61,432 nt of DNA, taken from contig RECW01000064.1 in NCBI GenBank assembly GCA_007693835.1, forward strand, positions 1 to 61,432. Reading direction: 5' to 3'. This stretch comes from Paracoccaceae bacterium (GTDB taxonomy: Bacteria; Pseudomonadota; Alphaproteobacteria; Rhodobacterales; Rhodobacteraceae). Shown piece after piece: positions 1 to 61,432 of this stretch; positions within the stretch are counted from its first letter, which is position 1, and each line of letters starts with the position of its first letter. Below the pieces are notes generated by a model. The model made no database searches and was not told where the DNA came from. It was given only the letters and a program-made list of their open reading frames with translations. The translations under genes were made by a program, and so were the position numbers.

Positions 1-2139
1 CCGCGCGAATACTGGACGGTGCGCGCCGAACTCGAGACGCCGCGCGGCGACCGCTTCACGGCGAGGCTGGTCGCGCTGGACGGCGCCAAGCTCGACAAGT
101 TCGACCTCGCGACGGCCGAGGACGCCGAGAAGGCCGTGGCGGCGGTCGCGGCCGGCCCGCTGACGGTCGCCTCCGTCGAGGCCAAGCCCGCCACGCGCAA
201 CCCCTGGCCGCCGTTCATGACGTCCACGCTGCAGCAGGAGGCGAGCCGCAAGCTCGGCTTCGGCGCCAAGCAGACCATGAGCGCGGCGCAGCGGCTCTAC
301 GAGGCCGGCTGGATCACCTACATGCGCACCGACGGCGTCGACATGGCGCCCGAGGCGGTGACGGCGGCGCGCGAGGAGATCGGGCGGCGCTTCGGGAAAG
401 CGTACGTCCCCGACAGCCCTCGGCTCTACAAGACCAAGGCGAAGAACGCCCAGGAAGCCCACGAGTGCATCCGCCCGACCGAGATGGGCCGCTCGCCCGA
501 TCAGGCCGGAACGCTCGAAGCCGACCAGCGCCGCCTCTACGACCTGATCTGGAAGCGGACGCTCGCGAGCCAGATGGCCGCGGCGCGGCTGGAGCGCACC
601 ACCGTCGACGTGACCGGACCGCGCGCGGCGCTGCGCGCCACCGGGCAGGTGATCAAGTTCGACGGCTTCCTGAAGGTCTACGACGAAGGCCGCGACGACG
701 ACGAGAGCGAGGACGGCGCGCGCCTGCCGGAGGTCCGCGCGGGCGAGCCCGCCGCCCTTCCCGCGCTCGCCGCCAGCGCCCTCGGCGCCGACATCGCCGC
801 GGGCGACGGCGAAGAGCGGCGCAAGGGCGAGACGCGGCCCCGCGCCGCCGAAGGCCCGGCGGTGCTGGCGCAGCAGAGCTTCACCCAGCCGCCGCCGCGC
901 TACACCGAGGCGACGCTGGTCAAGAAGATGGAGGAGCTCGGCATCGGCCGCCCCTCCACCTACGCCTCGATCATCGACACCATCCAGACCCGCGAATACG
1001 TCCGCAAGGACAAGAACCGGCTGATCCCCGAGGACAAGGGACGGCTGGTGACGGCCTTCCTTGAGAACTACTTCCAGAAATACGTCGGCTACGACTTCAC
1101 CGCGGATCTGGAGGAGGAGCTCGACGACGTCTCGGGCGGGCGGGCCGACTGGAAGACCGTGCTGCGCGACTTCTGGAAGGATTTCTCCGGCGCGATCGAG
1201 GAGACCAAGGAGCTCCGCATCTCCGAGGTGATCGAGAAGATCGACGAGGCGCTGGGGCCGCATCTGTTCCCCGAGCGCGCCGACGGCGGGCCGCCGCGGC
1301 TCTGCCCCGGCTGCAACGCGGGGCGCCTCGGCCTCAAGACCGGCAAGTTCGGCGCCTTCATCGGCTGCTCGAACTACCCCGACTGCCGCTACACCCGTCC
1401 CCTCGGCGGCGAAGGCGAGAACGGCGAGGCGGCGGTCGACGGGAAGCTGCTCGGCCACGACGAGGCGGGCCGCGCGGTGACGCTGCGCGTGGGCCGGTTC
1501 GGGCCTTACGTCGAACGCGCCGCCGAGGGCGAGGACAAGCCGAAACGCGCCTCGATCCCCAAGGGCATGCCGCTCGACGCGGTGGACCTCGCCCGCGCGC
1601 TCGACATGCTCGCCCTGCCCCGCCTGGTGGGCGCGCACCCCGAGGACGGCGAGCCGATCGAGGCGGGCGTCGGGCGCTTCGGGCCGTACGTGAAGCACGG
1701 CAAGACCTACGCCAACCTGAAGGACGCGGAGGAGGTGCTGACCATCGGCCTCAACCGCGCCGTCGACCTGATCGCGCAGAAGCGCGAAAGCCCCGGCCGC
1801 CGCGCGGCCGCGGCCGAGCCCCTGCGAACGCTCGGCGAGCACCCCGACGGCGGGCCGGTGACGCTGCATTCGGGCCGCTACGGGCCGTATGTGAAATGGG
1901 GCAAGGTCAACGCGACCCTGCCGAAGGAGACCGCGCCCGAGGCGGCGACGCTGGAGGAGGCGCTGGCGCTGATCGCCGCGAAGGCGCCGGCCAGGAAGGC
2001 GTCGGCGAAGAAGCCTGCGGCGGCCAAGGCGGACGCCAAGAAGCCGGCGGCGAAGAAGGCGACCGCGAAAAAGACCACCGCGAAGAAGGCGGCGGCGGCG
2101 AAGCCGAAGGCGACGAAGCGCGCCGCCGCCGACGGCTGA
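1..2139 (+). CDS. topA: DNA topoisomerase I (5' end outside the window)
   Basis: Type IA topoisomerase, which relaxes negative supercoils through a 5'-phosphotyrosyl intermediate. The reading frame is open from base 1, so the TOPRIM domain lies upstream. The catalytic tyrosine is in ITYMRTD (Tyr codon 319-321). Downstream are an AHECIRPT motif and the RPSTYASI region. A topoisomerase zinc finger (CPGC...GCSNYPDC) follows near 1305-1390. Three GRFGPYV/GRYGPYV C-terminal repeats lie near 1495, 1675 and 1875. The protein ends in a Lys/Ala-rich tail (repeats of KKPAAKK type), common in high-GC alphaproteobacterial TopA. Family assignment is secure; only the N-terminal part is missing. Confidence 0.97.
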
Positions 2140-2206
2140 GCCCGCCTTGTCGCGGAGCGCGTTCGGGGATACCGTCCGCGCCTTCTCGCAGACAGGGGGA
2201 ACGGCC

Positions 2207-3085
2207 ATGCTGAGGGGGTCCATCACCGCGCTCGTGACGCCCTTCAAGGGCGGCGCGCTCGACGAAGCGGCGCTGCGCAGGCTGGTCGAGTGGCAGATCG
2301 CCGAGGGCAGCCACGGCCTCGTGCCCGTCGGCACCACCGGCGAGAGTCCGACGCTCTCCCACGACGAGCACGAGCGCGTCATCGAGATCGTGGTGGAGAC
2401 GACGGCGAAGCGCGTGCCGGTGATCGCCGGCGCCGGCTCGAACAACACCGTGGAGGCGATCCGCTTCCTGCGCCACGCCGAGCGCGTCGGCGCCGACGCC
2501 GCCCTTGTCGTCACGCCCTACTACAACAAGCCCGGCCCGCGCGGCCTGATCGCCCACTACACCGCCCTGCATGACGCCTGCGACCTGCCGATCGTCATCT
2601 ACAACATCCCCGGCCGGTCCGTGATCGACATGCAGCCCGACACCATGGGCGAACTGGCGAAGCTGCCGCGCATCGTCGGCGTGAAGGACGCGACCGGCGA
2701 CGTCACGCGCGTCTCGAAACAGCGCGCGAGCTGCGGGGCCGACTTCATCCAGCTCTCCGGCGAGGACGCCTCGGCGCTCGGCTTCAACGCCCACGGCGGG
2801 CTCGGCTGCATCTCGGTCACCGCGAACGTCGCGCCGCGGCTCTGCGCGGCGTTCCAGACCGCGACGCTGGAGGGCGACTACGCCACGGCGCTCGATTTCC
2901 AGGACCGGCTGATGCCGCTCCACACCGCGCTCTTCGTCGAGTCGAACCCCTGCCCGACGAAGTACGCCCTGTCGCTGCTCGGCCTCTGCGGCGAGGAAGT
3001 GCGCTCGCCGCTGGTGACGGTGACCGACGCGACCAGGGCGCAGGTGCGCGCGGCGATGGTCCATGCCGGGCTGATCGAGGGCTGA
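2207..3085 (+). CDS. dapA: 4-hydroxy-tetrahydrodipicolinate synthase
   Basis: Condenses pyruvate with aspartate semialdehyde in lysine and diaminopimelate synthesis (cytosol). 292 residues, the usual length. The pyruvate-binding GTTGESPTL motif, the catalytic Tyr132 (in YNIPGRS) and the Schiff-base Lys160 (in [10 protein letters not shown]) are all present. The ATG at 2207 is chosen because it follows an AGGGGGA ribosome site. An in-frame start 60 bases upstream would add a tail not typical of the family. The stop codon overlaps the smpB start by one base (TGATG), so the two are probably co-translated. Confidence 0.97.
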
Positions 3086-3555
3086 TGGCGGTCACCAAGG
3101 ACGGCCGGAAGATCGTCGCGGAGAACCGCAAGGCCCGGCGCAACTACTTCATCGAGGACGATCTCGAAGCCGGCATCATGCTGCAGGGCTCGGAGGTGAA
3201 GTCGCTGCGCCAGGGCGGCGCGAACATCGCCGAGAGCTACGCCAGCGTCGAGGGCGGAGAACTCTGGCTGATCAACAGCTACGTGGCGCCGTTCTCGCAG
3301 GCCAAGACCTTCGGCCACGAGGAGCGGCGGCGGCGCAAGCTGCTGGTCAACCGCCGGGAGCTGGCCAAGCTCGCGCAGGGCGTGCAGCGCGAGGGCATGA
3401 CGATCGTGCCGCTGGAGCTCTACTTCAACCCGAAGGGCGTGGCGAAGCTGAAGATCGGCATCGCCAAGGGCAAGAAGCTGGTCGACAAGCGCGACACGGA
3501 GAAGGCGCGCGACTGGGCGCGCGACAAGGCGCGGCTGCTGAAGGCGCGCGGCTGA
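3085..3555 (+). CDS. smpB: SsrA-binding protein SmpB
   Basis: Binds tmRNA and brings it to stalled ribosomes for trans-translation. 156 residues, the normal size. It has the conserved [12 protein letters not shown] and NIAESYA core and a basic C-terminal tail ([16 protein letters not shown]) that enters the empty mRNA channel. The ATG overlaps the dapA stop codon. dapA next to smpB is a familiar proteobacterial pairing. No ssrA gene is visible in the window. Confidence 0.97.
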
Positions 3556-3608
3556 CCGCGCCCCGGCGCCGTGCGGCGCGGCATCTCCGCGCGCGCCGGC
3601 TCGGCGGA

Positions 3609-3637
3609 TTGCCCCGCCCGCGCCGCTCCGGTTTATC
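3609..3637 (+). promoter_or_regulatory. Probable sigma-70 promoter of the prpE-type gene
   Basis: TTGCCC (3609-3614) and TTTATC (3632-3637) are separated by 17 bases, 37 bases ahead of the ATG at 3674. The intergenic position supports it. The hexamers are only moderate matches. Confidence 0.4.
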
Positions 3638-3673
3638 TCCCCCGACGCGAAAAACGCCGAGGGGAGACCGCCC

Positions 3674-5572
3674 ATGCCGACCTATGCGGACGTCTACGAA
3701 AGCTGGCGACGCGACCCCGAAGGCTTCTGGCTGAAGGCCGCCGAGGCGATAGACTGGTTCGAGAAGCCGACCAAGGCGCTCGACGCATCCAAGAAGCCCT
3801 TCTACCGCTGGTTCGCCGACGGCGTCGCCAACACCTGCTGGAACGCGGTCGACCGGCACGTCGCCGCCGGTCACGGCGACCGGCTGGCGGTGATCTACGA
3901 CAGTCCCGTGACCGGCCGGCAGGCCCGCATCACCTACGCCGAACTGCAGGAGCGCGTGGCCCGCCTCGCCGGCGCGCTGGAGGCGCGGGGCGTGACGAAG
4001 GGCGACCGGGTGATCGTCTACATGCCGATGATCCCCGAGGCGCTGGAGGCCATGCTCGCCTGCGCCCGCATCGGCGCGGTGCACTCGACCGTCTTCGGCG
4101 GCTTCGCCGCGCACGAGCTGGCGGTGCGCATCGACGACGCGAAGCCGAAGGCCGTGCTCAGCGCCTCCTGCGGCATCGAGCCGGGGCGCGTCGTCGCCTA
4201 CAAGCCGCTGCTCGACGGCGCCATCGCCGAGGCGACCCACAAGCCGGACTTCTGCCTCGTGAAGCAGCGCCCGGAGAAGGAGGCCGAACTGGTCGAAGGC
4301 CGCGACGTCGACTGGGACGCCGCCGTCGCCGACGCGCCGTTCGCCGAGTGCGCGGCGGTGGGCGGAGACGATCCGATCTACGTCCTCTACACCTCCGGCA
4401 CGACCGGCGCGCCCAAGGGAGTCGTGCGGTCGAGCGGCGGGCACATGGTGGCGCTGCGCTGGACCATGGAGAACCTCTACGGCGTGAAGCCCGGCGAGGT
4501 GTTCTGGGCGGCGTCGGACGTCGGCTGGGTCGTGGGTCACAGCTACATCGTCTACGGGCCGCTGCTCGCCGGCTGCACGACGGTGGTGTTCGAAGGCAAG
4601 CCCGTCGGCACGCCTGACGCCGGGGTCTACTGGCGCATGGTGCAGGAGCACCGCATCGCGGCCCTGTTCACGGCGCCGACGGCGCTGCGCGCCATCAAGC
4701 GCGACGACCCCGAAGGCGCGCTGATCAGGGACTACGACGTCTCCTCGCTGCGCACGCTGTTCCTCGCCGGCGAGCGCGCCGACCCCGACTCGATCCAGTG
4801 GGCGCAGCGCGCCCTCGGCGTGCCGGTGATCGACCACTGGTGGCAGACCGAGACCGGATGGGCCATCGCCGGCAACCCGGTGGGGATCGAACTGCTGCCG
4901 GTGAAGCTCGGCTCGCCGACCAAGCCGATGCCGGGCTACGACGTGGTGATCCTCGACGAAGCCGGCCAGCCCGCCCCGCCCGATACGCTGGGCGCGATCG
5001 CCATTCGCCTGCCGCTGCCGCCCGGGACGCTGCCGACGCTCTGGAACGCCGAGGAGCGCTTTCGCAAGAGCTATCTCGCGACCTATCCCGGCTTCTACGA
5101 GACCGGCGACGCCGGGATGATCGACGGCGACGGCTATCTCTACATCATGGCCCGCACCGACGACGTCATCAACGTCGCGGGCCATCGCCTCTCGACCGGC
5201 GCGATGGAGGAGGTGCTGGCGAGCCATCCGGACGTCGCCGAATGCGCCGTGATCGGCGCGGCGGACCCGCTGAAAGGCCAGGCGCCGGTCGGGTTCCTCT
5301 GCCTGAACAAGGGCTGCGGCCGGGCGCCCGAGGAGATCGCCGCCGAGTGCGTGAAACTCGTGCGCGAGCGCATCGGCCCCGTGGCCGCCTTCAAGACCGC
5401 GATCGTGGTCGAGCGGCTGCCCAAGACGCGCTCCGGCAAGATCCTGCGGGGCGCCATGGCGAAGATGGCGGACGGCGCCGCGTTCAAGGCGCCCGCCACC
5501 ATCGACGACCCCGCGGTGCTCGGCGAGATCGAGGCGGCGCTGAAGCAGGCGGGGTTCGCCGGCGGGGCGTGA
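3674..5572 (+). CDS. prpE: Propionate/acetate-CoA ligase (PrpE type)
   Basis: ANL-superfamily acyl-CoA synthetase, 632 residues. It activates a short carboxylate, most likely propionate, to the acyl-AMP and then the CoA thioester. Visible motifs are the P-loop YTSGTTGAPKG, the DHWWQTETGW motif typical of acetyl/propionyl-CoA synthetases, the YETGDAG hinge region, and the C-terminal KTRSGKILR with the catalytic (acetylatable) lysine. The N-terminus (YADVYESWRRDPEGFW) and overall pattern look more like PrpE than Acs. The start follows GAGGGGAGA. It stands alone behind its own promoter. Substrate choice between acetate and propionate is inferred. Confidence 0.88.
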   Translation: MPTYADVYESWRRDPEGFWLKAAEAIDWFEKPTKALDASKKPFYRWFADGVANTCWNAVDRHVAAGHGDRLAVIYDSPVTGRQARITYAELQERVARLAGALEARGVTKGDRVIVYMPMIPEALEAMLACARIGAVHSTVFGGFAAHELAVRIDDAKPKAVLSASCGIEPGRVVAYKPLLDGAIAEATHKPDFCLVKQRPEKEAELVEGRDVDWDAAVADAPFAECAAVGGDDPIYVLYTSGTTGAPKGVVRSSGGHMVALRWTMENLYGVKPGEVFWAASDVGWVVGHSYIVYGPLLAGCTTVVFEGKPVGTPDAGVYWRMVQEHRIAALFTAPTALRAIKRDDPEGALIRDYDVSSLRTLFLAGERADPDSIQWAQRALGVPVIDHWWQTETGWAIAGNPVGIELLPVKLGSPTKPMPGYDVVILDEAGQPAPPDTLGAIAIRLPLPPGTLPTLWNAEERFRKSYLATYPGFYETGDAGMIDGDGYLYIMARTDDVINVAGHRLSTGAMEEVLASHPDVAECAVIGAADPLKGQAPVGFLCLNKGCGRAPEEIAAECVKLVRERIGPVAAFKTAIVVERLPKTRSGKILRGAMAKMADGAAFKAPATIDDPAVLGEIEAALKQAGFAGGA

Positions 5573-5657
5573 TTGTCGCTTCGTTTACGTTCGCCCCGAT
5601 ATGGTGAACACGCGCGGGGGCCACGCCCCGCGCGGGCCATTCTCGGGGAGACCGACC

Positions 5658-5735
5658 GTGAGCCGATCCAGCGCCCGCTCGCCAGCGCCGCTTCAGCGCG
5701 CCCCCAGACCGCCGGCGGGACGGCGCGCGCCGTGA
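5658..5735 (+). CDS. Possible 25-codon upstream ORF coupled to the histidine kinase
   Basis: A GTG at 5658 lies 7 bases after GGGGAG. The local string GGGGAGACCGACC is nearly the same as the ribosome site of the preceding gene. The frame encodes a 25-residue Arg/Pro-rich peptide and stops with a TGA (5733-5735) that overlaps the GTG start of the kinase (5732) as GTGA. The good ribosome site and exact overlap suggest a translated leader. Chance, or a sequence error joining it to the kinase frame, cannot be excluded. Confidence 0.3.
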   Translation: MSRSSARSPAPLQRAPRPPAGRRAP

Positions 5736-7456
5736 CCCGGACCGCCGTCATTCGCTGGGCGCTCGGCGTCACGGCCCTCGCCCTCGCCGCGGCGACCGTT
5801 TTCGCCGCCGTGGACACCGTTTCGCGCGATCGCCAGCTGCAACAGGCGGCGGCGACGATCGGCGCGGCCTATGAGATCGCGACCGTCCGCGACGACGTGG
5901 CGCGCATGATCGACCACATCGGCGCGGCGGGACCCGCCGCCGGTGAAGTCGCCATGGCGATGAGCGCCTCTCTCCGCGGCGCGCTCGGGGCGCTGATCGC
6001 CGACGAGTCGCGGCGCGGCCGCCTCGAACCCGGCGAGATCGAATCCCTCGCCCGCGTCGCCCGCGGCTTCGACCAGCGCCTGAGCGCCTTCGACGCCGCC
6101 GCGTCCGAAGGCCGCACGGAGGCCGAGACGCCCCGCTTCATCGCATCGCTCACCGCCGACGCCGCCGTGCTGTCCGACATCGCCGCGACCGTCCGCATGC
6201 GCGAGCGCGCCGCGGCGGGCGCGCTCGACGCAGGGCTTCAGACGGCCTCGCTCCGCACGATCCAGATGGCGGGCGCCGCCGTCGGGCTCGCGGCGCTGAT
6301 CGGCCTGTCGCTCGCGATCCGCTCGGCGCCGCCGACCGCGATCATCGCGGAGAACGCGTCGCTGAACCGGCGGCTCGCCGACGCGCAACTGGCCCGGGCG
6401 CGGTTCGTCGCGATGATGAGCCATGAGTTGCGCACGCCGATGAACGGCGTGCTCGGACTGCTGTCGCTGATGAAGGACGCCGCGTCGCCCGAAGAAATCC
6501 GTCGGCTCATCGATCAGGCCGAGCGTGCGGGACGTCAGTTGACCGCGATGCTCGGCGACATGCTCGACGCGGAGGGGGCCGGCGGGCGGCGCGAGGAACA
6601 GGAAGCCGCGGAGGCGGCGACCGCGCCGTCGACCTTCCGCGTGGACGCCATCGCCGAGTCGCTCGACGAGCTTTTCGGCCCCGTCGCCAAGCAGTACGGC
6701 GTGGCTTTCCGCACGTCGGTGAAGGGGACGCCGCCGACCGAGGCGACCGGCGACGGCCGGCGCTTCCAGCGTGCGCTCACCCACCTCTGCACGCACGTCG
6801 TCGAAAAGGCCGGCGTCAAGGACGTCGAAGTCGAGATCTCGCACGACGGCGACAAGCTTCAGGCGGCGCTGTCCTTCGAGCATCCGGCCGGCGCCGAGGA
6901 GGCGAAGGGTCTGGCGGAGATCGCCAACGCCCCGGCGGCGGAGACCGAGGGGCTCGGCGGCCGCGGTCTCGGGCCGCTGCTCGCCAAAGGTCTTCTGGAG
7001 AAGATGGGCGGCCGTCTCGAAGTCTCGACGCTCGACTCGGGCCGCGTGCTGATCCTCGCGTCGACCCCTTCCCAACCGGTCGAGGACGTGCGCCCGCGCG
7101 TGCGCGTCATCGCCCAGACCCGGTCGCTCGGCGCGCTCGGGGCGGCGGCCGCCTCGGCGGCGGGGGTCGACGTCCTCGCGACCGACAAGGCGCCGACGCC
7201 CGACGTCCTGCTGGTCGAGGCCGGCGGCGTCGAGGAGGAGCGCGCGGTTGCGGAGGCGCGGATGCAGTGGCCGGACGCGATCGTCGTCGCGCTCGGTCGC
7301 CCGGACCGCCCCGAACTCTTCGACGTCATGGTTCAGCCGCCGCTCGACCCCGCGCGCGTCGCGCGGATCGTCGCGCAGGCGTGGGCGAAGGCCGAGCAGT
7401 CCAGGGCGCTCCCGGCGCAACGGGCTTTCGCAATTCGCAAAACATCGGTAGGTTGA
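5732..7456 (+). CDS. Membrane sensor histidine kinase with degenerate ATPase and pseudo-receiver domains
   Basis: 574 residues from the GTG at 5732. There are two membrane segments (about 5-27 and 176-197) around a periplasmic helical domain of about 150 residues. A HisKA domain follows, with phospho-acceptor His231 in MMSHELRTPMNG. The ATPase domain is degenerate. At the N-box position (about 338-360, FQRALTHLCTHVVEKA) the usual Asn is absent. No DxGxG G1 box is seen, while a G2-like GRGLG..LA stretch survives near 409-420. The last 120 residues resemble a receiver fold but show no obvious phospho-acceptor motif. The next two genes complete a phosphorelay. It may act mainly as a phosphatase, scaffold or His donor. 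An upstream start (TTG 5573) is less likely. Confidence 0.8.
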   Translation: MTRTAVIRWALGVTALALAAATVFAAVDTVSRDRQLQQAAATIGAAYEIATVRDDVARMIDHIGAAGPAAGEVAMAMSASLRGALGALIADESRRGRLEPGEIESLARVARGFDQRLSAFDAAASEGRTEAETPRFIASLTADAAVLSDIAATVRMRERAAAGALDAGLQTASLRTIQMAGAAVGLAALIGLSLAIRSAPPTAIIAENASLNRRLADAQLARARFVAMMSHELRTPMNGVLGLLSLMKDAASPEEIRRLIDQAERAGRQLTAMLGDMLDAEGAGGRREEQEAAEAATAPSTFRVDAIAESLDELFGPVAKQYGVAFRTSVKGTPPTEATGDGRRFQRALTHLCTHVVEKAGVKDVEVEISHDGDKLQAALSFEHPAGAEEAKGLAEIANAPAAETEGLGGRGLGPLLAKGLLEKMGGRLEVSTLDSGRVLILASTPSQPVEDVRPRVRVIAQTRSLGALGAAAASAAGVDVLATDKAPTPDVLLVEAGGVEEERAVAEARMQWPDAIVVALGRPDRPELFDVMVQPPLDPARVARIVAQAWAKAEQSRALPAQRAFAIRKTSVG

Positions 7457-7497
7457 GCGCCGCGATGTGAAGCGTTTGGCGTGATTGGAGTCGTTTG

Positions 7498-8367
7498 ATG
7501 GGAATTCCCGCGATGACGAACGGACGCGACGCGTCGGGCTCCACCGGGCTCGGCTGGCTCCGGAACAAGCGCATCCTGCTCGCCGAGGACAACATCACCA
7601 ATCAGATGGTGGCGACGCAAATGCTCGACGCGCTTGGCGCGCGGGTGGATGTGGCGAACGACGGGGCTGAGGCGCTCGAGATGATCGAGCAGCGCGCCTA
7701 CGACATCTACCTGATCGACATCGAGATGCCGCGCGTCTCGGGGCTCGACGTGATCCGCGCCATCCGTGAGGCCGCCGCCCCCCTCTGCGACGCGCCGGTG
7801 ATCGCCGTGACCGCCTACGCGCTCCGCGAACACCGTGAAAAGATCGCGGAGGCCGGCGCCGACGGACTGATACCGAAGCCGCTCGTCGGGATCGAGCAGT
7901 TCGGCCGCGACATCATGAACTTCACCGAGCGGTCGCGCCGCCGCGCCGAAAGCGCCGGCGACAGGTCTGCGGCGGCGCGTGACGTGGACGAGGACGCCGC
8001 CGCGCCGGTCAAGGCCGCGGGCCCGGTCTCGCTCGGCGTGTTCAACGCCCTCGCCGAAGCGATCGGCCCCGAAGCGATGCGCGATCTTCTCGGCAAGATC
8101 GACAGCGACCTCGCCAAGGCGGAGGGCGAAGTGGCCGAAGGGGTCGCCACGTCGGACAAGGCGCTCGTCAGCAGCGCGACGCATGTGCTGATCTCCGTCG
8201 CCGGCGCCGTCGGCGCGACGCCGCTGCAGAAGCTCGCGCAACGGCTGAACGCGGCGTCCAACGGCAAGTCGGAAGAGGACGCCCATGCCCTGGGCTCCGA
8301 ACTCGGCATCCAGATCAAGGTTCTGCGCGCCTTCCTGGCCGCACGCGCCGGGGCGGCGGGAAGCTGA
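7498..8367 (+). CDS. Receiver-HPt phosphorelay protein
   Basis: 289 residues. The N-terminal receiver domain (about 20-140) has the acidic pair (LAEDN), phospho-acceptor Asp74 in YLIDIEMP, the Thr in AVTAYA and the Lys in PKPL. A linker of about 40 residues follows. The C-terminal helical domain matches an HPt module, with His229 in ATHVLISVAGAVGATPL. The usual HxLKG lysine is replaced. This suits a role carrying phosphate from the upstream kinase to the downstream activator. The ATG at 7498 follows GGAG by 7 bases. The gap to the kinase gene is 41 bases and to the next gene 5 bases, so one operon is likely. Confidence 0.88.
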   Translation: MGIPAMTNGRDASGSTGLGWLRNKRILLAEDNITNQMVATQMLDALGARVDVANDGAEALEMIEQRAYDIYLIDIEMPRVSGLDVIRAIREAAAPLCDAPVIAVTAYALREHREKIAEAGADGLIPKPLVGIEQFGRDIMNFTERSRRRAESAGDRSAAARDVDEDAAAPVKAAGPVSLGVFNALAEAIGPEAMRDLLGKIDSDLAKAEGEVAEGVATSDKALVSSATHVLISVAGAVGATPLQKLAQRLNAASNGKSEEDAHALGSELGIQIKVLRAFLAARAGAAGS

Positions 8368-8372
8368 GGCGC

Positions 8373-9764
<1,392 letters not shown>

Positions 9765-9777
9765 CGCCCGCGGCGCA

Positions 9778-9805
9778 TTGCGCTTCGCCCAACCTGTCGT
9801 AAGCT
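9778..9805 (+). promoter_or_regulatory. Probable promoter of the BMP transporter operon
   Basis: TTGCGC (9778-9783) and TAAGCT (9800-9805) with a 16-base spacer, 43 bases ahead of the ATG at 9849. A GGGAGA ribosome site follows. Moderate hexamer match. Confidence 0.4.
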
Positions 9806-9848
9806 GCGCGCGAGGGCTGCGCCGGCCGCCCGCGACAGGGAGACTTCC

Positions 9849-10838
9849 ATGCGTTCCATCAGCGCGCTCGCGACGGGTCTTGCGCTCGCCGCGTCCGCCG
9901 CGGCGGCCGAGTTCCGCCCGGCCATCGTCTACGACCTCGGCGGCAAGTTCGACCGCTCGTTCAACGAGGCCGCCTTCGTCGGCGCCGAGCGGTTCCGCGA
10001 GGAGACCGGCGTCGCGTTCCGCGACTTCGAGATCCAGAACGACGCCCAGCGCGAGCAGGCGCTGCGCCGCTTCGCCCGCGACGGGTTCGACCCGGTGGTC
10101 GCCATCGGCTTCAGCCACGCCAACGCCGTCGAGCGCGTCGCGACCGAGTTTCCCGACACCCGCTTCGCCATCGTCGACATGGTGGTCGACCTGCCGAACG
10201 TGCGCTCGATCCTGTTCAAGGAGCACGAGGGCAGCTACCTCGTCGGCATCCTCGCCGCCATGGCCGCAGGGGAGGGTCAGGTCGGCTTCGTCGGCGGCAT
10301 GGACATCCCGCTGATCCGCAAGTTCGCCTGCGGCTATGTCGGCGGCGCCAAGTCGGTGCGGTCGGACATCACCGTGTTCCAGAACATGACCGGCACCACC
10401 GGCGCGGCGTGGAACGACCCCGCCCGCGGCGCGGAGCTCGCCACCAGCCAGATCAACCAGGGCGCGGAAGTCGTCTATCACGCGGCCGGCGGCACCGGCG
10501 TCGGCGTGCTGCAGGCGGCGGCGGACGCGGGCAAGCTCGGCATCGGCGTCGACAGCAACCAGAACGGGCTCCACCCCGGCCAGGTGCTCACCTCCATGCT
10601 GAAGCGCGTCGACAACGCCGTGTTCCAGACCTTCATGGACGCCAAGGAAGGAACCTTCGAGCCCGGCTTCGAGGTGCTCGGGCTTGCGGAAGGCGGCGTC
10701 GGCTGGGCGCTCGACGAGCACAACGAGGCGCTGATCACCGACGAGATGAAGGCCGCCGTCGAGGCCGCCGCCGCCGCGATCATCGCCGGAGAGGTCGTCG
10801 TCCACGACTACATGTCGGACAGTTCGTGCCCCTACTGA
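9849..10838 (+). CDS. BMP-family ABC substrate-binding protein, copy 1
   Basis: Periplasmic binding protein of the BMP/PnrA (basic membrane protein, nucleoside-binding) family, 329 residues. The signal peptide (MRSISALATGLALAASAAAA) has no lipobox cysteine. Family features are the GGKFDRSFNEAA motif, the IVDMVVD and EGSYLVGILAAMA segments, and GVDSNQNGLHPGQVLTSMLKR. It keeps only two cysteines, in FACGY and at the C-terminus (SSCPY), which could pair in the periplasm. The stop overlaps the second copy (TGATG). By family, the ligand is a nucleoside or related compound. The ligand here is not shown by sequence. Confidence 0.9.
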   Translation: MRSISALATGLALAASAAAAEFRPAIVYDLGGKFDRSFNEAAFVGAERFREETGVAFRDFEIQNDAQREQALRRFARDGFDPVVAIGFSHANAVERVATEFPDTRFAIVDMVVDLPNVRSILFKEHEGSYLVGILAAMAAGEGQVGFVGGMDIPLIRKFACGYVGGAKSVRSDITVFQNMTGTTGAAWNDPARGAELATSQINQGAEVVYHAAGGTGVGVLQAAADAGKLGIGVDSNQNGLHPGQVLTSMLKRVDNAVFQTFMDAKEGTFEPGFEVLGLAEGGVGWALDEHNEALITDEMKAAVEAAAAAIIAGEVVVHDYMSDSSCPY

Positions 10839-11800
10839 TGCGCGCCGTTCTCGCCGCGCTGGCGCTCTGGGCGGGGGCGGCCGCGGCCGACCCCGCCATC
10901 GTCTATTCGACCGGCGGCAAGTTCGACGGCTCTTTCAACGAAGCCGCGGCCGCCGGCGCCGCTCGCTGGGCGGCCGATACCGGCGTGGCCGTCGCCGAGT
11001 TCGAACCGCGCGACGTCGGCCAGATGGCGCAGGCGCTGCGGCGCTTCGCCCGCGACGGCCGCGATCCCGTCGCCGCCATCGGGTTCCTGCAGGCCGGCGC
11101 GCTGTCGGACGTGGCGCCGGCGTTTCCCGACACCCGCTTCGCCATCATCGACATGGTGGTGGACGCCCCGAACGTGCAGTCGTTCGTCTTCCGCGAGCAC
11201 GAGGGGGCCTATGTGGTCGGCGTGCTCGCCGCCATGGCGTCCGAGAGCGGCGTGATCGGCATGGTGGGCGGCATGGACATCCCCCTGATCCGCCGGTTCG
11301 GCTGCGGCTACGCCCTCGGCGCGCGGGCGACGCGCCCCGACGTCGAGGTGATCGTCACCATGACCGGCGACACTCCGGCCGCGTGGTCCGACCCCGCCCG
11401 CGGCGCGGAGCTCGCGCGCGCGCAGATCGCGCGGGGCGCGGACGTGATCCTTCAAGCGGCCGGCGGCACCGGGATCGGCGTGCTGCAGGCGGCGGCGGAC
11501 GCCGGCGTGCTGGGCGTCGGCACCGACAGCAACCAGAACGCGCTCCACCCGGGCCAGGTGCTGACCAGCCTGCTCAAGCGCACCGACGTCGCGGTCGAGG
11601 AGGCGTTCACCGCGTGGGCGCCCGGCGTGCGCTCGCTCGGCCTCGCCGAGGGCGGCATGGACTGGGCGCGGGACGAGCACAACGCCGCGCTGATCACCCC
11701 CGAGATGGCCGCCGCGGCCGACGCGGCCTTCGCCGCGATCGCCGCCGGGGAGATCGTGGTGCACGACAGCTCGGCGGACGGACCGTGCCCAGATCTCTAG
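10838..11800 (+). CDS. BMP-family ABC substrate-binding protein, copy 2
   Basis: 320-residue paralogue of the preceding protein, aligning over its whole length. It shares GGKFDGSFNEAA, FPDTRFAIIDMVVD, GGMDIPLIRRFGCGY, DPARGAELA, AAGGTGIGVLQAAADAG and LAEGGMDWARDEHNAALIT. A signal peptide (MRAVLAALALWAGAAAA) is present. The same two cysteines are kept (FGCGY and the C-terminal GPCPDL), so the C-terminus looks complete even though AT-rich DNA begins at its stop codon. Tandem duplication suggests two ligand specificities served by one ABC ATPase. Confidence 0.9.
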   Translation: MRAVLAALALWAGAAAADPAIVYSTGGKFDGSFNEAAAAGAARWAADTGVAVAEFEPRDVGQMAQALRRFARDGRDPVAAIGFLQAGALSDVAPAFPDTRFAIIDMVVDAPNVQSFVFREHEGAYVVGVLAAMASESGVIGMVGGMDIPLIRRFGCGYALGARATRPDVEVIVTMTGDTPAAWSDPARGAELARAQIARGADVILQAAGGTGIGVLQAAADAGVLGVGTDSNQNALHPGQVLTSLLKRTDVAVEEAFTAWAPGVRSLGLAEGGMDWARDEHNAALITPEMAAAADAAFAAIAAGEIVVHDSSADGPCPDL

Positions 11801-12189
11801 GTAAGGAATATATCGAACCACCTCGTGGACGAACACTTATATATGGTCTTCTCGATGCGAAACACGCATGCTTGCGCTACATTGGCAAGACACATCGAAG
11901 ACGCGAATTCAGACTCGAAGATCACATTAAATTGGCTATAGATGGCAGCGACCGCCCTCTTTATGTTTGGATCAGAAACAGTCTCGCCGAGGGCTCGTCT
12001 CCGATAATCTTTGTGCTTGAACGAGTGCCCGGAGGCTCGGATTGGCGAGAAGCTGAGCAACGCCATATTTCTTTCTGGAGCTCTTTAGACCATATTTTTC
12101 TTCCAATTCTATGGCCTCCTATGACACGACTTTCAGAGCCAACACTAGTGTCTTCGATTGACCTCTTAAACGTTCAGGGCATTCAATGA
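11785..12189 (+). CDS. GIY-YIG nuclease-like protein, AT-rich insert
   Basis: 134 residues if started at the GTG at 11785, which overlaps the end of the preceding gene by 16 bases. No in-frame ATG lies before the domain. GIY-YIG signature: LIYGLL (18-23), RYIGKT (31-36), basic RRR..R (38-43), His47, and a C-terminal acidic WREAEQRHI (Glu89/Glu91) where the family carries its catalytic Glu. A W-I-R segment (VWIRNSLAEG, 61-70) also fits stand-alone GIY-YIG nucleases. The tail ends in IDLLNVQGIQ, where relatives usually go on into a Gly-Gly segment, so it may be shortened. Base composition is plainly AT-rich against its neighbours, with codons such as ATA, TTA and CTA, suggesting recent transfer. 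The stop overlaps the next gene's ATG (ATGA). Confidence 0.7.
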   Translation: MPRSLGKEYIEPPRGRTLIYGLLDAKHACLRYIGKTHRRREFRLEDHIKLAIDGSDRPLYVWIRNSLAEGSSPIIFVLERVPGGSDWREAEQRHISFWSSLDHIFLPILWPPMTRLSEPTLVSSIDLLNVQGIQ

Positions 12190-13700
12190 TCCAACCCGCC
12201 ATCGAACTCGTCGGCGTCGACAAGCGCTTCGGCTCGGTCCACGCCAACCGCGACATCCACCTGACCGTCGCGCCGGGAACCATCCACGGGATCGTGGGCG
12301 AGAACGGCGCCGGCAAGTCGACGCTCATGTCGATCCTCTACGGCTTCTATCAGGCCGATGCGGGCGAAATCCGCGTCAACGGCCGCCGCGTCGCCATCCG
12401 CGACAGCCAGGACGCCATCGGCGTCGGGATCGGCATGGTCCACCAGCACTTCATGCTGGTCGAAAACTTCACCGTGCTCGAGAACATGATGCTCGGGGCC
12501 GAGGGCGGCCCGCTGCTCGGCGCCGGCATGGCCCGGGCGCGGGAGGAGTTGCTGCGCCTCGAGCGCGAATACGAGATGCGCGTCGACCCCGACGCCGTGG
12601 TGGGCGATCTGCCGGTCGGCGTGCAGCAGCGCGTCGAGATTCTTAAGGCGCTGTTCCGCGGCGCCGAGATCCTGATCCTCGACGAGCCGACCGGCGTGCT
12701 CACGCCCGAGGAGGCCGACCACCTGTTCCGCATCCTCCGCCAACTCCGGGCGCAGGGAAAGACGGTGATCCTCATCACCCACAAGCTGCGGGAGATCATG
12801 GCGGCGACCGACGCCGTCAGCGTCATGCGGCGCGGCGAGATGGTGGCGCATTTCCGCACCGCAGAGACCTCCGTCGAGCAGATCGCCGAGGCGATGGTCG
12901 GTCGCCGCGTACTGCTGCGGGTCGAGAAAGGCCCCGCCAGACCGGGGGCGGCGATGCTCGCGGTCGAGAACGCCCGCGTGGTCGACGCGCAAGGCGTGGA
13001 GCGGCTGCGCAGCGTCTCGCTGACGGTGCGCGCCGGCGAGATCGTCGGGATCGCCGGCGTCAGCGGCAACGGCCAGTCGGAGCTTCTGGAGGCCATCGCC
13101 GGCATCCGCCCTCTGACGTCCGGCGTGATCCGCGTGGCCGGCGCCCTCGCCGCCCCCGACCCCGCCGCCATGCGCCGCCTCGGCCTCGCCCATGTGCCCG
13201 AGGACCGCCACCGCATGGGGCTCGTCACGAAGTTCGAGGCGCGCGAGAACGCGATCCTGGGCTACCACGGCGCGGCGACGCTTTCGCGCGGGCTGTTCCT
13301 CGACCGCACGGCGATCCGGGCGAAGTGCGTGCGCGACATGCACGACTTCGACGTCCGCCCGCCCGACCCGATGCTGAAGACCGCCAACTTCTCCGGCGGC
13401 AACCAGCAGAAGATCGTGCTGGCGCGCGAGATCGAGGAGGACCCCGCCGTGCTGATCGTCGGCCAGCCCACGCGCGGGGTGGATGTCGGCGCCATCGAGG
13501 CGATCCACCGCCGGCTCATCAGCCTGCGCGACGCCGGCAAGGCGATCCTGCTGGTCTCGACGGAACTCGACGAGGTGCGGGCCCTGTCGGACCGCGTGCT
13601 GGTGATGTTCGACGGCCGCATCGTCGGCGACTGCGCGCCCGACACGCCCGAAGGCGAGATCGGCCTGATGATGGCGGGTGCGGCGGCGGAGGCCGCCTAG
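12186..13700 (+). CDS. ABC transporter ATP-binding protein, tandem domains (BMP/nucleoside or sugar type)
   Basis: 504 residues with two ABC domains, as in the RbsA/MglA and NupO/YufO groups. First half: Walker A GENGAGKST, Q-loop MVHQHFML, signature LPVGVQQRVEI and Walker B ILILDEPTGVL. Second half: a degenerate Walker A (GVSGNGQSE), signature FSGGNQQK and VLIVGQPTRGVDVG. The arrangement after BMP-type binding proteins is that of nucleoside importers. The two permease genes that normally follow are absent. The next gene is convergent and shares the CTAG stop. The start ATG overlaps the stop of the AT-rich gene. Confidence 0.93.
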   Translation: MIQPAIELVGVDKRFGSVHANRDIHLTVAPGTIHGIVGENGAGKSTLMSILYGFYQADAGEIRVNGRRVAIRDSQDAIGVGIGMVHQHFMLVENFTVLENMMLGAEGGPLLGAGMARAREELLRLEREYEMRVDPDAVVGDLPVGVQQRVEILKALFRGAEILILDEPTGVLTPEEADHLFRILRQLRAQGKTVILITHKLREIMAATDAVSVMRRGEMVAHFRTAETSVEQIAEAMVGRRVLLRVEKGPARPGAAMLAVENARVVDAQGVERLRSVSLTVRAGEIVGIAGVSGNGQSELLEAIAGIRPLTSGVIRVAGALAAPDPAAMRRLGLAHVPEDRHRMGLVTKFEARENAILGYHGAATLSRGLFLDRTAIRAKCVRDMHDFDVRPPDPMLKTANFSGGNQQKIVLAREIEEDPAVLIVGQPTRGVDVGAIEAIHRRLISLRDAGKAILLVSTELDEVRALSDRVLVMFDGRIVGDCAPDTPEGEIGLMMAGAAAEAA

Positions 13701-14866
13701 CCGGACTTCCGGGCGTAGAGCGCGACAGGCTCGGCGATGTCGGGCAGGACGATCGCGCCGAGCGCCGCCCAGCGATCGGGATCGGCGGCGGCGACGGCCG
13801 CGGTGGCGAGGGCGGGCGCGCCGGCGGTCTTGGTGTGGGCCTCGATCCGCTGCGCGAGGTTCACCGCCTCGCCGATCACGCTGAAACTGAGGCGCTCGGG
13901 AACGCCGACGTTGCCGAACAGGACTTCGCCTTCGACGATGGCGACGCCGAACGCCACCTCCGCGGCGGCGAGGGCCGCGTCAGCCGCGGCGCCGGCGGCT
14001 CGCGCCGCCGCCAGCGGGTCGTCGCCGAGGGGAAAAACCGCCAGCACCGCGTCGCCGACGAAGGCCAGCACCTCGCCGCCTGCGGCGATGACCGCACCGG
14101 CCGTGGCGTCGTAGTAGCGATTCAGCAAGGCGAGATAACCGTCGGCGCCCAGTTCCTGCGCGCGACGGGTCGAGTCGCGCAGGTCGGCGTACCAAAGCAC
14201 GGCGCGAAAGCGCTCGCCGTCGCCCCGGCGCATCTGCCCCGACAGCACGCGCGGCGCGACGGCGCGGCCGAGGTAGGCGTCGGCGATGTTTGCAAGCAGT
14301 CGGTTCTGGAGCGCCGTGCGCACCGAGACGCCCACCAGCGGCATCACCCGCCGCAGCGCCGCGACGTCCGCGTCGGAGAATCCGCCGTCGCGCCGCGTCG
14401 CCCATCCGGCCACGACGCCCGTGTAGCCGCCGCTCTCGGCCGGTCGCAGCTTCGCCACGGCGAAACCGACGGCGGTGGCGAGGTAGTCGGTGAAGCCATC
14501 GTCGCGCAATGTGCTCAGCACGGCCCCGTCGACCAGCGCCTCGGGGCCTGTCAGGCGGCGGCGGAGCACGCCGAGTTCGCTCTTGATCGCGCGCCCGAGC
14601 GGACCGTCGAGAAACACGCCGGAAGCGGGCGCCGTCCGTCCATACCGCTCATGCTTCAGGGGCCGGTCGGGCCGCCACGTCAGTTCTTCGGCGATGTGGA
14701 TCGGGTGCAGCGTCGGCCAGTCCATCACCGCCCGGTCAAGCGGCAGACCCGCCGCGCGCAGCCCGTCGCAGAGCGCCGCGAAGAGGTCGGGCAGATCGGG
14801 ATCGCCGAGAGCCGCCTCGACAAGCCACGTCTCCAGCTCCGTGACGAGCGCGTCGTGGCCCGACAC
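13697..14866 (-). CDS. Class III adenylate/guanylate cyclase-family protein
   Basis: 389 residues. The N-terminal region of about 190 residues is not recognised (possibly GAF-like). The C-terminal catalytic domain follows, with metal Asp in WYADLRDST, FVGDAVLAVF, and the transition-state Asn and Arg in VIGEAVNLAQRIE. The residue after VIG is Glu where Asp is usual. It probably makes cAMP in the cytosol, since no membrane segment is seen. The GTG start lies 5 bases after the metG stop, so it should be co-transcribed with metG. It ends by sharing the CTAG palindrome with the convergent ABC gene. Confidence 0.85.
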   Translation of the reverse strand: MSGHDALVTELETWLVEAALGDPDLPDLFAALCDGLRAAGLPLDRAVMDWPTLHPIHIAEELTWRPDRPLKHERYGRTAPASGVFLDGPLGRAIKSELGVLRRRLTGPEALVDGAVLSTLRDDGFTDYLATAVGFAVAKLRPAESGGYTGVVAGWATRRDGGFSDADVAALRRVMPLVGVSVRTALQNRLLANIADAYLGRAVAPRVLSGQMRRGDGERFRAVLWYADLRDSTRRAQELGADGYLALLNRYYDATAGAVIAAGGEVLAFVGDAVLAVFPLGDDPLAAARAAGAAADAALAAAEVAFGVAIVEGEVLFGNVGVPERLSFSVIGEAVNLAQRIEAHTKTAGAPALATAAVAAADPDRWAALGAIVLPDIAEPVALYARKSG

Positions 14867-14871
14867 GGCCT

Positions 14872-16593
14872 CTACCCGTTCCCGGCGAAGCGCGCCTCCA
14901 GCGCCTCACGCTCGGAATCCTCCATCTTGCGGAACAGGTTGTCCGGCACGGTGAAGGCGTGACCTGAAGGCAGCGCGTCGAGCGCGGCCCGCGCGTCGCT
15001 CGGCCATGCAAGGCCCTCGGCGTCGAGACCGAGCGCCGCCAGCATGGCGTCGGAGGCGTCGGGGATGAACGGGCGCGAGACGATGGCGTAGAGGCGGATC
15101 AGGTTCAGCCCGCAGCGGGTGGCGGCGGCGGCGGCCTCCGGGTCGGTCTTGTGGACGGTCCACGGCGCGGCGCGTTGCAGGTATTCGTTGCCCGCCACCC
15201 ATGCGCCGCGAAGCTCGGCGGCGGCGCGGCGGAACTCCATCGCCTCCATCGCCGCGGCGCAGGCGTCGAGCCGCGTCTGCAACTCCGCCGCCAGCGCGGT
15301 CTCGGCTTCACCGCAGGCGCCGCCGTCGGGAACCGCCTCACCGAACTTCGAGCGGCAGAACTTGGTGATGCGGCTGACGAAGTTGCCGAGCACGTCCGCC
15401 AGATCCTTGTTCACCCCCGCCTGGAACGCCGCCCAGGTGAAGTCGCTGTCCGACGTCTCGGGCGCGTTCGCGAGCAGCCACCAGCGCCAGTAGTCGGACG
15501 GCAGGATCTCCAGCGCCTGGTCCATGAACACGCCGCGGCCCTGGCTGGTGGAGAACTTGCCGCCCTCGTAGGTCAGCCAGTTGAAGCCCTTCACATAGTC
15601 GACCAGCTTCCACGGCTCGCCCGAGCCCATCAGCGTCGCGGGAAAGCTGAGGGTGTGGAAGGGAATGTTGTCCTTCGCCATGAACTCGACGTAGCGCACG
15701 TCCGCCGCGCCCTCGTCCTCGCGCCACCAGCGCCGCCATGCGGCTTCGCCGAGGCCCTCGGCGTCGGCCCACTCGGCGGTGGCGGCGATGTATTCGATCG
15801 GCGCGTCGAACCAGACGTAGAAGACCTTGCCCTCCATGCCCGGCCACGGCTCCGCGCCGCGCATCACCGGAATGCCCCAGCTGAGGTCGCGGGTGATGCC
15901 GCGGTCCTGCAACCCCTCGCCGTCGTTCAGCCATTTCTTCGCGATGGATGTGGTGAGCAGCGGCCAGTCGGTCTTGCTCTCGATCCACGCCGACAGCCGC
16001 TCGCGCATCTTCGATTGGCGGAGGTAGAGGTGTTTGGTCGTGCGCACTTCGAGGTTTGTCGCGCCGGAGATCGCCGAGCGCGGGTTGATCAGGTCGGTCG
16101 GGTCGAGCTGCTTGGTGCAGTTCTCGCACTGGTCGCCGCGGGCCTTTTCGTAGCCGCAGTTCGGGCAGGTCCCCTCCACGTAGCGGTCGGGCAGGAAGCG
16201 GCCGTCGATGGGCGAGTAGACCTGCCGCGTCTCGACTTCCTCGATCAGGCCGTTGGCCCAGAGACGCTCGGCGAAATGCTGCGTGATGGCGCGGTTGCGC
16301 GCCGAGGAGGAGCGGCCGAAGAAATCGAAGGACAGGCGGAACCCCTCCCCCAGCCGCTTCTGCACGTCGTGCATCTCGGCGCAGTAGGCGGCGACGTCCT
16401 TGCCGGCGGCGGCGGCGGCGAGTTCGGCCGGCGTGCCGTGCTCGTCGGTCGCGCAGATATACAGCACTTCGTGGCCGCGGGCGCGCATGAAGCGGGCGTA
16501 GGCGCAGGCGGGCAGCATCGAGCCCACCAGATTGCCGAGGTGCTTCACGCCGTTGATGTAGGGCAGCGCCGAGGTGACGAGGATGCGGGCCAT
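14872..16593 (-). CDS. metG: Methionyl-tRNA synthetase
   Basis: 573-residue class I synthetase charging tRNA-Met. It has the HIGH-equivalent HLGN (in [10 protein letters not shown]), the KMSKS-equivalent KFSTSQG and zinc-knuckle cysteines ([17 protein letters not shown]). The anticodon-binding helical domain is at the C-terminus. It lacks the EMAP/Trbp111-type C-terminal extension seen in longer MetG enzymes. It is followed immediately by the cyclase gene. Confidence 0.97.
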
Positions 16594-16725
16594 GGAACGC
16601 TCCGTTCAGACGCCTTGCGCTATAGCGGATGCATCGCGGGCGCGCGAGATCACGTCGCCGCGCGCAGGGGTTGAAACGCCGCAGGGATGCGGCCATGTGC
16701 CGCGTGTCGTTAACGGAGTTCACCG

Positions 16726-16935
16726 ATGCTCGACGTCGTGGTGGGAATCGGCCTTGGCGTCGCGCTCACCGGCGCCTGTTTCGCCGCGGGGTGGCGCGCC
16801 GCCGCCCGTCGCGCGCCGACGCGACCCGGTGAACGACGGCTGCAGGTCATCCGCGGGTCAGAACGGGATTCGCGCGCCGCGCCAGTCGAAGAGCCCGCCC
16901 GACCACTCCGGCCTCGCGCGGTCAACGACCGCTAG
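16726..16935 (+). CDS. Possible small single-span membrane protein
   Basis: 69 residues. ATG at 16726 with a CGGAG ribosome site 7 bases upstream. The first 24 residues form a hydrophobic segment (MLDVVVGIGLGVALTGACFA), followed by a basic, low-complexity tail. The 3' part overlaps the convergent SDR gene by 78 bases, which argues against it. No family recognised. It could be a small inner-membrane protein or a chance frame. Confidence 0.3.
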   Translation: MLDVVVGIGLGVALTGACFAAGWRAAARRAPTRPGERRLQVIRGSERDSRAAPVEEPARPLRPRAVNDR

Positions 16936-17553
16936 CAGGGCCGCGGCGCTCTCTTGCGGCGTCATCAGCGTCCTGGCCGCGCTCTGGAACGGCTTCGACA
17001 GCGCCGTGTCCACGGTGCCGGGCTGGAGCGCGAGGATAACGTGGTCGGGGCGCTTGCGCGCCGTCTCCAGCGCGGCGTTCTTCAGCAGCATGTTGAGCGC
17101 GGCCTTGGACGCGCGATAGCCGTACCAGCCCCCCGCCTGATTGTCCGCGATCGACCCCACCCGCGCCGAGAGACAGGCGAACACCCCCCTGCCCTTGCGC
17201 GGCAGCAGCGGCAGGAAATGCTTGGCGACCAGCGCCGGCCCGATGGCGTTGACCAGAAAGCTGCGGGCCAGCCGGTCGGCGTCGAGGGCGCGCAGATCCT
17301 TCTCGGGCTGGAACGCCGGCCCGTCATGCAGCAGCCCGACTGCGACGAACACGAGGTCGAGCGGCCCAGCCTGCGCCGCTGCGGCTTCGACCGACATCTC
17401 GTCGGTCGCGTCGATCCGCGCGGGGCCATGGCGCGAGAAGCGCAGCACCTCGGCGAAGGCGGGATCGGCGTCCAGCGCGTCCGCCACCGCCCCGCCGATG
17501 CCGCCCGACGCGCCGATCACCGCGGCGCGCGCGCCCTGCCCGAAGCTCTCCAT
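16858..17553 (-). CDS. Short-chain dehydrogenase/reductase (C-factor-like)
   Basis: 231 residues, NAD(P)-dependent SDR fold. Cofactor motif [10 protein letters not shown] lies near residue 14. An AVGLL segment stands at the place of the NAG motif. The catalytic pattern ends in [13 protein letters not shown] (Tyr and Lys). The substrate is unknown. A similar arrangement is seen in small SDRs resembling the CsgA/C-factor group. It is 13 bases downstream of the MFS gene on the same strand and probably in one operon with it. Confidence 0.88.
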
Positions 17554-17566
17554 GGGTCTCTCCCGA

Positions 17567-18781
17567 TCAGTCCTCCGGCGCCCGGCGCATCAGCCGCGCG
17601 AGCGTGAAGGAGGTTCTCGGCAAGTAGACATAGGGCGTCCGCGGCGCGGCGGGACGGCGCGTCATGCGCCAGAGCCCGAAGGCCAGCAGCGCGACATGGG
17701 CGATGGCGACATACACGAACAGCGCCCCCGGCCCGAACGCCGCGATGATCCCCGCGGCCAGCACCGGGCTCACGATCGCGCCGACGCCGAACAGGAACAT
17801 CAGCGACGCGTTGAGGTCGACCACGAACCCCGGCGGCGCGAAGTCGTTCGCGTGGGCGGCCCCGATGGAGTAGAGCGGAAAAGCCGCCGCGCCGAACAGG
17901 AAGGCGAAGACGAACACCAGCCCGCCCGCCATCATGTCGAACGCGCCGAGGCCGCACACGGCGATCGCCGCGAAGGCGAGGCCGGTCAGCACCTTGCGGC
18001 GGTCGATGCGGTCCGAGAGCCAGCCGACGGGAAGCTGCGCGACGGCCCCGCCCAGCACGGCGGCGGCGAGGAAGGCGGCGATCCCCTTCGGCGACAACCC
18101 GACCTCCGCGCCGTAGATCGGCCCCACCATGCGAAAGCTCGCCGCCGTCAGCCCCGCCACAACGGAGGTCGCCGCGCCGAGCGGCGACAGCAGGACCGTG
18201 CGCCATGGCCGCAGCGCCGGAGAGCCCTCCGCCACAGGGGCCGCCGAATTGCTCAGGAGCAGCGGCAGCACGCAGAGGCAGCAGAACAGCGCGATGATGT
18301 TGTAGGAGACGAAGGCCGCCGGCTCGAGCACCGCGATCAGACCCTGCGCGCCGAGCTGCGCCACCAGATCCACCATGCGGAAGACGCCGAAAATCCGGCC
18401 GCGCTCGTGGTTGGCGGCCTTCGCGTGCAGCCAGCTTTCGACCACCGTATAGGCGCCGGCCACGGCCACGCCGGTCGCCATCCGCATCACCGACCACGCG
18501 AGCGGGTCGACGATGACCGGATGCAGCAGCGCGCCGATGGCGCCGACGGCCGCGAGCGCGCCGAAGGTGCGCGAATGGCCCACCCGCGCCATCATCCGCG
18601 GCGTCGCCCAGCAGCCGGCGAAGAACCCGACGTAGTGCGCCGAACCGAGCAGCCCGATCTCGGCCGTCGAGAACCCCAGCGCCGCGCCCGAGAGGGCGTC
18701 GAGGGGCGCCAGCGCGCCCGAACCGAGCTGCACCAGCGCGATGGAGAGGAACAGCGCGGCGAAGGAGATGAGAGTCGTCAT
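17567..18781 (-). CDS. MFS transporter (YcaD-like)
   Basis: 404 residues with about 12 hydrophobic segments. The major facilitator loop motif appears as [15 protein letters not shown] in the second half. [20 protein letters not shown] is typical of the YcaD-like branch. The ATG at 18781 is chosen because sequence upstream is not hydrophobic or conserved in character. It is an inner-membrane carrier with unknown substrate. It is followed by an SDR gene. Confidence 0.85.
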
Positions 18782-18980
18782 TGCGGGGGCTGCTTCCGGC
18801 GTGCGGCCCTGGACCCTACGCAGACGCGAACGCCGAGGCGAGGGGTGCGCGGCGCATGCGACGCCAAGGGAGCGGCGATCCGCCCCGCCCCCGTTGCCCC
18901 GCCGCGCCGGCGGTTGATATTGGAAGGCGTGGCGTTCCGCCGAAGAATGGCGCCCAGCGAGGAAAGCGAGGAGCCGGCGC

Positions 18981-20795
18981 GTGCGACAAGAGACGACGGA
19001 CCAGCCGGGCTTCCCACGCGCGGACGAACGGAAGAAGTCGAAATCCGTGAAACCGCTCGCGGCGCTGTGGCCGTTCGTGAAGCCGTACCGCACGCTGGTG
19101 CTGCTGGCGCTCGGCATGCTGCTGCTGGCGGCGTGTCTCACGCTGCTGCTGCCGATGGCGCTGCGCCGGGTGATCGACCTCGGCTTCTCGGCGGACAACC
19201 TCGACAAGATCGACCAGTATTTCATCGCCATGATCGCCGTGGCGGGCGCCCTCGCGGTGGCGACCGCGGCGCGATTCTACTACGTCACCAAGCTCGGCGA
19301 GCGGGTGATCGCCGACGTGCGCGCTGCGGTCTATCATCGTGTGATCGGCCTCAGCCCCGCGTTCTACGAGCGCCTCCAGACCGGCGAGGTGCTGTCGCGG
19401 CTGACCACGGACGCGACGGTCATCCAGAGCGTGGTGGGCTCCTCCGCCTCCATCGCGCTGCGCAACCTGCTGATCCTGTTCGGCGCCTCGGCGATGATGT
19501 TCGTCACCAGCCCCAAGCTGACGGGGATCGTGCTGCTCGCCGTGCCGGCGACGGTGTTCCCGATTCTCGTTCTCGGCCGCCGTGTCCGCCGCCTGTCGCG
19601 CATCAGTCAGGACCGGGTGGCCGAAGCCTCGGCGATGGCGTCCGAGACGCTGATGGCGGCGCAGACGGTGCAGGCCTACACCCACGAAGGCCGCTCCCGC
19701 GCGCGCTTCGCCGGCCTGATCGAGGCGTCGTTCGAGGCCGCGCGCAAGCGCATCCTCGCCCGCACGGCGCTGACCGTCATCGTCATCTTCATCGTCTTCG
19801 CCGTGATCGTCGGCGTGATGTGGATGGGCGCGCGCAGCGTCATCTCCGGCGAAACCTCGGCCGGCGAACTGGGTCAGTTCATCTTCTACGCGGTGTTCGT
19901 CGCCGGCGCGGTCGCGGCCCTCTCGGAGGTCTGGGGCGAGCTTCAGCGGGCCGCCGGCGCGACCGAACGGCTGATCGAACTGCTGACCGCGGAAGACCCG
20001 ATCCGGGCCCCCGCCGTCCCGGCGCCGCCGGCCGAGCCGGCGCGCGGCCGCGTGCAGTTCGACCGCGTGTGCTTCCGCTACCCCTCGCGGCCCGAGACGG
20101 CGGCGCTGTCGGAGATCTCCTTCGACGTGCGGCCGGGCGAGACCGTCGCGCTGGTCGGCCCGTCGGGCGCCGGCAAGACGACGATCTTCCAGTTGCTGCT
20201 GCGCTTCTACGATCCGGACTCCGGGCGCATCCTGATCGACGGCGTGGACGCGGCGGCGGCCGATGCGGCCGCGCTCCGCACGCGGATCGCGCTGGTGCCG
20301 CAGGAGCCGGTGATCTTCGCCGACACGGCGCGCGAGAACATCCGCTTCGGCCGGCCCGACGCCACCGACGCCGAGATCGAGGCCGCCGCCCGCGCCGCCG
20401 CCGCCCACGACTTCGTGGCCGCCCTGCCGCAGGGCTACGACACCTACGTGGGCGAACGCGGCGTCATGCTCTCGGGCGGGCAGCGCCAGCGCCTCGCCAT
20501 CGCGCGCGCCATTCTGCGCGACGCGCCGGTGCTGCTGCTGGATGAGGCGACCTCGGCGCTCGACGCCGAGAGCGAGCGGCTGGTGCAGCAGGCGGTCGAG
20601 CGGCTGTCGCGCTCGCGCACGACGCTCGTCATCGCGCATCGCCTCGCCACGGTGAAGAAGGCCGACCGCATCATCGTGCTCGATCAGGGTCGGATCGTCG
20701 CGGAAGGGCCGCACGACCGGCTGGTGGCCGAAGGCGGGCTCTACGCCCGCCTCGCGCGGCTCCAGTTCGCCGGCGGCGCCATCGCGGCGGAATAG
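18981..20795 (+). CDS. ABC exporter, fused permease and ATPase (MsbA/BmrA type)
   Basis: 604 residues. The N-terminal six-span transmembrane domain (about 30-330) is followed by an ABC ATPase with Walker [10 protein letters not shown], signature [14 protein letters not shown], Walker [13 protein letters not shown] and the His of the H-loop in [11 protein letters not shown]. Family members form homodimers exporting lipids or drugs. GTG start with GAGGAG upstream. A possible promoter, TTGCCC-N16-GATATT (18894-18921), lies in the gap before it. Specific substrate unknown. Confidence 0.9.
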
Positions 20796-20799
20796 CGCG

Positions 20800-21987
20800 T
20801 CAGGCCGCCTCAGCCGCGCGGGCGTCGGCGAAGGCCGCGAGACGGCGCAAGGCGTCGGTAAGCTCCGCCGTCGGGACGGTGAGCGCGACGCGCAGGTGCC
20901 CGGCGCCGGCCGCGCCGAAGCTCTCGCCCGGCATCACGGCGACGCCCTCCGTTTCAAGCAACGTCGACGCGAAGGCTTCGCCGCTCATGCCTGTCGCGCG
21001 GACGTCCAGCATCAGATACATGCCGCCCCGCGCCGGCTGCGCGCGCACCCCGCGCGCGCCGGCCAGCGCCTTCAACGCGGCGTCGCGCCGGCGGCGGTAC
21101 CGCTCGACGATCCTTTCCTCCTCGACCGCGCCATGGGTCAGCGCGTGGAGGGCGGCGTCCTGAATGAAGCCCGGCACGCCGTAGGTCGTCGCGATGGCGA
21201 GGTCGCCGATGCGCGCCACCGCCTCCTCGGGACCGCAGAGCCAGCCGATGCGCCAGCCGGTCATGGCGTGCGACTTCGAGAGCGAGCCGACCACCAGCGT
21301 GCGCTCCGCCATCCCCGACAGGGCGCGGGGGCTGAGGTGGGGCGCGTCGTAGGCCTGCCCGTCATAGAGTTCGTCCGAAATCAGCCACAGGTCGCGCGCG
21401 CGGCAGACCTCTGCGATCCCGGCCATCGTCTCGGCGCTGTAGACCGCCCCAGTGGGGTTGTTCGGCGAGTTGATCAGCAGCGCCCGCGCGCCGCTCTCCG
21501 CGGCTGCGGCGTCGATCAGCGCGGCCGGCGGCTCGAAGCCCGTATCGGCCGGCGCTGCAACGGGGATCACGCGGCCAGAGGCGGCGCGCACCGTCAACGG
21601 GAACGTCGCGTAGCAGGGTTCGATCACCAGACAGGCGTCGCCGGGGTCGAGCGCCGCCATCATCGCGGCGAACAGCGCCGCCTGCCCGCCCGGCGTGACG
21701 ACGACGTTCTCCGGCCCCGCCGCAGCGCCCGTCCGCGTCGCCACGCGCGCGGCGATCGCCGCGCGCAGCGCCGGCGCGCCCATGACGGGCGCGTAGCCGA
21801 TGTTGCCGCCATGGGCGCTGGCGGCCATCGCGTCGATGAAGTCGGCCGCGGTCGGCACGTCGTGGTCGCCGATGGTCAGCATCACGACGTTTCGCCCTTC
21901 GGCCTGCATCGCGCGGGCGCGGTAGTAGATCTCCCACCCGTCCGATCCACCCTCGACCACCTGCCGGATACGCCGTGACAACGCCAT
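20800..21987 (-). CDS. Class I/II aminotransferase, AruH (arginine:pyruvate transaminase)-like
   Basis: 395-residue PLP enzyme of fold type I. The PLP-binding lysine is in SLSKSHAMTGWRIGW, with NSPNNPTGAVYS, SDELYDGQAYD and the C-terminal substrate Arg in LRVALTV. Segments such as DLWLISDELY, SHAMTGWRIGW and FIQDAALHAL recall Pseudomonas AruH from memory, so an arginine or related basic amino acid is a reasonable but unproven substrate. It lies downstream of htrA behind a terminator, so it is probably a separate unit. Confidence 0.85.
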   Translation of the reverse strand: MALSRRIRQVVEGGSDGWEIYYRARAMQAEGRNVVMLTIGDHDVPTAADFIDAMAASAHGGNIGYAPVMGAPALRAAIAARVATRTGAAAGPENVVVTPGGQAALFAAMMAALDPGDACLVIEPCYATFPLTVRAASGRVIPVAAPADTGFEPPAALIDAAAAESGARALLINSPNNPTGAVYSAETMAGIAEVCRARDLWLISDELYDGQAYDAPHLSPRALSGMAERTLVVGSLSKSHAMTGWRIGWLCGPEEAVARIGDLAIATTYGVPGFIQDAALHALTHGAVEEERIVERYRRRRDAALKALAGARGVRAQPARGGMYLMLDVRATGMSGEAFASTLLETEGVAVMPGESFGAAGAGHLRVALTVPTAELTDALRRLAAFADARAAEAA

Positions 21988-22056
21988 CGCGCCCTCTCTT
22001 CACCAGACGCCGCCGGTCTAGCGCTCCGAACCGGCCGGCGTCCATGCCGCGCCACG

Positions 22057-22082
22057 AAAAAAGGCGGCCGAAGCCGCCTTTT
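22057..22082 (-). terminator. Rho-independent terminator after htrA
   Basis: Perfect 8-bp stem AAGGCGGC/GCCGCCTT with a 4-base loop. On the minus strand it is followed by a run of T (complement of A at 22057-22062). It lies 23 bases past the htrA stop. The plus-strand side also ends in TTTT, so it may work in both directions. Confidence 0.85.
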
Positions 22083-22104
22083 CCGCTGGGTCGGGATGGC
22101 GCCC

Positions 22105-23565
<1,461 letters not shown>

Positions 23566-23708
23566 GGTCGGTTCTCCTGAATACGCCGGCGCCGCCCTCG
23601 TCAGGCGGCGCACGTCTTCTCTCAATTCATCTAGGGCCGATTGCGGCGCGCGCACGGCGCCGTGGCGAATTTTCCGGGGCTTGCGCGTGCAGACCCCGGT
23701 TGCGCCCA

Positions 23709-24590
23709 TCAGCGTTCGCTCACCCGCTGCGGGGTGCGCAGGTAGTCGAAGAACGCGCTGTCCGGCCCCATGACGATGGAGGAGTTGTCGCCGTTCAACG
23801 CGGTCTCGTAGGCGCGGAGCGATCGCAGGAAGGTGAAGAACTCGGGGTCCTGACCGAACGCCTCGGCGAAGATCGCGTTGCGCTGCGCGTCGGCTTCGCC
23901 TCGGATGATCTCCGACTCGCGCCGCGCTTCGGAGACCAGCTCCACCGCCATGCGGTCGGCGTTGGCGCGAACGCGCTGCGCCGCCTCCGCGCCGCGGGCC
24001 CGCTCGTCCGCCGCCTCGCGCTCGCGCTCGGCCTGCATGCGGGCGAATGTGGCGGCGAGGTTCTGCTCGGGGAGATCGGCGCGGCGGATACGGACGTCGA
24101 CCACGTCGACGCCGAGTTCGCGGGCGCTGAAGTCCGCCCGGTCGCGGATGCGGTTCATCAGCGAGACACGCTCCTCGGAGAGCAGCGCGCTCGACGGCGC
24201 CGAGCCGAGCACCTCGCGGAGCGCGGCGTTCAGGATGCTCTGGAGCCGCGGCACGGCGGCGGCCTCGTCGAACACCGCCTGCCGGAAGCGGATGGTGTCG
24301 ACGATCCGCCACCGCGCGAACGCGTCGACCACGAGACGCCGGTCGTCGAGCGGCGTGACTTCGAGCTGGGTCGTCTCGAGCGGCATGATCCGGTTCTCGA
24401 AGAACGCGACGTTCTGGATGAACGGGATCTTGACCCGCAGGCCCGGAGTCTCGATGGGCTCGCCGACGACGCGGCCGAACTGGAGCACGAGGGCCCGCTG
24501 GCGCTCGTCGACGATGAAGAGCGCGTTGGCGAGGAGGAACAGCGCGATCAACGCGCCTCCCGCTCCGAACATGGCGATACGCTGGTTCAT
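23709..24590 (-). CDS. hflC: HflC, modulator of FtsH protease
   Basis: 293 residues. One N-terminal membrane anchor (about 5-25), a SPFH/Band 7 domain and a coiled-coil rich in Glu, Arg and Ala (EREREAADERARGAEAAQR). It forms the HflKC cage around FtsH at the inner membrane. The start overlaps the hflK stop (ATGA). The C-terminal part contains the FFTFLRSLRAYE segment typical of HflC. Confidence 0.96.
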   Translation of the reverse strand: MNQRIAMFGAGGALIALFLLANALFIVDERQRALVLQFGRVVGEPIETPGLRVKIPFIQNVAFFENRIMPLETTQLEVTPLDDRRLVVDAFARWRIVDTIRFRQAVFDEAAAVPRLQSILNAALREVLGSAPSSALLSEERVSLMNRIRDRADFSARELGVDVVDVRIRRADLPEQNLAATFARMQAEREREAADERARGAEAAQRVRANADRMAVELVSEARRESEIIRGEADAQRNAIFAEAFGQDPEFFTFLRSLRAYETALNGDNSSIVMGPDSAFFDYLRTPQRVSER

Positions 24591-25714
24591 CGCTGGGCGC
24601 TCCGACGCATCTCGTTGAGGGGAAGGAAAGGCAGGACGTTGTGCGCCCCGTTCTCCTGATCGATGATCACCACGTCCATGCCGGCGAACACGCGCTCCAT
24701 CGTTTCGAGATAGAGACGCTGGCGCGTCACTTGCGGGGCCTGGAGATACTCGGCGAGCACCGCCTTGAAGCGCGACGCCTCACCGGCCGCCTCGTTGACG
24801 GTCTGGGCGCGGAACGCCTCGGCTTCCTGGATGATCTGCGCCGCGGAGCCGCGCGCCTCGGCGAGCGCCCGGTTGGCGTAGGCCTCGGCCTGGTTCTCCG
24901 CGGTCACGCGGTCCTGCGCCGCCGCCTGGACGTCGCGGAAGGCGTCGATCACCTGGGCCGGCGGGTCGGCGCGGTCGAAGTTGACGCGGAGCACGCTGAC
25001 TCCCGCCTCGTAGCTGTCCAGCGTCTGCTGGATGCGGTCGCGCACGGTCTGCGCGATCACGCCGCGGTCGCGGCTGAGGATCGGGCTGAGCTGCGACTGC
25101 CCGATGACTTCGCGCATCACCGACTCGCTCACCGCCTTCACGGTTTCGCCCTGGCCGATGAGGTTGAACAGGTGATGGCGGAGGTTGCTGATGTTCCACA
25201 CCACCTGGAAGTCGATGTCGACGATGTTCTCGTCGCCCGTCAGCATCAGCCCGACGTCCTGCGCCTGCGCGCGCAGCCGCGCCGAGGTGCCGCCGTCGAA
25301 GCCGATGTCGATGGTGTTCTCGCGGGTGACCGCGCGCTTCTCGTAGGTCACGAACGGCCAGGGCGCGAACTGCAGGCCGCTGTCGCGCGTGGCGATGTAG
25401 CGGCCGAACAGCAGCTCGACCGCCTGCTCCTCCGGCTTGACGGTGTAGAGCGAGCCCCAGACCCAGATCGCGACCAGCACGGCGCCGATCGCCGCGAAGC
25501 CGCGCTTGCCGAACTGCGGCATGCCGCCGCCGGGTCCGCGCCCGCCGCCGCCGCCGACGATCACGCGCAGGCGCTCGCGGCCCTGGCGCAGAAGATCGTC
25601 GATGTCGGGGGGGCGTCGGTCGCCGCCGCCGCCGCCACCGCCGCCCCAGGGTCCGCGGCCGCCATCACCGCCGCCGCCGCCCCACGGGCCGCCGGAATTG
25701 TTGCTCCAAGGCAT
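24587..25714 (-). CDS. hflK: HflK, modulator of FtsH protease
   Basis: 375 residues. The Gly-rich cytoplasmic N-terminus contains runs of Gly with Trp (PWGGGG) and is followed by one membrane segment (about 80-98). A Band 7 domain and the usual RVNFDRADPPAQVIDAF and coiled-coil stretch follow. Partner of HflC. First gene of the hflK-hflC-htrA unit, behind a strong promoter at 25750-25778. Confidence 0.96.
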   Translation of the reverse strand: MPWSNNSGGPWGGGGGDGGRGPWGGGGGGGGDRRPPDIDDLLRQGRERLRVIVGGGGGRGPGGGMPQFGKRGFAAIGAVLVAIWVWGSLYTVKPEEQAVELLFGRYIATRDSGLQFAPWPFVTYEKRAVTRENTIDIGFDGGTSARLRAQAQDVGLMLTGDENIVDIDFQVVWNISNLRHHLFNLIGQGETVKAVSESVMREVIGQSQLSPILSRDRGVIAQTVRDRIQQTLDSYEAGVSVLRVNFDRADPPAQVIDAFRDVQAAAQDRVTAENQAEAYANRALAEARGSAAQIIQEAEAFRAQTVNEAAGEASRFKAVLAEYLQAPQVTRQRLYLETMERVFAGMDVVIIDQENGAHNVLPFLPLNEMRRSAQR

Positions 25715-25749
25715 GTCGGGGGTCTTCCTCCTGCTCGGACGTCGCGAAG

Positions 25750-25778
25750 CTTATAGGCAGGGCGAATCTTGGCCGCAA
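25750..25778 (-). promoter_or_regulatory. Sigma-70 promoter of hflK-hflC-htrA
   Basis: Minus-strand TTGCGG (25778-25773), a 17-base spacer, then TATAAG (25755-25750), 36 bases ahead of the hflK ATG. One of the best hexamer pairs in the window. Confidence 0.65.
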
Positions 25779-25835
25779 CGCGGCCCGCTGCACCGTCGCC
25801 TGCTAAGTGGCTCCGGTTTCGCCCCGTTCAACCGT

Positions 25836-27191
25836 TCATGCGACAGGCGCGCGCATGGTCACAAGTTCCTCGGCCGCCGTCGGGTGGACCGCCACCGTGC
25901 GGTCGAAGTCGTCCTTGGTGGCGCCCATCTTCACGGCGATGGCCGCCAACTGGATCATCTCCGCGGCGCCGTGCCCCATCAGATGGACGCCGAGCACCCG
26001 CCGATCCGCCTTTGCGACCACGAGCTTCATCACCATGCGCTCGTCGCGCCCCGACAGCGTGTGGACCATCGGCCGGAACCGCGTGCGGTAAATCTCGACG
26101 TCGCCTTCGGCGCGCGCCGCTTCTTCGGTCAGCCCGACCGTCCCGATTTCCGGCTGGGTGAAGACGGCGCTGGCGACCAGCGCGTGGTCGGGCTGCGTCG
26201 GTCTGCCGCGGAACACCGTCTCCACGAAAGCGGCCCCTTCGCGAATGGCGACGGGCGTCAGCGCGATCCGGTCGGTGACGTCGCCGACGGCGTAGATCGA
26301 GGGAACGGACGTCTGGGAATAGGCGTCGACCTCCACCGCCCCGCCCGCCGTCAGCCGCACGCCCACGGCTTCGAGGCCGAGGCCGGCGACGGCCGGGCGC
26401 CGGCCCGTCGCGAACATCACGAGGTCCGCCTCGATGGACTCGCCGTCGGAGAGGGCCACGGCGAGCCCGCCCGCCCCCTGGTCGATGGCGACCGGCTCGG
26501 CGCCGCAGCGGATGCGGACGCCTTTCTTCGCCATCTCCTCGCTGACGGCGTCGCGCAGATCGTCGTCGAAACCGCGCAGCACCTTCTCCCCGCGGTAGAG
26601 GAGTGTGGTGTCGACCCCGAGGCCGTTGAAGATGCCGGCGAACTCGCAGGCGATGTAGCCGCCCCCGACGATCGCCGCCCGCCGCGGCAGCGCGGGCAGT
26701 TCGAACGCCTCGTTCGAGGTGATGGCGTGGTGCGCGCCCGGAATGTCGGGCACGAACGGCGCGCCGCCCGTCGCGATCAGGATGTGCTTCGCGCTCACCA
26801 CCCGGTCGTTGGCGCACAGGCGCACTTCGTGCGGGCCGGCGAGCGTCGCCCGGCAGCGGTGCAGCTCCACGCCCGCGGCGCCGAGGTTGCGGGCGTAGAT
26901 GTTCTCCAGCCGCGCGATCTCGGCGTCCTTCGCGTCGATCAGCTTCGCCCAGTCGAACCGCGCGCCCTCGACCGACCAGCCGAAACCGCGCGCGTCCTCG
27001 AACGCCTCGCCGAAGCTGGAGGCGTAGACCAGCAGCTTCTTCGGCACGCAGCCGCGGATCACGCAGGTGCCGCCGAAGCGGTGCTCCTCGGCGATCCCGA
27101 CGCGCGCGCCGGACTCCGCCGCCAGCCGCGCCGCGCGCACGCCGCCCGAACCGCCGCCGATGACGAAAAGGTCGTAGTCGAAGTCCGCCAC
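25836..27191 (-). CDS. gor: Glutathione-disulfide reductase
   Basis: 451-residue FAD/NADPH flavoenzyme reducing GSSG. FAD motif IGGGSGGVRAA and redox-active disulfide GGTCVIRGCVPKK (the CVIRGC form seen in plant and alphaproteobacterial enzymes). The NADPH motif GGGYIACEFAG has a basic residue after it (LLYRGEK). The active-site His is in AVHPTAAEE at the C-terminus. It lies 3 bases downstream of rpiA on the same strand, so it is co-transcribed. Confidence 0.95.
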   Translation of the reverse strand: MADFDYDLFVIGGGSGGVRAARLAAESGARVGIAEEHRFGGTCVIRGCVPKKLLVYASSFGEAFEDARGFGWSVEGARFDWAKLIDAKDAEIARLENIYARNLGAAGVELHRCRATLAGPHEVRLCANDRVVSAKHILIATGGAPFVPDIPGAHHAITSNEAFELPALPRRAAIVGGGYIACEFAGIFNGLGVDTTLLYRGEKVLRGFDDDLRDAVSEEMAKKGVRIRCGAEPVAIDQGAGGLAVALSDGESIEADLVMFATGRRPAVAGLGLEAVGVRLTAGGAVEVDAYSQTSVPSIYAVGDVTDRIALTPVAIREGAAFVETVFRGRPTQPDHALVASAVFTQPEIGTVGLTEEAARAEGDVEIYRTRFRPMVHTLSGRDERMVMKLVVAKADRRVLGVHLMGHGAAEMIQLAAIAVKMGATKDDFDRTVAVHPTAAEELVTMRAPVA

Positions 27192-27194
27192 GTC

Positions 27195-27923
27195 TCAGGC
27201 TCCCGCGCGGGTGACGATTTCGGTTTCGCCGTCCTCGTGGCCGATGACGGCGAGATCCGCGATGTTGATGAAAAGCCCGGTCTCGACGACGCCCGGCACG
27301 GCGAGCAGCCGCGCCGCCAGCGCCTTCGGCTTCTCGATGCGCCCGAGGTGCAGGTCGAGGATCATGTGCCCGCCGTCGGTGAGGAAAGGCGCGTCCTTAT
27401 CGAGCCGCAGGGTGGCGCGCCGGCCGGCGACCTCGAACTCGGTCAGCAGCCGCTCGACGATGGCCTTGGTCGTCTCCCAGCCGAACGGCACGATCTCGAT
27501 CGGCAGGGGGAAGGCCCCCAGCGCCTGCACCTGCTTCGAGGGGTCGGCGATGACGATCATCCTGTCGGAGGCGGTTGCGACGATCTTCTCCTGCAGCAGC
27601 GCGCCGCCGCCGCCCTTGATGAGGGAGAGCTCGGGGTCGATCTCGTCGGCGCCGTCGACCGTGAGGTCGAGCCACCCCGCCTCGTCGAGCGTGGTCAGCT
27701 TCACGCCCTCCGCCTCCGCGAGCTTGCCGGTGCGGATCGAGGTCGGCACGCCGACCACGCGCGCGAGATCGCCGGCGCGGACCTTCTCGCCGAGCGCCCG
27801 CACGAACCACTCCGCCGTCGATCCGGTGCCGAGGCCGACGCGCATGCCGGGCTCGACGAAGTCCACGGCGCGCCGGCCGGCGGCCTGCTTCGCCAGATCG
27901 GCGGGTGTCAGCGGTCTCGACAT
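27195..27923 (-). CDS. rpiA: Ribose-5-phosphate isomerase A
   Basis: 242 residues. Interconverts ribose-5-phosphate and ribulose-5-phosphate. Substrate loop [11 protein letters not shown], catalytic [24 protein letters not shown] (Asp, Asp, Glu, Lys) and a C-terminal VVETGLFI segment are all present. It precedes gor, linking pentose phosphate flux (NADPH) with glutathione reduction. Confidence 0.97.
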
Positions 27924-27984
27924 CGGGCGCCTCCCAAGGGAGCGCGACCCTAGACCACGCCGCCCGAGTCGCGCCAGAGACCCC

Positions 27985-28359
27985 TCAGGCCGCCGCCTTG
28001 CCGCGCAGCGTCTCGGCGACGGTGTCGCAGAGCGTGTCGAGATCGATGGGCTTGCGCAGCGTGCGGTCGGCGCCCACCACCGCGTCCTCGATGCGCGAGT
28101 CGCGGAGCGCGATCGACCCCGTGACGGCGATCACGCGGATGCCCGGCTGGCGCAGCCGCGCGAGCGCCGCGAGCACGATGGCCCCGCTGACAGGCATGAC
28201 CACGTCGGAGATCAGCACGTCGAAAGGCTGCGATTCGAGGGCCGCCGCGGCCGCTTCGCCGTCGTAGGCGACCGTGACGTGGTGGCCGGCGTCCGCGAGC
28301 GTCTCGGACCAGATCCAGCACAGATCCCTGTCGTCTTCGGCTATCAACACACGCGCCAT
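27985..28359 (-). CDS. Single-domain response regulator (CheY-like)
   Basis: 124 residues consisting only of a receiver domain. Acidic pair in IAEDDRD, phospho-acceptor Asp in LISDVVMP, Thr in AVTGS and Lys in LRKPID. There is no output domain, so it must act by binding a partner or inside a phosphorelay. No kinase is adjacent. It sits between the ackA-like operon (118 bases upstream) and rpiA (61 bases downstream). It may share either transcript. Confidence 0.88.
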
Positions 28360-28477
28360 CGGGATGGTCCTTCATCACTGCAGCGGGCCGGCTCTCCGGT
28401 CCGTCGCCACCTGTATGCGGGACAAAACGTTATCGAGGGGTTTACGACTAAAGTAGTAGAGCCTGCCCGGGTCGCGG

Positions 28478-29644
28478 TCACGCGAACCGGATCGCCGCCT
28501 CGGCGATCACGCGCTCTTCGTCGGTGGCGATGACGTAGACCCTCACCGGCGCATCCGCCGCGGAGATGACGGCGGCGCCGGCGGCGTTCGCCTCCGCGTC
28601 GAGGGCGACGCCCATCCACCCGAGGTCGGCGCAGACCGCCGCGCGCACGGTCGCGCTGTTCTCGCCGATGCCGGCGGTGAACACGAGCGCGTCCAGCCCG
28701 CCGAGCACCGCCGCGAGCCCGCCGATCTCGCGGCGCACGCGATGGGTGAAGTAGTCGACAGCCTCGCGCGCCTCGGGCGCGTCGGAGGCTTCGAGCGCGC
28801 GCATGTCGCTGGAGATCCCCGACAACCCCTTCAGGCCGGACTCGCCGTAGAGCAGGTCGGAGATCGCGTTGGCGTCCATCCCGCGCTCGGTCATCAGGTA
28901 AAGGAGCACGCCGGGGTCGATCTGCCCGCAGCGCGTCGCCATCGGCAGGCCGTCGAGCGCCGTGAAGCCCATGGTGCTGCCCATCGCCCGCCCTTCCTCG
29001 ATCGCGCAGAGCGACGCGCCCGCCCCGAGGTGGCAGATGATCGCGCGGCCTCTGCCCCGTTCCGGGTCGCGCCGCGCCAGTTCGCGCGAGACGAAGTCGT
29101 AGGAGAGCCCGTGGAAGCCGTAGCGCCGCACGCCCTCGGCGTGAAACCGGCGCGGCAGGGCGAAGGTGTCCGAGACCCAGGGCTGGCCGCGGTGGAACGC
29201 CGTGTCGAAGCAGGCGACCTGCGCGGCGTCGGGAAAGGCCGCCATCGCCGCGCGCACGGCCGCAAGGTTGTGCGGCTGGTGGAGCGGCGCGAAGGGCGCG
29301 TAGGTCTCGAGCTTCGCCAGCACCGCCGCGTCGACCCGCACCGGCGCGGCGAAGTCGGGCCCGCCGTGCACCACGCGGTGACCGACGGCGGCGACGGTCG
29401 CCCCTGGAAACGCCTGCGCGATCAGCGCCATGATCCGCTCGAGCGCCGTGTCGTGCCCGCCGCCCGCCTCGTAGGGCGCATCGGCCAGCACGGCGCCGTC
29501 CGCAGCCCTGGCCTTCAGGCGGGGCGCGACGCCGATGCCCTCCACCTGTCCTTTCGCGCGCAGGGCGGGGGCGGCTCCGGCCGCGTAGAGGGCGAACTTG
29601 ATCGAAGACGACCCGGCGTTCAGCGTCAGGATGTCGGCGCTCAT
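28478..29644 (-). CDS. ackA: Acetate kinase-family acyl-phosphate kinase
   Basis: 388 residues of the ASKHA fold. Motifs NAGSSSIKFALY, HRVVHGG, ACFDTAFH, RRYGFHGLSY, HLGAGASLCA and FTAGIGENS are all in place, so it should be active. It transfers the phosphate of an acyl phosphate to ADP (or the reverse). The ATG at 29644 is chosen, 14 bases after the upstream gene. A TTG at 29662, overlapping the preceding stop, is the alternative start. Its place beside a MaoC-Pta fusion rather than a plain Pta suggests a substrate other than acetate alone (inference). Confidence 0.92.
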   Translation of the reverse strand: MSADILTLNAGSSSIKFALYAAGAAPALRAKGQVEGIGVAPRLKARAADGAVLADAPYEAGGGHDTALERIMALIAQAFPGATVAAVGHRVVHGGPDFAAPVRVDAAVLAKLETYAPFAPLHQPHNLAAVRAAMAAFPDAAQVACFDTAFHRGQPWVSDTFALPRRFHAEGVRRYGFHGLSYDFVSRELARRDPERGRGRAIICHLGAGASLCAIEEGRAMGSTMGFTALDGLPMATRCGQIDPGVLLYLMTERGMDANAISDLLYGESGLKGLSGISSDMRALEASDAPEAREAVDYFTHRVRREIGGLAAVLGGLDALVFTAGIGENSATVRAAVCADLGWMGVALDAEANAAGAAVISAADAPVRVYVIATDEERVIAEAAIRFA

Positions 29645-29658
29645 CGCAGGGGTCCCGG

Positions 29659-31065
29659 TCAATCCACGGCTCCGCGGCGCGCAGCGCCGCCCTTTTCCCG
29701 CCAGACGGCGTAGAGAGCGGCGATGGCGCAGCTTGCGAGCCGCGCCTTCTCGTCGTCCGCGCGACTGGTCAGGATGATCGGCGCCGCCGCCCCCATCACC
29801 AGCCCGCCCGCCTCGGCATGCCCGACGAACGTCAGCTGCTTGGCGAGCATGTTGCCCGCCTCGATGTTCGGCGCGACGAGGATGTCGGCGCGGCCGGCGA
29901 CGAGCGAGGTCAGCCCCTTGGTCTTCGCGGCTTCGAGGCTCATGGCGTTATCCATCGCCAGCGGCCCGTCGACCACGCCGCCGCGGATCTGCCCGCGCTC
30001 GGCCATCTTCGACAGGACCGCCGCGTCGAGCGTCGAGGGCATCCGGACGTTCACCGTCTCGACCGCCGACAGCACGCCCACCCGCGGCGCCGGATTGCCG
30101 AGCGCGTGGGCGAGGTCGATGGCGTTCTGCACGATGTCGACCTTGGTCTCGAGGTCGGGCGCGATGTTGATCGCGGCGTCGGTGATCATCAGCAGGTGCT
30201 GGACCCCCGGCACGTCCATCACGAAGATGTGGCTGAGGCGGCGGCGCGTGCGCAGCCCGCCGTCCCGCTTCACGACGTGGTGGAGCAGGACGTCGGTATG
30301 CAGATGGCCCTTCATCAGCGCCTTCGCCCGGCCGCTCGCGACGAGCGCCACCGCCTGCGCCGCGGCGGCGTCGTGATCGGGCGCGTCGATGATCTCCACA
30401 TCGGAGAGATCCTCCCCGAGGTCGCGCCCGAGCGCCCGGATCCGCGCCGCGTCGCCGACAAGGATCGGCGTGATCAGCGTATGGCGCATGCCGAGCAGCG
30501 CGCCTTCCAGCGCGTCCGCCGACTCCGGCGCGGCGACCGCGGTCGGGATCGGCGGCAGATGCCGCGCGTGCTCCAGCATCGCGTCGAAATGGACGTGGCG
30601 CTGCACGGTGAGACCGGGGATATGGCTTTCGGCGAACACCATCTTGCGCGCGGGCGCGATCACCTCGGCGACGCCTTCGGCCACCATCGAGCCGTCGGCG
30701 TGGCGCACCCAGGTGTCGAGAACGACCACCCGATCCGGCCCCTTCTCCGTCACGCGCACGCCGATCGTCAGCGTGTCGCCGGCTTCCGCGCGCTCGCCGA
30801 AGCGCAGGGTCTGGCTGCGGTAGAGCGTGCCCGGCCCCGGCAGCACGTTGCCGAGCACCGCCGAGATCAGCGAGCCGATCCACATCGCGGGCGCGATGCC
30901 CTCGGGCACCCCGTCGCCGTCGCCGTCCGCGTCGGGCAGATGCATCGGGTTGTGGTTCCCCGAGGCGTGGGCGAACACGAAGAAATCCTCCGACCGGCAG
31001 AGGCGGCTGATCTCCGCGTGGTCGCCGACCGACAGCTCGTCGTAGGTCCGGTTCTCGTAGGTCAT
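29659..31065 (-). CDS. MaoC-like hydratase domain fused to phosphate acetyl/butyryltransferase
   Basis: 468 residues. Residues 1-145 form a hot-dog MaoC domain with the (R)-hydratase motif in the form ASGNHNPMH. His42 is kept, but the catalytic Asp of the usual SGDxNPxH is Asn37. Residues 160-465 form a phosphotransacetylase domain (AKALMKGHLHTD, SHIFVMD, ITDAAINIAPDL, DGPLAMDNA, PNIEAGNMLAKQL). Such fusions are usually named bifunctional enoyl-CoA hydratase/phosphate acetyltransferase. It makes an acyl phosphate for the kinase downstream. The ATG overlaps the stop of the DUF3141 gene, indicating tight coupling. Confidence 0.9.
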   Translation of the reverse strand: MTYENRTYDELSVGDHAEISRLCRSEDFFVFAHASGNHNPMHLPDADGDGDGVPEGIAPAMWIGSLISAVLGNVLPGPGTLYRSQTLRFGERAEAGDTLTIGVRVTEKGPDRVVVLDTWVRHADGSMVAEGVAEVIAPARKMVFAESHIPGLTVQRHVHFDAMLEHARHLPPIPTAVAAPESADALEGALLGMRHTLITPILVGDAARIRALGRDLGEDLSDVEIIDAPDHDAAAAQAVALVASGRAKALMKGHLHTDVLLHHVVKRDGGLRTRRRLSHIFVMDVPGVQHLLMITDAAINIAPDLETKVDIVQNAIDLAHALGNPAPRVGVLSAVETVNVRMPSTLDAAVLSKMAERGQIRGGVVDGPLAMDNAMSLEAAKTKGLTSLVAGRADILVAPNIEAGNMLAKQLTFVGHAEAGGLVMGAAAPIILTSRADDEKARLASCAIAALYAVWREKGGAARRGAVD

Positions 31066-33509
31066 TCCGCGGCCCTCGGCATGGCGTCGGCCTGTCGGCC
31101 GGCCTCTTCCTCGTGCGCCTTGAGCGCCGCGCGCAACGTCTCCGGCAGGATGAGCGGGTCAAGGTTCAGGGCGTCGCGGAACTGCTGGAGGCGATGCATC
31201 GTGTGCGCCTCCATCTCCTCGAGCGGCCCGAGAATGAACTCGACCACGGCCATGGCGTCGTGCCGGCCCATGTCGCTGGTGATCATCTTCGGCAGGGCCG
31301 CCACCGCGGCTTCGGGGTCGAACTGCACGATGATCGACTGCTCGTGGATGATCTGCGCGCGATGATCGGGCGAGATGTCGCAAAACGGCGGGTCGTGCGA
31401 CAGCACCTTGGCCGACCGCTCCAGCCGGTTGCGCCGCACCGAGCCGCGCGCCTCCGCCAGCATGATCAGCATGCGGATCACCGCCTCGGCGAAGCCGCCC
31501 CGCTCGATATGGCGGAGCGCCGACTGCACTTCCGGCATCAGCCGGAGTTCGCTGGCCGTCTTCTTGACGCGCCCGAGCGCCCGCGGCGCGCCGAAGGCCG
31601 CCGCCGCCGGCGTGCCCCAGACCGCGTGGAAAAGCGTCTCCACGCCCATGTCGCGGAGATCGCGGAACAGATCGAGGCTCTGCGTCGTCATCTCGGCCCA
31701 GAGCCGTTCGACGCGCAGCAGCGGATTGTCCTCGGCGATCGGCCGACGCTCGGCGCGCGCCTTCGCGGCGAGCCCCTCGACCGGGCGCACGAACGGGTTG
31801 AGGCTGGCGAAGGCGGCCCGCTGCGCGCGCAGCGGATGGAAGACCTTGGCGATCTGGGTCGTGGCGGGCGAGCTGAGCGCCTGTACGGCCGGTCGCGCCA
31901 TAATGTCGTAAAGCTCCGCCGCCACTTCGGAGGCGCGCGACACCGCCGCCATCGCCGCCTCCTCGGTGCGGCCGTCGTCGAAGGCGCCGATGTCGGCAAG
32001 CGTGCGCTTGTGGAACGAGACCACGAAATGCGCCTCGCGACCCTCTCCGATCACGTCCTCGATCAGCATCTCGTAGAGGCCGGGCGCGAGGCTCTCGATG
32101 GTCTTCATCGTCGAGGCCATCTCGGAATGCTCGCGCCGTGCGATCGACGACGAGACGAAGATCCCGAGATGGCCGACCTTGTCATGCACCATGTAGACGA
32201 TGCGCTGACCGCAGAGCTTGATCTCCTCCTCGCTCGCGTAGGCGTCGATGATCCAGTTCAGCGCCTGCTGCGGCGGGGTGATGTTGTCGCCGTGGCTGGC
32301 GAAGACGATGATCGGCGCGCGGATCTTCTTGACGTCGACGAACCGCCCCGGCTCGAGCTCGGCGCGGCCGCGCGCCAGCCGGTTGCCGACGAAAAGCTGC
32401 TCCACGATCCAGCGGATCTCGGCCTCGTTCATCCAGAAATAGCCGCCCCACCACTTCTGGAATTCGAGGAAACGCTCGGCCCCGTCGTCCACCTCGCGGA
32501 AAAGATCATAATACTGGCGGAAAAAGTTCCGCGAGGGGTTGAGGAACTCGAAGTTCTGCACCAGCCAGGCGCCGTCGAAGCGGCCTTCCGACAGGTCCGC
32601 CATGATCATCGCGGGCAGCACGCCGCCGAGCAGACCGCCGTTGTAGCGCATCGGGTTCTCGCCGACGCGGCCCGACCAGTAGGACATCGGCGCGCCGTTG
32701 AAGACCACCGGCCCCACGATGTCGGGGTTGGTCGCGGCGAGCAGCGCCGTGGCCCAGCCGCCCTGGCAGTTGCCGATCACGATGGGCTTGTTGCTGTCGG
32801 GATGCCGGCGCATCACCTCGCGCACGAACTCGGCCTCGGCGCGGGTGACGTCGGCGATGGTCTGGCCGGGCACGGGCTGCGGCTTGAAGCCGATGAAATA
32901 GACCGGATGGCCCTTCGCCAGCGCCACGCCCACCTGGCTGTCGTGCTTGAAGCCGCCGATGCCGGCCCCGTGCCCGGCGCGCGGGTCGATGATGACGTAG
33001 GGGCGCTTCTTCGGGATCGTCGCCATGCCTTCGGGCGGCAGGATGTGCAGCAGCATGTAGTTGCACGGGCGCGGCAGGTCCGCGCCGTCCGTGATCACCT
33101 CGTAGTCGTAGACCAGAACCGGCGGGCAGCCGGCGGCCTCGTGGGCGAGGAAGGCGTCGCCCCGCCGGCGGAAGACGTCGAGCGTCAGGACCATGCGCTG
33201 GGCGAAGTCGGCCGCATAGTCGCTCGCCGCCGTCTGCAGGGACCGCGGCGTCAGCGCCGCCATCGCCGAGGCCGCCTCGCCCGCGGCGCGCGTCAGCGCC
33301 GCGCTGCGTTCGGCGTGGGTCGTTGAGATCCGGTCGAGGTGACGACTGACCGCGTGCGCCAGCAGCGCAGCCTGCCGCCCGCCATGGATCGCGGCGTCGC
33401 TGGCGGCTTGCGTGCGCGCCTCGACCCGTTCGGCGTGAGCGCGGGCGAGAAGCTCCGCGGTCGCCTCGAAATCGGGCGTCGCGGGCGCGTGGTGGTCGGT
33501 TTCGTCCAT
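31062..33509 (-). CDS. DUF3141 protein with PHA-synthase-like alpha/beta-hydrolase core
   Basis: 815 residues. The N-terminal helical region (1-125) is followed by an alpha/beta-hydrolase-like core. A nucleophile elbow GNCQGG with Cys248, Asp408 in SHGDNITPP and His447 in KVGHLGIF give a Cys-Asp-His triad as in polyhydroxyalkanoate synthases. A helical C-terminal half of about 330 residues is not recognised. No signal peptide. DUF3141 proteins have no settled function that I know of. The context (FabI-like, MaoC-Pta and AckA genes) suggests acyl transfer between CoA, polyester or protein. It is unlikely to be a standard PhaC, given its length and the extra C-terminal domain. Confidence 0.85.
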   Translation of the reverse strand: MDETDHHAPATPDFEATAELLARAHAERVEARTQAASDAAIHGGRQAALLAHAVSRHLDRISTTHAERSAALTRAAGEAASAMAALTPRSLQTAASDYAADFAQRMVLTLDVFRRRGDAFLAHEAAGCPPVLVYDYEVITDGADLPRPCNYMLLHILPPEGMATIPKKRPYVIIDPRAGHGAGIGGFKHDSQVGVALAKGHPVYFIGFKPQPVPGQTIADVTRAEAEFVREVMRRHPDSNKPIVIGNCQGGWATALLAATNPDIVGPVVFNGAPMSYWSGRVGENPMRYNGGLLGGVLPAMIMADLSEGRFDGAWLVQNFEFLNPSRNFFRQYYDLFREVDDGAERFLEFQKWWGGYFWMNEAEIRWIVEQLFVGNRLARGRAELEPGRFVDVKKIRAPIIVFASHGDNITPPQQALNWIIDAYASEEEIKLCGQRIVYMVHDKVGHLGIFVSSSIARREHSEMASTMKTIESLAPGLYEMLIEDVIGEGREAHFVVSFHKRTLADIGAFDDGRTEEAAMAAVSRASEVAAELYDIMARPAVQALSSPATTQIAKVFHPLRAQRAAFASLNPFVRPVEGLAAKARAERRPIAEDNPLLRVERLWAEMTTQSLDLFRDLRDMGVETLFHAVWGTPAAAAFGAPRALGRVKKTASELRLMPEVQSALRHIERGGFAEAVIRMLIMLAEARGSVRRNRLERSAKVLSHDPPFCDISPDHRAQIIHEQSIIVQFDPEAAVAALPKMITSDMGRHDAMAVVEFILGPLEEMEAHTMHRLQQFRDALNLDPLILPETLRAALKAHEEEAGRQADAMPRAAE

Positions 33510-33522
33510 GGTCGGACTCCGT

Positions 33523-34284
33523 TCAGGCGATGATGTTGAAGCCGCCGTCGATCAAGTGGACGCCGCCCGTAGCCGCCGCGCCGTGGGCCGCGAGCCAGAC
33601 GCAGGCGGCGCCGCAATCCTCGAGGGTGGAGAGCCGGCGCATCGGCGCGCGCGCCTCGGCGTCGGCGAGCATCGCGTCGAACCCGGAGATCCCGCCGCCG
33701 GCGCGCGTCGGCATCGGGCCGGGGCTGAGGGCGTGGACCGAGACGCCCTTCCCGCCGAGTTCGTAGGCGAGATAGCGCACCGCGGACTCGAGCGCGGCCT
33801 TGACCGGCCCCATGACGCCATAGCTCGGCACGACGCTGGTCGAGCCCTGGAACGTCATCGTCACGCAGGCTGCGCCCGGGCGCAGCAGCGGTTCCGCGCG
33901 GCGCATCATGCGCAGGAAGGAATGCACCGAGACGTCCATCGCCTTGGCGAACCCCGCGCTGGAGCAATCGATGACGCGCCCGTGGAGATCCTCCCTGGGG
34001 CAGAAGGCGATGGCGTGGACCAGCACGTCGAGCCCGCCCCACTTCTCGGCGATCGCGGCGAACAGGGCGTCGTGCTGGGCGTCGTCCTCGACGTCGAGGG
34101 GCAGATAGATCTCGGCGCCGACCGCCTCGGCGAGCGGGCGGACGAAACGGTCCGCCTTCTCGTTGAGATAGGTCATCGCGATGTCGGCGCCGGCGGCCTT
34201 CAGCGCCCGCGCGCATCCCCAGGCGATGGAGCTGTCGTTCGCGACGCCCGCCACAAGAGCCTTCCGTCCAGCGAGGGCCGTCAT
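33523..34284 (-). CDS. FabI-like enoyl reductase (SDR), first gene of the DUF3141 operon
   Basis: 253 residues. NADH motif VAGVANDSSIAWG and the FabI-type pattern with Tyr155 and Lys162 (SYGVMGPVKAALE). The second active-site tyrosine (Tyr146 of E. coli FabI) is Phe145 here, in TFQGST instead of SYLGAE. It keeps the C-terminal GGVHLIDGGFNI segment. A GGGAGA ribosome site precedes the ATG at 34284. An accessory paralogue is more likely than the housekeeping fatty-acid reductase, given the operon. The natural substrate may be an enoyl-CoA rather than an enoyl-ACP (inference). Confidence 0.85.
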   Translation of the reverse strand: MTALAGRKALVAGVANDSSIAWGCARALKAAGADIAMTYLNEKADRFVRPLAEAVGAEIYLPLDVEDDAQHDALFAAIAEKWGGLDVLVHAIAFCPREDLHGRVIDCSSAGFAKAMDVSVHSFLRMMRRAEPLLRPGAACVTMTFQGSTSVVPSYGVMGPVKAALESAVRYLAYELGGKGVSVHALSPGPMPTRAGGGISGFDAMLADAEARAPMRRLSTLEDCGAACVWLAAHGAAATGGVHLIDGGFNIIA

Positions 34285-34861
34285 GCGATTCTCCCGTTTT
34301 GCTGCGCTGCACACTAACGCAGCTTGGTGAACGCCGTGAGACATTTGCAAGGTGAAAGATCGCCTGAAGCGGCAACATCCGGTTAACGCGGGCGCAGGCT
34401 GAAGGTAGGTCGGGCGCGATCGGCGCGCGGCCCCGTCAGCGCGGCGCGAAAACGGCGGCGGCGCTGGGCGCTCGGCGCGCATGACGGCCGGGTTTCGCCG
34501 TCGGCTGCGATCGCTCTGAACCGGGTCAGAATCGACCGGCCAGCGCCGCTCGGGCGATGGCCCGAAGCTTTCGCAGGGGAGAGCCTCTTGTCGCGCCATT
34601 GAAAAAATGCCATCTGCCACGCCGAGCAGGGCCGAAGCGTGACAGCGCACGGGACATGAGGCGTTCGGGACGTCAGGCGTTCGCGAAGCCTCAGCGTTGC
34701 CACGCCACGCAGTCACGCCGCCTGCGCTCGGTCCGCCGCTCCGCGTTCACGCCGGAGGGGTCGGGCGCAACCGGGGTCCCGCTTCGACATGAGCGGATGG
34801 TCCCACGAGACCGAAAAACAAGGAGAGGCGGGCTTCATCGCTTCCGCCGGGAGATGACGAG
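34285..34861 (+). other. 577-base intergenic region between fabI-like and rpmJ genes
   Basis: It holds the upstream region of the divergent fabI-like gene, including the inverted repeat at 34301-34323, and the leader of rpmJ. A frame at 34557-34865 encodes a very basic, low-complexity product running into rpmJ and was not accepted. No tRNA, clear terminator or convincing promoter was recognised in 34400-34840. An unannotated small RNA remains possible. Confidence 0.5.
34301..34323. promoter_or_regulatory. TGC-rich inverted repeat upstream of the fabI-like gene
   Basis: GCTGCG (34301-34306), 11 bases, then CGCAGC (34318-34323), with a second CTGC inside (34307-34310). It lies immediately upstream of the ribosome site of the DUF3141 operon. 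The TGC-rich, symmetrical character recalls operators of the PHB regulator PhaR in alphaproteobacteria. The match is by eye only. Confidence 0.35.
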
Positions 34862-34987
34862 ATGAAGGTCTGCAACTCGCTGAAGTCGCTCAAGTCGCGG
34901 CACAAGGATTGTCGCGTGGTGCGCCGTAAAGGCCGCGTCTACGTGATCAACAAGGTTCAGAAGAAGTTCAAGGCGCGCCAGGGCTGA
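34862..34987 (+). CDS. rpmJ: 50S ribosomal protein L36
   Basis: 41 residues: [11 protein letters not shown], then [18 protein letters not shown] and ending KFKARQG. This is the longer L36 form common in alphaproteobacteria, without the C-x2-C...C-x4-H zinc set of the short form (only Cys4 and Cys17 remain). GGGAG lies 8 bases upstream. A strong terminator follows 22 bases after the stop, so it is a monocistronic unit or the last gene of one. Confidence 0.95.
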
Positions 34988-35009
34988 GAGCCCGACGCCA
35001 CAGACGGAA

Positions 35010-35041
35010 GGCGCGGCGTCGGACGCCGCGCCTTTTCTTTT
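35010..35041 (+). terminator. Rho-independent terminator after rpmJ
   Basis: GGCGCGGCGTC and GACGCCGCGCC form a perfect 11-bp inverted repeat (35010-35020 and 35022-35032) with one base between them. TTTTCTTTT follows (35033-35041). It ends 5 bases before the convergent DUF4168 gene. Confidence 0.9.
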
Positions 35042-35045
35042 CGCC

Positions 35046-35381
35046 TTACCGGTCCATCGACTCCATCGTCTCGACGACCCGGCTGGCCAGCTCCGGGTCG
35101 GTGGCCGTGGCGGTGGCGATGGCGTTGTAGCCGTCCACGTCGATCTGCGGGATCGCCTCGATGGCGGCGATCATCTCGGCCGTGGCCTGGTCCATCAGAA
35201 CGGCCTGCTCGTCGGGGTCGCCGGCCGCTTCGAGCCGCGGCGCGTAGGTCTCGCGGATGTCCTGAACCGCGAGCGCGGCCGTCGCGAAGGCCTCCACCTG
35301 CGCGTCGTCGAAATCCTGTGCGGCTGCGCCGAACGCGAGACCGGCGGACAGCGCGGCGGCGGCGATCATCGGGCGGAACAT
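35046..35381 (-). CDS. Exported DUF4168-like protein
   Basis: 111 residues. The signal peptide (MFRPMIAAAALSAGLAFGAAA, cut after AAAQ) is followed by a mostly helical acidic mature domain. The pattern YAPRLEAAGDPDEQ...EAIPQIDVDGYNAI...DPELA matches the DUF4168 family. Function unknown. It is a single gene, convergent with rpmJ. Confidence 0.8.
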   Translation of the reverse strand: MFRPMIAAAALSAGLAFGAAAQDFDDAQVEAFATAALAVQDIRETYAPRLEAAGDPDEQAVLMDQATAEMIAAIEAIPQIDVDGYNAIATATATDPELASRVVETMESMDR

Positions 35382-35488
35382 GACGTCTCCTTCGTGTCCA
35401 ATTCGTCGTCAGGGCCGCACGCGCCCACGCCCGGCCCAGTCAGCGACGTAATCGCCTTCGCCGCGCATGCAACCGACCCCGGAGGCCG

Positions 35489-36712
35489 TCAGTCGTATTT
35501 CCGCTGGTCGTCGATCACCTTCCCGTCATTGGGCAGCGATCCGATGGGAACGATCCGGACCGCTCCGGACAACTTCAGAACGTCGCGCGCGGTCGCCGCG
35601 ACCGCCGACGCAAGATCGGGCACGTCAGGGGCCTCGGCCGCGATCTCGAAGGCGTCCTGCTCTCCGTCGCGGGTGATGGTGAGGCGGGCGCGCATCACCA
35701 GCTTGTGGCGGTCGCAGATCGTCGCGATCTGCTCGGGGCGCACGAACATGCCCTTGATCTTGGCGGTCTGGTCGGCCCGACCCATCCACCCCCTGATCCG
35801 CGGGCCGGTGCGGCCGCAGGGGCTGGCGCCCGGCATCATCGCCGACAGGTCTCCGGTCGCGAATCGGATCAGCGGGTAATCGGCGTTCAGCGCCGTCACC
35901 ACCACTTCGCCCACCTCGCCCTCGGCCACAGGGTCGCCGGTGCCGGGCCGCACGATCTCGACGATCACGCTCTCGTCGAGAAGCATCCCCTCCTGCGCCG
36001 GGCTCTCGTAGGCGACCAGCCCGAGGTCGGCGGTCGCATAGCACTGCAGCACGCTGACGCCGCGGTCGGCGTATTCCTGCCGGAGCGACGGGAAAAGCGC
36101 TCCGCCCGACACCAGCGCCCGGGTGATGGAGGAGAGATCGGCGCGCAGGTCGGGCGCCTTGTCGAGGATGACCTTCAGGAAATCCGGCGTGCCGGCCCAG
36201 AAGCCGGGGCGCAGGTGCGCCGCAGCCTGAACCTGCGCCTCGGTGTTCCCGACGCCGCCCGGGAACACGGCCGCGCCGACCGCCCGCGCGCCGCTCTCGA
36301 TCATCATGCCCGCGGGCGTCAGGTGATAGGCGAAGCAGTTGTGCAGCAGGTCGCCCTTGCGCAGCCCCGCCGCGTGCAGCGCCCGTCCGAAGCGCCACCA
36401 GTCGTGGCCCACGCCGCCCGGTTCGAAGATCGGGCCGGGGCTCATGAAGACGTGCCCGCAGAACCCCGCCGCGAAGCCGCCGAGCGGCGGCGCGGCCTTC
36501 TGCGCCTCCCCGAGCGCGCTCTTGCGCAGCACCGGCAGCCGCGCGAGCGCCGCCCGGTCCGTCACCGCCTCCGGGTCGACGTCGGCGAGCATGGCGCCCA
36601 CCGCCGGCGCGGCGCGCTTCGACGCCGCGATGTGCGCGCGCAGGCACTCGAACTGCGCGTGCTCGCGTTCGTCGGCGCTGCGCGTCTCCAGCGCGTCGTA
36701 ATGGTCTGCCAC
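35489..36712 (-). CDS. PaaK-like adenylate-forming acyl-CoA ligase with altered P-loop
   Basis: 407 residues, close to phenylacetate-CoA ligases in the C-terminal half: CYATADLGLVAYES, LIRFATGDLSAM and GRADQTAKIKGMFVRPEQI. The canonical SSGTTG nucleotide loop is replaced by FMSPGPIFEPG near residue 90. The rest of the fold (GVGNTEAQV, GTPDFLKVIL) is kept. It may activate an aromatic or other carboxylate, or have lost adenylation. It is the last gene of the ABC-importer operon, 61 bases after the FAD oxidase. Confidence 0.82.
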   Translation of the reverse strand: MADHYDALETRSADEREHAQFECLRAHIAASKRAAPAVGAMLADVDPEAVTDRAALARLPVLRKSALGEAQKAAPPLGGFAAGFCGHVFMSPGPIFEPGGVGHDWWRFGRALHAAGLRKGDLLHNCFAYHLTPAGMMIESGARAVGAAVFPGGVGNTEAQVQAAAHLRPGFWAGTPDFLKVILDKAPDLRADLSSITRALVSGGALFPSLRQEYADRGVSVLQCYATADLGLVAYESPAQEGMLLDESVIVEIVRPGTGDPVAEGEVGEVVVTALNADYPLIRFATGDLSAMMPGASPCGRTGPRIRGWMGRADQTAKIKGMFVRPEQIATICDRHKLVMRARLTITRDGEQDAFEIAAEAPDVPDLASAVAATARDVLKLSGAVRIVPIGSLPNDGKVIDDQRKYD

Positions 36713-36773
36713 GGTGCGGCCCTCCTCGCGGATTTTTCCCGCGCCGACCCTACCGCGCCACGCCGCGCCGGCG

Positions 36774-38174
36774 CTACTCCACCGCCGTCATGCCCGGGAA
36801 CAGGTAGAAGCCGCCCTTGTCGAAATCGTAGTCCGGGTCGTCCCAGGCGATCATCTTGCCGGGGTTGAGCAGGCCCTTGGGGTCGGTCTCGCGCTTGAAC
36901 GCCAGCTGCACGGGGTCGGACTGCTTCATGCCGCCCTCCTCCAGCGTGTAGCGGTGCGGGTTGAAGATCGGGCAGCCGTGCGCCTCGTGCAGCGCCATGA
37001 TCTCCTCCAGCCGCGCCTCGGTGGTGTAGCGCACCAGCGGCAGGCCCATCGCCACCACCGCGCCGTTGAAGCGCACCCATTCGGCGTGACCCGGCACCTC
37101 GTCGCCGAAGAGCCGCTGCATCTCGGAGAGCTTCGCCACCGGATCGCCGGCGTAGAGCACTTGCAGATAGGTGATCTTCGGGTCGACCCGCAGCGCCCGC
37201 AGCGTGGTGTGGTTCCACGCCAGTTCGAACCCGGGCGGCAGCCCCTCCGTCCAGTCGCGGTCGCTGCGGAACAGCACGCGCGCCGCCTTGTGACGCGCCG
37301 TGACGGCCAGCGCCGCGTCAAGCGCATGGTCGGCGACAGTCGCGATCGCGACATGCGCGCCCTCGGGGATGAACGGCTTGTGGCGCAGGAAATAGGCGTG
37401 GGGCGCCGGCGCCGCGACGGTCGCCAGCTCCTTCAGCAGCAGCCCGTCCTGGTGCGCCATGTCGCTGGCGTAGCGGTTGGCGTCCTCCCACGCATCGAAG
37501 CCCACCAGCAGGTCGATCCACTCGTAGGCGGGCGCAAGCGGCATCTCGACTTCGGTGATGATCCCGTTCACCCCGTAGGCGTGGCTCGCCTTGTGGATGG
37601 CGTCGCCGGTCAGCTCGATCACCCGCGGCTCGGCCTCCATGGTGACGAGGCGGAGCTTCAGGATGTTGCCCGCGTCGCGCAACCCGCCCCAGCGGATCGA
37701 CCCCACGCCGCCCGAACCGCCCGCGATGAACCCGCCGATCGAGGCGGTGTGGTAGGTCGAGGGGTGCAGCCGCAGCTCCTGCCCCGACTGCGCCCGCGTC
37801 TCCCGGTCGACGTCGGCGATGATGGCCCCCGCCTCGACCCGCACGCGGCCGGGGCCGATCTCCTTCACGGCCGTCATCGCCTTGGTGTGCAGGATCATGC
37901 CGCCCGAAAGCGGCATGGCCTGCCCGTAGTTGCCGGTGCCCGCCCCCCGCGTCGTGACCGGCACGTCGTGGGCGTAGGCCGCCGCCAGCGCCGCGACCAC
38001 CTCCGCCTCGGACTTCGGCGCGACGACGAAATCGGCCGTCAGATGGTCCATCCGCGCCTTCAGCGGCGGCGAATACCAGAAGAAGTCCCGCGACTTCTGG
38101 CGCACGGTCGCCGGATTGTCGTCGAGGTCGAGATGGGCGAGCGCGGCCTTGCAGCCGGCGATGTCCGCAGTCAT
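36774..38174 (-). CDS. FAD-linked oxidase (GlcD/FAD_binding_4 family)
   Basis: 466 residues. The PCMH-type FAD domain (about 50-225) has TTRGAGTGNYGQAMPLSGG and STYHTASIGGFIAGGSGGVGS. A C-terminal substrate domain ends in the typical KGLLNPGKMI. It oxidises a 2-hydroxy acid, amine or similar compound. The electron acceptor is not evident. There is no signal peptide. The ATG overlaps the upstream amidohydrolase stop (ATGA), so both act in one pathway. Confidence 0.85.
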   Translation of the reverse strand: MTADIAGCKAALAHLDLDDNPATVRQKSRDFFWYSPPLKARMDHLTADFVVAPKSEAEVVAALAAAYAHDVPVTTRGAGTGNYGQAMPLSGGMILHTKAMTAVKEIGPGRVRVEAGAIIADVDRETRAQSGQELRLHPSTYHTASIGGFIAGGSGGVGSIRWGGLRDAGNILKLRLVTMEAEPRVIELTGDAIHKASHAYGVNGIITEVEMPLAPAYEWIDLLVGFDAWEDANRYASDMAHQDGLLLKELATVAAPAPHAYFLRHKPFIPEGAHVAIATVADHALDAALAVTARHKAARVLFRSDRDWTEGLPPGFELAWNHTTLRALRVDPKITYLQVLYAGDPVAKLSEMQRLFGDEVPGHAEWVRFNGAVVAMGLPLVRYTTEARLEEIMALHEAHGCPIFNPHRYTLEEGGMKQSDPVQLAFKRETDPKGLLNPGKMIAWDDPDYDFDKGGFYLFPGMTAVE

Positions 38175-39448
38175 GTCGGCTCCATCAGCGCGTCGAGTTC
38201 GGCGTAGTCGGGCGGCGCCGCGACCACGGGCCGGCCGGCGCGCACCGTCAGCCGGTCGGCGTGGGGGCGCGAGAGCAGTTCGGTCCAGCCGCGCGCCGGG
38301 AAGATCGTGAAATCCGCAGGCCCGCCTTCGCGCAGGACGCCCGCGTCGATTCCCATCACGGCGGCGGGCGTCGGGCCGAAGGCGGCGGGCCAGTCGCCGA
38401 CGGGGTGGTCGAGATGGGCGATCCGCGTCGCCTCCCGCATCACCTCCAGCATGTCGAGGTCGCCGTAGGCGTAGAACGGATCGCGGGTGTTGTCGGAGGC
38501 GAAGGCGACCGGCACGCCCCGCGCCTTGAGCTCGTGCACCAGCGTCACGCCGCGCCACCGCGGCGTGCGCCCTGCGCCGCGACCCTGCAGATACATGTTG
38601 CAGAGCGGCAGAGACACCACCGCCAGCCCCGCCTCCGCCACAAGGTCCATGGTGCGCGCGGCTTCGTCCTCGTCCTGCACCGAGAGCGAACAGCAGTGGC
38701 CGCAGAGCACGCGCCCCTCGAACCCGTTGCGCAGCTTCGCCCGCGCGATGGCGGCGAGGCTGACGGCGCCGGGGTCGCCGCTCTCGTCGGCGTGGAAATC
38801 CGCGTCGAGCCCCCGGTCCGCGGCGGCGCGGAAGAAGACGTCGAGGCGTTCGTCCATGTCGGGAACCATGTAGGTCACCGTGCCCAGAACCCCGCCCGAG
38901 CGCGCCACCTCGTCGGCGATGGCGTCGAACTCGGCGTCGCCCACCTGGTCGATGGCGGTCAGCGCGACGCCCTGCAGCGCGATCCGCCCGGCCCACTCCG
39001 CCCGCATCTCGCGGAACACGCCCCAGCTGATCGCCGTCTGCGCGCCGAAGCTGTCGAGGTGGGTGCGGATCGCCCCTGTCCCGTGCGCCCAGGCGCAGCG
39101 CAGCGCGAAGTCCATCCGCGCCCGCACGTCGCGCTCGGACCAGTTCGCGTCCCGGTCCGCGCGCACGCTCGCCAGCGCGTCGTCGAACGTGCCGGTGCGG
39201 TTCGGCCGGCGCGGCCAGATGTGGCCCTTGTCGAGGTGGGTGTGGCAGTCGACGAAGGCGGGCAGCACGACGGCCCCCTTCAGGTCCACCGCCGGCGCGT
39301 CCGACGGCGCGAAGGAGAGCCGCCCGTCCGTCACGGTGACTTCGGTCTCGACGAAACCCTCGGCGTCCACGGCGCCGCCTTCGATCATCGCGGCGGGCGC
39401 GCGCGCCCGCGTGAGCCGGTAGCGGCCTTCGGGCAGGCGCCAGCGCAT
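38171..39448 (-). CDS. Amidohydrolase, cytosine deaminase-like
   Basis: 425 residues of the metal-dependent amidohydrolase superfamily. Metal ligands are in FVDCHTHLDKGH, DFHADESGD (His), CGHCCSLS (His) and ASDNTRDP (Asp). The DKGH and SDN patterns resemble bacterial cytosine deaminases and related N-heterocycle hydrolases. It is placed between an importer and an FAD oxidase, so it probably opens or deaminates the imported compound. The start overlaps the permease stop (TGATG). Confidence 0.85.
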   Translation of the reverse strand: MRWRLPEGRYRLTRARAPAAMIEGGAVDAEGFVETEVTVTDGRLSFAPSDAPAVDLKGAVVLPAFVDCHTHLDKGHIWPRRPNRTGTFDDALASVRADRDANWSERDVRARMDFALRCAWAHGTGAIRTHLDSFGAQTAISWGVFREMRAEWAGRIALQGVALTAIDQVGDAEFDAIADEVARSGGVLGTVTYMVPDMDERLDVFFRAAADRGLDADFHADESGDPGAVSLAAIARAKLRNGFEGRVLCGHCCSLSVQDEDEAARTMDLVAEAGLAVVSLPLCNMYLQGRGAGRTPRWRGVTLVHELKARGVPVAFASDNTRDPFYAYGDLDMLEVMREATRIAHLDHPVGDWPAAFGPTPAAVMGIDAGVLREGGPADFTIFPARGWTELLSRPHADRLTVRAGRPVVAAPPDYAELDALMEPT

Positions 39449-40311
39449 CACCGCTCGCGGGTCAGGGCGCTCTCGTGCCAGCGGCGGAGCGCGAGGTGGC
39501 TGACGAGGCTCGTGATCGCGAAGATGGCGATCCCGGCCACGGCGATGAGCGCGAGGGCGGCGAACATCCGCGGCACGTTCAGCCGGTAGGAGGCCTCGAG
39601 GATGCGGAACGCGAGCCCGCCGTTGCGCCCCGCCACGCCGCCGGCGAACTCCGCCACCACCGCCCCGATCAGCGCGAGCCCGCCCGCGATGCGCAGGCCG
39701 CCGAGGAAATAGGGCATCGCCGAGGGCAGTTGCAGATACCGCAGCCGCTGCCAGCGCGTCGCGCCGTAGATGGTGAACAGGTCTTCGAGGTTGCGGTCGG
39801 CCGAGCGCAGCCCGAGCGTCGTGTTCGACAGGATCGGGAAGAAGGCGACGATCCACGCGCAGATCATCATCCCCACGAACGGGCTGTCGACGTAGATGAA
39901 GATCAGCGGCGCGATGGCGACGATGGGCGTGACCTGCAACACCACCGCGTAAGGAAAGAGGCTCATCTCCACCCACCGCGACAGCGAGAAGAGAACGGCG
40001 AGACCGCCGCCGAGCGACACCGCCAGCGCCAGCGCGAAGACGGTGATGCGCAGCGTCACCATCAGCGCCTGCGACAGGAGCGGCCAGTCGGCGAGCAACT
40101 GCGACCAGACGCGCCCGGGCCGCGGCAGGATGAAGTGCGGGATGTCGTTGACCCGCACCACCCAGTCCCACGCGGCGAGCGAGAGCGCCACCACGAGCAC
40201 CGGCAGAGCCCACGCGCCGAGCTTCTCCAGCCGCCGCCGCCGCAGCCGCGCCAGCTCCTCGAGATCGATGGCGGGCGGCGCGCTCCGGTCGGGCATGTCG
40301 AGCGCTGTCAT
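39448..40311 (-). CDS. ABC transporter permease (SsuC/ThiX type)
   Basis: 287 residues with about six membrane spans and the BPD_transp_1 EAA-like loop (YGATRWQRLRYLQLPSAMPYF region). It is of the single-permease nitrate/sulfonate/thiamine-precursor importer type, so it works as a homodimer. Overlaps the ATPase gene at its start (ATGA) and the amidohydrolase at its end. Confidence 0.92.
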   Translation of the reverse strand: MTALDMPDRSAPPAIDLEELARLRRRRLEKLGAWALPVLVVALSLAAWDWVVRVNDIPHFILPRPGRVWSQLLADWPLLSQALMVTLRITVFALALAVSLGGGLAVLFSLSRWVEMSLFPYAVVLQVTPIVAIAPLIFIYVDSPFVGMMICAWIVAFFPILSNTTLGLRSADRNLEDLFTIYGATRWQRLRYLQLPSAMPYFLGGLRIAGGLALIGAVVAEFAGGVAGRNGGLAFRILEASYRLNVPRMFAALALIAVAGIAIFAITSLVSHLALRRWHESALTRER

Positions 40312-41060
40312 GCGTCCTCCATGGCTTCGCGCAGGGCCGCCGAGGTGAGGCGGCATTGCTCGGCGTAGGCCGCCGAAGTGCGGAAGGCGTCGTCCCGCGG
40401 GGTCGGCGCGCTCACCCGCAATTCGCGTATCACGCGGCCGGGCCGCGCCGCCATCACGACGATGCGCGTCGACAGGAACACCGACTCGAAGACCGAGTGG
40501 GTGACGAAGACGACCGTGCACCCGAGGCGTTCGTGCAGCGCCAGCAGATCGTCGTTGAGCTTGAAGCGGGTGATCTCGTCGAGGGCGGCGAACGGCTCGT
40601 CCATCAGCAGCAGCCGCGGCTTCGTGACCATGGCGCGGGCGATGGACACCCGCATCTTCATGCCACCTGACAACTCTCTCGGATAAGCGCCTGAAAAACC
40701 GCCGAGACCGACCGCGCTCAGGCTCTCCTCCACCCGATCCCGCGCGTCGCTCTTCGACACGCCCGCCAAGCGGAGCGGCAACCACACGTTGTCGAAGACT
40801 GTCGCCCACGGCGCCAGCGTCGGCTCCTGAAACACCACGCCGAGGGCGCCCTCCGCGCCTTCCCGCCAGCGGATGCGCCCTTTCGTCGGGCTCGACAGCC
40901 CGGCGATGAGGCGCAGGGCCGTCGACTTCCCGCACCCGGACGGGCCGAGCAGCGAAACGAAATCGCCGTCGTTCAGGGCGAGCGTCATGCCCTCCAGCGC
41001 GGTGACCGCGCCGGCGAACACCTTGGTGACGTTCTCTATGGCGAGAAGCGGCGCAGTCAC
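40308..41060 (-). CDS. ABC transporter ATP-binding protein (SsuB/ThiZ type)
   Basis: 250 residues: Walker A GPSGCGKST, Q-loop VVFQEPTLAPW, signature ELSGGMKMRVSIARA, Walker B LLLMDEPFAALDE and H-loop VFVTHSVFES. It powers the permease encoded next. Gap of 22 bases after the binding protein gene. Confidence 0.95.
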   Translation of the reverse strand: MTAPLLAIENVTKVFAGAVTALEGMTLALNDGDFVSLLGPSGCGKSTALRLIAGLSSPTKGRIRWREGAEGALGVVFQEPTLAPWATVFDNVWLPLRLAGVSKSDARDRVEESLSAVGLGGFSGAYPRELSGGMKMRVSIARAMVTKPRLLLMDEPFAALDEITRFKLNDDLLALHERLGCTVVFVTHSVFESVFLSTRIVVMAARPGRVIRELRVSAPTPRDDAFRTSAAYAEQCRLTSAALREAMEDA

Positions 41061-41082
41061 GGCAGACGGATCGCGCTCGGCG

Positions 41083-42093
41083 TCACTGGCCGAGCAGCGC
41101 GCGCTTCACGTCGAGACCGACGCCCTGGTTCACGAACTCGAGCGTGTAGCTCTCCTCGATCGCGAGCCCTTCGGGCAGCACGCCGGCCTCGACCATCGTC
41201 TCGTAGAAGCTGCGCATCCGGTCGTGGGTCATGGCGCCGATGCCGAGTTCGAGAGTGTCGCCGCTGTCCACGATGCCGTACTCCTTCATCATCTCTATGC
41301 CGTGCTGAATCTTTTCGTCCGTCATGTCGGGGTTGTCGGCCTTGATCAGCTCGATCGCCGCGGCGTTGTCGCCGTAGAGGAAATTGTTCCAACCGAGCGC
41401 CGTGCCCTCGACGAAACAGCGCACCGCCTCGGGTCGGTTCTCGATGGTGCTGCGCGTCACCTCGATGGTCGTGGAATAGGTGTCGAAACCCTCGTCGGCC
41501 AGCAGCCAGATGTCGGGCCGCCACCCGGTCTCCTGCTCGATGGCGAAGGGCTCGGAGCTGAGATAGCCCTGCTGCGCCGTGCCCGGGTCCGCGATGAACG
41601 GCGCCGAGTTGAAGGTGTAGACGCGCCGCTGCTCCTCGGTGAAGCCGAAGGCCGAGATCATCCACTGGTAATAGCTGACGAAGCCGCCGTCGCCGACGAA
41701 GATGTCGAGATCCTTGAGGTCGAGGAAGGTCTCGGCGACGCCGGGATGCGTCATCAGGATCTGCGGCTCCTTCTGGAACGACGCGAAGACCACGACGACG
41801 GGGATGTCCTCCACCAGCGCGTCGAACGGCGGCAGCATGTTGCCGCCCATGAAGCCGTCGAGGCGACCCGCGAGCATCATGGCGCGCCCCGCCACCTGCG
41901 GGCCGCCCATCACGATCTCGACGTCGAGGCCGCACGCGGCGTAGGTGCCGTCGGCCACCGCCTGATAGAAGCCGCCGTGCTCCGCCTGCGCGAGCCAGTT
42001 GGTGCCGTAGCGGAACGTGCCGAGGTCCTGCGCCTGCGCCGCATGCGCCAGCGCCAGCGCCGAGGCGGCGCCGAGAAGCGAACGGGTCATCAT
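41083..42093 (-). CDS. ABC substrate-binding protein (NMT1/THI5-like)
   Basis: 336 residues. The signal peptide (MMTRSLLGAASALALAHAAQA) is followed by an NMT1/SsuA-like domain beginning FRYGTNWLAQAEHGGFYQA. That pattern is seen in binding proteins for pyrimidine thiamine precursors, riboflavin and related nitrogen heterocycles. With a cytosine-deaminase-like enzyme downstream, a heterocyclic nitrogen compound is the best guess for the ligand. Either of two adjacent ATG codons (42093, 42090) may be used. First gene of a probable six-gene operon. Confidence 0.9.
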   Translation of the reverse strand: MMTRSLLGAASALALAHAAQAQDLGTFRYGTNWLAQAEHGGFYQAVADGTYAACGLDVEIVMGGPQVAGRAMMLAGRLDGFMGGNMLPPFDALVEDIPVVVVFASFQKEPQILMTHPGVAETFLDLKDLDIFVGDGGFVSYYQWMISAFGFTEEQRRVYTFNSAPFIADPGTAQQGYLSSEPFAIEQETGWRPDIWLLADEGFDTYSTTIEVTRSTIENRPEAVRCFVEGTALGWNNFLYGDNAAAIELIKADNPDMTDEKIQHGIEMMKEYGIVDSGDTLELGIGAMTHDRMRSFYETMVEAGVLPEGLAIEESYTLEFVNQGVGLDVKRALLGQ

Positions 42094-42328
42094 CGTCTCC
42101 CTGTCGACGCCGGATCTCGGCGCTTCTTCCGGCGAAACGGTAGTCCGGCGCGCCGAGCCCGTCGAGCGTCGACACGCCCCTCTGCGCGCGCCCGGTGAGG
42201 ATGGCGCGAATTTGGGCGCCGTCGACCGCGATCTGCGCGGCCGCGCGGCGGCCTTGCCGCGACGCGGCGAAGCGGTTGGCGCGACGGCGCCGATAGGTCA
42301 CGATGGCGCACCATCGGAAGGAGCCCCC

Positions 42329-42721
42329 ATGCGCGCCGTCACGCCCCCCGCCCTGCGCCCGCCCTTCGCGCGCTACTCCCATGCGGTCGAGACGCCGCCG
42401 GGGGCGCGCCTGCTCGCCATCTCGGGCCAGCTTGGCGTCGGCGCCGACGACGTCGCCCCCGAGGGGGCCGAGGCGCAGGCCGCGCTGTGCTTCGCCAACA
42501 TCGCAGCCATTCTCGAAGCGGCGGGCATGACGCCGCGCGATCTGATCCGGCTGAACGCCTACGTCACCGCGCGCGAGCATCTCGCCGGGTACATGGCGGC
42601 GCGCGACGCGTTCTGCGCCGCGCTGGACCCGCCGCCGGCGTCGACGCTGATGATCGTCTCCGGCTTCGCGCGCCCGGAGTTCGTCGTGGAGGTCGAGGCC
42701 CTCGCCGCGCGAACCGCCTGA
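42329..42721 (+). CDS. RidA-family protein lacking the key arginine
   Basis: 130 residues of the YjgF/YER057c/UK114 fold (SGQLGVG, ANIAAILEAAGM, RLNAYVT, VEVEALA). The segment PPPASTLMIV stands where deaminating RidA proteins have PARS with the catalytic Arg105, so imine deaminase activity is doubtful. AAGGAG lies 6 bases before the ATG. It is divergent from the NMT1-type operon and may assist it. A short inverted repeat (CGATGG-N4-CCATCG, 42301-42316) sits just before the ribosome site. Confidence 0.85.
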   Translation: MRAVTPPALRPPFARYSHAVETPPGARLLAISGQLGVGADDVAPEGAEAQAALCFANIAAILEAAGMTPRDLIRLNAYVTAREHLAGYMAARDAFCAALDPPPASTLMIVSGFARPEFVVEVEALAARTA

Positions 42722-42758
42722 CGACGCGGGCGGCGCTTCCGCTCGGCGACAAAGCGCG

Positions 42759-43799
42759 CTAGCGCGGCGCCCCCGTCCCGGTCGCGCCGTTCTCAAAACC
42801 GAGCGTTCCCGGATCGAAAGCGTAATGCGCGCCGCAGAACTGGCAGTCCGCGGTGACCACGCCTTCGGGCGTCGTCATGGTGGCGATGTCGCTCGCGGAG
42901 TATTGCGCCATCGCCGCCTCGACGCGCTCGCGCGAGCAGGTGCACCCGAAGCGCACGGCCTGCGCCGGAAACACCCGCGGCGCCTCCTCGTGAAACAGCC
43001 GCAGCAAGAGGCGCTCGGCCCCGACCACCGGGCCGATCAGTTCGTGCGGCTCGACGGTCTCGAGCAGCATGGCGGCCCGGCGCCAGTCGTCCTCGCCGTC
43101 CGACATGGCGGCGACGTCGTCGGCCGTCATGAGGCCGTCCTCGCCGGACGGCATGTCCGGCGCGGCGTGGGGCGACGCCTTGGGCAGGTGCTGGATCATC
43201 ACGCCCCCGCCGCGCCATTGCGCGTCCTCGCCCGGCGCCGCGCTCAGCGCCGTCGCGACGGCGAAACGCGTCGCGATCTGCTCGGACTGCGCGAAGTAGG
43301 TCTCGGCGCAGGCCGAGAGCGATCCGCCGGCGAGCGGCGTCAGTCCCTGGTAGGGCGCCGCGCCCGGGCCCTGGTCTATCGTCATCGCGAACAGCCCCGC
43401 CCCGAGCAGCGAAAACGGCGCGGCGCCGGGCCGAGCGCCGACGGCCTCCGCGTCGAAGCCGGCGTAGGCGCGCACCCGAGCCTCGCCGCCGGCGTGTTCG
43501 GGCGCGAAGTAGTCCGTGGCGATCAGGCGAAGCGGTCCCTGCCCGCGGATCTGAAGCGAGAGCCGCCACCGCAGCTTGAGCGCCGCGCCGATCATCGCGG
43601 TGAGAAGCGCCGCCTCGGCCGCGAGGGCGGAGACCGCCGCAGGATAGGCGTGCCGCCGCAGGATCGCGTCCAGCGACCGGTCGAGCCGGACGACGCGGCC
43701 GCGCACGTCGGCGCGGTCCAGCTGGAACGGCAACACGGCGTCGTCGTCGGCCGGAGCGGCGCCGGCGGCGCGGGCGGACTGCTGGGGGGCGCCCGTCAT
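42759..43799 (-). CDS. hslO: Hsp33 redox-regulated holdase
   Basis: 346 residues. The C-terminal redox switch is FGCTCSRERVE (CxC) and DCQFCGAHYAF (CxxC), which binds zinc when reduced and forms disulfides under oxidative stress to activate the chaperone. The N-terminal part shows the IRGQGPLRLIATDYF and MTIDQGPGAAPYQGL pattern of Hsp33. The start at 43799 follows GGAGG by 7 bases. A longer in-frame extension is not conserved in character. Confidence 0.95.
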   Translation of the reverse strand: MTGAPQQSARAAGAAPADDDAVLPFQLDRADVRGRVVRLDRSLDAILRRHAYPAAVSALAAEAALLTAMIGAALKLRWRLSLQIRGQGPLRLIATDYFAPEHAGGEARVRAYAGFDAEAVGARPGAAPFSLLGAGLFAMTIDQGPGAAPYQGLTPLAGGSLSACAETYFAQSEQIATRFAVATALSAAPGEDAQWRGGGVMIQHLPKASPHAAPDMPSGEDGLMTADDVAAMSDGEDDWRRAAMLLETVEPHELIGPVVGAERLLLRLFHEEAPRVFPAQAVRFGCTCSRERVEAAMAQYSASDIATMTTPEGVVTADCQFCGAHYAFDPGTLGFENGATGTGAPR

Positions 43800-43924
43800 G
43801 GCGGACCTCCGAACGGGGAGAACGTCCGGCCTTCTACCCGCGTGAGACGCCCGGCGCAATTTAGCCCCGAGGCGGTACGGATTGGCGGCTTGTGCCGCAG
43901 TTGCGGCTATGCGACTTTGGATGG

Positions 43925-44389
43925 ATGAATTCGCGCAGGGAACTCGATTTGAGTATTGATGTCGGCGATCCGCCCGAGCCTTATCGTCTGGACGACCAAG
44001 TAGGCTTCCTTTTGCGGCGGGCATATCAGCGCAACGTCGCCATCTTCGGCGAAGCCATGCCCGAAGCGATCACGCCGACCCAGTTCGCAGCGATGGCGCG
44101 GCTGAACGAGCGGGGGCCTTGCTCGCAAAACCTGCTCGGCCGCCTGACGGCGATGGATGCGGCCACGATCAAGGGCGTCGTCGACCGGCTTCGCGACCGC
44201 GGGCTCGTGGTGACGACGCCCGACCCCGAGGACCGCCGCCGCACGCTGATCGCGCTGTCGGACGAGGGCCTGGCGCTGATCGTCCGCGCCGAGATGGCCG
44301 GCGCGGAGGTGAGCCGTCGAACGGTCGCCGCGCTCACGCCGCGCGAGCGTGAGACGCTGATGCGACTGCTCAGGAAGATCGCGGAGTAG
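43925..44389 (+). CDS. MarR-family transcriptional regulator
   Basis: 154 residues. Winged-helix DNA-binding domain with PTQFAAMARLNERG, DAATIKGVVDRLRDRGLV and the wing DPEDRRRTLIALSDEG. The start is uncertain: ATG 43925 (weak GGATGG) or TTG 43949 (better AGGGA, 7 bases). The gene is divergent from hslO and 7 bases ahead of the nicotinamidase, which it may control along with itself. Confidence 0.9.
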   Translation: MNSRRELDLSIDVGDPPEPYRLDDQVGFLLRRAYQRNVAIFGEAMPEAITPTQFAAMARLNERGPCSQNLLGRLTAMDAATIKGVVDRLRDRGLVVTTPDPEDRRRTLIALSDEGLALIVRAEMAGAEVSRRTVAALTPRERETLMRLLRKIAE

Positions 44390-44396
44390 ACTGTTT

Positions 44397-45017
44397 ATGG
44401 CGCGCAACGAAGACGCATTGGTCATCATCGACGTTCAGCGCGACTTCTGCCCGGGCGGGGCGCTTGCGGTGAACGACGGCGACGCGGTGGTCGGCCCGAT
44501 CAACGCGCTTCAGGAACGGTTCGGGGCCATCATCCTGACGCAGGACTGGCACCCAGCCGATCACGCCTCCTTCGCCGACAATCACGCCGGAGCGGCGCCG
44601 TTCAGCCTCGTCGAAGCGGCCTACGGGCCGCAGGTTCTGTGGCCCGTCCATTGCGTCCAGGGCGCGCCGGGCGCCGATTTCCATCCCGACCTGCGCACCG
44701 ACCGCGCCGACCTCATCCTGCGAAAAGGGTATCGCCGGGCGATCGACAGCTACTCGGCGTTCTTCGAAAACGACCGCGCCACGCCGACCGGCCTCGCCGG
44801 CTATCTCCGCGAGCGCGGTCTGACGCGGCTTGTCTTCGCCGGCCTGGCGACGGACTACTGCGTGCGCTTTTCGGCCGTCGACGCGGCTCGTCTCGGCTTC
44901 GCCTCCTGCGTCGTGATGGACGCCTGTCGCGCGATCGATCTGGACGGCTCGCTCGCGGCGGCGCGGGAGGAGATGCGGGCGGCCGGCGTAGCGCTGACCA
45001 GCAGCGGCGACCTCTGA
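44397..45017 (+). CDS. pncA: Nicotinamidase
   Basis: 206-residue cysteine hydrolase converting nicotinamide to nicotinate in NAD salvage. Catalytic triad: Asp in IIDVQRDF, Lys in LILRKGYRR and Cys in LATDYCV. Metal-binding TQDWHPADHASF. The ADHASF and VHCVQGAPGADFHP context is characteristic of PncA rather than isochorismatase. Co-transcribed with the MarR gene. Confidence 0.94.
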   Translation: MARNEDALVIIDVQRDFCPGGALAVNDGDAVVGPINALQERFGAIILTQDWHPADHASFADNHAGAAPFSLVEAAYGPQVLWPVHCVQGAPGADFHPDLRTDRADLILRKGYRRAIDSYSAFFENDRATPTGLAGYLRERGLTRLVFAGLATDYCVRFSAVDAARLGFASCVVMDACRAIDLDGSLAAAREEMRAAGVALTSSGDL

Positions 45018-45120
45018 AGCCCCGGCGGACCGCCGACCGCGACGCAGGCGCTCGGGGCATCCGCCGCGCGCCGAAACCACAGCGAGACGCGCAACGGCTT
45101 GCGCCCCTCGGGCGCGGGTC

Positions 45121-45149
45121 TTCACGCTTTATCCAATTCATGATAGCTA
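45121..45149 (+). promoter_or_regulatory. Possible promoter of the VPLPA-CTERM protein gene
   Basis: TTCACG (45121-45126), a 17-base spacer, TAGCTA (45144-45149) in an AT-rich stretch, 37 bases before the start. A small GC hairpin (GCGCCC-CTC-GGGCGC, 45101-45115) sits just upstream and may end the pncA transcript. Confidence 0.35.
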
Positions 45150-45186
45150 ATCTCGTCCGCAAGTAGTGTTCGCTTGGAGTGCGTCA

Positions 45187-46506
45187 GTGTTTTACCGAGT
45201 GGCCGTCGCATGCTGCCTTGTGCTGGGCGCAGCCGACGGAGGGGCCGCGCCGTTGACCGATCACGCGATCGGCCGCTCCGCCGTTTTCCAGTCTTTCGCG
45301 CAGGATGCCGGGGCTTGGACGGCGTCCAGCACCGATGCAGGGTGCGTCGGCGGCGTGAGGCTTCCCATCGAGCGCGCGGTTTACTTGAACGCTTCTTCCG
45401 GCGAGGCGGTCCCCTTCGAAACGGTGCGGAGAAGTTTCGCCGCGTCGGCCCAGATCATCGCGCCCCATGCGGAAGACGGGATGCGGTTTCGCCTTCAGGC
45501 CAAGTATCCGCTTGATGCCACGAAGCCGATCACCCTCACCGCGGCTGGTGAAACCTTCGACCTGTCGGCCGCGCGCGAGCCCGCGGGCGACAGCGTTCTG
45601 ACCGGATCGCCGGAAGTCCTCGCGGCCCTGAAGCGCGCGGCGGCCGACGGCGATGACGCGACCTTCGTCGCGCATTCGGCGGACACCGGCCGGTCCGTGC
45701 GCGACACCGTGCCGCCGCTGCCGTTCGACGACGTGGCGACCTGCGGCGCGCGCGGCGCGCCCGACGCCGCGCTCGATCCCGTCACGCTGATCTCGATACG
45801 GTACATTGCGGCCCCGACGCCGGAGACCGCGGCGACGCTGGAGGAGATGCGCGTCTGCGGGGCGACGGAGGCCGATGGCCCCGTGCACCGCGGAACGCTG
45901 CGGCAGGTTACCGGATTCGCGTCGCAGACCCGGGACGTCTACGCCAGATTCGACAACGACGGCGCGGCCGTTCAGCTTTACGTGCCGGGCGTCTTCGAAG
46001 CGCTGCGTCAACCCGACGGACGGTGGCGCGCCGACGTTTCGCGCGCGGCGGCGGGCAACGACCCCTTCGCGCGCGCGGACGTGAGCGGTTGCCTCGGCGC
46101 CTCGGCGGTGACGCTGTGCGAATACCCCGACGGCGAACTCGGGCCGTGCGTCGGCGAATTTCTTCTCGGCGATCTTGGCGAGGAGGCGCTGAGCGACCCG
46201 CCCGGCGCATGGGTTCCCTTCGCGCCTGCGTCCGCGACGTCCGCCCCGGCGGCTCTCGGCGCGGCGATGGGGACGCTGACGCCGACGTCATTCGGGTCGT
46301 TCCTGGGCTTCGGGGGGAGCGCCACGGCGTCGCGCGGAGGCGCTTCGCAGCTCGGCTCTCCGCCGCCCCCCCCCGTCTCCACGCCGCCGAACGATGGCGT
46401 GGCGGTCATCCCTCTGCCGCCCGCGCTATGGCTGGTCACGACCGCGTTCGGCATGCTGCTCGCCGGCGGTCACGCGGCGCGAAGATCGGCGAGACGGTTC
46501 TCCTGA
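45187..46506 (+). CDS. Secreted protein with VPLPA-CTERM-type sorting signal
   Basis: 439 residues from GTG 45187, which follows GGAG by 7 bases. The signal peptide (MFYRVAVACCLVLGAADGGA) is followed by a large unrecognised mature region with several cysteines (CGARGAP, VCGATE, GCLGAS, LCEYPDG, GPCVGE). A Ser/Gly/Pro-rich linker (about 365-405) contains a PPPPPVSTPP run. The C-terminus has the motif VIPLPPALWL, a hydrophobic span and an Arg cluster (ARRSARR). This tripartite tail is the VPLPA/PEP-CTERM signal recognised by exosortase-type transpeptidases. No exosortase gene is in the window. Function of the mature part is unknown. Confidence 0.8.
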   Translation: MFYRVAVACCLVLGAADGGAAPLTDHAIGRSAVFQSFAQDAGAWTASSTDAGCVGGVRLPIERAVYLNASSGEAVPFETVRRSFAASAQIIAPHAEDGMRFRLQAKYPLDATKPITLTAAGETFDLSAAREPAGDSVLTGSPEVLAALKRAAADGDDATFVAHSADTGRSVRDTVPPLPFDDVATCGARGAPDAALDPVTLISIRYIAAPTPETAATLEEMRVCGATEADGPVHRGTLRQVTGFASQTRDVYARFDNDGAAVQLYVPGVFEALRQPDGRWRADVSRAAAGNDPFARADVSGCLGASAVTLCEYPDGELGPCVGEFLLGDLGEEALSDPPGAWVPFAPASATSAPAALGAAMGTLTPTSFGSFLGFGGSATASRGGASQLGSPPPPPVSTPPNDGVAVIPLPPALWLVTTAFGMLLAGGHAARRSARRFS

Positions 46507-46865
46507 ACGTGAGGCGGCGCTTTCTTCGTCGCCTCTTCGTAGACGAACCGCGGTCGAACCTGGGGGTGCGCGGCGCCATCGACGAACTTCATGCTCCAGC
46601 CCGCGAAGGCGCGGCGCGAGATGGGGCCGCGCGCCACGATCTGCACGTCGGTGTGGCGCGGATCGCGGCGGATCGCGTCGAACAGGCAGGCGACCACCGC
46701 CTCGTCGCCCTCGATCACCTGAAAGAACTGCCGTCCGTCGAAATACAGGGCGCCTGTGACCCCAAGGCGGGCGTTGTTGCGGCGGCATGTCTCGATCAAC
46801 GCAGCCATGTCGCGTCCTTCGGGCCGGATGAGCGACCGGCTCGCATAACTCAGCGACGTCTCCAT
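46470..46865 (-). CDS. BLUF-domain blue-light photoreceptor
   Basis: 131 residues, essentially one BLUF domain. It has the flavin-contacting Tyr in LSYASRSL, Asn in CRRNNARLGVTGALYFDG, Gln in FFQVIEG, and the Trp/Met pair in FAGWSMKF. These are the residues of the light-driven Tyr-Gln switch. The start at 46865 follows GGGAGGAG. No output domain is fused, so it should signal through a partner. The gene overlaps the 3' end of the VPLPA-CTERM gene by 37 bases (convergent). Confidence 0.92.
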   Translation of the reverse strand: METSLSYASRSLIRPEGRDMAALIETCRRNNARLGVTGALYFDGRQFFQVIEGDEAVVACLFDAIRRDPRHTDVQIVARGPISRRAFAGWSMKFVDGAAHPQVRPRFVYEEATKKAPPHVQENRLADLRAA

Positions 46866-46969
46866 CGTCTCCTCCCGTTCTTTGCGGCCTTCGCCGAAGC
46901 GGCGACGCGTGCTCGCGGCTCCCCTCCGGACGACAGCCCGACCCACGCGACAAACGCGCAGTTGGTGAA

Positions 46970-46998
46970 TAGATCGTGAACCGGTCCAGAGTTTGCAA
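46970..46998 (-). promoter_or_regulatory. Possible promoter of the BLUF gene
   Basis: Minus-strand TTGCAA (46998-46993), 17 bases, GATCTA (46975-46970). Good -35, weak -10. It is adjacent to the palindrome at 47002-47020. Confidence 0.3.
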
Positions 46999-47001
46999 CC
47001 C

Positions 47002-47020
47002 CAAGCCGTTCAACGGCTTG
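47002..47020. promoter_or_regulatory. Perfect 19-base palindrome between divergent genes
   Basis: CAAGCCGTT-C-AACGGCTTG is a perfect 9-bp inverted repeat around one base, lying between the divergent BLUF and tctC genes and next to both putative promoters. It looks like a dimeric regulator site. A terminator role is less likely because the T-run that follows is broken and it lies outside any transcription unit. Confidence 0.55.
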
Positions 47021-47052
47021 TAATCTTCTTGCCGGTCTTCCGCCTGATCCGA

Positions 47053-47080
47053 TTGAATGTTTCCACGCGGTCGTTATCTT
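47053..47080 (+). promoter_or_regulatory. Possible promoter of tctCBA
   Basis: TTGAAT (47053-47058), 16-base spacer, TATCTT (47075-47080), 77 bases before the tctC start. Confidence 0.4.
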
Positions 47081-47157
47081 GCGACGAAATGAAGCGGGAA
47101 TCGCGGCGGGCGGGATCGTCCGATCGCACGCCCGCAACAAGGGGAAGGAGACGTTCG

Positions 47158-48135
47158 ATGAACAACGCCATGACGCGTCGACAGGCGCTCGCCGGCGCCG
47201 CCGCCGCCGCCGGCCTCGCCGCAGCGGGCGCGCCGGCCCGCGCCGCAGGCTGGGCGCCCAACCGGCCGGTCGAGATGGTCATCATGGCCGGACAGGGCGG
47301 CGGCGCCGACCGGCTCGCGCGGTTCTTCCAGACCCTGATCCAGCAGCACAACCTGTCGCCGATGCCGATGCTGCCGGTGAACAAGGGTGGCGGGTCGGGG
47401 GCCGAGGCGCTGCGCTACCTGAAAGATCAGGAAGGCAACCCGCACGTCATCATGGCGACGCTGAACAGCCTCTACACGACGCCGCTGCAGACCGACATCG
47501 GCGTCGACATCACGGAGTTCACGCCGCTGGCCCGCATGGCCGTCGACACATTCGCGCTCTGGGTGCGCACCGACAGCGGCATCGAGACGCTCGACGACTA
47601 CATCGAGGCGGTGAAGGCGGCCGACGGTTCGTGGCGCATGGGCGGCACGGGCAGCGGTCAGGAGGACAGCCTCGTGACCGCGATCCTCGAGCAGGCGTTC
47701 GGCATCCGGCACAACTACATCCCGATGGGCGGCGGCGGCGACGTGGCGCGCAACCTCGTCGGCGGCCACATCGAGTCGACGGTGAACAACCCCTCGGAAG
47801 CCCTGTCCTTCGAGCGCGCCGGTCGCGTCCGCGCCATCGCCGCCTTCACGGAGGAGCGCATCTCGGTGCTTCCCGACACCCCGACCTTCACCGAACTCGG
47901 CTACCCGCTGCTCTACGATATGCAGCGCAGCTTCATCGGCCCGGCCAACATGCCGGCCGAGGCGGTCGCCTGGTATCAGGAGATGTTCACCGCCCTCTCC
48001 CAGACGCCGGAGTGGGTGGCCTACGCGGAGGAGAACGCGCTCGTCACCGATCTGCTGATGGGCGACGATCTCATGGCCTACTTCGTGTCGGAGCGCGAAC
48101 GCCACGCGGAGCTTCTGTCGGCCATGGAGGCCTGA
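47158..48135 (+). CDS. tctC: Tripartite tricarboxylate transporter substrate-binding protein
   Basis: 325 residues of the TctC/Bug family. The N-terminus MNNAMTRRQALAGAAAAAG has a twin-arginine signal-like pattern. The mature domain follows (NRPVEMVIMAGQGGGADRLARFF, the PVNKGGGSGAEA ligand loop, and ending near ERHAELLSAM). It delivers a carboxylate to TctAB. GGGGAAGGAG precedes the ATG. The ligand cannot be told from sequence. Confidence 0.92.
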   Translation: MNNAMTRRQALAGAAAAAGLAAAGAPARAAGWAPNRPVEMVIMAGQGGGADRLARFFQTLIQQHNLSPMPMLPVNKGGGSGAEALRYLKDQEGNPHVIMATLNSLYTTPLQTDIGVDITEFTPLARMAVDTFALWVRTDSGIETLDDYIEAVKAADGSWRMGGTGSGQEDSLVTAILEQAFGIRHNYIPMGGGGDVARNLVGGHIESTVNNPSEALSFERAGRVRAIAAFTEERISVLPDTPTFTELGYPLLYDMQRSFIGPANMPAEAVAWYQEMFTALSQTPEWVAYAEENALVTDLLMGDDLMAYFVSERERHAELLSAMEA

Positions 48136-48156
48136 GGCCGAACGTGCGATCTCTAC

Positions 48157-48183
48157 GGTCGGAACCCCGAACGGGTTCCGACC
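48157..48183 (+). promoter_or_regulatory. Intercistronic hairpin between tctC and tctB
   Basis: GGTCGGAACCC (48157-48167), loop CGAAC, GGGTTCCGACC (48173-48183): a perfect 11-bp stem without a T-run. Placed 21 bases after tctC. It is likely to protect the binding-protein mRNA from 3' exonucleases and reduce read-through into the permease genes. Confidence 0.65.
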
Positions 48184-48307
48184 ATCCCCGCCCCTGGGCG
48201 GCACGGAAAGCTGTCGGCGTGCGGCGCCTGAACGTCGGACGCGCGTGGGCCGCCGCCGAGGTTTTCCGCGCAGCGATGCGCTCCACATGAACACGAGGCG
48301 TCCGCCG

Positions 48308-48805
48308 ATGCGCAAAGCCGAGATAGCAGCCGCTTGCGGACTGATGGCTCTTGCGGCCTTCTTCATGTCCTACGCCGTCGCCTTGCCGATCGGGTGGCAA
48401 CCCGGCCGGGGCCCCGGCGGCGGCGCGTTTCCGTTCTGGCTGTCGGTGGGCATGCTCATCACCGGCGCGGTGATCCTCGTGCAGCAGGCCATGCCGGCGG
48501 CGGCGGCGCGTCACAAGGGGCGCGTCTACATCGATCGGCAGGCGGTCGCCCAGCTGGTCGTCGTCTCCGCGTCGCTTCTCGCGGCGGTGGCGCTGACGCC
48601 ATGGCTCGGCGTCTACATCACGCTTCCGCTGTTTGTGCTGTTCCATCTGCGTGTCGTCGGCCGTCAGCGCTGGACGGTGATCGCGCCGATGGTGATCGGC
48701 ACGCCGATCGTGGTGTTCTTCTTCTTCGAAGTCACGCTCAAGATTCTTATGCCAAAGGGCGTCACGGAACCCTTGTTCCTTCCGCTGTACGCAGCGTTCT
48801 TCTGA
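48308..48805 (+). CDS. tctB: Tripartite tricarboxylate transporter small permease
   Basis: 165 residues with four membrane segments, the usual TctB size. It has a GPGGGAFPFWLSVGML segment after the first span, as in the family. The ATG at 48308 follows GAGG; an in-frame ATG at 48287 is the alternative. It partners TctA, encoded 10 bases downstream. Confidence 0.88.
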   Translation: MRKAEIAAACGLMALAAFFMSYAVALPIGWQPGRGPGGGAFPFWLSVGMLITGAVILVQQAMPAAAARHKGRVYIDRQAVAQLVVVSASLLAAVALTPWLGVYITLPLFVLFHLRVVGRQRWTVIAPMVIGTPIVVFFFFEVTLKILMPKGVTEPLFLPLYAAFF

Positions 48806-48815
48806 GGTCGTCGCG

Positions 48816-50330
48816 ATGGACATCATCTCTTTGCTCGCAGACGGCTTCGCGCTTTCCTTCCAACCGCTGAACATTCTCGTCCTGGTTCTGGGCGTGACGG
48901 CGGGGCTGTTCATCGGCGCCATGCCGGGGCTCGGCTCCGTGAACGGCGTGGCGATCCTGTTGCCGCTCACGTTCATCGTGCCGCCGTCCTCGGCGATCAT
49001 CTTTCTCTGCGCGCTGTATTACGGCGCCATGTACGGTGGGGCCGTATCCTCGATCCTGCTCGGGATACCCGGCGCCTCCACGGCCGTGGCGACCACCTTC
49101 GACGGCCGCCCGATGGCGCAGAAGGGCGAGGCCGGCCTTGCGCTGATCGCCGCGGCGGTGGCCTCGTTCGTCGGCGGCACGATCTCCGTCATCCTGTTCA
49201 CGCTCTTCGCGCAGCCGCTCGCCGAAGCCGCCCTCGCCTTCGGGCCGGCCGAGGAGTTCGCGCTGGTGCTGCTGGCCTTCACCACCTTCGTCGGCCTCGG
49301 CGGCGACGATGTGGCGAAGACGGTCATGATGATCCTGCTGGGTCTCGCGCTGAGCACGGTCGGGCTCGATCAGATATCCGGCCAACCGAGACTCATCTTC
49401 TTCGACATGCCTGGCTTCTATTCCGGCATCAGCTTCCTTATCATCGCCATCGGCGTGTACGGCGTGGGCGAGGTGCTCGCCACCATCGAGGAGACGCGGG
49501 GCAACCCGAAGGTGACGACGGCGCGCATCGGCTTCCGCGATCTTGCCGACGGCGTGCGAAAGCTTGCGTCGACGTGGCGCGTGATGGGCTTCGGGTCGGT
49601 GCTCGGCTTCTTCGTCGGCATGCTGCCCGCGGCCGGCGCGACGCCCGCGTCGCTGATGGCCTACGGGTTGGCGCGCCAGTCCTCGAAGACGCCTGAGCAG
49701 TTCGGAAAGGGTGCGGTCGAGGGCGTCGTGGCGCCTGAGACGGCGAACAACGCGGCGTCGACCGGTTCTCTGCTGCCGATGCTGACGCTGGGCATTCCGG
49801 GATCGCCGACCACCGCCCTCCTGCTCGGCGGCATGGTCATGTGGGGTCTGATGCCGGGCCCGATGCTGTTCATCGAGCAGCCGCAGTTCGTCTGGGGCCT
49901 GATCTCGAGCCTCTACACGGCGAACGTGGTGGCCGTGCTGGTGAACCTCGCGCTGATCCCGTTGTTCGTCTGGGCGCTGCGGATGCCGTTTCCGATCCTG
50001 TCGGGCGTCGTCCTGGTCCTCTGCATCGTCGGCGGTTTCGCGCCCGACCAGCGCTGGCACGACGTGTGGCTGATCGCGGGCTTCGGCATCGTGGCGTTCC
50101 TGCTGCGCAAGGCGGACTATCCGATGGCGCCGCTGGTGCTCGCCCTCGTGCTCGGGCCGCTGATGGAGAAATCCCTGCGGCAGGCGCTGATTTCGGCGCA
50201 GGGCGATGTCACCACCTTCGTGACCCGGCCGATCTCCGCCACCCTCATGGCGATCTCCGCGGCCCTGTTCCTCGCGCCTTTCGTCCGCATGATGCTCCGC
50301 GACCGCCGCGCCGCGCGGCCGGCCGAGTAG
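48816..50330 (+). CDS. tctA: Tripartite tricarboxylate transporter large permease
   Basis: 504 residues with about 12 hydrophobic segments. Family motifs [56 protein letters not shown] and [29 protein letters not shown] are all visible. It imports carboxylates by cation symport with TctB and TctC. Confidence 0.95.
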
Positions 50331-50339
50331 CATCCTTGA

Positions 50340-50358
50340 CCCCGGGAGCCTCCCGGGG
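50340..50358 (+). terminator. Hairpin after tctA
   Basis: CCCCGGGAG-C-CTCCCGGGG, a perfect 9-bp inverted repeat, followed by TTCTGTG. The T-run is poor, so termination may be weak or factor-dependent. It separates tctCBA from folD. Confidence 0.45.
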
Positions 50359-50389
50359 TTCTGTGCGCGCGCAAACGGGAGGGGGTGGC

Positions 50390-51283
50390 ATGACAGCGAC
50401 GGTGATCGACGGCAAGGCGTTCGCGGCGAAGCTGCGGGCGAAGGTGGCGGCGGAGGTCGAGGCGCTCGGCGCCTCGCACGGGGTGATCCCCGGGCTCGCC
50501 GTGGTTCTGGTCGGCGAAGACCCGGCGAGCCAGGTGTATGTGCGCAACAAGAACCGCCAGACGCGCGAGGCGGGCATGGGCTCGTTCGAGCACAAGCTCG
50601 ACGCGAGCACGCCCGAAGCCGAGTTGCTGGCGCTCATCGACCGGCTGAACCACGACCCGCACGTGCACGGCATTCTCGTCCAGCTGCCGCTGCCCGGGCA
50701 CATCGACGCCGACCGCGTGATCGACGCGATCGACCCGGCGAAGGACGTCGACGGCTTTCACGTGATCAACGTCGGGCGTCTCGGGGCCGGTCTGCCCGCG
50801 CTGACGCCCTGCACGCCGCTCGGCTGCCTGATGCTGCTGCGCGACCATCTCGGCAGCCTCTCCGGCAAGAACGCCGTGGTGCTCGGGCGCTCCAACATCG
50901 TCGGCAAGCCTATGGCGCAATTGCTGCTGAAGGACAGCTGCACCGTGACCATCGCCCACAGCCGCACCCGCGACCTGCCGGAGGTATGCCGCGGCGCCGA
51001 CATTCTCGTCGCCGCCGTCGGCCGGCCCGAGATGGTGCAGGGCGACTGGGTTAAGCCCGGCGCGACGGTGATCGACGTCGGCATCAACCGGGTGACCGGG
51101 CCGGACGGGTCGGGCCGCCTCGTCGGCGACGTGGCCTATGAGTCCTGCGCGGCCGTCGCCGGGGCGATCACTCCGGTGCCGGGCGGCGTCGGGCCGATGA
51201 CGATCGCCTGTCTGCTCGCGAACACCCTGACCGCGTGCCGCCGCAGCCTCGGCCTCGACCCGGTGGAGGGGCTCACCCCGTGA
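50390..51283 (+). CDS. folD: Methylenetetrahydrofolate dehydrogenase/cyclohydrolase
   Basis: 297 residues. Interconverts 5,10-methylene- and 10-formyl-tetrahydrofolate. Lys in [23 protein letters not shown], the PCTPLGC motif, the NADP-binding [17 protein letters not shown], and [19 protein letters not shown] precedes the ATG. The stop overlaps the CoA transferase start (GTGA). Confidence 0.96.
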
Positions 51284-52524
51284 ACCCCGCCCTGCCCCAC
51301 GGGCCGCTGACCGGCCTGCGCGTGCTCGACCTCAGCCGCGTTCTCGCCGCGCCGACCTGCTCGCAGCTGCTCGGCGACCTCGGGGCCGAGATCGTCAAGG
51401 TCGAGAGGCCGGGGACGGGCGACGAGACGCGCCACTGGGGTCCGCCCTTCCTGCAGGACGCCGAGGGGCGTGACACGCCGGAGAGCGCCTATTACCTCTC
51501 GGCGAACCGCAACAAGCGCTCCATCGCCGTGGATATCTCGAAGCCGGAAGGCGTCGCGGTGATCCGCCGACTGGCCGAGACCGCCGACGTGGCGCTCGAG
51601 AACTTCAAGGTGGGCGACCTCGCGCGGCGCGGTCTCGGCTACGACGACCTTGCGGCGCTCAACCCGCGGATCGTCTACTGTTCGTTGACCGGTTTCGGTC
51701 AGACCGGGCCCTACGCCTCCCGTCCCGGCTACGACTTTCTTGCGCAGGGCATGGGCGGGATCATGTCGGTCACCGGCCAGCCCGACGGGCCGCCGATCAA
51801 GGTGGGCGTGGGCATCGCCGACGTGATGACCGGCATGTACGCGACCGTGGCGATCCTCGCGGCCCTGCGGGCGCGCGACACGACGGATCGGGGGCAGCAC
51901 ATCGACGTGTCGCTGTTCGACAGTCAACTCGCGTGGCTGGTCAACCAGGGGCTCGACTTCCTCACCGACGGCCGCACGCCGGTGCGCCGGGGCAACGCGC
52001 ACCCGACCATCGTGCCCTACGACACCTTTCCCACCGCCGACGGCTGGCTGATCCTCGCCATCGGCAACGACCGGCAGTTCGCGAAGTTCTGCGAGGAGGC
52101 CGGCCGGCCGGAGCTGTCGGACGACCCGCTGTTCGCGCTCAACCGCGCGCGCGTGGCCAACCGCGTGGCGCTGACCGCGCTCCTCTCCGAGATCACGCGC
52201 ACGCGCACCACGGCCGAGTGGCTCGCGGCGCTCGAGCGCGTCGGCGTGCCGTCGGGACCGGTCAACGACATCCCGAGCGCCTTCGCCGACCCCCACGCGG
52301 TCGCCCGCGGCGCGCGGATCACCATGCCCCATCCGGTGCCGCCCTCGGGCACGGTCGACCTGATCGGCAACCCGATCAAGCTGAGCGACACGCCGGTCAG
52401 CTATCGCCACGCGCCGCCGACCCTCGGCCAGCACACGCGCGAGATCCTCGATGAGCACGGATTCTCCGAAGAGGAGATTCGCGGGCTGGCGGAAATCGGC
52501 GCTGTCGCCGGCGACGGGCTGTAA
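51280..52524 (+). CDS. Class III CoA transferase (CaiB/BaiF family)
   Basis: 414 residues. N-terminal [34 protein letters not shown], and the catalytic aspartate in [13 protein letters not shown]. The [10 protein letters not shown] and [11 protein letters not shown] patterns are typical. It moves CoA between acyl groups (formate/oxalate, succinate/2-methyl-branched acids and similar). The GTG start overlaps the folD stop. With folD upstream, a one-carbon link (formyl-CoA) is imaginable but not shown. Confidence 0.92.
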
Positions 52525-52587
52525 GGCGACCGGGCGGCTCTCGGGCCTGTGCAGGGGCGAGACCCGAGAGGCGTCTCTCCCCCCGCT

Positions 52588-54009
52588 TCACCCCCGCGCC
52601 GGGAGGCCGGCGTCGATGTGCGCCGCGAGGCGGAGCGCGAGCTGGAGGATCGTCACGGTCGGGTTGGCGTAGCCGCCGCTCGGGAACGTCGAGGAGCCGG
52701 CCACGTAGAGATTCGGCTGACCGTGCACCTTCAGGTTCGCGTCGACGACGCCGAGGGCTGGCGAGTCCGCCATGCGCGTGCCGCCCATGTGGTGATTGCC
52801 GGTGAGATCGTCGTTCAGCGGATAGTCGGCCAGCCCCAGCGCCCAGTCCCGCAGCCGGACGCGCCCGATGTTCGTCTCGGCCAGGTGACGGCAGAAGATC
52901 AGCGCGGTGCGCTGCATCGTGATCAGGTCTTCCCCGGACTTTGTCCAGCGCAGCACCGACAATGGCGCGCCGAACCGGTCGACGTCACGGTCGGAAAGCG
53001 CGACGCGGTTCTCCGCCCGCGGCTCCTGCTCCCATGAGGCTTGCAGATGCCCGCCGTGGACGTCGTCGCGCCCGATCAGCGGGCGCGCCCAGGCGGCCAG
53101 CTCCGGCGCGACGGCGCCGAGGTCGTCGAGCATCTCGGCGAGCGGCGCGTTCGGGTGGCGATAGAAGCGCAGGCTGCAGTTCAGCAGGCCGAGCGCGCGC
53201 TGCCGCTCGGGCGTCAGCGAGAAATAGACGCCGTCGGTCTCGCGGAAGGCGACGAACTCGCCGATGGTGAAGGTCGGATGGTCCATCCAGTAGCGGCCGA
53301 GCGCGTCCGCCCGCTTCACCACCCGCCCGTTCGACGTCTCGTTGCTCCAGAGCAGCAGACGGCTGTTCTCGATCCCGCCGGCGGCGACGACGTAGGTCTC
53401 GGCGGCGGCCACAGCGCGGCGCCCGCCGAAGTCGGCGAGAACGACTCCGGTCACGCGCCGGTCGTCGGCGGCCACGCGGAGGGCGTTGGCGTTGAGGCAG
53501 AGGAAGATGGTCGGGTTCTCGACCACCGCCGCGCGATAGGCCTCGCCGAACCGCGTCGGCGGCGACCAGCGGAACTCGAACCGCTGAAGGCCGGAGTCGC
53601 CGACGGGCTCGTCCGGCGGGAAGGCGTCGACCTCCACCAGCTTGAGGGCTGCGGGGAGGAACGGGTCGAGGTCCTCCCGACGGATCGGCCAGTGGGCGAG
53701 CGGGTGGTGCGGCTTCGGCTCGAAGTCGATCGCGTCGAGCGGCCGGCACCATCCGCCCCACATCGCGGTCGTGCCGCCGAAGGCGCGCGTCCGGAAGTAG
53801 GACAGGTCGTGATAGGGGTCGCCGATCACCTCGGCGCGGAACATCGCCTGCGCCTCCGGTTCGATGTCGAAGCCGCCGCCTTCGCAGAGCAGCACCCGGC
53901 GGCCGCGGGCGGCGAGGTCGAGCGACAGGGCGATGCCCGCCGGCCCCGCGCCCACGACGCAGCAATCGTAGGGCCCCTGCCCCTCCACCGCATCGAGGGG
54001 GATCAGCAT
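52588..54009 (-). CDS. GMC-family FAD oxidoreductase, copy 1
   Basis: 473 residues. FAD motif VVGAGPAGIALSLDLAARGRR, GGWCRPLDAIDF, GGIENSRLLL, and the GMC C-terminal block NHHMGGTRMAD...NLYVAGSSTFPSGGYANPT with active-site His residues. It oxidises an alcohol or sugar group. No signal peptide of its own. The start overlaps the stop of its upstream paralogue (TGATG), so the two are made together. The substrate is unknown. Confidence 0.9.
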   Translation of the reverse strand: MLIPLDAVEGQGPYDCCVVGAGPAGIALSLDLAARGRRVLLCEGGGFDIEPEAQAMFRAEVIGDPYHDLSYFRTRAFGGTTAMWGGWCRPLDAIDFEPKPHHPLAHWPIRREDLDPFLPAALKLVEVDAFPPDEPVGDSGLQRFEFRWSPPTRFGEAYRAAVVENPTIFLCLNANALRVAADDRRVTGVVLADFGGRRAVAAAETYVVAAGGIENSRLLLWSNETSNGRVVKRADALGRYWMDHPTFTIGEFVAFRETDGVYFSLTPERQRALGLLNCSLRFYRHPNAPLAEMLDDLGAVAPELAAWARPLIGRDDVHGGHLQASWEQEPRAENRVALSDRDVDRFGAPLSVLRWTKSGEDLITMQRTALIFCRHLAETNIGRVRLRDWALGLADYPLNDDLTGNHHMGGTRMADSPALGVVDANLKVHGQPNLYVAGSSTFPSGGYANPTVTILQLALRLAAHIDAGLPARG

Positions 54010-55415
54010 CAGCCGCGACGCTCCGCGAGGTGGTCCGCCAGCCGGTGGGCGAGTTGCACGATGGTGAGCGTCGGGTTGGCGTGGCCGCCGCTCGGGAACA
54101 CCGACGAGCCGAGCACGTAGAGGTTGGGTTGCCCGTGGACCCTCAGGTTCGCGTCGACGACGCCGAGCGCCGGGTCCTCGGCCATCCGCGTGCCGCCCAT
54201 GTGATGGTTGCCGCCCAGTTCGTCGTCTTCGGGAAAGTCGCCCTCGCCGAGCACCCAGTCGCGCAGCCGCAGCCGCCCGACGCCGGCCCGTGCCATGAAG
54301 TCCCCGAAAGCCGACGCGGTGCGCCGGACGGTGACGAGGTCTTCGGGCGACTTCAACCACTTCAGCGCCGCCCGCGGCGCGCCGAAGCGGTCCACCGCGC
54401 CGGTCGAGAGCAGCACGCGGCTCTCGGCGCGCGGCTCCTGCTCCCATGCCGCGCGCAGGCGACCCGCGCTCAAGCCGTCGCCCCGCGCGCGCAGGCGCGC
54501 CGCGGTCTCCGGCGCGGCGACGGCGAGGTCGTCGAGCAGGTCGTCGCGCGGCCAGTCGGCGCGATGGAAGAAGCGCAGCCCGCAGTTCAGCAGCCCGAGC
54601 GCGCGCCGGCGATCCGGGGTGAGCGAATAGTGCACGTGGGCGAAGGCGCGGTCCGCCACGAAGTCGCCGACCGTGAAGTGCGGATGCTCCATCCAGTAGC
54701 GGCCGAGGGCGTCCGCCCGCCTCACCACGCGGCCGTTCGACGTCTCGTTGCTCCAGAGCAGCAGGCGGCTGTTCTCGATCCCCCCGCAGGCGATCACGTA
54801 GGCGCCGGCGACGGCGGTCGCCCGGCCGCCGTCGAAATCGGCGAGGGCGATACCGGTCGCGCGGGCGTCGTCCGCGCGCACCTCGGTCGCGTTGGCGTTG
54901 AGGCAGAGGAAGATGTTCGGATGGTCGAGAACGGCGGCGCGGTAGGTCTCGCCGAAGCGCGTCGGCGGCGACTCGCCGAAATGGATGCGCTGGAAGCCGC
55001 TGTCCGCCACCGGCTCGTCCGCGGGAAGCGGGTCGACCTCCAGCATGACGAGCGCGGACGCGAGGTAGGGGTCGAGGTCGGCCTTGACGATCGGCCACCG
55101 GGCCAGCGGATGGTGCGGCTTGTCTGCGAAGTCGTCGGCGTCGAGCGGGCGGGTGACGCCGCCCCAGAGGCCCGACGCGCCGCCGAAGGCCCGCAGGCGC
55201 ACGATGTCGAGGTCGCGGTAGGGGTCTCCGAGGAGTTCCCCGCGATAGATCTCCTGCGCGCGTTCGTCGAAGTCGAACCCGCCGCCTTCGCAGAGGAGCA
55301 CCCGCCGCCCATGATCGGCGAGATCGAGCGCCAGCGTCACGCCGGCCGGGCCGGTTCCGATGACGCAGACGTCCGGGGTCGAAAGCTCGGCGATCGCGTC
55401 GAAGGGGATCAGCAT
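54009..55415 (-). CDS. GMC-family FAD oxidoreductase, copy 2
   Basis: 468-residue paralogue of the next gene in the operon, colinear over its full length: MLIPFDAIAEL versus MLIPLDAVEGQ at the start, SNETSNGRVVRRADALGRYWM, NHHMGGTRMAEDPALGVVDAN. GTGPAGVTLALDLADHGRR binds FAD. It may form a heterodimer with copy 1. The start overlaps the stop of a 46-residue gene (TGATG). Confidence 0.9.
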   Translation of the reverse strand: MLIPFDAIAELSTPDVCVIGTGPAGVTLALDLADHGRRVLLCEGGGFDFDERAQEIYRGELLGDPYRDLDIVRLRAFGGASGLWGGVTRPLDADDFADKPHHPLARWPIVKADLDPYLASALVMLEVDPLPADEPVADSGFQRIHFGESPPTRFGETYRAAVLDHPNIFLCLNANATEVRADDARATGIALADFDGGRATAVAGAYVIACGGIENSRLLLWSNETSNGRVVRRADALGRYWMEHPHFTVGDFVADRAFAHVHYSLTPDRRRALGLLNCGLRFFHRADWPRDDLLDDLAVAAPETAARLRARGDGLSAGRLRAAWEQEPRAESRVLLSTGAVDRFGAPRAALKWLKSPEDLVTVRRTASAFGDFMARAGVGRLRLRDWVLGEGDFPEDDELGGNHHMGGTRMAEDPALGVVDANLRVHGQPNLYVLGSSVFPSGGHANPTLTIVQLAHRLADHLAERRG

Positions 55416-55555
55416 CAGCGGTCGTCGTCGGCGAGCACCCAGCCGCGCGCGACGCGCGGCGCGCGCCATTCGCGGCGGCGCTCCTCCGCCCATCCGCGGA
55501 GCGCAGGAATGGCGCCCGCGAGGACGATCACGGCGAGAAAGGCGCGCCTGCGCAT
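55415..55555 (-). CDS. 46-residue protein with Tat-like signal, upstream of the GMC pair
   Basis: Product begins MRRRAFLAVIVLAGAIPALR and continues with a short Arg/Trp-rich part ending RGWVLADDDR. The RRRAFL motif plus hydrophobic stretch resembles a twin-arginine signal or a small membrane anchor. GAGGAG lies about 9 bases upstream and the TGA overlaps the ATG of the GMC gene. It could be a much reduced counterpart of the Tat-targeted small subunit of gluconate-dehydrogenase-type GMC complexes. This is inference; the homology cannot be shown by eye. Confidence 0.6.
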   Translation of the reverse strand: MRRRAFLAVIVLAGAIPALRGWAEERRREWRAPRVARGWVLADDDR

Positions 55556-55633
55556 CGTGTGGTCGCTCCTCTTCAGCAAACCCGCAGCCGGCGGCGCAAA
55601 CCCCTTGACGACGCCGGCCCGCAGGGCTCCGCG

Positions 55634-55661
55634 TAAGTAAGGATAGCACGAGGCCGGTCAA
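55634..55661 (-). promoter_or_regulatory. Probable promoter of the small gene and GMC operon
   Basis: Minus-strand TTGACC (55661-55656), 16 bases, TACTTA (55639-55634), 79 bases upstream of the ATG at 55555. A good -35. Confidence 0.5.
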
Positions 55662-55768
55662 GCGGACGGTCCATCACATCGGGGCTCGCAGCATGGACCG
55701 GCAGGTGACGCGCGCGTGATGGGCCGGCGTCGTCAAGCGGACCCGCCGCGCGCGGCGAACCCGCGCGA

Positions 55769-56590
55769 TCAGCGAGACCCGTGATCCGGCGGCATCCGGC
55801 GCAGCGCGTCGAGCAGGGCGTCGGCGAAGGCGTCGGGCGCCTCGCCCGCGGCGTCGAGAGCGGCCGAGACGTCCTTGACCAGCAGACCGATGGAGTTGTC
55901 GGCCGCCCACCCGTCCCGGGCGAACTCGATGGCGTCGAAATGCGAGCCGAACCACGTCTGGCCGGAACTGTCATGCATCAGCGCCAGCAGCCGCGCCCGG
56001 TCGACGCCGAGGGCGTCGGCCCAGGCGAGGCTGCGCCGCACGGCGACCGTCGAGCAGGCGGCGACGAAGTTGTTCAGCACCTTGGCGGTCATGCCGGCCC
56101 CGAAGGGCCCCATGCGGTGGCTGACGCGGCCCATGGCGTCGAACAGCGGCGCGAGCCGGTCGAGATCCGCCGCCTCTCCGCCCAGCATGAACGAGAGCCG
56201 CGCCTCCCGCGCCGCGATCTGGGCGCCCGACATCGGCGCGTCGACCAGCGCGACGCGGGGCGCCCGCGCCGGCAACCCCGCCAGCCAGCGCGGCGACAGC
56301 GTCGACGCGATCACCAGCATGCGCGTCGCGCCCTCGGCGAGCAGCGCCTGCTCGGCGAACAGCAGCGCCTCGGTCTGCGCCTCGTCGCGCACGACGGAGA
56401 TCAGCACCGGGCAGCGGCGGGCGAAGACGGCGGGGTCGGCGATCATGCGGTCGGCGAAGGCGCCGAAGTCGGCGGCAGGGCGTATGTCGAAGCCCCAGAC
56501 GTCGACGCCGGAGCGGGCGAGCGCCTCAGCCATCGGCAGGCCCATCCGCCCGCACCCCGCGACGCCCACCGTAAGGTCGAAAACCGCCAT
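55769..56590 (-). CDS. NAD-binding beta-hydroxyacid dehydrogenase (3-hydroxyisobutyrate dehydrogenase family)
   Basis: 273 residues. N-terminal VGVAGCGRMGLPMAEALARSG (dinucleotide site), followed by a substrate motif region VDAPMSGAQIAAREARLSFMLGG (usually DAPVSGG). The catalytic Lys lies in GAGMTAKVLNNFVAA. It reduces or oxidises a small 2- or 3-hydroxy acid. The MAVFDL start at 56590 is chosen. The longer frame runs into the divergent MFS promoter region. Confidence 0.88.
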   Translation of the reverse strand: MAVFDLTVGVAGCGRMGLPMAEALARSGVDVWGFDIRPAADFGAFADRMIADPAVFARRCPVLISVVRDEAQTEALLFAEQALLAEGATRMLVIASTLSPRWLAGLPARAPRVALVDAPMSGAQIAAREARLSFMLGGEAADLDRLAPLFDAMGRVSHRMGPFGAGMTAKVLNNFVAACSTVAVRRSLAWADALGVDRARLLALMHDSSGQTWFGSHFDAIEFARDGWAADNSIGLLVKDVSAALDAAGEAPDAFADALLDALRRMPPDHGSR

Positions 56591-56669
56591 CGCCGCCCTC
56601 TCGCGTCCCTGCGCCGCGCCCGCTATAGCCGCGAGGGGCGCAGATGCGCCAGCGGCGCGGGAGGGCTGC

Positions 56670-57848
56670 ATGGGACCCTGGGGCGCGCTGGCGCTGCTGT
56701 TTTCGGTGCGGGCGACGATGGCCTTCCAGTTCCAGTCGGTCGCCTCGGTCGGGCCGACGCTGCTGGCCGCGGGCGCCATAGGGCTGGCCGATCTCGGCGT
56801 TCTGGTCGGGCTCTACTATGCGCCGGGAGCGGCGGTGGCGCTGCCGGGCGGCGCGGCGGCGGCGCGGTGGGGCGACCGGGCGACGATCCTTGGCGGACTC
56901 GCGCTGATGGCCTTGGGCGGCGCCGTCATGGCGGCGTTCCCGGCTTGGGAGGCGCAGGTGGCGGGGCGCGTCGTGTCAGGCGTCGGCGGCGCCGTGATGA
57001 ACGTGCTGATGTCGAAGATGGTCGCCGACCGTTTCGCGGCGAAGGACCTGTCGCTCGCGATGGGGCTGTTCGTCAACTCGTGGCCCGTCGGGATCGCCGT
57101 CTGCCTGCTCGTCGCGCCTGCGGTGGCCGAGGCGGGCGGCGCGGCCGCGGCCTACTGGACGGCGACAGGTCTCGTCGTGGCCGGTCTGGCGGCCATCGCG
57201 GCGCTGATCCCGCCGACCGAAGGCGCGGCGACCGGGCCTGCGTGGCGCCCGCCGCGGGGGCGGCTGCTGTGGGCGACGCTCGCGGCGGGAGCGTCGTGGG
57301 GCGCCTACAACGGCGCGCTCGGGATGGTTTTCGGCTTCGGACCTGCGATGCTCGCCGAGCGCGGGCTCTCGGCGGTGGCGGCGGGGGCGGCGACGAGCGT
57401 CGCGCTCTGGACCATGGCGGCGGCGATCCCCCTCGGCGGCGCGCTGGCCGACCGGGGGGGGGTGCGGGGCGCGGTGCTGCATGGCGGGTTCGCCGCCTTC
57501 GCGGCGGGGCTTCTGGTCGCCGGGGCGGCGGCGGGGACATGGTTGCCGCCTGCGGTCGCTTTCGGAGCGCTCGGGCTGGCGGGCGGGCTGGCGGCGGGGC
57601 CGTGCATGGGGCTTGCCGGACCGCCGCTGTCGGCGGAGACGCGGGCGGCCGGCATGGGCCTCTTCTTCACCGTCTATTACGTCTGCGTGCTGGCGTCGCC
57701 GCTGCTCGGCGGGTGGGCGGCCGAGGCCGCAGGCGGGGCGGCGGGCGCGTTCTCGGCCGGGGCGGCGCTGCTCGCCGTCGCGGCGGCGACGGCGCTGGCG
57801 AGCCGCCGGCTATGTCGACCCGATAGGGAATGGATAACCGCGCGTTAA
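56670..57848 (+). CDS. MFS transporter (CynX/NimT-like)
   Basis: 392 residues, about 12 spans, very rich in Ala and Gly. First-half loop motif [20 protein letters not shown] precedes the ATG. The pattern VRATMAFQFQSVASVGPTLL recalls the CynX-like group. Substrate unknown. It is divergent from the dehydrogenase gene with only 79 bases between them, so they may be co-regulated. Confidence 0.82.
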   Translation: MGPWGALALLFSVRATMAFQFQSVASVGPTLLAAGAIGLADLGVLVGLYYAPGAAVALPGGAAAARWGDRATILGGLALMALGGAVMAAFPAWEAQVAGRVVSGVGGAVMNVLMSKMVADRFAAKDLSLAMGLFVNSWPVGIAVCLLVAPAVAEAGGAAAAYWTATGLVVAGLAAIAALIPPTEGAATGPAWRPPRGRLLWATLAAGASWGAYNGALGMVFGFGPAMLAERGLSAVAAGAATSVALWTMAAAIPLGGALADRGGVRGAVLHGGFAAFAAGLLVAGAAAGTWLPPAVAFGALGLAGGLAAGPCMGLAGPPLSAETRAAGMGLFFTVYYVCVLASPLLGGWAAEAAGGAAGAFSAGAALLAVAAATALASRRLCRPDREWITAR

Positions 57849-57924
57849 GGCGCTTGTGGGGCGCTCCGCCACGCCCCATAGTGATGGTCACGGTAACGTT
57901 GATGGACCAGGGAGGCGCAGGCGC

Positions 57925-58551
57925 ATGGCGCTTTTCGCGCGACGTCGGAAACTGTCGGTCTGGAGCAAGGCGGCCGCCTTCTTATGGCCGGCGAGCGGCT
58001 TCCGGCGGTCCGGCGTCTACCTCGTGAAGCGGCTCAAGCGCCTGCCCGCGACCCAGCACGCCATCGCGGCCGGCGTCGCCAGCGGGGCGGCCGTGTCCTG
58101 CCTGCCGCTGATCGGGTTCCACTTCCTGCTCGCCTTCGCGCTGGCGTGGGTCGTGCGGGGCAACATGATCGCGGCGGCCTTCGGCACGGCGTTCGGCAAC
58201 CCGCTGACCTTTCCGCTGATCTACGCCACCGCCTACCGCATCGGCGACATCATCCTGACGTTCGGCGCCGTGCCGCACCCGCCGCTCGAAGCCTTCGACC
58301 CCGACGTGCTCTACGCCCAGGGCGAGGCGCTGATGGCCGAGGGCGAGGCGATCATCGCTCGCGGCGTCGAGGCGGAGACGCTGTCCTGGAGCGTGCTGTC
58401 GGAGTTCTGGCCGACGATGAAGGTTTTGCTCGTCGGCGGCGCGCCGCTGGCTTTGACCGTGTTCCTTGTGATCTACGGCCTGATCCGCTTCATCTTCGCA
58501 GGACACGTCCACAGGCGCGAGCGCGCGCCGTCGGCGCAGGTCACCGCCTGA
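57925..58551 (+). CDS. DUF2062 membrane protein
   Basis: 208 residues. The DUF2062 core has SGFRRSGVYLVKRLKRLPATQHAIAAG-type text near the N-terminus, then GAAVSCLPLIGFHFLLA, AFGTAFGNPLTFPLI and a final membrane span (about 170-192). AGGGAGG upstream. Found widely in proteobacteria; no established biochemical role that I can state. It ends 5 bases from the convergent SLC13 gene. Confidence 0.88.
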   Translation: MALFARRRKLSVWSKAAAFLWPASGFRRSGVYLVKRLKRLPATQHAIAAGVASGAAVSCLPLIGFHFLLAFALAWVVRGNMIAAAFGTAFGNPLTFPLIYATAYRIGDIILTFGAVPHPPLEAFDPDVLYAQGEALMAEGEAIIARGVEAETLSWSVLSEFWPTMKVLLVGGAPLALTVFLVIYGLIRFIFAGHVHRRERAPSAQVTA

Positions 58552-58556
58552 GGGCG

Positions 58557-60398
58557 TCAGAGCCCCCATACCCAGACGATCATCGGCACGCCGACGGCGA
58601 CCACGACGATCTCCAGCGGCAGGCCGAGCCGCCAGTAGTCGCCGAACCGGAACCCGCCGGGGCCCAGGATCAGCGTGTTGTTCTGGTGGCCGATCGGCGT
58701 GAGGAAGGCGCACGACGCCCCGATCGCGACCGCCATGAGGAAGGCGTCGCCCGAGGCGCCGAGGGCGTTCGCCGCGCCGAGGGCGATGGGGCACATGACC
58801 GCCGCGGTGGCGGCGTTGTTGACCACGTCCGACAGGAACATGGTCGTGACCATCACCACGCCGAGCGCGAGCAAAGGCCGCCCGTCGCCGATGACCGCGA
58901 TCAGCGTCTCGGCGACAAGCCGGGCGGCGCCGGTCGTCTCCATGGCGCCCGCCACGGGGATGAGCGCGCCGAGCAGCACGACCACGGGCCAGTCGATCGC
59001 CGCATAGACGCTGCGCGGCGGCGTGACCCGAGTCGCCATCATGGCGAGCAACCCGGCCGTGAAGGTCACCGCCGCCGGCGCGAGGCCGGCCGCCGCGGCG
59101 CCGACCGCCGCGGCCATGATGCCGACGGCCCAGAGCATCTTGCCGGCGTCCGGCAGGCGCAGCGCGCGCTCGGCGAGCGGCGCGCAGGCGAAGTCGGCGG
59201 CGAAGGCCGCCAGCGCCTCGGGCGCGCCCTGCATCATCAGCACGTCGCCCTCGGAGAGCCTCACGTCCCGCAACCGCCCCACCGACTGCCGCCCCTCCCG
59301 CGAGACCGCGAGCAGACTGACCCCGTAGCGGGTGCGCAGCAGCGCCCCCTTGGCGGACCTCCCCGCGAGATGCGATCCTGGCAGCACGGCGAACTCCGCG
59401 AGATCCGACGGCTCCGCGCGGCCTCCGTCTCCCCCCTCGCCTTCCTTGCCTTCGGGCTCCACCGCCTCCTCCAGTGTCAGGCCGAGTTTCGAGAGCGCCG
59501 CGGCCAGCGCCTCGGGTTCGGCCTCAAGGACGAGGATGTCTCCCGCGCGCACCCTCCGCTCGCGGCGCGGCGCGCGCAGCCGCACTTCGTTGCGCACGAG
59601 GCCGACGACCTGCGCGTCCGCCTCCGCCAGCGCGTCCTCCACTTCCCGCAGCGTGAGCCCTACCGCCTTGCCATCCTCGCCGACCTTGGCTTCGGTGAAG
59701 TACGCGGCGGTGGAGAAGCCCTCGACGTCCGCTCGCTGGCGGTTGGGCACGAGCCAGCGCGCCGCGACCACCACGAACAGGACCCCCGCCGCCGCGACCG
59801 CCGCGCCGACCGGCGTGAAGTCGAACATGGCGAAGCCGCCGCCCTTCTCGTCCTCGCGGAAGGCCGAGACGATCAGGTTCGGCGGCGTGCCGATCAGCGT
59901 GGTCATGCCGCCGAGGATCGAGCCGAAGGCGAGCGGCATCAGCATCCGCCCCGGCGGCATCTCGAGCTTGCGCGCCATCTGAAGCGCCACCGGCATCAGC
60001 AGCGCGAGCGCGCCGACGTTGTTCATCACGCCCGAGACCAGCGCGGCGAAGGCCGTCAGCACCCCGACCGCCGTCACCGGCCCGAGCCTCGGCGGCAAGA
60101 GGCGCTGCGCCAGCCAGTCGACGGCGCCGGACGTCTGCAGCCCCCGGCTCATCGCCAGCACGCAGGCGACCGTGACGACCGCGGGATGGCCGAAGCCTTC
60201 GAAAGCGTCGGCCGGCGCCACGAGGCCGGTCGCCACCGCGGCGAGCAGCGCGCCGAGGGCCACCATGTCGTGGCGCCACCGCCCCCAGAGGAACATGGCG
60301 AGGGCGCCGACGAGAATCAGGAAGATCGCCGTCTGGTCGGGCGGCAGAGGCAGCGCCGCTTCGAGCGCCGGCGGCAGGCGGAAGGAGAAGTCCGGCAT
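58557..60398 (-). CDS. SLC13/DASS-type anion permease with internal TrkA-C domains
   Basis: 613 residues. Two groups of membrane spans (about 1-225 and 425-613) flank a cytoplasmic insert carrying two RCK_C/TrkA-C-like modules (around 265-305 and 345-390). SLC13-type motifs are visible: VSGVMNNVGALALLMPVA, GTPPNLIVSAF and the repeat DVVNNAATAAVMCPIA. Likely a sodium- or proton-coupled transporter of sulfate or dicarboxylate, gated through the RCK_C modules. The substrate is uncertain. Confidence 0.88.
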   Translation of the reverse strand: MPDFSFRLPPALEAALPLPPDQTAIFLILVGALAMFLWGRWRHDMVALGALLAAVATGLVAPADAFEGFGHPAVVTVACVLAMSRGLQTSGAVDWLAQRLLPPRLGPVTAVGVLTAFAALVSGVMNNVGALALLMPVALQMARKLEMPPGRMLMPLAFGSILGGMTTLIGTPPNLIVSAFREDEKGGGFAMFDFTPVGAAVAAAGVLFVVVAARWLVPNRQRADVEGFSTAAYFTEAKVGEDGKAVGLTLREVEDALAEADAQVVGLVRNEVRLRAPRRERRVRAGDILVLEAEPEALAAALSKLGLTLEEAVEPEGKEGEGGDGGRAEPSDLAEFAVLPGSHLAGRSAKGALLRTRYGVSLLAVSREGRQSVGRLRDVRLSEGDVLMMQGAPEALAAFAADFACAPLAERALRLPDAGKMLWAVGIMAAAVGAAAAGLAPAAVTFTAGLLAMMATRVTPPRSVYAAIDWPVVVLLGALIPVAGAMETTGAARLVAETLIAVIGDGRPLLALGVVMVTTMFLSDVVNNAATAAVMCPIALGAANALGASGDAFLMAVAIGASCAFLTPIGHQNNTLILGPGGFRFGDYWRLGLPLEIVVVAVGVPMIVWVWGL

Positions 60399-60513
60399 GG
60401 GCGGGCTCCGGCGAGACGGGTCGGTTCTGGGCTGGAATCGTATCGTCGCGCAACGCCCCTCGCGCGCCGAAGCGCCCTTGCGCGGCGCGCCGCCGGCCCG
60501 TAGCGCTCACGCC

Positions 60514-61044
60514 ATGACAAGCCTCGCCTACTTCGCCTACGGCTCGAACATGCTCCCCGAGCGGCTGCGCGCGCGGTGCCCCTCGGCGGCGGTCGCCGGC
60601 GCCGCAGCCGCGCCGGGGTTCCGCGTCGCCTTCGCCAAGGACAGCCGGGACGGCTCGGGCAAGGCCACGCTGCTGAACGCCGACAACGCCCAGCCGGGCG
60701 TTCTGTTCCGCTTGGCCGCGGACGAACTCCCGGCGCTCGACGCGGCGGAGGGGGCCGACTATGACCGGGTGGAGATCGCCCTCTCCTGCGGGACGCGCGC
60801 GCTGACCTACATCGCGAAGCGGCCCGATCTGTCTCTGCTCCCCTACGACTGGTATCTGGCGCTCTGCGTCGCGGGCGCGGCGCGGCAGGCGCTCGGCGAG
60901 GCGCTGCTCGGGCGGCTCCGCGCGGAGCCGTGGCGGACCGATCCCCTGCCCGTGCGCCCCTCGCGCCTCATCGCGCTGCGCGCGCTGTCGCAGGCCGGCT
61001 TCGCCGACTGGCGCGGATTGCTGACGGTTCCCGCCGCGCTTTGA
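60514..61044 (+). CDS. Gamma-glutamylcyclotransferase-like protein
   Basis: 176 residues of the GGCT/BtrG fold. Substrate loop FAYGSNML at the N-terminus and probable catalytic Glu in LDAAEGADYDRVEI. Releases 5-oxoproline from gamma-glutamyl compounds in related enzymes. Its stop codon lies within the TTGACA of the ffh promoter. Confidence 0.85.
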   Translation: MTSLAYFAYGSNMLPERLRARCPSAAVAGAAAAPGFRVAFAKDSRDGSGKATLLNADNAQPGVLFRLAADELPALDAAEGADYDRVEIALSCGTRALTYIAKRPDLSLLPYDWYLALCVAGAARQALGEALLGRLRAEPWRTDPLPVRPSRLIALRALSQAGFADWRGLLTVPAAL

Positions 61045-61069
61045 CAACCTGTCGCGCGCGGGGTATGTG
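61041..61069 (+). promoter_or_regulatory. Sigma-70 promoter of ffh
   Basis: TTGACA (61041-61046, consensus -35), 17-base spacer, TATGTG (61064-61069). It predicts a transcript start near 61076 and a leader of about 117 bases. Confidence 0.65.
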
Positions 61070-61078
61070 CCGCGTGTT

Positions 61079-61119
61079 CCGGAAGTGGGTATGCTTCCGG
61101 TCCTCCGCCTGTCGGAGGA
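61079..61119 (+). promoter_or_regulatory. Two tandem hairpins in the ffh leader
   Basis: CCGGAAG (61079-61085) pairs with CTTCCGG (61094-61100). TCCTCCG (61101-61107) pairs with CGGAGGA (61113-61119). The two stems abut with no gap. A third possible stem uses CGTCGG/CCGACG further down. No T-run follows, so these are more likely leader structures than terminators. Confidence 0.5.
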
Positions 61120-61192
61120 TCGCCGTCGGTCAGCGCGTCGCGCCCGCCGACGCCACACTGCTTTGAACGGCGCTGCGCCGGGGGGACCGTCG

Positions 61193-61432
61193 ATGTTCGA
61201 GAGCCTGTCAGAGCGCCTTTCCGGCGTCTTCGACAAGCTGACCAAGCAGGGCGCGCTGTCGGAGGCCGACGTCTCCACCGCGCTCCGCGAGGTTCGCGTC
61301 GCCCTGCTCGACGCCGACGTGGCGCTGCCCGTGGCGCGCGACTTCATCGACCGCGTGCGCGAGAAGGCGACCGGCGCGGCGGTGCTGAAGTCGGTGACGC
61401 CCGGCCAGATGGTCGTGAAGATCGTCCATGAC
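61193..61432 (+). CDS. ffh: Signal recognition particle protein Ffh (3' end outside the window)
   Basis: First 80 codons only. MFESLSERLSGVFDKLTKQG, then LREVRVALLDADVALPVARDF, the conserved N-domain of SRP54/Ffh (with the ALLEADV-like motif), and VTPGQMVVKIVHD. The GTPase and M domains are beyond the window. It binds 4.5S/SRP RNA and signal sequences for co-translational targeting. Confidence 0.95.
   Translation, partial: MFESLSERLSGVFDKLTKQGALSEADVSTALREVRVALLDADVALPVARDFIDRVREKATGAAVLKSVTPGQMVVKIVHD

Follow-up and report, generated by a model that had tools for sequence, protein, structure and literature searches.

Among the closest described systems is the PhoB-controlled ORF-pta-ackA-fabI operon of Sinorhizobium meliloti, reportedly described by Summers et al. 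in 1999. The available excerpts of a 2021 study report phaC-phaJ/pta-ackA-fabI clusters in Burkholderia and tie them to this S. meliloti operon, for which they also give PhoB control (PMC8231600). In B. diazoefficiens, according to the excerpted text, PhaR, which regulates PHA, acts as a repressor of pta and of two ackA genes, and PhaC2 (bll6073) is a FixK2 target assumed to be inactive as a PHB synthase (PMC10888616). DUF3141 itself appears in the parts available of three papers: a survey of alpha/beta hydrolases places it (PF11339) in one cluster with PHA synthase (PMC11878206), and the other two carry labels only, as depolymerase phaZ (PMC8050969) and as a protein of a PHA cluster (PMC8601165). 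A limited search of partly accessible literature found no tested activity or function of DUF3141, in line with the initial annotation of this DNA, which knew of no settled one.

The window analysed here is a stretch of 61,432 nucleotides from a Paracoccaceae bacterium, and it carries a DUF3141-type gene together with Pta, AckA and FabI on one strand. The initial annotation regarded the operon as undescribed, a claim that falls with the S. meliloti locus (DUF3141-pta-ackA-fabI in strain ml28) and with the clusters in the excerpts of PMC8231600; operons of this type have been published before, and the window holds the DUF3141 variant of the phaC-(phaJ)pta-ackA-fabI set. The S. meliloti operon has the same families on one strand, with the ml28 DUF3141 matching the reported ORF by position, but in the window FabI comes first, MaoC is fused to Pta and there is no convincing PHO box. 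Burkholderia sensu lato PhaC groups D1/D2, as excerpted, likewise have a phaJ(MaoC)-pta fusion, ackA and fabI beside a PHA-synthase-type gene, which is PhaC there and DUF3141 in the window, where the MaoC domain has also lost its Asp (PMC8231600).

The genes and their families

The four open reading frames form one run, whose coordinates and gaps of 13, -4 and 14 bases agree with those first annotated; these gaps only suggest co-transcription. The features are as follows.

33523..34284, minus strand: FabI-like enoyl reductase (SDR), first gene; NF005717, Y-x6-K
31062..33509, minus strand: DUF3141 protein, 815 aa; PF11339, C248-D408-H447
32091..33158, minus strand: PhaC-like alpha/beta-hydrolase core of DUF3141 in the predicted fold, about residues 118-473
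31143..31502, minus strand: helical stretch of the DUF3141 C-terminal region, about residues 670-789, tentatively TerB-like
29659..31065, minus strand: MaoC-Pta fusion; NF006045
30616..31065, minus strand: MaoC domain, about residues 1-150, with SGNHNPMH replacing SGDxNPxH
28478..29644, minus strand: AckA, acetate/propionate-family kinase, start ATG; TIGR00016, HRVVHGG

The DUF3141 protein scores 754 bits with PF11339, and the Cys-Asp-His set that had been read as a PHA-synthase pattern is borne out: C248 (in GNCQGG), D408 (HGDNITPP) and H447 (VGHLGIF) are invariant in 46/46 aligned rows. In the predicted fold they follow strands 243-247, 400-405 and 436-442, so that by sequence and strand order the set and its GxCxGG motif lie inside an alpha/beta-hydrolase core as in PhaC. 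The comparison with PhaC that the initial annotation had proposed gave a PhaC-like fold with the three residues after the expected strands, a statement about order and not distances. PHA synthases take ranks 1-12 in Foldseek and ranks 1-7 in VIA (Z 21.6-22.8), but in VIA they exceed other alpha/beta hydrolases by only about 1.5 Z, and all 1000 chains compared reach Z 8. The sole PDB profile match at E <=0.01 is the A. caviae PhaC (E 2.8e-4). Among NCBIfam models, TIGR01836 alone matches at E <=0.001 (E 2.3e-10), its 40 bits lying far below the curated cut-off of 365 for that PHA synthase class; the DUF3141 profile in turn matches a class III-like PhaC of the same genome at 40 bits, and no cysteine-type PHA depolymerase model is listed among the profile matches of DUF3141. 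That DUF3141 is predicted to fold like a PHA synthase is new here. With class III PhaC (TIGR01836) it shares the GxCQGG nucleophile, the Asp, a GHxG-type His and the alpha/beta fold, and it differs from it in long helical additions at both ends and in having FabI and Pta as neighbours. The helical stretch reaches Z 9.3 with 2h5n, presumably TerB kin, and Z 5.8 with the tellurite resistance protein 2ou3, both below the level trusted for helical folds, and E 0.25 in Foldseek. DUF3141 also occurs in 136 plasmid records, from rhizobial and other plasmids.

The first gene, annotated at the outset as an enoyl-reductase-type SDR, indeed scores 367 bits with NF005717 (cut-off 337) and keeps the FabI motif Y-x6-K; its substrate loop reads T-R-A, against T-L-A in the genome's two next-closest FabI copies. 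The fusion scores 653 bits with the bifunctional enoyl-CoA hydratase/Pta model NF006045 (cut-off 282). Its Pta part scores 331 bits with the phosphate butyryltransferase model TIGR02706, short of the equivalog cut-off of 410.5, only 60 bits with the classical Pta model TIGR00651, and highest with phosphate acetyltransferase PRK11890 (433 bits, above the 413 required). AckA scores 350 bits with TIGR00016 (cut-off 293), and no other acetate/propionate-family kinase was found in the genome, which is 96% complete. The conversion of acyl-CoA to acid with formation of ATP is known for the phosphotransacylase and AckA families, whose assignments agree with the route through acyl phosphate first proposed. 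The Val in HRVVHGG is a marker of acetate kinases, and because AckA carries this acetate-type pocket, a hydroxyacyl or C4 substrate is doubtful for the window operon.

The Asp-His pair of D-x-N-P-x-H, whose role is known from PhaJ, is broken in the MaoC motif SGNHNPMH, where Asn replaces the hydratase Asp, as it does in 8/8 fusions of the window's Pta clade (the window and seven clade mates). The window's MaoC domain is thus probably not an active hydratase, and with the catalytic Asp lost throughout the clade a hydratase step within the operon is unlikely. The pair is kept in 7/7 fusions of PhaC-type operons and in 10/21 fusions with neither a DUF3141 nor a PhaC partner, a count that leaves out a cut-off Methylorubrum fusion; at DUF3141 loci, 13/23 Pta genes lack a MaoC part.

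Gene company across genomes

Recurrent clustering of the four families, the check proposed with the initial annotation, was found far beyond chance in 387 alphaproteobacterial genomes: Pta lies within 5 kb on the same strand at 12/19 DUF3141 places, Pta and FabI together at 11/19, and no Pta within 5 kb at 7/19 (the Pta set comprising 82 places in 77 genomes, after two MaoC-only rows were dropped). All four genes occur at 19/51 DUF3141 loci, the window included, in five gene orders that vary between lineages. A class I PHA synthase is present in at least 17/18 DUF3141 genomes vs at least 239/369 others, genomes being counted singly and kinship ignored. In the same genomes 46/70 FabI places of the operon type (counted down to 363 bits, above the last match listed) have no Pta within 5 kb; around 20 chosen FabI loci of this kind no recurrent neighbour family was found, and PhaC adjoins FabI at two of them.

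A class I-type PhaC (494-570 bits to TIGR01838, under the cut-off of 623) stands in the Pta-AckA cluster of 7/32 Pta loci without DUF3141, and neither protein was seen in the other 25, with about 10 kb read at each; these 32 were picked by hand, mostly as high-scoring fusions. This exchange of PhaC and DUF3141 in shared gene company is new here, and because PhaC occupies the DUF3141 place in these loci, a link of the operon to PHA is supported.

Further neighbours were taken from rechecked families only, the initial table having been swamped by antisense ORFs. CoA-transferases occur at 8/51 DUF3141 loci, identified by profile scans at three (L013, L031, L034) and by BLAST clusters at the rest; in the profile scans they reach the cut-offs of 3-oxoacid CoA-transferase subunit models and stay below the FadX and AtoD equivalog cut-offs. 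A PPK2 neighbour was also noted, by a Pfam scan at L036, by annotation at L064 and otherwise by BLAST clusters. In S. americanum a phasin lies beside DUF3141; a single phmmer query found none like it in other loci, a weak negative since phasins vary much.

Upstream regulatory sites

A first scan with a plain FNR palindrome gave 5/50 starts with p <=0.05. With the box TTGAY-N4-RTCAA, a 30-base reach into the gene and two groups of operons, all picked after that scan, FNR/FixK-type boxes lie upstream of 10/15 related operons in one group (about one expected) and 1/10 in the other (11/25 together, about one expected), so that the 10/15 vs 1/10 comparison is post hoc. The FNR-type site at L043 overlaps the assigned start codon. 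No FNR-type box was found upstream of the window operon with the degenerate box. Its best PHO-like site agrees at 10/14 bases, a score that 20% of shuffles match. The PHO scan is a weak one, as the S. meliloti locus likewise reaches 10; over 50 operon or gene starts this low-power scan gave five with p <=0.05 vs 2.5 expected.

What the operon may do

The reading we favour, to which we give about even credence, is an overflow module that couples PHA-type chemistry to the formation of acetate and ATP under oxygen or phosphate limitation. DUF3141 would be a PHA-synthase-like Cys enzyme handling 3-hydroxyacyl groups, probably thioesters; phosphotransacylase and AckA would turn acetyl-CoA, and perhaps other short acyl-CoAs, into the acid with one ATP gained; and the specialised FabI would spend NADH on enoyl thioesters. 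With flux in this presumed direction, the operon would give surplus acetyl-CoA and reductant a way out once lack of oxygen or phosphate halts growth while carbon remains. The PhaC swap, the clustering of all four genes despite their shuffled order, the CoA-transferases, the FNR boxes and the co-occurrence with class I PHA synthase count for the overflow module, as do the predicted PHA-synthase-type fold and profile matches of DUF3141 and, from the excerpts, PhoB control (PMC8231600) and PhaR repression (PMC10888616). Against it stand the window's want of an FNR box, a PHO-like site no better than chance, the DUF3141 (7/19) and FabI (46/70) places without Pta, the 25/32 Pta loci without either partner, PhaC's narrow lead in Z and the silence of the limited literature search on DUF3141 activity. 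The genome, moreover, has a separate class I PHA synthase of its own, so that ordinary PHA does not depend on DUF3141, and if PHA were being made, FabI would draw off the enoyl-CoA on which an active MaoC depends.

Alternatively, the operon might ferment PHA to acid, through (R)-3-hydroxybutyryl-CoA, crotonyl-CoA (hydratase) and butyryl-CoA (FabI) to butyrate and ATP, by way of phosphotransacylase and kinase or a CoA-transferase, with the polymer as electron sink and ATP source. The genes of PhaC-type operons, Asp-His pair included, fit this step by step, and the CoA-transferases, the FNR-type boxes and the Pta part's 331 bits with phosphate butyryltransferase vs 60 with classical Pta agree with it; yet the route appears unlikely, given the Asp lost throughout the window's clade, the Pta genes without MaoC, the higher score with PRK11890, the acetate-type Val of AckA and an operon without a depolymerase. 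The initial annotation's own scheme, hydroxyacyl or enoyl groups taken perhaps from stored polyester to ATP, keeps its PHA link through the 7/32 PhaC loci, whereas its hydratase step and its C4 or hydroxyacyl substrate are doubtful. Rather less probable is the uptake of acetate into PHA suggested in the excerpts of PMC8231600, in which AckA and Pta run in reverse to acetyl-CoA and a PhaC-like enzyme stores it: PhaC does keep the same gene company, but the route costs ATP under limitation, leaves FabI unexplained and finds neither ketothiolase nor acetoacetyl-CoA reductase among the four genes. We think equally little of a role in which acyl phosphate is supplied for signalling or for remodelling the membrane when phosphate is short, with DUF3141 as an ordinary thioesterase or esterase, as might be read from the excerpted PhoB control in S. 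meliloti (PMC8231600), from FabI being a lipid enzyme by family and from the large hydrolase superfamily around DUF3141 (Z 8 reached by every chain compared); PhaC, both as closest fold and in the same gene company, speaks against it.

Beyond the overflow module lies a bolder proposal, which we consider unlikely: DUF3141 may be one more class of Cys enzyme active on PHA, carrying its own helical tail and able to trade places with PhaC. The module, induced by stress, would ferment stored polyester, venting PHA-derived acyl-CoA as acid with a gain of ATP and with FabI disposing of NADH. If true, such a module would be a route for PHA makers to survive lack of oxygen or phosphate. The PhaC/DUF3141 swap in one gene set gives DUF3141 a concrete, testable chemistry, and it brings acetate kinase and polyester metabolism together with oxygen or phosphate stress in one operon.

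An operon of a known kind

In an alphaproteobacterial genome of 3.24 Mb (96% complete), four consecutive minus-strand open reading frames of the window, one contig of this genome, all backed by curated family models, are separated by gaps of 13, -4 and 14 bases:

34284-33523 (-), FabI-like reductase
33509-31062 (-), DUF3141 protein (PF11339), 815 aa
31065-29659 (-), MaoC-Pta fusion
29644-28478 (-), acetate/propionate-family kinase (AckA)

A CpdR-like single-domain response regulator, under the CpdR model cut-off, lies on the operon strand 118 bases beyond the operon (27985-28359).

The initial annotation considered this operon a candidate undescribed pathway, a claim not upheld by known loci and literature. 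Sinorhizobium meliloti ml28 (on a single strand) and Rhodobacter CZR27 share the order DUF3141-pta-ackA-fabI, and 'Candidatus Thiodictyon' has MaoC-Pta, AckA, FabI, DUF3141. The only literature on pta-ackA-fabI that we found, in the portion consulted, reports phaC-phaJ/pta-ackA-fabI in Burkholderia and likens it to an S. meliloti ORF-pta-ack-fabI operon, described there as co-transcribed and up-regulated in a PhoB-dependent manner in phosphate starvation (PMC8231600). From gene order, we infer that this ORF is DUF3141. Excerpts of a survey of alpha/beta-hydrolases place DUF3141 and PHA synthase in one cluster of that survey (PMC11878206). The window operon is thus a DUF3141 variant of the known PHA-linked pta-ackA-fabI operon.

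The proposed check for recurrence of the gene set came out positive in a class-wide profile search of 387 genomes with PF11339, a MaoC-Pta model and a FabI model. Long DUF3141 occurred at 19 places in 18 genomes, one being a fragment, and many weaker PF11339 matches coincided with class I PHA synthase places. Same-strand Pta lay within 5 kb at 12 of the 19 places, and both Pta and FabI at 11; as Pta, matched in 78 genomes, is present about once in one-fifth of genomes, close to none would be expected by chance. Such a nearby FabI accompanied 24 of 82 Pta places, and 46 of the 70 FabI places above 360 bits had no Pta nearby. Long DUF3141 is patchy in the window's own family (5/36 other genomes), where FabI adjoins it in all five carriers and Pta and AckA in three. 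Among 51 DUF3141 loci (the window plus 50, several ending at contig ends and 12 being hand-picked plasmid loci), 19 hold the complete set, in five gene orders; that the set stays together while its order is rearranged points to a task that the four genes share.

DUF3141 and PHA synthase

The predicted DUF3141 structure is good (mean pLDDT 89.5, pTM 0.86), and its comparison with PhaC agreed with the suggested likeness, PHA synthases taking Foldseek ranks 1-12 and VIA ranks 1-7 (Z 21.6-22.8; next, a lipase at 20.1). The motifs and residue numbers originally read were correct: in the model, C248, D408 and H447 come after the strands where such residues are expected, and they are invariant in 46 aligned rows. 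By sequence, DUF3141 is a distant PhaC relative, scoring under the curated class cut-off. Long helices are modelled at residues 14-125 and helices from about residue 504 onward; residues 670-789 (window 31143-31502) weakly resemble TerB-like structures, so that this stretch near the end of the long form is possibly TerB-like. The final half of the C-terminal helical tail, this stretch included, is absent from three short forms (L050-L052), and a partial DUF3141 match with an internal stop (G005:C292:597262-597780, L036) is probably a remnant.

The strongest hint that DUF3141 performs PhaC-type work is the exchange of the two at Pta loci. Among 32 further Pta loci without adjacent DUF3141, hand-chosen from the MaoC-Pta matches, seven hold a class I-type PHA synthase (494-570 bits, short of the 623 set as cut-off for class I) in a same-strand MaoC-Pta and AckA cluster, adjoining MaoC-Pta or a FabI standing between; FabI is present in five (L076, L077, L078, L084, L092). 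The other 25 showed neither DUF3141 nor PhaC in the stretch read. On the Pta tree the PhaC label needs 4 changes and the DUF3141 label 6, at least 4 of each on well supported branches, which implies several changes of partner, by gain, loss or exchange.

Elsewhere, the window's genome encodes a class I PHA synthase, which scores 714 bits, as well as a class III-like PhaC (L054:5027-6079). The latter lies between an ORF of 248 aa that matched no NCBIfam model at 1e-20 and an isomerase gene of 2-oxo-tetronate or hydroxypyruvate type, with an aromatic transaminase near. In three of four genomes of one genus, among the matches listed, a class I PHA synthase lies 13-21 kb from the DUF3141 operon (G344:C3, G277:C8, G405:C19).

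Partner enzymes, neighbours and control

The Asp-His pair of MaoC is kept in all seven PhaC-partnered fusions and in 3/3 DUF3141-partnered ones outside the window's Pta clade (L044, L047, L061). In the window's Pta clade Asn replaces Asp in 8/8 fusions (window, L004, L013, L031, L032, L034, L095, L098), His also being lost in three, and of the 23 Pta genes that accompany DUF3141, counting the window's, 13 have no MaoC part; on this evidence a hydratase step inside the window operon is unlikely.

Against the Pta part of the window fusion, PRK11890 reaches 433 bits, the phosphate butyryltransferase model 331 and the classical Pta model 60. The window's AckA, the sole kinase of this type found in the genome, carries the acetate-type Val. 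In the FabI substrate loop, Arg (T-R-A) occurs in 21/21 FabIs of DUF3141 loci and in 20/20 further places away from Pta; the genome's two next-closest FabIs have T-L-A. This T-R-A subgroup (window 33523-34284; L109-L128) was for the most part not near Pta at the 20 additional places read.

CoA-transferases occur at 8 of 51 DUF3141 loci, of a two-subunit 3-oxoacid type (L031, L032, L034, L060) or single-chain and FadX-like, below cut-off (L010-L013); two different kinds are joined to the operon in separate lineages. The window's genome has CoA-transferase genes on three other contigs. Examples at the DUF3141 loci are:

L031:5431-6081, CoA-transferase
L034:2644-3984, CoA-transferase
L013:10412-12325, CoA-transferase

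Polyphosphate kinase 2 lies near DUF3141 on the opposite strand at seven loci (L041-L043, L045, L046, L036, L064), and S. americanum has a phasin gene nearby. A TTGAY-N4-RTCAA box stands upstream of 10/15 DUF3141-Pta operons in a group defined post hoc (about 1 expected) and of 1/10 in the group containing the window, whose own operon had none upstream. In B. diazoefficiens, pta and ackA genes are repressed by the PHA regulator PhaR, according to an excerpt (PMC10888616).

An overflow module for carbon and redox is the most probable reading of the window operon.
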